From assembly GCA_022448345.1 (NCBI GenBank), contig JAKVCB010000025.1, forward strand, positions 1 to 37,720: DNA of 37,720 nt, given 5' to 3'. The number at the start of each line of letters is the position of its first letter. Position 1 is the stretch's first letter. The stretch comes from Pirellulales bacterium. Its GTDB lineage: Bacteria; Planctomycetota; Planctomycetia; Pirellulales; Lacipirellulaceae. The notes beneath the pieces are model-generated. The model had not been told where the DNA came from and did no database searches. It worked only from the letters and a program-made list of their open reading frames with translations. Both the position numbers and the translations under genes were made by a program. Positions 1 through 37,720 of the stretch are shown here, piece after piece.

Positions 1-785
1 AAAACAAAATAGCCATTGTCACCGGCGCCGGAAGTGGTATTGGTCGCGCCATTGCATGTCGACTCGCCAGCGAAGGGGCCAACATCGCCATTGCCGACGT
101 TCAGGTCGAAGGAAGTGAAGAAACGGCGGAAATGGTACGGAACTCTGGGCAAAAAGCACTGGTTGCGGAAACAGACGTCAGCGACGTAGCGAGCGTCCGC
201 TCCACGATCGCTCAGGTCATCACCGAACTGGGGCAGGTCGATCTGGTGGTCAACAATGCGGGCATTAATATTCGTGCCCCGGCGCACGAGATGACAGACG
301 ACCAGTGGCATCGCGTGATTGACGTCAATCTGCATGGGGTGTGGTATTTTTGTCGTCACATCCTCGACCACTTCTTCGAGCGAGGTGAGGGAAATATCGT
401 CAACATATCCTCGATCGGCGCCTTTGAGGCGTCCCATGATCGCGTACCCTACATGGCCAGCAAAGGGGCGGTCGCCTCCATGACCCGGGCGTTAGCCATC
501 GACCTGGCGGAGAAGAACATACGCGTCAATGCGGTCGCGCCAGGCATGACCGCCAGCAACCTGGCGACACCGGAACTGAAGAAGGAAATGGACGCGGTGA
601 CAAAACTCTTTACCCCAATGCGCCGCTGGGCCACTTCCGAAGAAATCGCCGCCGCAGTAGCCTTTCTGGCCTCCGAGGATGCCAGCTACGTTACCGGCCA
701 TGTTCTGACCGTCGACGGCGGCATGTCTGTTGGCAATCGGATTGGCCGAACGCTTCCGCCAGCCGATCAACCCGAGCGTTGGTAA
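1..785 (+). CDS. SDR family NAD(P)-dependent oxidoreductase, 5'-truncated by window edge
   Basis: This is a classical short-chain dehydrogenase/reductase, probably oxidising or reducing a sugar or small alcohol in the cytoplasm. The open frame runs from the left edge (first full codon at base 3) and lacks only the first few residues. Visible motifs, in order, are the glycine-rich cofactor loop TGAGSGIG near the edge, the NNAG motif, a catalytic Ser in NISSIG, the YMASK stretch carrying the catalytic Tyr and Lys, and a C-terminal VTGHVLTVDGGMSVG typical of the family. The length fits a normal protein of about 260 residues. The next gene on this strand begins about 770 bases downstream, so no operon link is evident, but sugar-acid enzymes lie nearby. 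The substrate cannot be read from the sequence. Confidence 0.93.
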   Translation, partial: NKIAIVTGAGSGIGRAIACRLASEGANIAIADVQVEGSEETAEMVRNSGQKALVAETDVSDVASVRSTIAQVITELGQVDLVVNNAGINIRAPAHEMTDDQWHRVIDVNLHGVWYFCRHILDHFFERGEGNIVNISSIGAFEASHDRVPYMASKGAVASMTRALAIDLAEKNIRVNAVAPGMTASNLATPELKKEMDAVTKLFTPMRRWATSEEIAAAVAFLASEDASYVTGHVLTVDGGMSVGNRIGRTLPPADQPERW

Positions 786-817
786 GTCACACCGGCATTC
801 CCGCTCGACCTGCTGGG

Positions 818-1057
818 TTATTTGCGCTTTAAGTACCTCAATAGCCAGACAAACACCACGGCGCCGACCACAGCCGAAATTAACTCTCCAACCAGATTGG
901 TAGGACCGAGGCCCAATAGGCCAAACAGCAGGCCACCGACAAAGGCCCCAATCACCCCCACGATCAAATTGCCGAGCAATCCATAGGACGTTTTCATGAT
1001 TTTGCCGGCGCACCATCCTGCCGCGAGTCCAATGAGCAGAAAATAGATCAAAGTCAT
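818..1057 (-). CDS. GlsB/YeaQ/YmgE family small membrane protein
   Basis: This 79-residue protein is of the transglycosylase-associated (GlsB/YeaQ/YmgE) type, small inner-membrane proteins often linked to envelope stress. It shows three hydrophobic glycine-rich stretches: about residues 2-20, 28-48 and 58-74. The family signature GLLGNLIVGVIGAFVGG sits in the middle, and the C-terminus is short and basic (RYLKRK). Length and layout match the family. A GGGGA-type ribosome-binding site lies about eight bases before the ATG. It is convergent with the SDR gene and stands alone. The molecular function of the family is poorly known, so only the family call is firm. Confidence 0.9.
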   Translation of the reverse strand: MTLIYFLLIGLAAGWCAGKIMKTSYGLLGNLIVGVIGAFVGGLLFGLLGLGPTNLVGELISAVVGAVVFVWLLRYLKRK

Positions 1058-1559
1058 CGTTTTGTCCCCAGGATCAAGGTTCTGTCCAACTCTCTCAGGC
1101 AGGTCCAGTCGCCCGCGGGCCTCCTACGGAGCTGCCTCCCGCCAATTAGGCCCTTCCACCGGTTAGCCCTCCCACCGGTTAGCCCTTCCACCGGCTAGCG
1201 TAGTGGAGAATGGTTTTCAAACCTAGGCGAATGTGGCGTGCATTAAGATGCCTGAGCGTCGGCTCCTAACCGGCGGCAGAAAGGTCCCCGAAAAGGGGTG
1301 CCCGACTCCCTCCACGAGAAAACCGCACCCTCGGTCGTGCCCACGGCTGCCTTTGGGCTTGGAAAAATTCTCTCTGGGCCTACCGAACTCTTCTGGCGTC
1401 TCGAGGCGGGATAGGCGAGAATCGTTCCGGCTGTGAAGCCCCTTTCGGGGGCGGCCCGTGGCGTTTCAGCTCCGACGGAAATGGTGGCTGGAAGCAACCC
1501 CAAAAATTAGACTTGCGATGCAAGTTCTGAGTTTCCGCTGAACTTTGGCAGGTAAGAAG
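1058..1559. other. Intergenic region, 502 bases
   Basis: No supportable gene is visible between the divergent GlsB-like gene and the DUF805-MFS gene. The region contains a three-copy 16-base tandem repeat (1150-1197) and several GC-rich short inverted repeats, such as GCCCC/GGGGC near 1438-1452, but none is followed by a T-run. Short frames in both strands have proline- and arginine-rich translations typical of chance frames. Confidence 0.6.
1150..1197. repeat. Three tandem copies of a 16-base unit
   Basis: The unit GCCCTTCCACCGGTTA occurs three times head to tail. Copy 2 differs by one base (T to C in the CCCTTCC stretch) and copy 3 by one base (GGTTA to GGCTA). Each copy contains the small near-palindrome ACCGGT. 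It lies about 95 bases upstream of the GlsB-like start and about 360 bases upstream of the DUF805-MFS start. It could be a regulatory array or simple slippage. Confidence 0.85.
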
Positions 1560-3239
1560 ATGGAAGACTTCATCGACGCTATTAAAAAGTGTACTGACTT
1601 CCACGGTCGTGCAACGCGTACGCAATATTGGATGTTTGTTCTGTTATACGTATTTTTTTTAGTGGTAATAAAAGTTATTGCGATTGGGTCTGCGCTGGTT
1701 GCAATTTACACTTTAGCGTTACTTATACCGACTATTAGTATTGGTGCGCGGCGTCTTCATGACACTGGCCGCAGTGGATGGTGGCAACTGCTCCTACTCA
1801 TTCCGCTTGTCGGTACCGTTATATTGATTGTTTTTTATGCTACCAAAAGTCAGGGTGACAACCAATATGGCCCCCAGGTATCGGCATCGTCCGCTGCCCC
1901 CGATCCATCGTACGCCGCTCCCGATCCATCGTACGCCGCTCCCGATCCATCGTACGGCACTCCCGACCGCTGGTTTGTGCTTGTCTTTCTGGCGGTCAAC
2001 TACGCTGTCCTGATCATGCAACGCAACGGCATTGCCTTTGTCCTGGTGCCGCTCAAAGCAGATCTTGCGCTGAGCGATGCCCAGACTGGCTGGCTGCAAA
2101 CCGCCTTTCTCGTTCCCTATGGGGCGTCGCAATTATTTGTAGGTTACCTGAGCGACCGCTTTACGCGACGCAATGTTTTGATGGCAAGCCTCGCAGCCAG
2201 CCTGCTCTCTCTAGCCGGCATGGGCCTTGTCTCAAGTTTTAATGGTCTTGTGGCCATGCGCATTATTTTGGGATTTGCCCAGGCCGCCAGTGTTCCGGCA
2301 ATCGCCAGTGTGATGGGCGATGTGTTTACGGCAAAAAGCCGATCCACGGCCGTCGCCCTTTATTTTTGCTCCTATTCAATCTCGATGTATTTTGCCGGAT
2401 GGGCCGGCGGAACGATTGCCGATATGCCGCCGCTAGAGCTTGGCGACACCTCCGCCACCCTCGCTGGCTGGCGGACTGCGTTTTTCACGTTTTCCACCAT
2501 CGGGCTGGCGTGGCTTGGATGCATGGCCTTTTTCTTTCGCGAACCACAGCGGGCTGAACGCCAGCAGGGCACGGGCCTGGGAAAGGAAGGGGGCTCTTTC
2601 GGGCAAACCATTTTAAGTGTCGTTTCGGTACCATCCTTTATGATGATTGCCTTGGTATTTCTACTTTACTGTATTGTGAATAACGTCCGTGAATTCTGGC
2701 TTCCCAGGTATACCTTGGAGACGTTCGGCATGTCGCTGGAAGAAGCGGGCGTTTTTTCAACCCAGTCGATCATGTTCAGTACGATTGTAGGCAATCTCAT
2801 AGGGGGCCTCTGGGCCGACTGGTGGGCGGCAAAATTTCGCTCCGGCCGTCTTATGGTCCAGGCCATTGCCATGCTCATTTGGATCCCAGCGCTGGTTGCC
2901 ATTGGCTCCACCGCGAACAAAGACTTTATGAACTACGGAATGATTGCCTGGGGATTCGCTTTTGGTGTTTATTCGGTGAATCTCTGGACCACCACCTTTG
3001 ACGTGGTTGATCCTGCGGCACGGGCTACCGCCACGGGGCTACTGAACGTTTTCGGCATGGTCGCTTCGTTTGTCTCCCCGCTTATAGGATACGGGATAGA
3101 CCCCGCACGCCAGTGGTACGGCCTGGCCGATGTCTTTAATTATCTGAGTGTGCTATCGGCGGTGTGCTTTGTGTTCATTGCCCTTACGATTCTCCTGTTT
3201 TTAAAACGTGATTACCGAGGACCGCTTGAATGCGACTGA
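1560..3239 (+). CDS. DUF805 domain fused to an MFS transporter
   Basis: This 559-residue membrane protein looks like two proteins joined. Residues about 1-107 are a complete DUF805 domain: DFHGRATRTQYW at the start, three hydrophobic segments, GARRLHDTGRSGWW in the middle and a QGDNQYGP end. A linker follows with three copies of AAPDPSY. From about residue 137 there is a 12-span major facilitator domain with the cytoplasmic loop motif GYLSDRFTRR. The MFS part resembles sugar-acid or phthalate-type porters. The ATG at 1560 is preferred over an in-frame TTG at 1545 because it matches the usual DUF805 N-terminus. The last 10 bases overlap the enolase-family gene, so the transporter probably imports that enzyme's substrate. 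The DUF805 part is visibly more AT-rich than its surroundings, suggesting it was added later. Confidence 0.9.
   Translation: MEDFIDAIKKCTDFHGRATRTQYWMFVLLYVFFLVVIKVIAIGSALVAIYTLALLIPTISIGARRLHDTGRSGWWQLLLLIPLVGTVILIVFYATKSQGDNQYGPQVSASSAAPDPSYAAPDPSYAAPDPSYGTPDRWFVLVFLAVNYAVLIMQRNGIAFVLVPLKADLALSDAQTGWLQTAFLVPYGASQLFVGYLSDRFTRRNVLMASLAASLLSLAGMGLVSSFNGLVAMRIILGFAQAASVPAIASVMGDVFTAKSRSTAVALYFCSYSISMYFAGWAGGTIADMPPLELGDTSATLAGWRTAFFTFSTIGLAWLGCMAFFFREPQRAERQQGTGLGKEGGSFGQTILSVVSVPSFMMIALVFLLYCIVNNVREFWLPRYTLETFGMSLEEAGVFSTQSIMFSTIVGNLIGGLWADWWAAKFRSGRLMVQAIAMLIWIPALVAIGSTANKDFMNYGMIAWGFAFGVYSVNLWTTTFDVVDPAARATATGLLNVFGMVASFVSPLIGYGIDPARQWYGLADVFNYLSVLSAVCFVFIALTILLFLKRDYRGPLECD
1893..1955 (+). 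repeat. In-frame 21-base tandem repeat, three copies, encoding the linker
   Basis: Three nearly identical 21-base units encode AAPDPSY three times, followed by a degenerate GTPDR. Copies 2 and 3 are identical at the DNA level and copy 1 differs at two positions. The repeat sits exactly at the junction of the DUF805 and MFS domains. Confidence 0.95.
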
Positions 3240-4492
3240 CTGTCAAGAATATTGAACGCATCTGGGTTGACTTGCCCTTTCGGGAAGTCGCCCATCGGAA
3301 CATGATTCGCGAGTTGCCCCATTGGAGTATTCTGGAACTCTGCAAAGTTACCCTGGAGTGCGGAACGGTTGGAATCGGGGAAACGATGCCCTTCTACACC
3401 TGGCAGGAAGTGACCGACGAGTCGGTTGCCAGGGCGACCGGAAAACCGGCTTCGGAGGTGATGTGGGACGACTCCCTCGGCGGGGGCCTCCAGATGGCCC
3501 TGTTCGACGCGGTCGCCCGGGCAAATGAGGTTCCGGTCCATCACCTCCTGGGAGAGAAACAGCGCAGCAATGCGCCTGTCTCGTGGTGGTCGGTGGAAAT
3601 GCCCATCGAGGATTGGATTAGCGAAGCACGCGAAGCAGTTTCGCTTGGATACACCAATTACAAAATGAAAGCCCGGCCCTGGGTCGACCTGGTGCAGCAG
3701 GTCAAAACCATTTCCGAGGAAACGCCCGACTATTTTGAAATCGACCTCGATTTCAACACCATGCTGTGCAACTCGGCCCACGCAGTGCGGATTCTTACCC
3801 AGCTTCAAAAGTATGAGAAGGTCAAGATCTTTGAGTCACCCATCCCGCAGAAAGATGTCGCCGGCAACAAGTACCTCCGCGCGCAAACTTCGGTTCCGAT
3901 TGCGATGCACGTGGGCAATCCGCCCCTGACCACGGCACTGGAGGAAGACGTATGCGATGGCTTTGTAGTCAATGGAGGGGTGAGCCAGGTGCTGCATGAG
4001 GCCCACTGCATCACTGAGAAAAACAAGGTCTTCTGGCTGCAGAACACCGGCAGCGGACTCTCGACCGTGTGGTGTTTGCAGCTGGCGGCCGTGTTGAGCC
4101 ATGCCCGCTGGCCAGCGGTGAACTGTCACAATCTTTACGTTCACACCCTGCTGAAAAATCCTTTGGTGGTCAAAGGGGGCTATGTCGATATCCCCGATAC
4201 CCCAGGGATTGGTTATGAACTCGACTGGGACGTGGTCGAAAAATATCGGATTGAACCGATTGCCAAGCCGTATCCTTACCCCGACCTGTTGATTCGGGTC
4301 AGCTGGCCCAGCGGCGCCGAGGATTTTTATGCCCATGGCCTCCAGTACTGGGACGACTACATTGAGGGGCGCCGCCCCATTTTCAGTCCCGGCGTCAACA
4401 TGGACGTGGTTCCGGACGATGGTTCCGACCAGTGGCGGAGCCAATACAACGAGGCCCTCAAAAAGCCAAGCTGGGTGTTAAGGGACAACTGA
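3230..4492 (+). CDS. Enolase-superfamily (mandelate racemase/muconate lactonizing type) protein
   Basis: This 420-residue protein has the two-part layout of the enolase superfamily: an N-terminal capping domain (about 1-120) and a barrel. A KxK motif (K145, K147), an acidic metal ligand in DLDFN (D174) and a second in FESPIP (E202) are visible, pointing to sugar-acid dehydratase or racemase chemistry. The third ligand position, usually D, E or N after the VPIA stretch, appears to be H227. The later catalytic His seen in glucarate dehydratases appears to be replaced in FWLQNTGSG. It may therefore have altered chemistry. The start lies inside the transporter's last codons, implying translational coupling. 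A Gfo/Idh/MocA gene follows after 53 bases. The exact substrate is unknown. Confidence 0.85.
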   Translation: MRLTVKNIERIWVDLPFREVAHRNMIRELPHWSILELCKVTLECGTVGIGETMPFYTWQEVTDESVARATGKPASEVMWDDSLGGGLQMALFDAVARANEVPVHHLLGEKQRSNAPVSWWSVEMPIEDWISEAREAVSLGYTNYKMKARPWVDLVQQVKTISEETPDYFEIDLDFNTMLCNSAHAVRILTQLQKYEKVKIFESPIPQKDVAGNKYLRAQTSVPIAMHVGNPPLTTALEEDVCDGFVVNGGVSQVLHEAHCITEKNKVFWLQNTGSGLSTVWCLQLAAVLSHARWPAVNCHNLYVHTLLKNPLVVKGGYVDIPDTPGIGYELDWDVVEKYRIEPIAKPYPYPDLLIRVSWPSGAEDFYAHGLQYWDDYIEGRRPIFSPGVNMDVVPDDGSDQWRSQYNEALKKPSWVLRDN

Positions 4493-4545
4493 GTTTCAAC
4501 GCCCGTACCGATGCCACATTTCTCGATTAGTTCCAAGAACCAAGC

Positions 4546-5562
4546 ATGCCTGACAAAACTCGAGTTGGCCTGATCCGGTGCGATTCCCACGGCCTGTGGT
4601 ATGCGGCGCTGATGGCCCAGGTCGATCCACTGTTACTGAAAAATCCGCGGCCCTACGACCCGGACATCAAGTACTCCTGGGAAGGCGGCGGCGTCCACCG
4701 TTTTTTCTACACCAATTACGGGGACCCCACGCTCCGCACCGCACCCTACGTGGGTGGATTTGAAATTACCCGGGTATGGGATGTCCACCCCGAGGTGGCC
4801 GAAGAGACTTCGCGCGTGTTGTGTGATCGACCCATGGTGTGCGACACGCCCGACCAGTGCAGCGACGACGTCGATTTGGTCTTCATTGCCGACTGCAACT
4901 GGGATGGTGAAGACCATGTGGAACTAGCCACGCCGGGACTCGAAAAGGGAGTGCCAACCTTTATCGACAAGCCGCTCGCCTTTACGGTCGGCGAATGTCG
5001 ACAGTTGATTGAGCTGGCCGCCCGAAAAAAGGCCCCTTTGTTCTCTGCATCGATTCTACGGTTCGAGCCGACGGTGGCCCGTTTTCGGAACCGCATTCCC
5101 GAGGTGGGCCAGTTAAACTTTGCCACGCTCAATGGGGCGGGCACCGCCCCGGCTGGTTTAATTCACACCATCAGTGCCACGCAGCATCTGTTTGGCACCG
5201 GGGTCAGCACCGTTGAGGTGATGTCGACCGCCAAGCAAACGTCAGTCTGGCTTGATTACGACAACAATCCTCGCGCGCCTGCAAACGGGGTAATGATCCA
5301 TGCCGATACCGGCACGCGGTGTTTTCCGGGGGCGATTGGGATCAGCCTGATCGGGACCGAAGATGACATCGACCTGCGGAACTTGGGAAGTCACCAATAT
5401 CCCTGGGGGGCGGCTGAAATCGTGCGGCGAATTCAACAGATGCTGGTCACAGGAAAAAATCCCGCGGAACTCGACGACATGGTCGAGGGGATTGCCACGC
5501 TGGAGGCATTTCGGGCCGCCCAGGCCACCGGTAAACCGGCCCGCGTGGCGGATTTTCTCTAA
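4546..5562 (+). CDS. Gfo/Idh/MocA-type NAD(P)-dependent oxidoreductase
   Basis: This 338-residue protein has a Rossmann-like N-terminal half and a C-terminal alpha/beta half typical of the Gfo/Idh/MocA family, which oxidises or reduces sugars and inositols. Support comes from the run DLVFIADCNWDGEDHVE, the hallmark FIDKPLAFT containing the family Lys (K142), and a late GTEDDIDLRN segment. The N-terminus is unusual: the expected glycine-rich GxGxxG loop reads VGLIRCDSHGLWYAALM, so cofactor binding may differ. About 35 extra residues (roughly 30-65) are inserted after the first strand and helix. It lies 53 bases after the enolase-family gene on the same strand and probably works in the same sugar-acid pathway. 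The substrate is not inferable. Confidence 0.85.
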   Translation: MPDKTRVGLIRCDSHGLWYAALMAQVDPLLLKNPRPYDPDIKYSWEGGGVHRFFYTNYGDPTLRTAPYVGGFEITRVWDVHPEVAEETSRVLCDRPMVCDTPDQCSDDVDLVFIADCNWDGEDHVELATPGLEKGVPTFIDKPLAFTVGECRQLIELAARKKAPLFSASILRFEPTVARFRNRIPEVGQLNFATLNGAGTAPAGLIHTISATQHLFGTGVSTVEVMSTAKQTSVWLDYDNNPRAPANGVMIHADTGTRCFPGAIGISLIGTEDDIDLRNLGSHQYPWGAAEIVRRIQQMLVTGKNPAELDDMVEGIATLEAFRAAQATGKPARVADFL

Positions 5563-5871
5563 TCGACTCTGCTACCAGAAGCTGCGGAGAGTTTTTTTAG
5601 AAACGGGCAACCTGTCGCTTGCGCATCCGTCCTACGTGAGAGCAAGCCGCTCTGCCGCTGCTTCGTCAATTGGCCCGACGACACACAATATCACCCCAAG
5701 GATGAGGAAGAGGTTTCGCCCTACAAATAGGGAGGTTCGAGCGGCCCAACAAAACCACGAAAACATTACAGACGACACACGTGGCTTCCTGTAAAATCCA
5801 GGTTTGGCGTTGTCTCCACGTTAACGCGAGGCTGCCGGCCATTATATCGATTTTCCCCGAGGGGCATCCAC
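5563..5871. other. Intergenic region, 309 bases
   Basis: No gene is supportable here. The only clear signal is a GAGGGG ribosome-binding site at 5859-5864, seven bases before the ATG of the next gene. No terminator with a T-run was seen after the Gfo/Idh/MocA gene. Confidence 0.6.
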
Positions 5872-8800
5872 ATGTCGATTTCCAGGAATTTCTTGCCAGT
5901 CGTTGTCGTTTGGAGTCTTTTCTCACCGTGGGCCACAGCTGAACAGCCGGCCGGCCTGGTGGCCGAATGGCCCTTTGATGAGGGCTCCGGAAATACCGCC
6001 AAAGACACCAGTGGCAACGGTCATGCGGCCAACCTGCAAGGTGCGAGTTGGGTCAAGCTCGATCAAGGTTATGCCATCTCGATCGACGGAGTGGATGATT
6101 ACATTGACTGCGCCCCAGAGCGTGACCTCAAGCTGGAAGGGCCAGTCACGATTGAAGCGTGGGTAAAACCGACGCGGCCCGGACGGGGAGAAGCCCACCT
6201 GCTGGGTGAAGGGGTGGCCAGCTACGGCCTCACCTTCTACAACTCGAACCTTTGTTTCTTTTACATCTCCGGCGGCGGCAACAATTTGAAGGAGGCGCTG
6301 GAAGTCGGCAAATGGCAGCACGTCGCTGCAACGTTCGACGGCAAACAGTTGGGCCTTTGGATCAACGGCAGGCAAGTGGGCAATGCGCCCTCCAAGAAAG
6401 ATCAATTTGAATCTGGGGGAGGCTTTTCTATTGGCACCAATGGCAGGCCCGACCTCCCTCGCTACCAGGGGCTTATCGATGAGGTGCGGCTTTACAATCG
6501 GGCAATCGACGAGAAGGAAATCGTCGCCCACTTCCTGGCAGAGGCCGAGAATCACGAGTTGGCAATTTCTCGCGCGATTCCCGTGGCCAAAGACGAAGCC
6601 ACCCAGTTCTTCCAAACACACCCTGATCCAATTAACGTCCAGCAGCAGGGCAGTAGTATCCTCATCGCCAATCGTAAGATTGGCCTTGAATTCATCCAGT
6701 CAGACCGCGGTTTTGGGCTCAATCGCCTTTATAGCATCGAGCAAGACCACGATTTCCTTGCCAGCGACACCCTAGGTGGCCAGCGGCAACTGTTCGAAAT
6801 TCGCATGACACCCGATGTGCGAGGAAGCAATCGGGACGAACGCTGGAAAACCGTCGGCAGCCTGATGGGGATCATGGATGAAATGGCGGTCGACGCGTTT
6901 TCGGTAGGGTCCCAGGAGGCGACGTCCGTCTCCGTGCAAACCGAAGACAAAGGGGATGAGACGGTCCTTCATTTGAACTGGCACCAGATACCCGTCCGAG
7001 GCAAAACCCACTTGATGGATGTTGAGGTCACGATCACCCTCAAAGAGGGAGATCCCCTCTCCTATTGGCGAATCAATATCGATAATCCCGGCATAAAATA
7101 TGGCTTGGAACGGGTTCGGTTTCCCTTGGTCTCCTTAGCCCCGATCGATGCGCCCGAGGATGACGCTTACATCTATCCCCGCGAGCATGGTGGACTGGTA
7201 GAGGATCCTTTCAACGCCCCATCCGGACTGGGAGTTGGATTCAACGCCAGGGGAGCCTATTACCCGGTCGACTTCAACATGCAGTTCCAGGCCTTCTACG
7301 ACCGGCCCACTGGCAAGGGGGTTTATCTTGCAACCCATGATCCGGCAGCCAGCCTGATGCACATGCAAATTGCCAATACCCCAAATGAAATCACCTGGCG
7401 TCCGGGTCATTTTCCGCCCAACGTCACCTTCTCCGAGGAAAACTATCACCTCCCTTACGATTGTGTGGTTGGTCCCTTCCAAGGCGACTGGTTCGATGCG
7501 GCCCAAATCTACCGCGCGTGGGCCACCCAACAATCGTGGTGTCGCAAGGGGCCACTGCGGAGCCGCCAGGATGTGCCCCGCTGGTACAAGGAATCTCCGT
7601 TTGTGTTTTACACCACGATTGGCGATTCGGCGGAAGGCACCCACGACATGCAGGAAAACATGGTCATTGCCAGTGATCATTTTCGCGAATTTCTCCAGTG
7701 GGCCGGGATCCCGCTGGCCGCCCAATGGTATGGCTGGAAAGAGTTTGTGCCGGGAATGACCTCCTACAACGTTCCCTTTGGAAGCCACCGCCTTTACAAC
7801 CAGGGCCGATGGCGGAATCTTCCGGCGATGAATATTCACGATGGCAACTACCCCAAAATTGGCGCGTGGGCCGCTTTTACCCGCGAGGCCCACCGGTTGC
7901 GCACTGAAGGAGGAATGGTGTGCCCTTACGTCGCCCTCGAGATTTTTGACCAGGGTCCCAGCGAGAATTCCCCTTATGCCGACGAGGCCCGACCCAACGT
8001 GGTCAGGGGCCTGTTCGGCAAGAAGCGAACCTGGAGTAACGAAACCGCCTGGCAGATGTGTTGTGCCACACCATGGTGGCAAAATCGTCTCGAAGAGACT
8101 TGTCGCCTCATGACCGAGCGCGAGGGAATTGGAGGCCTTTACCTCGACGTAATGCAGGGAGCCGGCCTCCCCTGCTATTGGACGCCCCACGGCCATTCGG
8201 CCGCAGGCGGAGATTCCATGACCGGCGGCATGCATGATCTTGTCGAGCGCTGTTTTAACGCGGCAAAGCAGGCCAATCCGATGACGATTATCACCGGGGA
8301 AAATTGTACCGAAAACGTGATCGATGTGATTGATGGAACGTTGACCGTCACCCTGTGGCCCGAAAACAAGGCGCACCTGTTCGCGGCGGTTTACCAGGAT
8401 TACGTCAAGCGATACGGCACAGAAATGTCGACCGGCACCGGGTATCAAGGCCGGTTCACCAATGAGTACGACCAGGATGCGTTTTTCCTTGAAGCCGCCT
8501 CGCTGTTTGTCCAGGGGGCCCAGATCGGACGTCTTCGGTTGCGGCCCCGCGATGCGGCTCTTTCGCTTTCCAACCCAGAGCAGGCGCCGATGATTGCGTT
8601 TTTAGAGCAGATACTCGGTTACTATAAAAGCAACGCCACCAAGGAGTTTTTGTCCTACGGCCAGTTCATGCGGCCACTTCAGTTTCGCCAGCCGGCGGAA
8701 CTTCCGTTGATGACCTATTCGCGAGGCGGCGACTATCCGGCGCTCTGGAACGGCGTGTTCCGAAATCCCGAGGGCGATTTGGCCATCTTCCTCGCCAATG

Positions 8801-8997
8801 CGTCCAGGCAAGATATCCCTTTTGTGAGCAAAGTCGAACTGGCTCGCCACGGGATGTCGGCCGATGCGGTGGTCGATGTGGACCAGATCGACTACACGGG
8901 TGAAATCACACCGGTCGAAAAGGATGTTTCGGGAGTGGTCGCCCTGGAAGGGACCATTCCGGGGCGCGCGATCATTGCCTACCGCCTGAGTGAATAA
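5872..8997 (+). CDS. Secreted LamG-domain protein with DUF6259-like putative glycoside hydrolase region
   Basis: This 1041-residue protein starts with a signal peptide (about residues 1-23, cleavage near ATAEQ). A LamG/concanavalin-like sugar-binding domain follows (about 25-225), with the signature DGVDDYIDC, EAWVKPT, WQHVAATFDGKQLGLWINGR and IDEVRLYNRAI. The rest (about 260-1040) resembles the DUF6259 family: a beta-rich section, then a barrel-like region with GGLYLDVMQGAG and TGENCTE, which look like barrel strand ends carrying acidic residues as in glycoside hydrolases. Activity is inferred, not proven. A good ribosome-binding site (GAGGGG) precedes the ATG. The gene lies between sugar-acid genes and a sialidase-fold gene, fitting polysaccharide breakdown outside the cytoplasm. 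Two short tandem duplications follow it. Confidence 0.85.
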   Translation: MSISRNFLPVVVVWSLFSPWATAEQPAGLVAEWPFDEGSGNTAKDTSGNGHAANLQGASWVKLDQGYAISIDGVDDYIDCAPERDLKLEGPVTIEAWVKPTRPGRGEAHLLGEGVASYGLTFYNSNLCFFYISGGGNNLKEALEVGKWQHVAATFDGKQLGLWINGRQVGNAPSKKDQFESGGGFSIGTNGRPDLPRYQGLIDEVRLYNRAIDEKEIVAHFLAEAENHELAISRAIPVAKDEATQFFQTHPDPINVQQQGSSILIANRKIGLEFIQSDRGFGLNRLYSIEQDHDFLASDTLGGQRQLFEIRMTPDVRGSNRDERWKTVGSLMGIMDEMAVDAFSVGSQEATSVSVQTEDKGDETVLHLNWHQIPVRGKTHLMDVEVTITLKEGDPLSYWRINIDNPGIKYGLERVRFPLVSLAPIDAPEDDAYIYPREHGGLVEDPFNAPSGLGVGFNARGAYYPVDFNMQFQAFYDRPTGKGVYLATHDPAASLMHMQIANTPNEITWRPGHFPPNVTFSEENYHLPYDCVVGPFQGDWFDAAQIYRAWATQQSWCRKGPLRSRQDVPRWYKESPFVFYTTIGDSAEGTHDMQENMVIASDHFREFLQWAGIPLAAQWYGWKEFVPGMTSYNVPFGSHRLYNQGRWRNLPAMNIHDGNYPKIGAWAAFTREAHRLRTEGGMVCPYVALEIFDQGPSENSPYADEARPNVVRGLFGKKRTWSNETAWQMCCATPWWQNRLEETCRLMTEREGIGGLYLDVMQGAGLPCYWTPHGHSAAGGDSMTGGMHDLVERCFNAAKQANPMTIITGENCTENVIDVIDGTLTVTLWPENKAHLFAAVYQDYVKRYGTEMSTGTGYQGRFTNEYDQDAFFLEAASLFVQGAQIGRLRLRPRDAALSLSNPEQAPMIAFLEQILGYYKSNATKEFLSYGQFMRPLQFRQPAELPLMTYSRGGDYPALWNGVFRNPEGDLAIFLANASRQDIPFVSKVELARHGMSADAVVDVDQIDYTGEITPVEKDVSGVVALEGTIPGRAIIAYRLSE

Positions 8998-9020
8998 GCG
9001 GCGCCTGAGTCAATAAGCGG
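8983..9020. repeat. Two tandem 19-base copies spanning the stop codon
   Basis: CGCCTGAGTGAATAAGCGG is followed directly by a copy with one base changed (GTGAA to GTCAA), and then by a 7-base partial third copy (CGCCTGA). The first copy contains the end of the LamG-DUF6259 gene including its TAA. This is a recent local duplication. Confidence 0.9.
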
Positions 9021-9044
9021 CCGCCTGAAACTGCTACACTGTTA

Positions 9045-9080
9045 ACCACTAAACGAGAGTCACCACTAAACAAGAGGGTC
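9045..9080. repeat. Tandem duplication of 17-19 bases containing the sialidase ribosome-binding site
   Basis: ACCACTAAACGAGAGTC is followed by ACCACTAAACAAGAGGGTC. The second copy carries one substitution and two extra G bases, which create an AGAGGG ribosome-binding site just upstream of the GTG start at 9086. Confidence 0.85.
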
Positions 9081-9085
9081 ACATC

Positions 9086-10168
9086 GTGGGAAAAATTGAT
9101 ATCTTTACAGTCGTCGAGGCGCCGCCAGAGCGGCCCAGGCATGGAGCGGGCACGATTGTTGAACTCAACGATGGCAAGCTGCTATTGGCCTGGATGGAAC
9201 ACGTCGGGGGTGACACGATCGGCCACGACCACGCACCCTGCAATATCGCGCAGATGACCTCCAGCGATGGAGGCTACACGTGGGAAGATCGCAAAATCTT
9301 TGTGGAAAATGCGCCGGGGGACGTCAACATTCATTACCCCTGCTTCGGTCGACTCAACAATGGAGAAATCCTGTTTTGTTTCCAGCGACTCCACTTGCTG
9401 GCACCCGGTAAGCCGCAGAGTTCTACCTCTTTTTCACGGCGAAGCGCCGATGACGGCAAGACATTTTCTGAGCCGGTGATGCACAACATCAATCAAAAGC
9501 GTCCGATTGCAGCCTACCTATTGACGCAATTAAGTACCGGGCGGATTATTCATCCCCTCCAACAAGTGCTGGGAGACTGGTGCGGACCGACCGACCATCA
9601 AATCAACAGCTGTGCCTATAGCGACGACTTGGGCCACACCTGGAAACAGTCGGAAAACTGGGTTGACCTGCCCATGCGGGGGGCCATGGAACCTCATATT
9701 GTCGAGTTAAGCGATGGCCGCCTGCTGATGTACATGGGGACCCAGTTGGGGGCAATTTTTCAGTCCACCTCGTACGATGGAGCAGTCACCTGGTCGAGCC
9801 CCCAAACCACAGGACTAAGAGCTCCCGAGTCGATGCCTTGCCTGGTGAAATTTCCCCACACGGGTGACTTACTGGTGATTTGGAATCACAGCACCTACGA
9901 CCCAAATTTTGACCACTGCGGCAAGCGGACCCCCCTCACCACCGCAATTTCCCGCGACGAGGGGAAGACGTGGGAAAATTTCAAGAACATTGAGACCGAT
10001 CCACTCTACGAGTTCACCAACCCTTCGTGCCATTTTACCAGCGCTGGGAAAGTGATCATCATGTACGAGGCTTCCAAGATGGATAACCCCAACCCGCCTG
10101 GAAGGTTGGGCCGAAGTTGCATGCCGCTGAAGTCGGCAGTTGCCGATATCGACTGGTTTTACAGCTGA
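9086..10168 (+). CDS. Sialidase-fold (BNR/Asp-box) glycoside hydrolase-like protein
   Basis: This 360-residue six-bladed beta-propeller is of the sialidase superfamily. Five Asp-box motifs of the S-x-D-x-G-x-T-W/F type are visible, starting at about residues 59, 120, 179, 229 and 289: SSDGGYTW, SADDGKTF, SDDLGHTW, SYDGAVTW and SRDEGKTW. There is no signal peptide, so the protein is probably cytoplasmic. That is unusual for a true sialidase and suggests an intracellular hydrolase or a related enzyme acting on imported oligosaccharide. The start is GTG at 9086 with an AGAGGG site nine bases upstream. It follows the secreted LamG-DUF6259 gene by 88 bases, and its TGA overlaps the ATG of the next gene by one base. 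The substrate is unknown; many planctomycete proteins labelled sialidase are probably not neuraminidases. Confidence 0.88.
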   Translation: MGKIDIFTVVEAPPERPRHGAGTIVELNDGKLLLAWMEHVGGDTIGHDHAPCNIAQMTSSDGGYTWEDRKIFVENAPGDVNIHYPCFGRLNNGEILFCFQRLHLLAPGKPQSSTSFSRRSADDGKTFSEPVMHNINQKRPIAAYLLTQLSTGRIIHPLQQVLGDWCGPTDHQINSCAYSDDLGHTWKQSENWVDLPMRGAMEPHIVELSDGRLLMYMGTQLGAIFQSTSYDGAVTWSSPQTTGLRAPESMPCLVKFPHTGDLLVIWNHSTYDPNFDHCGKRTPLTTAISRDEGKTWENFKNIETDPLYEFTNPSCHFTSAGKVIIMYEASKMDNPNPPGRLGRSCMPLKSAVADIDWFYS

Positions 10169-10824
10169 TGGATGCTCCCCGACTGATCGTGACTCCAGCA
10201 GCGGCCGAACTTGGTCTGGTTGCGACCTCCTATGTCACAACCACGCTCTCAAATTCAAAAGGGCATGAAGAGTTCGACCGTTTAAAACAGGCAGCCCTGC
10301 CCCGTTTTCTTGAGCAATATACACCAGAGTTCGTGGCCAACGATCCGGTGATTCTCGGTTTCCGCGCGCTGCGTCAGGCGGTTGGGCGATCTCCCAAGAA
10401 ATACCCCTGTTCGATCGAAAGTTTGATTGGATTTCTTCAGCGGCGAGGCCAGTTGCCATCGATCAATCTGGCGGTCGATATTTATAACCTCGTGTCACTT
10501 GAAACACGCCTAACGATGGGCGCCCACGATCTTGATCAGGTCGATGGCAATATCACACTTCGCCTCGCCCAGGGAGAGGAGCGGTTTTTGCCCTTGGGAT
10601 GCGAGACGGTCGAGTCGGTGCGAGCTGGCGAATACTGCTATTGCGACGACACCGAAGTCCTTTGCCGACTCGATTACAAACAATGCGACAAGACCAAGCT
10701 AAGCGTTGACACCAGGCGCTGCCTCTTTATCCTGCAGGGCAACAAGAACACCCCGGAGGAAATGCTCCAGCAGGCAAAGACCCGCTTGACCGAACTGCTC
10801 AACCAGTTTTGCGCGACCGTCTAA
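10168..10824 (+). CDS. B3/4 (tRNA-synthetase-type editing) domain protein
   Basis: This 218-residue protein resembles stand-alone B3/4 domains, the fold that forms the tRNA-binding/editing part of phenylalanyl-tRNA synthetase beta. Supporting stretches are FRALRQAVGRSPKKYPCSIESL, INLAVDIYNLVSLETRLTMGAHD, VDGNITLRLAQGEERFLPLG and a late TRRCLFILQGNK segment. Stand-alone members are thought to hydrolyse mischarged aminoacyl-tRNA or to bind amino-acid-like ligands, but the role of this one is not known. The ATG at 10168 shares its A with the TGA of the sialidase-fold gene, so translation is likely coupled. A longer frame from 10117 overlaps the sialidase and is less likely. The stop overlaps the stop of the convergent SoxG-like gene by four bases. 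Confidence 0.8.
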   Translation: MDAPRLIVTPAAAELGLVATSYVTTTLSNSKGHEEFDRLKQAALPRFLEQYTPEFVANDPVILGFRALRQAVGRSPKKYPCSIESLIGFLQRRGQLPSINLAVDIYNLVSLETRLTMGAHDLDQVDGNITLRLAQGEERFLPLGCETVESVRAGEYCYCDDTEVLCRLDYKQCDKTKLSVDTRRCLFILQGNKNTPEEMLQQAKTRLTELLNQFCATV

Positions 10825-11495
10825 AACCAGTCGGGAAAGAGCGCCTCTGCCCCAATGGGGTTGCCATCCAGGTCGCGGCAAATCGTCACCAGCTCATCCC
10901 ACAGGTAAATGGCGTAAGTCGGGTCGAGGCGGATTTGAAAAACGTCAACGTCTCCTGTGCGCGTCGGCAAGACACTGCAGCTCACTCCCGCCAGCCGAGT
11001 CATCACCAGCACATCAGCTGACGCTTTCGACCAGTCGATGCCGCACGTTTGCGCCAATACATCACGCGACTTCTCGCCCGAGAGATATAAAACGGCATCT
11101 TGGCGGTCAAAGAGGTGGCAATCCGAGGACATCGTCCCGTCGAGACTCCATTCTGACCAGAGCGGACTGGACTGCCCCGGTTTCGACTCGATCAGAAACT
11201 CGTCGCCGCCACTCCGGACCACGCGAAGGCCACCATCAGGTGTTTCGGACGTTGCGTAGACTTCCGGTGGCACCGTCACTCCGTGCGCAGTCAGCCACGC
11301 GGCCGCGCCCTCCCCTTTTAAAAAACGAGTCGGCTGGCAACTCAGATCACAGATCGCAAGTGTGCCCAGTTGTGCCTGTTCATCTTCAACAGCACCCAGT
11401 CGCCGCGCCACGCAACCACCTTCCCACTCAGACCATTCGGCACCGAGAGATTCAAGTCGATCGAACAGAGGGGTGTTTCGAACGGGATTGGTCAC
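10821..11495 (-). CDS. soxG: Sarcosine oxidase gamma subunit-like protein (SoxG/MgdD type)
   Basis: This 224-residue protein is the small gamma-type subunit of heterotetrameric sarcosine oxidase or N-methylglutamate dehydrogenase. It has a weak folate-binding GcvT-like fold: ICDLSCQPTRFLKGEGAAAWL near the start, YLSGEKSRDVLAQTCGIDW in the middle, and a C-terminal TYAIYLWDELVTICRDL. The GTG start at 11495 overlaps the TGA of the SoxA-like gene in a GTGA arrangement, typical of translational coupling in this operon. A longer in-frame start at 11552 would intrude into SoxA and is unlikely. The sequence is divergent, as is normal for SoxG, and the call rests partly on its position as last gene in B-D-A-G order. 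Its stop overlaps that of the convergent B3/4 gene. Confidence 0.85.
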   Translation of the reverse strand: MTNPVRNTPLFDRLESLGAEWSEWEGGCVARRLGAVEDEQAQLGTLAICDLSCQPTRFLKGEGAAAWLTAHGVTVPPEVYATSETPDGGLRVVRSGGDEFLIESKPGQSSPLWSEWSLDGTMSSDCHLFDRQDAVLYLSGEKSRDVLAQTCGIDWSKASADVLVMTRLAGVSCSVLPTRTGDVDVFQIRLDPTYAIYLWDELVTICRDLDGNPIGAEALFPDWF

Positions 11496-14407
11496 GAAAT
11501 CAACTGCCTTTCCCCGTCGGGATCGTAAAAGGGTGTCTCGGTGATTTGACAACGCGAAAGCGCACCCGAGTCGGTGCGAATCGTAATGGTCGTCCCAGGT
11601 TCTGCCAGATCGGGCCGCACGTGCGCCAGGCCCAAAGGATATCCAAGGGTACTGCGGTGAGCGATACTGGTCACCCGGCCTGCAATTTGGTCATCGGCAA
11701 TAATCAAGTTGCATTCGTCCGGCAATGGCAACTGCCTGTTGGGAGCGTAACAGAAGCCAACCAGTTTTCGATCCAGGGGCTGGTCTTCGACAATTTGCAA
11801 ACTCCGCTGACCCACAAAAAACTTCTTCTGTCGACGAATCAGGCCACCCAGGTTGGCGTGATATGGAGTGGTCAGCGCGTCGGTATCCTGCCCTACAATC
11901 AGGTGCCCTTTTTCAAGTCGCAAAAGGCGCTGGGCCTCGACTCCAAAGGGGCAGATAGAATGCGCCTTGCCGGCCTGCATAATCTCGTTCCAGACATGAC
12001 ATCCCGCCTGGGCGGGCACGTGTATCTCATAACCGAGTTCGCCAATAAAACCGACCCGCATGACAATCGCCGACACGCCCGCCACCTGGCCCTGGCGGGC
12101 CGCCGAAAATGGAAATTCCTCCTGCTCGAGGTCGATGTCGGTCAGTGAACTCAAGACCGATCGTGATCGAGGTCCGGCAAGGTTCATCGCCGTGTACTGG
12201 CCTGTAAGATTGATCAAGGTCACCCGCATGCCCCAAACCAGGGCCCATCGCTGCAGTTCGCGAAAAAAGCTTGCACTCCCTGAACTGGTGGCACTCAAAT
12301 AAAAGTGGTCTTCGGCGAGTCGCACGACAACGCCGTCGTCAATGATCACCCCCGACTCATCACAAGCCGCACCATAGCGCAGGGTGCCTGGTTTCTGCCT
12401 GGTAAATGACCCAATGTACACCCGGTTTAAAAACGCGGCTGCGTCAGGCCCACTAATCCCAATTTTTCCAAGTGTGCCAAGGTCGATCATGCCCACCTGT
12501 GCGCGCACATGTTGGGCCTCGTCGAGAATGCAATCTGCACGCGGTCTTTTTCCCCGGGCGTAAAACTCCGGGCGTTGCCAACCGCCCCCGACAAAGATGA
12601 ACTGGCCACCATGGTCGCGGTGCCAGCTGTGCATGGGCGTCCGCCGCGAGGGATGAAACCGCCGGCCGGCCAGCTGTTCGATGGAAACCGGATGGTGAAA
12701 CGGCCGCGAGGTCGTCGTGCCCGTCTGGTCGATCGTGTTCCCGTTGAGGCGGGCTAAAATCCGAATTGCATTTTGATTGGAAAGTTTACCCTGACTTGGC
12801 CCCATCCCCACGGTGGAGTACCGCTTCATCAACTCGATATTGTCGTATCCTTCCTGGTGGGCATTTACAAAGTCGGCCAGGTGAAGATCTTCATCAAAGT
12901 CGACAAAGTTCTTTTTCTTGGGGTGTGCAAAAATCGGGTAGGGATGGCTGCGGGCCGGGCCAGTCGGCTCGATTGGCGCCAACGGCTGTTCTTGCTCGTC
13001 GGTCATACCTTGGCAGGCAGCCAGCCCGCTCGAGTGGCCATCCTCAACCTGGGCCTGCCAATCGAAGATCCCGCGAACCCGTCCTGCCACGTGCACGCTG
13101 TCTGGCAGGCTCGTGGGAACCAACTGCTCGAGTGCCTGGTTGTATGAAAAACGCCCGCCTGCCTGGTAAAGGATGTCTGCCGTCGGTGCCCAGCCAACGC
13201 TCACGGCAACCCCGTCGCAGGCAATGGGTAGGGAACTTGTCGTAGTGAGCTCGCCCGACTTTTCCAGACGCGCAATCCGCACTCCAGCGACCGCCTGCTT
13301 GTCCTTGGTGGGGGTGGCTTCTGAAATCGCGTGGCCCTGGTGGATGGGAATTCCTTTTTTGGCGAGCTCATTGGTCAGGTCGGTTTGCGAATCTTCCCGC
13401 AAATCGACCACCGCGGGGACTTCTACTCCCGCCGCCAGCAGGTCCAGGGCCAGCCGGTATCCGTCGGAATTGGCGGTCATCACCACAGCCGACTGAAACG
13501 GCCGGATTGCATAGTGATGCATTAACCGCTGTGCCGCCGATCCGAGCAGCACACCTGGCAGGTCGTTATTATGAAACACGGCTGGCTGTTCGCAGCATCC
13601 ACTGGCAACGACAAGGGCCCTGGCCCGCAGTTTTGTAAGTCGCTGCGCGTCCACCAGGGCAATCCAATGGTCGGAATACCAGCCTGCCGCCTGCGTTGCC
13701 AGTCGAAGCCGAATCCGCTCGTGTTGCTGCACACGTTCCAAAAGTGAGTTCAGCACCTGGCGAGCCTCGGGAACTCCTGCCAACTGCCATGTCAAACTGC
13801 CACCGGCGCGGGGCAATTCGTCCACCACCAGAACGTCGACCCCTTGATCGGCAGCAGCCAGGGCTGCCGACAACCCGGCAGGGCCGGCACCGATGACCAA
13901 CAGGTCACAAAACGCGTAGTCTTTTGGCGTTTGCTTGGCGACGTAATCAGGATGCAGACGACCCAGGCCCGCCACCTGGCGCATTTGGTTTTCAAAAAAG
14001 GGAAAAAGCTTGCGTGGCGTATGGAATGCCTTGTAATAAAAACCGACCGGCATCAGTTTACTGAAGCGCTCGGTGATTTTTAATCGATCCTGCTGGAGTC
14101 CACCCCAAGTGTTGACGGCCCGGGCAACGAGCCCCTCGTAAATGGGCAGCTGGTCTCCCCGCAAATTGGTACGACTGCCATCGTCGACCAGGAAATTTGC
14201 ATCATGATTGGCGAGGCTGTAGATTCCCCGGGGACGGTGGTATTTAAAACTGCGGGCGGTAAAACGGACGCCGTTGGCCCAGAGTGCACTCGCCAGCACG
14301 TCACCAGCATACCCAGTGTAGGTGGTCCCTTCGAACTGAAAGGTCACCGCCTGGCTGCGGTCGATCCATTCACCCGGTTGTTGGGGAAGGCGATTTTCCA
14401 CGCTCAA
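11492..14407 (-). CDS. soxA: Sarcosine oxidase alpha subunit-like protein (SoxA/MgdC type)
   Basis: This 971-residue flavoprotein is the large subunit of a heterotetrameric sarcosine oxidase or N-methylglutamate dehydrogenase, removing N-methyl groups with transfer of the C1 unit to folate. In order it shows a 2Fe-2S-fold N-terminal domain without cluster cysteines (about 15-100, ARSFKYHRPRG), a dinucleotide-binding segment with GAGPAG (173-178), a second reductase-like half, and a GcvT/aminomethyltransferase-like C-terminal half from about residue 580 (RTPMHSWHRDHGGQF, MIDLGTLGKIGISGPDAAAFL, GELGYEIHVPA). The start is TTG at 14407, overlapping the SoxD TGA as TTGA; a GTG two codons later is possible. 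The length is close to the family norm. It is read as part of the B-D-A-G operon. Confidence 0.95.
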   Translation of the reverse strand: MSVENRLPQQPGEWIDRSQAVTFQFEGTTYTGYAGDVLASALWANGVRFTARSFKYHRPRGIYSLANHDANFLVDDGSRTNLRGDQLPIYEGLVARAVNTWGGLQQDRLKITERFSKLMPVGFYYKAFHTPRKLFPFFENQMRQVAGLGRLHPDYVAKQTPKDYAFCDLLVIGAGPAGLSAALAAADQGVDVLVVDELPRAGGSLTWQLAGVPEARQVLNSLLERVQQHERIRLRLATQAAGWYSDHWIALVDAQRLTKLRARALVVASGCCEQPAVFHNNDLPGVLLGSAAQRLMHHYAIRPFQSAVVMTANSDGYRLALDLLAAGVEVPAVVDLREDSQTDLTNELAKKGIPIHQGHAISEATPTKDKQAVAGVRIARLEKSGELTTTSSLPIACDGVAVSVGWAPTADILYQAGGRFSYNQALEQLVPTSLPDSVHVAGRVRGIFDWQAQVEDGHSSGLAACQGMTDEQEQPLAPIEPTGPARSHPYPIFAHPKKKNFVDFDEDLHLADFVNAHQEGYDNIELMKRYSTVGMGPSQGKLSNQNAIRILARLNGNTIDQTGTTTSRPFHHPVSIEQLAGRRFHPSRRTPMHSWHRDHGGQFIFVGGGWQRPEFYARGKRPRADCILDEAQHVRAQVGMIDLGTLGKIGISGPDAAAFLNRVYIGSFTRQKPGTLRYGAACDESGVIIDDGVVVRLAEDHFYLSATSSGSASFFRELQRWALVWGMRVTLINLTGQYTAMNLAGPRSRSVLSSLTDIDLEQEEFPFSAARQGQVAGVSAIVMRVGFIGELGYEIHVPAQAGCHVWNEIMQAGKAHSICPFGVEAQRLLRLEKGHLIVGQDTDALTTPYHANLGGLIRRQKKFFVGQRSLQIVEDQPLDRKLVGFCYAPNRQLPLPDECNLIIADDQIAGRVTSIAHRSTLGYPLGLAHVRPDLAEPGTTITIRTDSGALSRCQITETPFYDPDGERQLIS

Positions 14408-14661
14408 GCCTCTTTGTCGAAAAGATAGGTTCGGACAAACTCGTCAGTCACATTGTTTCGTTCGGCGATGAACCATGTGCCACTCGGCAGGTGGTACCAC
14501 CATTCCCGTTTGACATGGGGATGCCCCTCACGATGGAAGACGTATTCCGCCCACGCGGTGTCATCGACCTGGTCGGGGTCGGGCATAGCGCGAAACTCCC
14601 CACCAAAGTGGAATTCCTGCGCGGGACGCAAACCGTTGAGCGGACAAGGTATAAGTTTCAT
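14404..14661 (-). CDS. soxD: Sarcosine oxidase delta subunit-like protein (SoxD/MgdB type) lacking canonical zinc ligands
   Basis: This 85-residue protein is the small zinc-binding subunit of the sarcosine oxidase family. The start IPCPLNGLRPAQEFHFGGE and the end WFIAERNNVTDEFVRTY are typical. In structurally known members zinc is held by Cys6, Cys9, a His and a later Cys. Here Cys6 and the His (H57) remain, but position 9 is Asn and the last position is Gly, so zinc is probably not bound in the usual way. From memory, a CPLNG-type variant is widespread in the family, which would make this a subfamily trait rather than decay. It lies 26 bases after the SoxB-like gene, and its TGA overlaps the SoxA start. 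Confidence 0.92.
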   Translation of the reverse strand: MKLIPCPLNGLRPAQEFHFGGEFRAMPDPDQVDDTAWAEYVFHREGHPHVKREWWYHLPSGTWFIAERNNVTDEFVRTYLFDKEA

Positions 14662-14687
14662 GGGTGATTTGGACGGGGAGACACTAC

Positions 14688-15932
14688 TTAATGCCCAACC
14701 GAAGCAGCCCCCTTTTCACCGACGAGTTGAAATCGTTCAAACCGGTCCAGCGCAAACGGTTCGATCAAGGGGTGTGGGTGATCCTCGGCCACCGTGTGGG
14801 CCATGGTTTCTCCGCTCACCGGGGTTGCTTTAAAACCCCAGGTCCCCCAACCGGAATCGAGGTAAAACCCTCGGATTGGGGTGAGCCCCATGATGGGCGA
14901 AAAATCGGGCGTCATGTCACACAGTCCGGCCCACTGACGCAGGACATGGACCATACCGAGCCTCGGAAACAGATCTACCAGTTGACCCGAAAGCGATTCG
15001 ACAAACTCCAGGCTCGATCGCATGGAAATTAATTCATACGGGTCAAGAGAAGCCCCCGTAACCAGCTCGCCTCGCGACGACTGGCTCACATAGAGATGCA
15101 GGCTTGCCGAGACCACAATGTGATCAAGCCACGGTTTTAAAGGCTCGGTGACGAAAGCTTGGAGTGGATGAATTACCAGGGGCGTTTGTACACCCACCAT
15201 TTGTGTTAGATGGGTGGTCCAGCCGGCTACGGCGCTGAGGACTTTGCGGGTTTTGATAAACCCCTTGCTCGTATGGACGCCGGCCACTTCCCCATCCCGA
15301 ACTTCAACGTCGGTGACTTCGGTTTTCTGGTGAATTTCAACGCCCCGATGGTCCGCCCCGCGGGCATAGGCCCAGGCCACCGCATCATGCCGGGCGATGG
15401 CGCCTGGCGGGTGGAATAAAGCACCGCAAATCGGAGCCTGGTGGCCGCCGCACTCGAGATCCATTTCTGGGAGGCATTTTTCAATGAAGGCCCGATCGAC
15501 AAGTTCACTGTCGATCCCAAGGTGCTTGTTCACCTCTGCCCGCCATCGCATCGTGTTGAGCGAGGCGGGCGAGTGGGCCAGCGTAAAATGCCCTCGCTCT
15601 GAATAAAAGAGGTTGAAATCGAGCTCGCGGGAAAGGCCCTGAAACAATTCGCGGCTTCGTTCATAAAAACGGACACCGTCACTGGTTAAATAATTGGAGC
15701 GAACGATGGCCGTATTTCGTCCGGTACCTCCCCCGCCGAGGTAACCCTTTTCTAAAACGGCCACATTCGTGATGCCATGATTCAGCGCCAGGTAATAGGC
15801 CGCAGCCAGTCCATGCCCCCCACCTCCAATAATCACCACGTCGTACTCGTCTTTCAGACGACTTGGCTCGCGAAACATGCGAGCCTCCGGGTAGTCTTTG
15901 CTGACGGCGAATTTTAAGAGACGATGCGGCAT
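14688..15932 (-). CDS. soxB: Sarcosine oxidase beta subunit-like protein (SoxB/MgdA type)
   Basis: This 414-residue FAD-dependent amine oxidase subunit carries the substrate site of heterotetrameric sarcosine oxidase or N-methylglutamate dehydrogenase. The N-terminal FAD loop is IIGGGGHGLAAAYYLA (glycines at 36-41). GRNTAIVRSNY follows, then the RHDAVAWAYARG segment containing His182, which corresponds to the His that holds FMN covalently in characterised enzymes. The C-terminal LDSGWGTWGFKATPVSG is the typical second flavin-contact stretch. The start at 15932 is preferred because family members carry a similar 30-residue N-terminal extension; a second ATG at 15878 is possible. It lies 131 bases downstream of the glutamine synthetase-like gene, on the same strand and probably in the same transcript. 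Confidence 0.95.
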   Translation of the reverse strand: MPHRLLKFAVSKDYPEARMFREPSRLKDEYDVVIIGGGGHGLAAAYYLALNHGITNVAVLEKGYLGGGGTGRNTAIVRSNYLTSDGVRFYERSRELFQGLSRELDFNLFYSERGHFTLAHSPASLNTMRWRAEVNKHLGIDSELVDRAFIEKCLPEMDLECGGHQAPICGALFHPPGAIARHDAVAWAYARGADHRGVEIHQKTEVTDVEVRDGEVAGVHTSKGFIKTRKVLSAVAGWTTHLTQMVGVQTPLVIHPLQAFVTEPLKPWLDHIVVSASLHLYVSQSSRGELVTGASLDPYELISMRSSLEFVESLSGQLVDLFPRLGMVHVLRQWAGLCDMTPDFSPIMGLTPIRGFYLDSGWGTWGFKATPVSGETMAHTVAEDHPHPLIEPFALDRFERFQLVGEKGAASVGH

Positions 15933-16063
15933 GGAGGATTCTTATACGTCAGCACACGAACAGGCAACTTCTTTGAAAATACTTTCGGTCTCGGAAAGAA
16001 ACTCGCGGCCTCGTCGAGGGAGGGGTAGGTTTTTTTGGAGGGAACCAGCCGTTCTTGTCCATC

Positions 16064-17422
16064 TCAAAATAACGTCAGGTATTGATCCACTTCCCACTGC
16101 GTGACTTGCGTGTCGTAAGTCTCCCATTCCTGGGTCTTCAGGTCGAGAAATTCGCCAGCAATCGGCCCAAGTCCTTCCTGGACTACTGAGTCGTCCCGCA
16201 ATTCTTGAACCGCTTCCCACAACGACTGCGGAAGGATCTGGATGCCCGATTCCAAAATTTCCGTCAGCGGCTTCTCGTACAGATTGCCCAGGTTTGGCTC
16301 GCCCGGGTCGAGTTTGCGTTCAATCCCGTCGAGGCCAGCGGTGAGATAGGCGGCCAATGCAAGGTACGGATTGCAACCGGCCGAAACGGTGCGATCTTCA
16401 AAGTGACCAGGCCCTGCGGTCCGTATCATTTGGGTGCGGTTGTTGTCTCCATAGCTTACGAATGCCGGCGTCCAGGTGAATCCGGATCGACTTGACTGCA
16501 AACCGGAACCGAGTTGAAGCCGCTTGTAGCAGTTCACGGTGGGACTGGTCACGGCACAAAGGGCTCGCGCGTGATGCAAGATTCCCCCCACAAAATGGTA
16601 GGCCAGGTCCGAACACCCAAGACCGCGCTTGTCGGAGTCGCTGTCAAAGACCGGTTTTCCACTGGCAGCATCGGCAAGATGGAAATGAACATGGAGTCCA
16701 CTGCCGGTTCGGTCGCTGAACGGCTTGGGCATGTGCGTGGCCAGCGCCCCGTATTTTTTTGCGATTTGCGAAGTGGCCATTTTGAAGAACGTGATCCGAT
16801 CGCAGGTAGTGAGCGCATCGGCGTAATCAAAATTCACTTCGTATTGGCCATTGGCATCCTCGTGATCTGCCTGATAAACGCCCCAGCCAAGGTGATTTAA
16901 CGAGGTGGTTAGCTCCTGGAGATAATCCATCGCCGGTGCCATGGAACGAAAGTCGTAGCAAGGTTTTGAGAGGCCGTCCGCGCCGTCTGGATTCCACGGT
17001 TCAAGCGAGCCATCCTCCTTCCGCGTGACCAAAAAATGTTCCGGTTCCATGCCCACATTAAAAATGTATCCTTTGTCGCGCGCCTCGGATAAGACCCGCT
17101 TGAGATTCGTACGGGCACAGTAGGGATACGACTCGCCATCGACATACAAATCCGCAGCAAACCGGGCGGTATTCGGTAGCCAAGGCAGCGGAGTATAACT
17201 GTCAAGATCGGCCCGCGCCAGCATATCGTGCGAGTGAGGACCTTGTCCGGAACCCCATACCGCAGCCCCGGCAAACCCCGCACCTTCGTCGACCGCGTCG
17301 TCAAAGGAACTGACCGGCACCATTTTTACCTTGGCGGATCCGTGGATATCGACAAATTGAACCAACAGGAAGTCGATCCCCTTCTCCTGCATTTTTTGGC
17401 GAATTTTTTCCCGATCGGACAT
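16064..17422 (-). CDS. Glutamine synthetase family protein, GlnT / gamma-glutamylmethylamide synthetase type
   Basis: This 452-residue enzyme belongs to the glutamine synthetase fold. Its N-terminal VQFVDIHGSAKVKMVPVSSF and GAGFAGAAVWG, the GMEPEHF metal site, YQADHEDANGQYEVNF, MPKPFSDRTGSGLHVHFHL and the NCYKRL and AGCNPYLALAAYLTAGLDG segments resemble GlnT-type enzymes, including gamma-glutamylmethylamide synthetase, which joins methylamine to glutamate using ATP. A clear AGGAAGAG ribosome-binding site precedes the ATG. As first gene of an operon with a sarcosine oxidase/N-methylglutamate dehydrogenase-type complex, a role in methylamine or N-methyl amino acid nitrogen metabolism is likely. 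Plain ammonia-using glutamine synthesis, capturing ammonia set free downstream, cannot be excluded. The specificity needs substrate-pocket comparison. Confidence 0.88.
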   Translation of the reverse strand: MSDREKIRQKMQEKGIDFLLVQFVDIHGSAKVKMVPVSSFDDAVDEGAGFAGAAVWGSGQGPHSHDMLARADLDSYTPLPWLPNTARFAADLYVDGESYPYCARTNLKRVLSEARDKGYIFNVGMEPEHFLVTRKEDGSLEPWNPDGADGLSKPCYDFRSMAPAMDYLQELTTSLNHLGWGVYQADHEDANGQYEVNFDYADALTTCDRITFFKMATSQIAKKYGALATHMPKPFSDRTGSGLHVHFHLADAASGKPVFDSDSDKRGLGCSDLAYHFVGGILHHARALCAVTSPTVNCYKRLQLGSGLQSSRSGFTWTPAFVSYGDNNRTQMIRTAGPGHFEDRTVSAGCNPYLALAAYLTAGLDGIERKLDPGEPNLGNLYEKPLTEILESGIQILPQSLWEAVQELRDDSVVQEGLGPIAGEFLDLKTQEWETYDTQVTQWEVDQYLTLF

Positions 17423-17898
17423 GCTTTCTCTTCCTGTGAAATAACCAAAGACAAGTCGGGGACTTCACTGTTTTACCTACCGGATCACACGCCATCCGGC
17501 GCGTGTTTTTCCAAACGGGTAAAAACGGCCTTCTGATTGGGCCTGCAGACCTACAAAGTGCCAGACGCCATAGCTCGAATTTAACAACCCCGCCGACGTC
17601 TTGCGAGGGGAAACCCAAAGACAACCGCTGAAATTCGTGGGGCCTTCGCTTGCACGACCCAAAACCGGAAAAGGTCCGCTGTAAAAACTCGCATTTTGCG
17701 CACTCCTGACGTAGGGTTCCTCTTGACAAGCCAGCTCAAGCAGCCCACCGTGTGGCACTTGTAGGGTCCGGTCGCTAAAAGTCCGGCAGAGGGTTCTTAA
17801 GGGGAGCTAAATCACCAGTGCTTCCGGACCACCGCTGGACGTTTTGTGCCTTTCGCTCTGCCCGAACTCCAATAGAAACATTCCTGGGAATCTTGCCG
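17423..17898. other. Divergent intergenic region, 476 bases
   Basis: This region separates the divergent glutamine synthetase-like operon and the MFS gene, so it should hold both promoters. I see an inverted repeat with GTTTTT/AAAAAC arms (about 17505-17526) but no consensus promoter that I would defend. Overlapping short frames on the - strand are not convincing genes. Confidence 0.5.
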
Positions 17899-19245
17899 AT
17901 GACCACCACCGTTTCCATCGCCCGTCGGCTTGAGCGGCTGCCAATCACCCGGTACCAGCGGACCATCTTTATTGTCATTGCCACGGCCTGGTTCTTTGAT
18001 TGCGTCGACCTGGCCACGATGACCTTCATTTTGTCATCGATTACCGAGGAATTTTCCCTCAGTCCGCAACAGGCGGGAATGCTGGCCGGCATGAGCTTTC
18101 TGGGTATGTTTCTTGGGGCTGGATCGGCGGGGATCTTGGCTGACCGGTTTGGTCGCTGTGTTGTCTTCCGCTGGAGCATCGTGCTGTGGGGAATCAGTTC
18201 GCTTGCCTGTGCTGCGGCCCCCAACATCGAAACCTTGATGTGCTTTCGGGTTTTACTGGGGGTCGGGCTGGCGATGGAGTTGCCGGTTGCCCAATCGTTG
18301 GTGTGTGAGTTTATTCCTACCAAACAACGCGGAAAATATGTCGCCTTTCTCGAAGGAGGCTGGCCCCTCGGTTTTATTGCAGCCGGAATTTTGGCCCTGG
18401 TTGTCGTCCCGCATTTTGGCTGGCGCGGTGCTTTTGTGGCGGAGGCTATCCCTGCCTTTTTCGTGCTGGTCATTCGCCGTATTGTGCCGGAGTCTCCTCG
18501 CTGGCTCGCCGAGACGGGAAAGTTTCAAGAGGCCGAGGCCGTGCTTGCTACTATGGAGTCCAAAGTAAAATTCTTCCTGCAGGTCGACCATCTTCCAGAA
18601 GTGGAAGCGACTCCCGAAGTTCTTGGCTCGTCGCAACAGCGACCTTTTTCCTTTTTTCAACTATGGCAGGGGGACTATGCACAACGAACCTGCATGGTGT
18701 GGATTCTGTGGTTTTTTGCGTTACTGGGGTACTATGGATTAACCACCTGGCTGGGGGCTTTGCTCGAAGAGAGGGGCTATCAAACGGACAATTCAACCCT
18801 TTATGTCACATTGATGGCCTTAGCAGGGATTCCCGGATTTCTCGTCGCGGCCTACCTCCTGGAGGCATGGGGCAGAAAACCGGTGATCATCAGCGCGCTT
18901 ATTGGCGCCGCCGTTTTGGGCTACTGCTATGGGACGGCAACCAGCCACAACATGATGATCGTCTCTGGGCTGGGAATGCAGTTTTTTATGTTTGGAATGT
19001 GGTCGGTCATCTATGCCTATACTCCCGAACTTTATCCGACCCACGCCCGTGCAACCGGAGCCGGTTTCGCCAGTTCCGTGGGCCGGCTCGGTGCTTTCCT
19101 GGGGCCCACCTTGGTCGGCGTGATCCTTCCCCAGACTGGCCAGCCAGGCGTGTTTATGATGGCCGGTGGTTCCTTCTTTATTGCCGCACTGGCGGTGCTC
19201 CTGCTAGGAAAAGAAACCAAGGGCATTCTGCTCGAAGAAATCTGA
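17899..19245 (+). CDS. MFS transporter, sugar/acid-porter type
   Basis: This 448-residue major facilitator protein has 12 predicted spans. It starts with an amphipathic RRLERLPITRYQRTIFIVI stretch seen in acid and aromatic-acid/H+ symporter and niacin-type porters. The first cytoplasmic loop has GILADRFGRCVVF, the middle has PESPRWLAETGKFQEAEAV as in sugar-porter relatives, and the second half has YTPELYPTHARATGAG, common in this MFS branch. The ATG at 17899 is chosen because upstream in-frame residues are not transporter-like. It is divergent from the glutamine synthetase-sox operon and could import its substrate, but this is inference from position only. It is convergent with the amidotransferase gene 68 bases away. 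Confidence 0.92.
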   Translation: MTTTVSIARRLERLPITRYQRTIFIVIATAWFFDCVDLATMTFILSSITEEFSLSPQQAGMLAGMSFLGMFLGAGSAGILADRFGRCVVFRWSIVLWGISSLACAAAPNIETLMCFRVLLGVGLAMELPVAQSLVCEFIPTKQRGKYVAFLEGGWPLGFIAAGILALVVVPHFGWRGAFVAEAIPAFFVLVIRRIVPESPRWLAETGKFQEAEAVLATMESKVKFFLQVDHLPEVEATPEVLGSSQQRPFSFFQLWQGDYAQRTCMVWILWFFALLGYYGLTTWLGALLEERGYQTDNSTLYVTLMALAGIPGFLVAAYLLEAWGRKPVIISALIGAAVLGYCYGTATSHNMMIVSGLGMQFFMFGMWSVIYAYTPELYPTHARATGAGFASSVGRLGAFLGPTLVGVILPQTGQPGVFMMAGGSFFIAALAVLLLGKETKGILLEEI

Positions 19246-19313
19246 TCCGATGCAAACCGTTTTCTGTGTCGACAACGTTTTGCCGTGCCGGTGCGCGCTC
19301 GCCAGCCCACCCG

Positions 19314-20129
19314 CTAGGAGACCGAAAATGGAGTGATCGCGGTCGAGCCACCTTCTGCCGTGAGCAAAGACGACTCGGGGACCTCTGCCCAATGCTCTGC
19401 CAGTTCATCGAGAGGCTCGGAGACCACGATGACCCCATCGTCCGGAAGGGGCCCATACGTACCGTCCACCTCCTTGAGGGCATGGATGTGACAACTGTGA
19501 TAGAGCGTTCTGGACTGATGATTGCTCGAATACCTTACCGCCCATAATCGCTCGCCATCGGTCACGCAGGCACTGAAAAAAAACGGGAGGTTGATCCCTG
19601 CTGCTTCCACTGCACGAGTCACGTAACCCATCGTCCGCGACAATGCTGCCGGGGGGTCTTTTTGCAATCCGAACGTGAGCGCCAGAAAGAATAATATCTC
19701 CGAATCGGTCGACCCTTCGATGTAGGGAAACAACGACGGCTCCACATCGAACATGAACTGGCGCCGCAACTTGTCAAATTCCGGGATGGCACCGTTGTGC
19801 TGAAAAAGCCACCGGTCGTAGGTGAACGGATGGCAATTCGTTTTTTGGACAGGCGCCCCCGTCGCCGCACGGACGTGCGCTAGAAACAAGGGCGACTGAA
19901 CGTGGTCCGCCAGGCTGCGAAAATTGGTGTCATTCCAGGCCGGATGCGTATCCCGATAAACGCCAGGCACTCGCTCAGCGCCATACCATCCCACCCCAAG
20001 ACCATCGCCATTGGTTGTGTAGACGTTTTCCCTTGCGTGACGACTTTGATCGATCAACGAGTGATTGGGGCGCACCAGCAGCGAACTCAACGTGACGGCG
20101 GGACCCTGATAAGCAAGCCAGCGACACAT
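19314..20129 (-). CDS. Class II glutamine amidotransferase, YafJ/EgtC type
   Basis: This 271-residue protein starts MCRWLAYQG, with the catalytic N-terminal Cys (Cys2) exposed after Met removal. It continues with the family stretches RPNHSLIDQS, TTNGDGLGVGWYG, PLFLAHVRAATG, TNCHPF, FQHNGAIPEF and EGSTDSEILFFLAL. This is the class II (Ntn) glutaminase fold of YafJ and EgtC (gamma-glutamyl hydrolase in ergothioneine synthesis). No other ergothioneine gene is visible, so its acceptor is unknown. The ATG at 20129 is fixed by the need for Cys2; a longer frame to 20252 would bury it. It is not the MgsA-type amidotransferase of the N-methylglutamate pathway, which would begin MCGIVG. Confidence 0.93.
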   Translation of the reverse strand: MCRWLAYQGPAVTLSSLLVRPNHSLIDQSRHARENVYTTNGDGLGVGWYGAERVPGVYRDTHPAWNDTNFRSLADHVQSPLFLAHVRAATGAPVQKTNCHPFTYDRWLFQHNGAIPEFDKLRRQFMFDVEPSLFPYIEGSTDSEILFFLALTFGLQKDPPAALSRTMGYVTRAVEAAGINLPFFFSACVTDGERLWAVRYSSNHQSRTLYHSCHIHALKEVDGTYGPLPDDGVIVVSEPLDELAEHWAEVPESSLLTAEGGSTAITPFSVS

Positions 20130-21217
20130 ACCCGCACCCTCCAACAGAACAACTGGTTCAACCCGCACAAGAGCATGCCTGTAAACGGACCAACTAGACG
20201 ACGCCCCTAAATTGATTATTGAAGGCGACAGCCTACTCTGCAATGACCTCATTCAACACGCGTAACCTGGCCAGTGGTTGCTGGTGGTTTGCCCTTTCGC
20301 TTGACTGCCCCGCATACTGGCATGCGATTGGCTTTCACATCGATCGCTCCCAAATAGCGGGGCACTCATATTTATCGAAGCGACGTTCCGTTTTCCAGTT
20401 GCCAAACACACCTGCGTCCCGAGCCTGACAGGCTCGCAAAATGCGGGCAAGGGGCAAGCCGTTTTTGTTGGCCCCCCCTCGGAAAGAAAGTTTTCTAAAC
20501 ATATTTTGCGCGTCCGGTTCCCGCGCCACCCTATCGACGAAATGGATCCGCGCGTTGATCGACTCATGCCTGAGGCCGGCGACCTTTTTCCAACCCTCAC
20601 TCCTGGGAGGCCGGATATTCACCGATTATTCCGGAAATAGAGTTGCACTCCAACTGGGCTGTTTGCCCAAACAGGATTTCCTTTCAGACGAACAATGATA
20701 GACGTAACCAGTTTACCTACAGGATATTACGGCGCCACTTGTGCCCACCGTTAAGAAGTTTGTCGCTCCAAGTGAGTGAGGGCCTGCAACTCCGGCCAAG
20801 CGTGGCGAAAACTTTTTTTGAAGCTAGGCCGATTGTCCAGCTTTGCTTCACTGAAAACAACGGAGTCCTCCACCAACCCCAACCGCCGCAAGCGTCCCTT
20901 GCAGACAGGCCTTGATCCAGGGAAATTTGCCTCCGCAAATCGGCCTTCACCCCATTGCTCGGGTACGGTCGAACAACTATATTCTTGGCGTCGCGACGAA
21001 TCGTGACGAGCAGGTATGAAGATGAAGGAAATAAAGAAGGTTGACACGTGGTCACGGTCTCTTTTCGCCTCGCGCCGCATGCTGCGTAGCCGTGCTCTTC
21101 AAAGAAGTGCCCCGCGCCGGATTTGTGGCTATCTGCTCCCAAGCTATTCGGGTTTTTGGTTTGCTTCACAAGGAGTAATACCGTTTACCCATGTTTCGAG
21201 TTTTGCGGAGGGCAGAA
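20130..21217. other. Long region without a recognisable gene, about 1.1 kb
   Basis: Between the divergent amidotransferase and cold-shock genes I find no frame with a convincing protein. Several frames of 70-150 codons overlap one another on both strands and read as arginine-, serine- and cysteine-rich chance translations. No tRNA or known structured RNA was recognised. A TTGACA box occurs at 21041-21046 but lacks a fitting -10 box. A loose sigma-54-like TGGCATG-N4-TGGCT occurs at 20318-20333. Confidence 0.5.
21207..21212 (+). promoter_or_regulatory. Ribosome-binding site fixing the cold-shock gene start
   Basis: GGAGGG lies five bases before the ATG at 21218 and decides against the longer frame starting at 21191. 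Confidence 0.85.
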
Positions 21218-21418
21218 ATGCCAGAGGGTAAGATTAAAAAATTGGTGTCGGATCGTGGTTTTGGATTTGTTGAAGGAAATCCCAACGATTTATTTTTCCA
21301 CCATTCGGAGGTACAGGGTTTAGCCTTCGAGGAATTGCAAGAGGGCCAATTGGTCGAATATGAGGTGGGCGAGGGTCGCAAGGGCCCCTGTGCAACTACC
21401 ATACGCTCAGTTGAGTAA
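21218..21418 (+). CDS. Cold-shock-domain protein (CspA family)
   Basis: This 66-residue single-domain nucleic-acid-binding protein has the CspA fold. MPEGKIKKLVSDRGFGFVEG contains the RNP1-like GFGFVEG, and DLFFHHSEV is the RNP2-like strand with the paired aromatics and histidines. KGPCATTIRSVE forms the last strand. Such proteins bind single-stranded RNA and DNA and act as RNA chaperones. A strong GGAGGG site lies five bases before the ATG. A clear intrinsic terminator follows 46 bases after the stop, so the gene is monocistronic. The long empty stretch upstream could include an extended 5' leader. Confidence 0.95.
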   Translation: MPEGKIKKLVSDRGFGFVEGNPNDLFFHHSEVQGLAFEELQEGQLVEYEVGEGRKGPCATTIRSVE

Positions 21419-21464
21419 GCTCAAATGATTGACGGCCAGGCCGCCATGATCAAAAACAACTGCG

Positions 21465-21499
21465 AAAACGCCCCTCGAACTCTCGGGGGGCGTTTTTTA
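21465..21499 (+). terminator. Rho-independent terminator after the cold-shock gene
   Basis: AAAACGCCCC pairs with GGGGCGTTTT, with a small inner CGA/TCG stem, and ends in TTTTTT. It can also serve the convergent - strand gene ending at 21550, because the outer arms are AAAACG/CGTTTT. Confidence 0.9.
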
Positions 21500-21549
21500 T
21501 AGCCACCTGCATGGCAACCGCTGGAAAAACCACCTTGATTTGCTGCAGA

Positions 21550-22824
21550 TCAAGGCTTTGCGGTCGGCAAGGTATCCCTGACCTCAATGGCCTGGTCGCC
21601 TTGCAGATCGGCAATCCATCGTCGTTGATCCGCGACGGCCTCACGACCAAGATGCAGGCCAAAGTCGAGTACAAATTGGCGTGTTTCTCCTGCCGCAAGT
21701 TTGGGGACACGGCCAAATTGGCGCTCAATACTACGGTGCAAGGGGAAGCCCGTGGCAGGTTCCAAACCGGTGACATAACCGTCTTCCTCAGAAATTGTAT
21801 TCTTCCAGACGGTTAAGTAAGGAAGTTGCTCTACATTCCAGCGAATTGTCGTTCCAATGTCGGCCGCTGCGTTTTCGAGGAGGATTTGTGTCAGCCCATC
21901 GGCGTTGGCAAGAGGCTTCAAGCAGAAGACTTCTTCTACAAAGCCAGCTTGGGGGCCATCATATTCGGCAAAATGGCCAATCGCCTTGGCAGAGTATTCA
22001 CTGATTGGAGCTACCCAACTGGCAGGCGTAGCAATCTTTGCGCCGGCCTCCAAGATCGGCTGACCATAGTTCGTGTGATAGATGAGTTGCATCTCTTGTG
22101 GACTGCCACTGATGTTCGTGACCGAATCGCTGATACGAAGGCTGTCGGAACCTGGAGTCGTTGAAATGTCGGTCTCCAGGGTCAACTTGGGCCCGTGAAA
22201 CGTTCGCTCATGCACGATGCCACGAACATGGATCCGATAAGGAGCCTGCTCATCGACCGACACTTCTACGCGCGAGGCGGGGATATTGCCGATCTTGCCG
22301 TGCAGCGTCAAATTCATCTCCGCCTCGTCGCCAGTATTGGTAATGAATTTGTCGGGTCCTGGGGAACCGGCGAACTCCAGTCCACACCGCACCATCCATT
22401 CGTTAAACCCTTCCAGCCACCCCAGCCCGTTGCGACTTTCCAGATTAATAAATCGTGGATGGACAATTTCGCGGATGGGTGAGTCCCAGCCAAGCCGTGT
22501 GTCACCATGCTGTACCTGCAGCACACTCATGCCACGGGTCGGCACAATCGTGATCTGCATCGCGCCGTTGTCAATAGTGACAAGTTCCACACCCTCCTGT
22601 TTGCCACCCCGGAGGATTGACCTGGTGACCGACCACTGGGTCGGACACTTGGGAGTCATCTCGCTCCCGAGAAGCTTGGTGGTTTCGGAAGTCGCATTGC
22701 TTTCTGTATTGGTTAAAACCACAGTCTTGGTTCCGGGGGCCGCATGGGAGGTTGGAGACAACAGGGCGAGAGTAACGCAACCCACAGCCAGCTTACAAGT
22801 CATAGAAAAGAAAAGATTGTTCAT
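21550..22824 (-). CDS. Secreted DUF4432/aldose 1-epimerase-like protein
   Basis: This 424-residue protein has a signal peptide (MNNLFFSMTCKLAVGCVTLALLSPTSHAA, about residues 1-29) and then a galactose-mutarotase-like beta-sandwich of the DUF4432 type. Family-like stretches are VELVTIDNGAMQITIVPTRGMSV, GWDSP, WLEGFNEWMVRCGLE, LHGKIGNIPAS and LIYHTNYGQPIL. Such proteins bind or epimerise sugars, but no activity is established for secreted planctomycete members. The ATG at 22824 is chosen because it opens a proper signal peptide; the frame itself extends to 22878. It is convergent with the cold-shock gene and shares its terminator region. No operon partner is seen. Confidence 0.87.
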   Translation of the reverse strand: MNNLFFSMTCKLAVGCVTLALLSPTSHAAPGTKTVVLTNTESNATSETTKLLGSEMTPKCPTQWSVTRSILRGGKQEGVELVTIDNGAMQITIVPTRGMSVLQVQHGDTRLGWDSPIREIVHPRFINLESRNGLGWLEGFNEWMVRCGLEFAGSPGPDKFITNTGDEAEMNLTLHGKIGNIPASRVEVSVDEQAPYRIHVRGIVHERTFHGPKLTLETDISTTPGSDSLRISDSVTNISGSPQEMQLIYHTNYGQPILEAGAKIATPASWVAPISEYSAKAIGHFAEYDGPQAGFVEEVFCLKPLANADGLTQILLENAAADIGTTIRWNVEQLPYLTVWKNTISEEDGYVTGLEPATGFPLHRSIERQFGRVPKLAAGETRQFVLDFGLHLGREAVADQRRWIADLQGDQAIEVRDTLPTAKP

Positions 22825-23145
22825 AGCAGTTGTTCCCGGTCGGTCAGAATATAGCGAACCTTGATGGAAACCGTCCAATATGCCCGCTGGCGGGACAAAA
22901 GTCGAGGCACAGGTAAATTTGCCGCCACCGGAACCCAGGCTAAAACGGTGCTAGATGCCGTCTATGTGGCGAGGCCCATACGGCCACTCGATTGTAGTCC
23001 CCCACGGAGGCCGGCCCCGACTGCTGTGGCAGGTTCCACAAAATTGTCGCTTGAGCCGCGGAATCCATGCGCCGCCAAGCACGAAACACCCACTAGTCAT
23101 ACGAACGGAATTTGGTAACGTCCAGGAAACGCCCCCGGAGACCGT
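22825..23145. other. Divergent intergenic region, 321 bases
   Basis: It should contain promoters for the DUF4432-type gene (-) and the BtuF-like gene (+). I looked for a cobalamin riboswitch upstream of the BtuF-like gene and did not recognise its conserved boxes. Nothing else is supportable. Confidence 0.5.
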
Positions 23146-23937
23146 ATGGATCAGCGCGCGCCAGAACGCATTATTTGTTTAACTGCAGAGACCACCGAAA
23201 CGCTCTACTTGCTGAACGAGCAGTGGCGCATTGTCGGGGTATCCAGTTTTGCCACCCGGCCAAGTTGTGCACTTCGGGAAAAACCGGTGGTGTCGACCTA
23301 CACGACCGCCCACCTGGAAGAGATTCAAGATCTACGGCCTGATTTAGTGTTGGGATTTTCCGACTTGCAGGCCTCGATTGCTGCAGACCTTGTTCGGCGC
23401 GGCCTTGCAGTTCACATCTTTAACCAACGAAGTATCAATGGCATTTTGCAAATGATCCGGATGATTGGCGGACTGATCGATTGCGCAGAGAAGGCCGATG
23501 CCTTGATCGGTCGCCTCGAGACTGGACTGGAAGCGTTACGACGGCAAACTGCAAAGTGGGAGTTCCGACCTAAAGTCTATTTTGAAGAGTGGGACGACCC
23601 ACTCATCAGCGGAATTGGTTGGATCAGTGAGCTGATTACCATCGCCGGGGGAAACGACTGCTTTGCAGAATTCATCCGGGAACCTTTTGCTAAAAACCGC
23701 ATCATTGCGGACCCGGCCGAGGTGGTTCGCCGGCAGCCCGACGTGATCTTGGCCTCTTGGTGCGGTAAGCCTTTTGACTGCCATCGCCTGCGGACACGGC
23801 CTGGCTGGGACTCAATTCCCGCGGTCAAGAGCGGACGGGTTTTTGAAATTGAGCCATCCCTGGTATTGCAGCCAGGACCAGCCGCACTCCATGAAGGCCT
23901 CGCCCAAATTCACGCACGGATTGCAATGGCAACTTAA
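23146..23937 (+). CDS. BtuF/cobalamin-binding-like periplasmic-type binding protein without signal peptide
   Basis: This 263-residue protein has the two-lobed helical-backbone fold of BtuF/FhuD-type binding proteins (Peripla_BP_2). RIICLTAETTETLYLLN opens the first lobe. LEEIQDLRPDLVLGFSDLQASIAADLVRRGL is the hallmark middle. The second lobe has YFEEWDDPLISGIGWISELITIAGG and PDVILASWCGKP. In transport systems such proteins deliver vitamin B12 or iron chelates to an ABC importer. This one has no signal peptide and no importer genes nearby, so it may be cytoplasmic and sense or carry its ligand. The ATG at 23146 fits the domain start. It is convergent with the PQQ-like propeller gene 44 bases away. 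Confidence 0.85.
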   Translation: MDQRAPERIICLTAETTETLYLLNEQWRIVGVSSFATRPSCALREKPVVSTYTTAHLEEIQDLRPDLVLGFSDLQASIAADLVRRGLAVHIFNQRSINGILQMIRMIGGLIDCAEKADALIGRLETGLEALRRQTAKWEFRPKVYFEEWDDPLISGIGWISELITIAGGNDCFAEFIREPFAKNRIIADPAEVVRRQPDVILASWCGKPFDCHRLRTRPGWDSIPAVKSGRVFEIEPSLVLQPGPAALHEGLAQIHARIAMAT

Positions 23938-23981
23938 GAGGCTCGCTTGCGGAGACGCGCCAGCCGTCTCAGCGGAAACAT

Positions 23982-25343
23982 TTATTTGCGAATGCAGTAA
24001 AGATGATCCATGGTGCGGATGTAGAAGGCGCGTTCCCAAACAGCAAAGGAAGCTAAAGATCGCTCGCCAAGATCATTGCGCGACTGTTCAAGAAACTCTT
24101 TCGCAGCTTCATACACACAGCACTCACCCTCTTCGCTTTGAATATAGATCAGCCCATTGGCGACTAACGGCGAAGCCGAATATTTTCCCCCCAGCCGTTC
24201 TCGCCAGTGCAGTTCGCCGGTGGCCACATCGCGGCAGGTGGCAATCCCCTGGTCGCTGATCAAAAAGAGAGATTTGCCAACCACCGCTGGAGAGGGCGTA
24301 TGAGGCACGTATTTGTCGGTTTGCCAGGCAACGTGGGTTTCAGTCACATCCCCTTGGCCGTCGGGGCGAATTGCAAGTAACGAAGGCGGCCCCACATAGC
24401 CAGTGCAAATAAAAACCAGCCCCTCGGCGTACACTGGTCTTGGAATCACCGACCACCTATTTGGATAACAGACTCGCCAGAGTTCCTTGCCGTTTTCAGA
24501 GTTGTAACTGCAGACGGCATGACTTCCTGGACTCACAATTTGTTTCTGGCCATTCACCGAAATCTCAAGTGGAGTGGCAAAAGAAAAAGTTTCTGATTGG
24601 GCAGACGGCCGATCCGTTTTCCAAATTGTGGCACCCGTATTGCAGTCAAGAGCAACAACAAAGGCTTTGTCGTCACCATCACAATTAAAGACGAGACGTT
24701 CGCCGGACAAAATGGGGGATCCACCATTTCCGTGGACCGGATCGAATGAAAATGACTGATTGCGCCACACCACCGTGCCATTCAAATCGAGTGCCGCGGT
24801 ACCCATGGTGCCAAAATGGACATACACACGATCCCCACTGGCAATCGGCGTTGGGCTGGCTTGACTGTTCTTGCCATGGGAGGAAGTTCGCGTGCCGACT
24901 GGAACACGAAAGACTTCTGTATCCCACACAATCTCCCCCGAAGATGGATCCAGGCAGACCGTTCGCAGTACATGCTCTGTCGCCTCCTGGTCTTTGGAAA
25001 TCACTACCGCAGTTGTAAGGAAAAGCTTTCCCCGGTGAATCACCGGTGATGACCATCCCTTGCCAGGAATTTTTACCTTCCAGACAACGTGGGTCGCCTG
25101 GTCCCAATGGACCGGCAATGATTGAGAATCAGCGTGCCCTGCCCCGCCCGGCCCACGAAATTCTGGCCAGTCGGCCGCCTGACTGGGATGAAGAGTGAAC
25201 CCGCCCGACAGCACCGCTACGAAGATGAACATTACCACCCTGATCCGTCGACCTGGGAGCAGCAGTCTGTTTTCAAGGGTCGCCGCGGGGCATTTCCCGA
25301 TTGATTTCACCAAGTCAAAGGGCACATTTCCTCCAAAGATCAC
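23982..25343 (-). CDS. Secreted PQQ-like beta-propeller protein
   Basis: This protein of up to 453 residues carries repeated PQQ-like blades: VLRTVCLDPSSGEIVWDTE, GTAALDLNGTVVW, AFVVALDCNTGATIWKTD, AVCSYNSENGKELWRV and IATCRDVATGELHWRERLGG. It opens with the planctomycete-typical ADWPEFRGPGGAGH directly after a signal peptide ending HPSQA. Such proteins form eight-bladed propellers outside the cytoplasm; most are of unknown function and lack proof of PQQ binding. The frame begins with GTG at 25343. An ATG at 25232, with an AGGGTGG sequence just upstream, is an alternative start giving 416 residues, but it loses the arginines (RRIR) that make a good signal-peptide N-region. No operon partner is visible. 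Confidence 0.9.
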   Translation of the reverse strand: MIFGGNVPFDLVKSIGKCPAATLENRLLLPGRRIRVVMFIFVAVLSGGFTLHPSQAADWPEFRGPGGAGHADSQSLPVHWDQATHVVWKVKIPGKGWSSPVIHRGKLFLTTAVVISKDQEATEHVLRTVCLDPSSGEIVWDTEVFRVPVGTRTSSHGKNSQASPTPIASGDRVYVHFGTMGTAALDLNGTVVWRNQSFSFDPVHGNGGSPILSGERLVFNCDGDDKAFVVALDCNTGATIWKTDRPSAQSETFSFATPLEISVNGQKQIVSPGSHAVCSYNSENGKELWRVCYPNRWSVIPRPVYAEGLVFICTGYVGPPSLLAIRPDGQGDVTETHVAWQTDKYVPHTPSPAVVGKSLFLISDQGIATCRDVATGELHWRERLGGKYSASPLVANGLIYIQSEEGECCVYEAAKEFLEQSRNDLGERSLASFAVWERAFYIRTMDHLYCIRK

Positions 25344-25566
25344 TTACATGCGCATTAGTTGATTCCACGAACGATTCGTCGGTTGTCTCCTGGTTAATTT
25401 ACCTGGAAATTCGATCGTCGCAAAGCGACTCGGCTCTCTGCTTCTTTCGAGGGATCGCTCTGGCCAGCTTTCCATCTGTTTTGCCCCCAAAGGGCCAAGG
25501 ATGACAATCTGCCAACGAGCAAATAGAATAAGGGGATTCGCCGACCTTTCCTCCCCAAGCCCCCAA

Positions 25567-28500
25567 ATGATGGTCCACTCTTCTTTCAAACCCATCATCC
25601 AAGGCATGGTTTTTGCTTTGGCCGTTTTTTTTGCCCCCCTTGTGGTGGCACAGCAACCGAGGGAAGAGGAGCAGCTAGCGTGGAACCTGGCGGAGATTCC
25701 GGCCGCCTGGAAAACGGTGGAAAATGAGGCCCGTTCCGAAGAAGGTCTCTGGCAGTGGTATCGGTGCGTGGTAAAGATACCCAACGCGTGGCGGGGCCAG
25801 GACCTCAAGCTGTTTTGCGAAGCCGTCGACGATGCACGCGAACTGTTTTTCAACGGCCAACTGCTGGGTACCTTGGGGACGGTCCCGCCCGAGTATCGAA
25901 GTGGACTTGGCAAATCGATGTCCTTTCCGGTCGAGGCTCGTCATGTTCTCTTTGGCCAGTTGAATATCGTTGCGATTCGCATCTTTCACAAGCAGGGCCG
26001 CACCGGGTTTAACGTGGCCGCACCGGTCCTGTTTGGCGAGAACCAAGCAATTCGCCTGCGCGGAACATGGGAAACGCTCCGTGGTGACAATATGCTGTGG
26101 GCTAACCTCTCGACACGTGACCAGGTCCATCAGGATGCCACGTTTACGCAGCTCGATGATGCCGCACACGTCACCGCAACTCTGAAAAAGCTTGACGATG
26201 ACAAGGGCCCGTTGACGGTTGATGAAACACTGGCAGCCATAACGATCCCCAGCGACCTGCAGATCGAAGCCGTGCTGGGTGACGGCGATATCGGCCAACC
26301 GGTGTCGTTCAAATTTGATGAACGGGGCCGTCTGTGGGTCATGCAATACCTTCAATACCCCTCACCGGCCGGATTGACCATGGTGAGCAGGGACAAGTTT
26401 TTACGAACCGTATACGACCAGATTCCCGCACCCCCGCCCCACCACTTTCCCGGTCGTGACAAGATTACGATTCATGAGGACCAAGACCACGATGGCTACT
26501 TCGAGACACAGAAAACTTTTCTAGACGGCCTGAGTCTGGCGACGTCGTTTGCCCGTGGTCGGGGGGGAGTATGGGTGCTGAACCCGCCTTACCTGCTTTT
26601 TTATTCCGACCGCGACGGCAACGATGTGCCTGATGGCGATCCAGAAGTTCACCTTGAAGGGTTTGGGCTGGAAGACTCCCACTCAGTTGCCAATAGCCTG
26701 CGGTGGGGCCCCGATGGGTGGCTGTACGCCTGCCAAGGAAGTACTGTCACCGGCAATGTGCGGGCTTACGGCAGCACAACCAAGCCGCAGCACTCGATGG
26801 GGCAATTAATCTGGCGTTATCATCCAGAAAGACGTCTGTACGAGATTTTTTCCGAGGGAGGTGGCAACGCATTCGGCATCGAGATTGATTCTCGCGGGCG
26901 GATTTATTCAGGACACAACGGGGGAAACACGCGTGGATTTCACTATGTCCAGGGAGGCTATTACCAAAGGGGTTTTGGTAAACACGGGGCCTTGTCGAAT
27001 CCCCACGCGTTTGGATATTTTGCCCCGATGAAGCATCCTGACGTGGAGCGGTTTACGCACGATTTTGTGATTTACGAAGACGGCCTGTTACCAGAGGCCT
27101 ACCGTCAAAAACTGTTTGCCGTCGACCCGCTTGGCAGCCGCGTTGTCTATAGTCGATTGCACGCGACTGGCTCCAGTTTTGCAACCGAGGATGTGGCCTA
27201 TGCGGTCGAATCGAACGACCCGTGGGTGCGTCCGGCGGAGATTGACGTTGGTCCTGACGGCGCTATTTACGTCAGCGATTTCTACGAGCAACGGATCGAT
27301 CATGCGAGCCACTACCAGGGGCGAATCGACCGCGCCAGCGGCCGGATTTATCGACTGGGGCCCGCCGGAGAGTCCTCCAGGACGCCAAACGGCCACCACG
27401 ACCTGTCGTCTCTTGAAACCCCCCAACTGGTCGAGCGATTGCTCGCCACCCTGCACCACTGGGAGGTCGACACGTTGCTCCGTTTGCTGGGAGATCGCCG
27501 TGACAGGACCGCGATCGGGCCCCTCCAAAAAGCGCTCCATGAAAATGGTCCCTTCGCCCTGCGTGCCCTCTGGGGACTGCACCTCTCGGGCGGACTTAGC
27601 GAACCGCAGGCACTCAAATTGCTGGCCCACACCGACCCCTATGTGCGGCTGTGGACCGTTCGCCTTACGGGCGATGATCGCGTCGTGTCGGAGCAGATGG
27701 CAAAGCGACTCGTCCAGCTAGCCCTGGAGGAACCGCACGTCGAGGTGCGGTGCCAGCTTGCATGTTCTGCCCGGCGACTCGGGGCGACACAAGGCCTCCC
27801 GCTGATCCGCAATTTAGCCCAACACGATGCCGATGCCACAGATCCATTTATTCCCCTTTTACTCTGGTGGGCAATGGAGGATGCCATCGACTCTGATCCC
27901 GCGAGAGTCCTGGCGTTATTTAACGACGAGGACTTCTGGCAACTACCCTTGGTCAAGCAGGCGATCCTACCGCGGATCTTGCGCCGGTTTGCAGCCACTG
28001 GGAGGCGAGCCGATCTGGTAACATGTGCAACTATTCTGCAGCTTCCCCCAGCGGCAGCTAACCGCGATGCATTACTCGCCGGCTTCGAAGAGGCCTACGA
28101 AGGCCGATCGCTTGCTGACCTGCCCGATGAGCTGGTGGCCGCAATGGCGAAAGTAGGAGGAGGCTCTCCCGTTTTGCAATTACGACAAGGCAGTCCGCAG
28201 GCGATTGAAAAAGCCTGGACCGTGATTCTGGATGAGCAGGCAGACCTCCAAGAGCGAATCTCGCTTGTTGAGGTCCTTGGACAGATCCGGTGCCGCGACG
28301 CGGTTGAAGAATTAATGGCGCTGATCGCCGCACCTGTCGAGGTGCGATTGCGTATCGCTGCGTTGACGGCATTGGGGCAGTTTTCAAATCCGGAAATTGG
28401 CAGCGGACTTGTCGAGCAGTTTAACCGCTTCGAGGGAGATCCACTTGCGGTGGTCCAAACGGTGCTTGCCAGTCGCCCAGCTTGGGCGGTGGAATTGCTC

Positions 28501-29103
28501 GCCGCAGTCGACCGGGGCGATGTTCCACCCGAACTTGTCAGTTTATCCACCGTGCGGAAAATGTTGCTGCATCAAGATCCCCAGGTGGACAAGCTCGTCC
28601 GCAAGCAGTGGGGAAATATTGAAGGAGCCACCACCGCAAAAATGACCGCAGAGTTAGCCCGTTACAGCCAGGTGATTGGTCTTGGTTCCGGGGATCCCTA
28701 TGCGGGCAAGAGGCTCTACCTACGTACCTGCGGGGATTGTCACCAACTTTTCGACACGGGTGGGAAAATCGGGCCTGATCTGACCGCGTTTAAGAGAAGT
28801 GATTTACGTTCTATGTTGATGAACGTGATCAATCCCAGCCTCGAAATTCGAGAAGGGTACCAAAACCACGTGATTATCACGAATCATGGTCGTATTCTCA
28901 GCGGATTAATTGTCGACCAGGACTCCCAGGTAGTGGTCGTCAAAAGTGCAGATGGTCAGCAAACCGTCATCCCCCGCGACGAGATTGAGGATATCACCGC
29001 CACCACCCGCTCGCTCATGCCAGAGGGCTTGTTGACACCACTGAAAGACCAGGAACTACGCGATTTATTCGCCTATCTGCGGTCGACCCAGCCCCAGCCG
29101 TAG
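25567..29103 (+). CDS. Giant secreted PVC-type membrane-bound dehydrogenase/HEAT/cytochrome c protein
   Basis: This 1178-residue protein has a signal peptide (about 1-28, ending VVAQQ). A jelly-roll sugar-binding-like domain follows (about 30-160; DDARELFFNGQLLGTLG resembles GH2-type binding domains). Next is a propeller domain of the membrane-bound-dehydrogenase type (about 205-610; FKFDERGRLWVMQYLQYP, GLEDSHSVANSLRWGPDGWLY, GGNAFGIEIDSRGRIYSGHNGG, EIDVGPDGAIYVSDFYEQR). A HEAT-like helical region spans about 640-1000. At the end is a c-type cytochrome with heme motif CGDCH (residue 1055 on) and a possible Met ligand in SLMPEG. The family is abundant in planctomycetes and probably oxidises sugars or alcohols with electron transfer through the heme. 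The ATG at 25567 starts a proper signal peptide; an upstream ATG at 25501 is less likely. It is divergent from the PQQ-like gene. Confidence 0.92.
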   Translation: MMVHSSFKPIIQGMVFALAVFFAPLVVAQQPREEEQLAWNLAEIPAAWKTVENEARSEEGLWQWYRCVVKIPNAWRGQDLKLFCEAVDDARELFFNGQLLGTLGTVPPEYRSGLGKSMSFPVEARHVLFGQLNIVAIRIFHKQGRTGFNVAAPVLFGENQAIRLRGTWETLRGDNMLWANLSTRDQVHQDATFTQLDDAAHVTATLKKLDDDKGPLTVDETLAAITIPSDLQIEAVLGDGDIGQPVSFKFDERGRLWVMQYLQYPSPAGLTMVSRDKFLRTVYDQIPAPPPHHFPGRDKITIHEDQDHDGYFETQKTFLDGLSLATSFARGRGGVWVLNPPYLLFYSDRDGNDVPDGDPEVHLEGFGLEDSHSVANSLRWGPDGWLYACQGSTVTGNVRAYGSTTKPQHSMGQLIWRYHPERRLYEIFSEGGGNAFGIEIDSRGRIYSGHNGGNTRGFHYVQGGYYQRGFGKHGALSNPHAFGYFAPMKHPDVERFTHDFVIYEDGLLPEAYRQKLFAVDPLGSRVVYSRLHATGSSFATEDVAYAVESNDPWVRPAEIDVGPDGAIYVSDFYEQRIDHASHYQGRIDRASGRIYRLGPAGESSRTPNGHHDLSSLETPQLVERLLATLHHWEVDTLLRLLGDRRDRTAIGPLQKALHENGPFALRALWGLHLSGGLSEPQALKLLAHTDPYVRLWTVRLTGDDRVVSEQMAKRLVQLALEEPHVEVRCQLACSARRLGATQGLPLIRNLAQHDADATDPFIPLLLWWAMEDAIDSDPARVLALFNDEDFWQLPLVKQAILPRILRRFAATGRRADLVTCATILQLPPAAANRDALLAGFEEAYEGRSLADLPDELVAAMAKVGGGSPVLQLRQGSPQAIEKAWTVILDEQADLQERISLVEVLGQIRCRDAVEELMALIAAPVEVRLRIAALTALGQFSNPEIGSGLVEQFNRFEGDPLAVVQTVLASRPAWAVELLAAVDRGDVPPELVSLSTVRKMLLHQDPQVDKLVRKQWGNIEGATTAKMTAELARYSQVIGLGSGDPYAGKRLYLRTCGDCHQLFDTGGKIGPDLTAFKRSDLRSMLMNVINPSLEIREGYQNHVIITNHGRILSGLIVDQDSQVVVVKSADGQQTVIPRDEIEDITATTRSLMPEGLLTPLKDQELRDLFAYLRSTQPQP

Positions 29104-29312
29104 ATTACCGCTGGATTTTTTACGGAGAATTTTTCCAGGGCGGCCAATGCTAGCAGTCCACTGCGGACCCACAATCTCTTTGCCGCGAAATTACGGTGGC
29201 ATTAAACCTCCGAGGAGGGTTATCTTTAGCCTACCGTGGCTTGCCCGGTCGTTTGAGACTAGCATTTTGCAATCGGTGAATTTTCCAAGACAAATAGAAT
29301 GGAGGCGGTGCG

Positions 29313-29546
29313 ATGCGAAAGTTGTTAAGTTTTGTGGTTATCCTGGCCATCGTGATTGGTGTTGTCGGCTTTGCGCGGGGTTGGTTCACCTTTGCCAGCC
29401 AAAAAGGGGCCGGGGGAACCAACGTGGAAGTTCACATTGATGACCAAAAGATTGAGGCCGACGTAAAAGGGGCCGGTGCAAAAGCAAAGCAAGGACTCGA
29501 AAGCCTTGAGCAGGATGCGGAAAACGCTCTGCACAGCAAGAAATAG
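29313..29546 (+). CDS. Small single-span membrane protein, unknown function
   Basis: This 77-residue protein has one N-terminal membrane segment (about residues 4-21, preceded by RK) and a soluble tail that is alanine-, lysine- and glutamate-rich and likely helical (KIEADVKGAGAKAKQGLESLEQDAENAL). I do not recognise a named family; the layout resembles small envelope proteins linked to stress in many bacteria. A GGAGG site seven bases before the ATG makes it a solid gene despite its size. It lies 209 bases after the cytochrome gene and 427 bases before the PGPGW-type gene, all on the + strand. Confidence 0.85.
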   Translation: MRKLLSFVVILAIVIGVVGFARGWFTFASQKGAGGTNVEVHIDDQKIEADVKGAGAKAKQGLESLEQDAENALHSKK

Positions 29547-29973
29547 CCAGGTGTCATTCGGCAACCTTTGCATTCCCTGCGGTTTGCAAATCGGTTTGCC
29601 GCCAGAGAGGTCGACCCATCAGGAACTCTCCAGCTAACGAGGCCTGGTGCAGGGTGGCGTGTCACCTGACTGGTGCTGCGCCTGTGGGCTGAAGTCCTTG
29701 CGACCCCCTGGCTGGTGACCTGGCTTGCTGGCGACTCCGATTGGCTGGCCACCTGGATGCTGCCAAAGCGGCAGCCGAACAAGGCTCCACCAGAAACCGT
29801 AAATCGACCGGCGTATTGAAAATAGCAGGGCGTGCGGGATCGAATGGTCGTGCTGTTTCCATCCACCTGGCTCCGATCACGGGCCACCAAACTCGCTCGA
29901 TCAGGGTTCGGGATAGAAATCGGGGGTTTAGCGACAAACAGACATCAACCTCCCCAGAGGCGGCCCGATTGCA
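29547..29973. other. Intergenic region, 427 bases
   Basis: No gene is supportable. A stretch at about 29708-29758 is rich in CTGGCTGG/CTGGTGACC-like short repeats, with several overlapping near-copies of CTGGCTGGTGACCTGGCTTG. The rest is unremarkable. Confidence 0.5.
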
Positions 29974-30393
29974 ATGGAACCGTGGAACCACCTGCTTAAA
30001 ATCGTTTTTTGGGGGACGGTCGGTTTGTCGCTCATCGGAGTTGTGCTTCTTCCCCTGTTGGTGATTCGCCTTCCTGAGGATTACTTTATTCCGCTGAATC
30101 GGCGACGGGCCTCGACAGGTACCAACCGCATGAGGCGACCGGTGGTCGTCGTAATCAGGAACCTACTTGCTGTTCCCCTTTTTCTGGCAGGAGTCCTCAT
30201 GCTCTTCACTCCGGGACAGGGCATCCTGATGATCTTGCTTGCACTCTCGGTGGCCAGTTTCCCGGGCAAGGACCGGCTGGAACGGCGGCTGATTGCATTT
30301 CCAGGAGTGCTGGCAACCTTGAACATGATTCGCATCAGGGGTGGCAAACCACCGCTGGAAAATCCCTTGATCCCCGAACAGGAAAAGAGATGA
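29974..30393 (+). CDS. PGPGW-type small membrane protein
   Basis: This 139-residue protein has two or three membrane spans (about 6-30 and 62-92). The hallmark stretch FTPGQGILMILLALSVASFPGKDRLERRL matches the PGPGW family of small membrane proteins, although the core reads TPGQG rather than PGPGW. The function of the family is unknown. No strong ribosome-binding site precedes the ATG; CCCCAGAGGC lies about nine bases upstream. It precedes the sigma-54-driven BON gene on the same strand and may belong to the same envelope-stress group, but it lies upstream of that promoter. Confidence 0.8.
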   Translation: MEPWNHLLKIVFWGTVGLSLIGVVLLPLLVIRLPEDYFIPLNRRRASTGTNRMRRPVVVVIRNLLAVPLFLAGVLMLFTPGQGILMILLALSVASFPGKDRLERRLIAFPGVLATLNMIRIRGGKPPLENPLIPEQEKR

Positions 30394-30500
30394 AAATTCG
30401 GGCTGAATGGGTCGCCTGCCAGATCGACAGAAGGTCCTACTTGTCCGTGCCACGCAGTGCGGGTCCGAGTGAGCCTGAAGCAAACTGTTTCTATTTTTTA

Positions 30501-30517
30501 TTGGCACGCAGTTTGCA
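30501..30517 (+). promoter_or_regulatory. Sigma-54 promoter, perfect consensus, upstream of the BON gene
   Basis: TTGGCACGCAGTTTGCA matches the RpoN consensus TTGGCACG-N4-TTGCA at every defined position, with GG and GC exactly one turn (12 bases) apart. Transcription would start near 30528, leaving a leader of about 110 bases before the BON-domain gene at 30639. An activator-binding site could not be identified, though CACGCAGT recurs about 50 bases upstream (near 30452). Confidence 0.85.
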
Positions 30518-30638
30518 GAAAAACCGTTACTCGTGTTTTGCTAGGTGAACTTTCTTGGTGTGCGGTGCGTAGGTCTTGGGATCTGACTCGTGTCCACATG
30601 ACCTTCACGGATGTCTTATAACTGGGGAAATTAAAGGG

Positions 30639-30908
30639 ATGGTTGTTCTTTTGGAACTGTTGGAAAAAGCGGTAGCCCCTGGATTGCCAAAACTTTCAGA
30701 GCCTGTAAAAGGGGCACCTTGTGCTGCCTTCCGATGCAGTGACCGGCCCGGCCTGATGGGAGTGGAATGTGAATTGCACGAGGGAATGGCTGTGTTACGG
30801 GGAAGCGTTCCTTCCTATTACATGAAACAAATCTCTCAGGAATATGCCAAAGAACTTCAAGGGGTCGAACAGGTCGTCAACCACTTGGTGGTGACGCCGG
30901 CATCCTAA
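30639..30908 (+). CDS. BON-domain protein
   Basis: This 89-residue protein consists mainly of one BON domain (about 25-85), a small alpha/beta fold that binds phospholipid or other envelope components. Support comes from GVECELHEGMAVLRGSVPSYYMKQISQEYAKELQGVEQVVNHLVV, read in pieces as strand, turn GxV, helix and the closing VVNHLVV strand. No signal peptide is visible, so it may be cytoplasmic or membrane-peripheral. The ATG at 30639 is preferred over the longer frame from 30576, whose extra residues are not domain-like. A perfect sigma-54 promoter lies about 120 bases upstream, implying activation by an enhancer-binding regulator under particular conditions. Confidence 0.88.
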   Translation: MVVLLELLEKAVAPGLPKLSEPVKGAPCAAFRCSDRPGLMGVECELHEGMAVLRGSVPSYYMKQISQEYAKELQGVEQVVNHLVVTPAS

Positions 30909-31244
30909 GGCCATTCACTCCACGATCGTTATTTCCAGAGGGATGTTTTCGGCCACTCAAGCCAACTCTATCTTGAGTCGCCATTTTCAAAAATTTTCTT
31001 TGGTACCGAACCAGTCCGTGGGCGCCTCTCCGAGAATCCCAGCATGGAAATGGAAACCCATGTAACCTCGACGGTTGCGAGGATTTCTCAAATTTTTCTG
31101 CCACTTCACCACGACCGGGCCCTTCGTGGCCACCGGAAATCCACTCGCAGAGCGTCACCCCAGGGGTGGACAATGGTGGCTCGTTGGCGGTAAACAACCC
31201 TGGGGGCTTCTGGTGCCCGATCGTGATGGTTGTTTCCTTTTTTC
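30909..31244. other. Intergenic region, 336 bases
   Basis: Nothing recognisable. The short frames on both strands overlap one another and the following gene and have no protein-like character. No terminator with a T-run was seen after the BON gene. Confidence 0.5.
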
Positions 31245-32132
31245 ATGGCGAACGTTCCTTTGTCCGAGTCCTCACAAGCCCCACACAGACTCATCTCGAG
31301 AGTTTTTGTCCTCATAACGGCGCTGCTGTTTGCCACCGGCGGGACGGCGATCAAACTCAGTTCGTTATCCAACTGGCAAATTGCCTGTTTTCGATCGGGC
31401 CTGGCAGCGGTCGTTTTATTGCTACTGCTACCAGGCTGTTGGCGGTGGTGGTGGCGTCCCTCTTCTCTGATCGTGGGAACTGCTTTTGGCATAACGCTTA
31501 TTCTTTTTGTGACAGCCAACACCCTGACCACGGCAGCCAATGCCATTTTCCTGCAATATACGGCGCCAATTTATGTGTTACTACTTGGTCCGTTGCTGCT
31601 TGGCGAAAAGAATCGGCGGAGCGATCTGTTGGTCATGGCCGTCATCGTTGTGGGAATGCTCCTCTTTTTTGTGGGCCAGCCAATACCACTGCCTACTGCA
31701 CCAGACCCCTTGCTGGGAAACTTGATTGCAGTTATTTGCGGTGTGACGTGGGCGTTAGCCATCCTCGGGCTGCGTTGGCTGAGCCAGAAATCGAATGCCG
31801 CAGTCGCAGGTGGAGCTGCAATCATCGCCGGTAATATCGCGGCTTGCCTGATATGCTTGCCCTGGGCTTTTCCAGTCGCCAATGCTTCGCTGACCGATTG
31901 GGGCGTGGTGACTTTCCTCGGTACGATTCAGATTGCGCTTGCGTATTGGTTTCTTCTGCGAGGTATTTCTCAGGTGCGCGCGCTAGAAGCTTCCGTCATC
32001 CTCGCCTTCGAGCCGGTAATGAGTGGCGCCTTAGCATGGATGGTACACGGCGAGCTTCCTGGTCTATTCGCTGGGGCCGGGTGTGCCCTTATTTTATTCG
32101 GTGTTATTGCGAAGTTGATCCGCAATGATTGA
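31245..32132 (+). CDS. EamA/DMT-family transporter
   Basis: This 295-residue membrane protein has ten hydrophobic spans in two EamA repeats, as in drug/metabolite transporters such as RhaT, RarD and YdcZ relatives. The first repeat contains ALLFATGGTAIKLSSLSNWQIACFRS and NAIFLQYTAPIYVLLLGPLLLGEK. The second has GVTWALAILGLRWLS and EASVILAFEPVMSGALAWMVHGE, whose end GE/P pattern is characteristic. It probably exports amino acids or other small metabolites. The ATG at 31245 is taken as the start; an in-frame TTG at 31230 is possible. No strong ribosome-binding site is visible. It stands 71 bases before a small secreted protein on the same strand. Confidence 0.92.
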   Translation: MANVPLSESSQAPHRLISRVFVLITALLFATGGTAIKLSSLSNWQIACFRSGLAAVVLLLLLPGCWRWWWRPSSLIVGTAFGITLILFVTANTLTTAANAIFLQYTAPIYVLLLGPLLLGEKNRRSDLLVMAVIVVGMLLFFVGQPIPLPTAPDPLLGNLIAVICGVTWALAILGLRWLSQKSNAAVAGGAAIIAGNIAACLICLPWAFPVANASLTDWGVVTFLGTIQIALAYWFLLRGISQVRALEASVILAFEPVMSGALAWMVHGELPGLFAGAGCALILFGVIAKLIRND

Positions 32133-32203
32133 ACCTCCGGAAAGGGCACATCGCCGTTGGGATTTGATTTAAACATGTCTGCTCGAAAACAGGGAGCCTG
32201 AAG

Positions 32204-32662
32204 GTGAGACGAATTCATTTAAGCCCATTGATAATCAGCTTGTTTTTTGGCGGGGCCACATTGATCGTCGCCGACGACTCGAGACGCGAAGTGACAGAAT
32301 TGGACAAGCCTACCCCGGCGATTCACGGGTCCGTCGTTATCCTCAAAGAAGCAATGACCAACAACACATCCGTCAATCTTGGCGGCCTAGTGGTCGTTCT
32401 GATCCCTGATTCGCAGAGCCACCCGCCGCAGGAGATTGCCGTACACGCTTCCTCGCCACAGGCAACTTTCCTGGGGCATGTCCGCGGAGCACGATCGACC
32501 GACGACGGACAAACCCTGTTTGGCGGCGGTTATACCTGGTACTTGTTTCGTGCTTCCGAACTCACCAAAAACCTTCAAATCGATGTCAGCTACATACCCA
32601 ACGGGAACCAAACTCCGACGCGCATCCATCGTACCCACCAGATAGAAATTCAATCGGAGTGA
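32204..32662 (+). CDS. Small secreted protein of unknown function
   Basis: This 152-residue protein opens with a signal peptide (MRRIHLSPLIISLFFGGATLIVADD, cleavage near residue 23). The mature part is beta-rich (IHGSVVILKEAMTNNTSVNLGGLVVVLIPDS, YTWYLFRASELTKNLQIDVSYIPNG) and could be a small immunoglobulin- or transthyretin-like sandwich; I do not recognise a named family. The start is GTG at 32204 with a GGGAG site ten bases upstream. It is convergent with the PEP-CTERM protein gene, 25 bases away, and 71 bases after the EamA gene. Confidence 0.75.
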   Translation: MRRIHLSPLIISLFFGGATLIVADDSRREVTELDKPTPAIHGSVVILKEAMTNNTSVNLGGLVVVLIPDSQSHPPQEIAVHASSPQATFLGHVRGARSTDDGQTLFGGGYTWYLFRASELTKNLQIDVSYIPNGNQTPTRIHRTHQIEIQSE

Positions 32663-32687
32663 ATGAGCATGGCCCGAGGCTGGAAAA

Positions 32688-33599
32688 TTATTCCGTGGGT
32701 GGGTGGGCCGCTGGGCGAGGTGCCAAAAGAAGCCCCCCGAGCGAGATGCAAACCAGTAAAAGCGTCGTCGGTTCCGGCACAAAGACATCTAGTATGATTA
32801 CCTCAGGTGGCGGAATGATATCCTGAATGTTGGCCTCAATACCGCTGGCCATAACACGGGTTGCCGGCAGTACCAGGCCATCGCCCAGTTGCCAGAACAT
32901 TCGCGGGGCCAGGAAAACACCACTCATTTCGCCAGCAGCAACGATGGCCGAGGGACCCCCGGGGCCACCGCCCGTAAAATTGAACAATACATTTCCGGGC
33001 TGCACCCCTTCGATCGAAATTGAGGCACCACTCCCAAGGTCCAGTCCCTGGGTGACATTGATGACAAACTTGTCTGCTTCGGTACCGCTGATTTTTAACG
33101 CATGCCCTGTTCCCAAATTGATACGGCCGTTGACGTGGTACACCGAAACAGGTTTGCCTTGTCCTGCTAATGTCTTGGAAGCCAGAATACTACTGATGCT
33201 CTCACCCTCAAGAGCTGCCGCCGCTGCCGATGCGCTCAGCATGTCCGCGTGAATATCGGGCCAGTGGTTACTCGACAGTCCAGTTCCATACGGAAAAGAG
33301 GAGGCTTTGTTTCCCTGGACAATCAAATCGGGACTGGCATTGATGTGGCCGCCGTGGAGATTTTCATGAATGCGCACTCCGGGCGAGATCCCGATGTAGT
33401 TCCGCGCACCGGCACTTCCGAAGACCTGTGCTTCGGAACCTAGCACGAGGTTACCACCGTGGTTACTGGTCGCGGCGCTGACACCTGCGCCAACCAGGGT
33501 GTACTGGCCTGCTTCTCCCAGCTCAATCGGCGAACCACCTGCTATGGTTGTCAATGCACAAATGGAAATGAAAGATCCAAGACGAAGTAAAGTTTTCAT
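32688..33599 (-). CDS. PEP-CTERM-tagged secreted protein with ice-binding/choice-of-anchor A-like repeats
   Basis: This 303-residue protein has a signal peptide (MKTLLRLGSFISICALTTIAGGSP) and a beta-helix-like, glycine-, serine- and alanine-rich body. ADKFVINVTQGLDLGSGASIS and VQPGNVLFNFTGG resemble choice-of-anchor A and DUF3494 ice-binding-type proteins. The C-terminus carries a PEP-CTERM sorting signal: VPEPTTLLLVCISLGGLLL followed by RPAAHPPTE. The motif is somewhat atypical because only one Arg follows the membrane segment instead of a basic cluster. Such proteins are processed by an exosortase encoded elsewhere and reach the cell surface or matrix. It is convergent with the small secreted protein gene and shows no operon partner. 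Confidence 0.82.
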   Translation of the reverse strand: MKTLLRLGSFISICALTTIAGGSPIELGEAGQYTLVGAGVSAATSNHGGNLVLGSEAQVFGSAGARNYIGISPGVRIHENLHGGHINASPDLIVQGNKASSFPYGTGLSSNHWPDIHADMLSASAAAAALEGESISSILASKTLAGQGKPVSVYHVNGRINLGTGHALKISGTEADKFVINVTQGLDLGSGASISIEGVQPGNVLFNFTGGGPGGPSAIVAAGEMSGVFLAPRMFWQLGDGLVLPATRVMASGIEANIQDIIPPPEVIILDVFVPEPTTLLLVCISLGGLLLAPRPAAHPPTE

Positions 33600-34290
33600 A
33601 GGTACCTCACGGAAGGTTTATCTTTTGAAATAGGCCAGTCGAAAAAGAGCCCAAGCAATCTTTCTGACAACGGCACACTGGCTTCTCGAACTGCAGTCGC
33701 AGATTTGACCATGACTTTCTGTCGCCAGGAGACTTGTAGAAACGAGAGAACCATTGCGGCCCCCCAGGGACCAGAAGAATTCAGGCAAGCCCCGATGCTG
33801 GCACCACCAGCCAGGCACTCGCAGTCAAGCGGCGCCATTGCAGAAAAAAGATACCTTGCGCAACGATGCATTAGCAGCCCTGAACACGACGCTGGGTTAA
33901 ATGGACAGTCAACTCCGACACGTAAACTACTGGAAAGGATCCGTCCAGAATAAACGGCATTCGGCGACGGGGCAAGTTATTTTTTGATCTGCCTCCGCTT
34001 GATGGCACCATCCGCCCGGTTGTCTTTGACGGCGACCGTTGAACTGACAAACACCCCAAACACGCCCAACGGCAACCGCGTCCAGAAGCCCCATTTCACG
34101 AGACTCTCGCCTAGGGCTGCTGTCGAGCAGCAACTGGTCCGATCGATCCACGTTGAGGGCCACTCGGCGGGAGGTTACAATTCCCATCAGGTGCTAAACC
34201 GGAACGGCACAAAGGCCCACAGGCAGCTCATTCTCCTATAACTCGTCACGGCCAAAACATGGATCCCCCCGGTTAACTGTTGGAATTTCG
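33600..34290. other. Divergent intergenic region, 691 bases
   Basis: No gene is supportable. Short frames of 60-90 codons on both strands overlap one another and read as chance translations. The region must hold promoters for the PEP-CTERM gene (-) and the acyl-CoA synthetase operon (+), but no consensus was recognised. Confidence 0.5.
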
Positions 34291-35856
34291 ATGAACCTCG
34301 GAACCTTGCTGACCCATTCGGCCCGTCACTTTCCCGATAACCGGGCAATCGTACACGGCCCCCGGATTTTGACGTACGCTCAACTGGCCCACCGCACCAA
34401 CCAGTTGGCCAACGCGCTCGACAGGCTTGGACTTTCTCCGCAAGATCACGTTGCGATTTTGATGGGAAATTGCCCCGAAATGCTGGAAGCAATGTTTGCG
34501 TGCTTCAAAATGGGCTATGGCGCAGTGCCTATTAATTTTCGCCTGCACCCCAGTGAGTTTGGCTTCATCATCGACCATTCTCAGGCCAAAGCGGTTATTG
34601 TCTCCCCTGAATTCAACGACTCAATTCAACAGATCCGCGAGAAAATCCCACAAGCAAAACACCTGATTACCGTATCGGAGGCCGAGGGAGAACTGCTGGA
34701 TTACGAAAGCCTGTTGGTGTCGGAGTCAGACCAACGCGACGATAAAGTCGTGATGCCGGAGGACGTGGCCTGGCTCTTTTACACCTCGGGCACCACCGGC
34801 CAGCCCAAAGGCGCCATGTTGACGCACCGCAACTTGATGGCCATGACGGTTGGATTTTTTGCAGACATGTGCCCTGGCTTTGGTTTTGATGAAGCAGTCC
34901 TTCATGCCGCCCCCCTATCCCACGGCAGTGGATTGTATGCGTTGCCGAACATCGCCAAGGCCGCGACCAACGTGATCCTCGAGTCCAAGAGTTTTGATCC
35001 CAACCTGGTGCTAAAGACTATCGAGCGCCATCGGGTGACCAATTTTTTTGGCGCTCCGACGATGATCAAGAAGTTAATTGACGCGCCGCAGATCGACCAG
35101 TATGACCACAGTTCACTGAAGGCTATCGTCTACGGCGGCGCCCCGATGCTGGTCGACGACCTGACCAAGGCAATCGAGAAATTCGGGCCCTGTTTGGTTC
35201 AACTGTATGGGCAGGGCGAAGCGCCCATGACCATCACTTACCTTCGCCACCAGGATCATGTCTTGGATGACGATGCGGTGCATCGCAAACGGCTAGGATC
35301 TGCCGGTTTTGCCCGAACCGATGCCGAGGTCCAGATCGTCGATTCAGACGACAATCCGTTATCAGCGGGCAAGTTGGGGCAAATTGTCACCCGCTCAGAC
35401 CTGGTGATGAAGGGCTATTGGCGGAATCCCGAGGCCACCGCAAAGGCACTCAAAAATGGCTGGCTCCACACGGGCGACATCGGCTACATGGATGATCGTG
35501 GCTACCTGTTCATTATGGACCGGTCCAACGATATGATCATCAGCGGTGGAGAGAATATCTATCCCCGCGAGGTGGAAGAAGTCCTCGTGCAACATCCGGC
35601 AGTGCGCGAGGTGGCCGTTATTGGCATTCCCGATCCGGAATGGGGCGAGGCGATCCAGGCCGTCGTTTCTCTGGCCCCTGGGAAAACTACAACCGAAGCG
35701 GAACTGATCAACTTTTGCAAGGACCATATTGCCAGTTACAAAAAACCCAAGTCGATTGTTTTTGTGGACGAATTACCCAAGAACAACTATGGAAAAATCA
35801 TGAAGCGGGAATTGCGGGAAAAACACTGGGACGGCAAAATGCGGCGGGTGGTATAA
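34291..35856 (+). CDS. AMP-dependent acyl-CoA synthetase/ligase
   Basis: This 521-residue enzyme activates a carboxylic acid to its CoA thioester with ATP. The P-loop-like AMP-binding signature YTSGTTGQPKGAMLTHRN (about 164-181), the acyl/adenine motif LYGQGEAPMT, the hinge segment TGDIGYMDDRGYLFIMDRSNDMIISGGENIYPREVE and the catalytic C-terminal Lys in PKNNYGKIMKREL are all present. Length and order match fatty- or aryl-acyl-CoA synthetases. It leads a compact + strand set with a thiolase (25 bases later) and a DUF35-type protein, so the acid is probably broken down or chain-modified there. No strong ribosome-binding site precedes the ATG. The substrate is not inferable. Confidence 0.95.
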   Translation: MNLGTLLTHSARHFPDNRAIVHGPRILTYAQLAHRTNQLANALDRLGLSPQDHVAILMGNCPEMLEAMFACFKMGYGAVPINFRLHPSEFGFIIDHSQAKAVIVSPEFNDSIQQIREKIPQAKHLITVSEAEGELLDYESLLVSESDQRDDKVVMPEDVAWLFYTSGTTGQPKGAMLTHRNLMAMTVGFFADMCPGFGFDEAVLHAAPLSHGSGLYALPNIAKAATNVILESKSFDPNLVLKTIERHRVTNFFGAPTMIKKLIDAPQIDQYDHSSLKAIVYGGAPMLVDDLTKAIEKFGPCLVQLYGQGEAPMTITYLRHQDHVLDDDAVHRKRLGSAGFARTDAEVQIVDSDDNPLSAGKLGQIVTRSDLVMKGYWRNPEATAKALKNGWLHTGDIGYMDDRGYLFIMDRSNDMIISGGENIYPREVEEVLVQHPAVREVAVIGIPDPEWGEAIQAVVSLAPGKTTTEAELINFCKDHIASYKKPKSIVFVDELPKNNYGKIMKRELREKHWDGKMRRVV

Positions 35857-35881
35857 ATCGCAATCTCACCGAGGTCTACCG

Positions 35882-37147
35882 TTGAGTAAGAAACGAAAGC
35901 TTGGACGTGGCGTGGCGATGGTCGGGGCCGGCATGTCGAAATTCGGCATGTTTAGCGACCTCGATTCCAAAGACCTGTTTACGCAGGCTTTCGGTGAGTT
36001 AACCGGGTCGATCGACAAGGGGCTCGACCCGAAAGATATCGATGCGCTGTACGTGGGGAATTTTACCAACGATTTTTTTGTCAGCCAGTCACACTGGGGG
36101 GCAATTCTCGCCGACACTTTAGGGTTGGCTCCAAAGCCGGCAACACGCACCGAGGGCGCATGCGCATCCAGCGCGCTTGCATTCCGAGAAGCAGTCTTCG
36201 CAGTCGCGTCAGGGTTTTACGACATCGTGCTCGTCGGCGGGTTCGAGGACATGTCCAAGCGGTCCACCGAAGAAGTCGCCGAAGGCCTGTCCCTGGCCGC
36301 GATTCCTTACGAACGAAAGGCTGCCTTCACCTTTCCGGGAATTTTTGGCGCCATTGCGACTGCCTACTTTGACCAATATGGTGCTTCACGCGAACACCTG
36401 ATGAACGTCACGATCAAAAGCCATCAAAACGCTGTATTGAACCCCAAAGCCCAGTACCAGGCTTCGATTCGTGACATCATGGCATCCAAGATCGAGCGCG
36501 CCAAAAGCAAAGGCCGGTCGGCTCCCGAGTGGTGTGACGAAAAAGATTTCCTGCGCGATCCGATGGCCAATCCCATGATCGCCTGGCCGATGCACCTGTT
36601 CGACTGCAGTCCCATCAGCGACGGCGCCGCCTGCATGCTATTGGTGGGCGAGGAACTCGCCAGGCAATTTACTGACGATCCCTTGTACGTGGCAGGACTT
36701 GGACAGGCGAGCGGTAAGGGCCTGCACGCAACCGACAACCTGACCGCGTTCGAAGCCACCGCATGTGCCGCCGACGAGGCGTATCGGATGTCAGGCTTTC
36801 GGCCGTCCGACATTCAATTCGCCGAGGTGCATGACTGCTTTTCGATTGCGGAGATCCTTCACATTGAAGACCTGGGCTTCTTCGAGAAAGGCCATGGCTA
36901 CAAGGCGGTCGAAGAAGGCCTTACCCGACTGGATGGACCCAAACCGATCAATACGTCGGGCGGATTGAAATGCAAAGGGCATCCCGTCGGTGCGACCGGG
37001 GCAGCCCAGCTGATCGAGATATGGGAACAGCTCCGAGGTCAGGCGGGAGAGCGCCAGTTGCAAAACGGGAATTTGCGGATCGGTGCTGCCCACAATCTTG
37101 GGGGCACGGGGGGGACAAGCACATTCACCATTCTCGAGCGGAGATAA
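35882..37147 (+). CDS. SCP2-type thiolase (acetyl-CoA acetyltransferase family)
   Basis: This 421-residue enzyme is of the thiolase/SCP-x type, cleaving or forming beta-ketoacyl-CoA. The nucleophilic Cys lies in TEGACASSALAFREA (Cys94). VHDCFSIAEI (317-326) is the HDCF motif typical of SCP2 thiolases. SGGLKCKGHPVGATG (359-373) carries the His and second-Cys region. Thiolases of this type often need a small zinc-ribbon/OB-fold partner, and one is encoded directly downstream. The start is TTG at 35882, with a GAGGT site about seven bases upstream. The gene begins 25 bases after the acyl-CoA synthetase, so one transcript is likely. Confidence 0.95.
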   Translation: MSKKRKLGRGVAMVGAGMSKFGMFSDLDSKDLFTQAFGELTGSIDKGLDPKDIDALYVGNFTNDFFVSQSHWGAILADTLGLAPKPATRTEGACASSALAFREAVFAVASGFYDIVLVGGFEDMSKRSTEEVAEGLSLAAIPYERKAAFTFPGIFGAIATAYFDQYGASREHLMNVTIKSHQNAVLNPKAQYQASIRDIMASKIERAKSKGRSAPEWCDEKDFLRDPMANPMIAWPMHLFDCSPISDGAACMLLVGEELARQFTDDPLYVAGLGQASGKGLHATDNLTAFEATACAADEAYRMSGFRPSDIQFAEVHDCFSIAEILHIEDLGFFEKGHGYKAVEEGLTRLDGPKPINTSGGLKCKGHPVGATGAAQLIEIWEQLRGQAGERQLQNGNLRIGAAHNLGGTGGTSTFTILERR

Positions 37148-37151
37148 TCGC

Positions 37152-37559
37152 GTGGCCCAACTGATCAGCGATCACCAGTTTGAACAGTTCCTCCGAGAGG
37201 AGCGCCTGATGGGGTCCGAGTGCAGTTCGTGCGGCAGTCTCTTTGTGCCGCCTCGGGCCCGTTGCAGCAAATGCCAAGGAACCGGAATGCAGTGGTCAGA
37301 GATGTCCGGAAAGGGCCGCCTTGCTGCATTCACCTGTATCGCTATTGGCCCACCCTCCATGACTGAAGAGGGATACGACAGAAACAATCCTTATTGCACA
37401 GGCGTTATTGAATTGGAAGAGGGACCGCGCATGGTGGCTCGGATCGAGGGGGTCGATGCGCAAAAACCCGAAACGATCAAGATCGGCACCTCCTTGATGA
37501 TGAAATATCTACAGCGCACCGGAGATCAAGAATCCGTCCTTGCATTTGCGCCAGCCTGA
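37152..37559 (+). CDS. Zinc-ribbon/OB-fold (DUF35) thiolase partner protein
   Basis: This 135-residue protein has the rubredoxin-like zinc ribbon plus OB-fold layout of DUF35/OB-fold-ChsH2-type proteins. Four cysteines (C24, C27, C38, C41, in CSSCG and CSKCQG) can bind one zinc. The rest, with GKGRLAAFTCIAIGPP, TGVIELEEGPRMVARIEG and IKIGTSLMMKY, forms the OB barrel. Such proteins stabilise thiolases or acyl-CoA hydratases in fused or paired complexes and may channel CoA esters. The GTG start at 37152 lies four bases after the thiolase stop with a GGAGA site upstream; a longer frame from 37083 inside the thiolase is unlikely. It completes the synthetase-thiolase-DUF35 set. Confidence 0.93.
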   Translation: MAQLISDHQFEQFLREERLMGSECSSCGSLFVPPRARCSKCQGTGMQWSEMSGKGRLAAFTCIAIGPPSMTEEGYDRNNPYCTGVIELEEGPRMVARIEGVDAQKPETIKIGTSLMMKYLQRTGDQESVLAFAPA

Positions 37560-37650
37560 AGAATTCGCGGTACGATGGTCGAGTGCCAACCTGCCTGCGA
37601 TTCCTGGCCGGTCTGCGTTGGTTCAATCCATGCCAGAGGGAGAAACCGAA

Positions 37651-37720
37651 ATGGTGAGTTGCCAGAAATCGCTATTCTCTGCTGCCCACCCGTTCCTGAT
37701 AGCACTTCCGTTTCTGACAG
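37651..37720 (+). CDS. Start of a probable secreted protein, truncated by window edge
   Basis: The last 70 bases open a frame MVSCQKSLFSAAHPFLIALPFLT that reads like a signal peptide: a Lys near the start, then a hydrophobic stretch. An AGAGGGAG site about eight bases before the ATG supports it. An in-frame ATG at 37630 is also possible but would place seven polar residues before it. Only 23 residues are visible, so no function can be given. Confidence 0.5.
   Translation, partial: MVSCQKSLFSAAHPFLIALPFLT

Follow-up and report, generated by a model that had tools for sequence, protein, structure and literature searches.

The locus described here raises the question of whether methylamine is handled by an N-methylglutamate pathway whose synthase genes lie elsewhere in the genome, or whether the genes form a variant without a synthase, in which sarcosine oxidation is combined with an ammonia trap. 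We analyzed a stretch of 37,720 nt (the window) from contig JAKVCB010000025.1 of Pirellulales bacterium GCA_022448345.1, a draft genome that is 83% complete and 5.4% contaminated. Family and domain scans revealed a five-gene operon on the minus strand, in which a GlnT-type gene is followed by genes of the SoxB, SoxD, SoxA, and SoxG types. The putative γ-glutamylmethylamide synthetase gene gmaS (glnT type; 16064..17422, 452 aa) matched TIGR03105, the family of type III glutamate--ammonia ligases, at 559 bits, above the cut-off. The next gene, mgdA-type (SoxB family; 14688..15932, 414 aa), encodes a predicted flavin subunit of N-methylglutamate dehydrogenase (TIGR01373, 478 bits, under the cut-off of 529) and precedes genes of the mgdB type (SoxD family; 14404..14661, 85 aa; PF04267, 89 bits), the mgdC type (SoxA family; 11492..14407, 971 aa), and the mgdD type (SoxG family; 10821..11495, approximately 224 aa if translation begins with the GTG of 11495). 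The mgdC-type product was assigned by its domain order, a complete set of PF13510, Pyr_redox_2, PF17806, PF01571, and PF08669 that includes a folate-binding aminomethyltransferase domain. The mgdD-type product matched TIGR01375 weakly (E 3.6e-4), and a SoxG homologue occupies the same place in the operons of relatives. The TTG start codon of SoxA overlaps the SoxD stop (TTGA, 14407-14404), and a candidate GTG start of SoxG overlaps the SoxA stop (GTGA, 11495-11492), the mechanically derived reading frame opening at 11552. The five genes, the B-D-A-G order with its TTGA and GTGA overlaps, and the lack of mgsABC had all been reported in a preliminary description of this DNA, and each point held: no mgsABC gene was present within the window. 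An EgtC-like amidotransferase (19314-20252) was considered as MgsA and rejected, its best family being EgtC (TIGR03442).

The GlnT protein was closer to solved γ-glutamylmethylamide synthetases (GmaS) than to glutamine synthetases, with 436 bits to a glutamate--methylamine ligase (9qur) and 342 bits to GmaS (7cql), compared with 259 bits for its best glutamine synthetase match. In RhGmaS (7cql), the catalytic residues are Asp177, Glu186, and Arg312, the flap Glu of glutamine synthetase gives way to Trp300, and Ala48 stands where glutamine synthetase has its ammonia-site Asp (PMC7948447). These positions correspond to D186, E195, R329, W317, and A51 of the window protein, which retains all of the catalytic and methylamine-site residues checked (Y156, Y183, D186, E188, E195, N197, W317, and R329). 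With Ala at the Asp50 site and Trp at the flap, it departs from glutamine synthetases at both of these sites. Across 80 related loci, the D, E, R, and W residues were kept without exception (80/80) and the Ala in 78. In a tree built by a quick method, GlnT joined the GmaS enzymes, apart from glutamine synthetases that included two from its own genome. Within GmaS, however, it was situated on a branch separate from RhGmaS and 9qur, composed of Planctomycetota, Chloroflexota, and others with approximately 63% or more identity to the window protein. The GmaS catalytic residues, the absent ammonia-site Asp, and the grouping with solved GmaS thus identify GlnT, at the level of sequence, as a γ-glutamylmethylamide synthetase.

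The Sox-type proteins bear on the explanation that the operon combines a sarcosine oxidase with a trap for ammonia or amines of the glutamine synthetase type. They match the sarcosine oxidase families TIGR01372-1375, conserve flavin-site stretches with solved TSOX (PDB 1vrq, 2gag), and share its four-subunit architecture and domain order, with a beta subunit match of approximately 372 bits. However, all four subunits scored under the curated family cut-offs (478/529, 60/117, 839/1164, and 20/144 bits), and the window SoxB fell within a 32-row clade (100/98) drawn entirely from gmaS-linked operons. The sister pair of this clade (join, 100/99) comprised the Paraburkholderia and Acidithiobacillus SoxB proteins, which adjoin glnT-mgsABC, whereas the solved sarcosine oxidases were placed in another clade (100/100) without the window. 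Since the latter clade also includes Rhizobium and Sphingobium SoxB adjoining mgs genes, the SoxB clade alone is no proof of substrate. The CxxC..H..C pattern, which we take to be the zinc site of TSOX, was missing from the window SoxD and from all 35 SoxD records closest to it, compared with its presence in 53 more distant records, these counts spanning locus records that partly overlap. Taken with the GmaS-type rather than glutamine-synthetase-type active site and the mgsABC genes that accompany the operons of relatives, these features make the sarcosine and trap explanation very improbable. The complex is better read as an mgdABCD-type four-subunit dehydrogenase, for which N-methylglutamate would be the substrate. 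The preliminary description had entertained the sarcosine and ammonia-trap variant, which finds no support here, and had held that grouping of GlnT with glutamine synthetases and of SoxB with sarcosine oxidases would speak against a methylamine role; the trees returned neither grouping.

To place the operon among its relatives, a scan of species genomes at an identity of at least 63% to the window GlnT yielded the 80 loci, which came from Planctomycetota, Latescibacterota, and Chloroflexota (SAR202), with a few labeled Verrucomicrobiota, Gemmatimonadota, Spirochaetota, and SAR324. The recurrence of gmaS with a downstream sox operon in dozens of these loci, from several phyla, indicates that the arrangement is not due to chance. 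Searched with reference MgsABC from annotated plasmids, 63 of the 80 loci contained mgs in the same locus as gmaS, 50 of them with mgs, gmaS, and sox on one strand. From among the 17 loci lacking linked (or canonical) mgs, 14 genomes without mgs found next to gmaS (partial mgs in the case of L119) were searched as a whole, and MgsC was present elsewhere in 13. The exception was L041, with no MgsC in the whole-genome search; its contig begins 306 bases before gmaS. Among 294 Planctomycetota genomes, all seven with MgsC (E < 1e-70) fell among the 10 with GlnT (E < 1e-110). Because MgsC occurs elsewhere in genomes with unlinked gmaS, the layout of the window appears to be one already known among relatives and not a synthase-free variant of the pathway.

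In its own genome, canonical mgsABC was not found in the 83% complete draft, and the candidate synthase is a diverged locus on contig C69. It encodes MgsA (2592-1612) and, at 1630-1, a fused MgsB-MgsC that is cut by the contig end inside mgsC and whose reading frame runs for 543 aa uninterrupted by stops. A match on contig C34 was rejected as MgsC, being gltB beside gltD, and another on C406 grouped with other glutamate-synthase-like proteins in the MgsC tree. Three groups stood out in this tree, which has long branches and whose groupings are taken with reserve: a canonical group of 51 rows, a SAR202 type with 17, and a diverged group, supported at 98/95, that joins the C69 protein with those of G241, L066, L081, and G061; a split of 99/91 set GltB-like rows apart from the gmaS-linked MgsC and the C69 MgsC. 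Diverged mgs genes lie next to gmaS on the same strand in L081, with an ammonium transporter between, and in G241, where a degenerate MgsC copy abuts the reading frame of gmaS. They are adjacent in divergent orientation in L066 and L056, and unlinked in G061, in the sister genome G294 (the genome of L040), and in the genome of the window.

We consider it very probable that the operon serves the N-methylglutamate pathway and that the synthase is encoded at another site in the genome, most likely by the C69 genes for MgsA and fused MgsB-MgsC. GmaS would convert methylamine, glutamate, and ATP to γ-glutamylmethylamide (GMA); the synthase would free methylamine from GMA and attach it to 2-oxoglutarate, giving N-methylglutamate; and the SoxBDAG-type complex (MgdABCD) would return glutamate together with methylene-tetrahydrofolate or formaldehyde. 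This assignment is qualified by the location of the operon and C69 on different contigs, by the 5.4% contamination, and by a SoxB clade that does not in itself fix the substrate. The preliminary description had offered synthase genes lying elsewhere as one of its two alternatives, and the C69 locus, along with MgsC elsewhere in other genomes with unlinked gmaS, speaks for it; its proposed search of the genome for mgsABC recovered this diverged, truncated locus and, in the 83% complete draft, no canonical set.

The C69 genes could also belong to an ordinary split, GltD-linked glutamate synthase, with the real N-methylglutamate synthase among the 17% of the genome missing from the assembly. The C69 MgsC is just approximately 45% identical to reference MgsC, the diverged MgsC retains the iron-sulfur cysteines of glutamate synthase, the G294 synthase locus carries a GltD domain, and the diverged type does not adjoin gmaS in G061. 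However, gltB and gltD already stand side by side on C34, as G294 likewise has both, most gmaS-linked MgsC also have the iron-sulfur cysteines, and the diverged type adjoins gmaS in four other genomes, with every genome seen to carry it also carrying gmaS. On this evidence, the ordinary glutamate synthase is an unlikely explanation. The incomplete C69 locus could alternatively be a pseudogene or contamination, in which case, with no mgs in the window, the organism would have no working N-methylglutamate synthase, and GmaS and the dehydrogenase would act independently of each other, with N-methylglutamate being imported or GMA serving as a nitrogen store. Such a scenario is very improbable, given the open reading frame and the identity of 88% (MgsA) and 92% (fused MgsBC) to the intact genes of G294. 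Moreover, C69 resembles the window in base composition (GC, 0.553 vs. 0.556; tetranucleotide r, 0.948), and its neighboring gene (987 aa) is 66% identical to the G294 match, both of which argue against a stray contig from a G294-like organism. Other genes compared between the two genomes were 66-79% identical; the synthase genes are thus unusually similar, a pattern that points to transfer, strong constraint, or mis-binning.

The preferred reading, with the synthase on C69, leads to the source of electrons for that enzyme. In G294, the contig with gmaS and mgdA is distinct from that with the diverged synthase (L184), where mgsBC is followed by a gene for an 843-aa protein with a GltD-like N-terminal part (Fer4_20, Pyr_redox_2) and a C-terminal part corresponding to MgsX, a second, degenerate copy of MgsC. 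MgsX was found in every diverged locus reading past mgsC (L081, L066, G241, G061, and G294) and lacked the iron-sulfur cysteines in all four aligned copies. The MgsX search of the window's own genome returned the C69 MgsC as its sole match, a result to be expected from truncation of the contig within mgsC. No assembled copy of the 843-aa protein was found in this genome, the only match being the gltD by gltB on C34; its C-terminal part had no match in 298 genomes of the class, a set without a positive control, for which absence is not implied.

In glutamate synthase, the corresponding cysteines bind a cluster that carries electrons to FMN. Every full-length MgsC in the planctomycete canonical set (43), the SAR202 set (31), and the diverged set (8) had a C-x2-C-x4-C motif ahead of a PVGIT-type stretch, the locus records behind these counts overlapping in part. 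The motif was missing from every member of a set of 18, with loci of Rhizobium, Sinorhizobium, Sphingobium, Acinetobacter, Mycobacterium, and Latescibacterota among them, in which the region reads like YDDWHEGxDPAGITT. All 18 fall into a single clade of the MgsC tree, which is most simply explained by one loss of the motif. A GS/GOGAT-like reaction has been proposed for N-methylglutamate synthase, whose redox cofactor was stated to be unknown, with NADH, NADPH, and ferredoxin as candidates (PMC6237917). The GltD fusion in this one sister genome suggests NADPH as the reductant in the lineage. We tentatively propose, at somewhat less than even confidence, that the synthase of this lineage acts as an NADPH-driven "methyl-GOGAT", composed of MgsA, an iron-sulfur fused MgsB-MgsC, and GltD joined to a degenerate MgsC, that would convert GMA, 2-oxoglutarate, and NADPH to glutamate and N-methylglutamate, and that the MgsC branch without the three cysteines uses another electron route or a redox-neutral exchange. 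One synthase locus with a GltD domain, together with the clear-cut division of MgsC by its cysteines, reduces the reductant question to simple enzyme assays.

Proteobacteria account for most of what is known of the N-methylglutamate pathway. Its gmaS-mgsABC-mgdABCD genes in Methyloversatilis universalis FAM5, Methylobacterium extorquens DM4, and Paracoccus aminophilus (PMC5023235, PMC6237917, PMC4543880) share with our locus GmaS, a four-subunit dehydrogenase, the subunit order, and overlapping genes, whereas here the host is a planctomycete and its own mgs genes are not adjacent, are diverged, and have MgsB fused to MgsC. The glnT-glxBCD-soxBDAG genes of SAR11, proposed for methylamine oxidation (PMC3160333), comprise the same three enzyme sets but are alphaproteobacterial, with the synthase genes adjoining glnT. 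MgsA, MgsB, and MgsC correspond to domains of glutamate synthase GltB, to which the G294 locus adds a domain of GltD; the diverged mgs genes, however, are split or fused otherwise, include the extra degenerate MgsC, and occur in gmaS-bearing genomes, several of them beside gmaS. No description of gmaS or the N-methylglutamate pathway in Planctomycetes was found in the open-access literature, which agrees with the preliminary description, where no such pathway was known of, and no paper on gmaS with SAR202 was found there. We thus appear to be dealing with a known pathway in a phylum for which that literature yielded no description, its variant part being the synthase, and the GltD-linked N-methylglutamate synthase is likely the novel element. 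Planctomycetota, Latescibacterota, Chloroflexota (SAR202), and other groups repeatedly carry gmaS operons of the present type, with marine samples as the origin of many, and these groups may therefore be missed when methylamine use is surveyed through gmaS.

Several related loci depart from the common arrangement. In a latescibacterotal locus (L096, 9777-13070), mgsABC interrupts the sox operon and separates soxD from soxA. In two Planctomicrobium-like genomes (L075, 2968-4125; L080, 5482-6621), gmaS is followed by a single flavoprotein, resembling monomeric sarcosine oxidase in sequence, with no soxBDAG following; this protein possibly replaces the four-subunit dehydrogenase. On a Mycobacterium methanotrophicum plasmid (L122, 13305-14495), glnT-mgsABC precedes the gene of a lone FAD-binding oxidoreductase, and the stretch shown contains no soxBDAG. 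In G241, an MttB-family methyltransferase gene (L131, 14898-16457; PF06253, 346 bits) precedes the diverged mgs-gmaS operon, an ammonium transporter-like gene lies nearby, and the stretch flanking gmaS yielded no soxBDAG. The single-contig genome G238:C1 (L129), listed as 100% complete, contains mgs-gmaS and gave no SoxB match at E 1e-60. In the window itself, a stand-alone B3/4-domain protein (PheRS editing-type domain; 10117-10824, plus strand) is encoded tail to tail with the operon, and six of the 80 gmaS loci also have a relative of it (L040, L047, L050, L053, L073, and L074).
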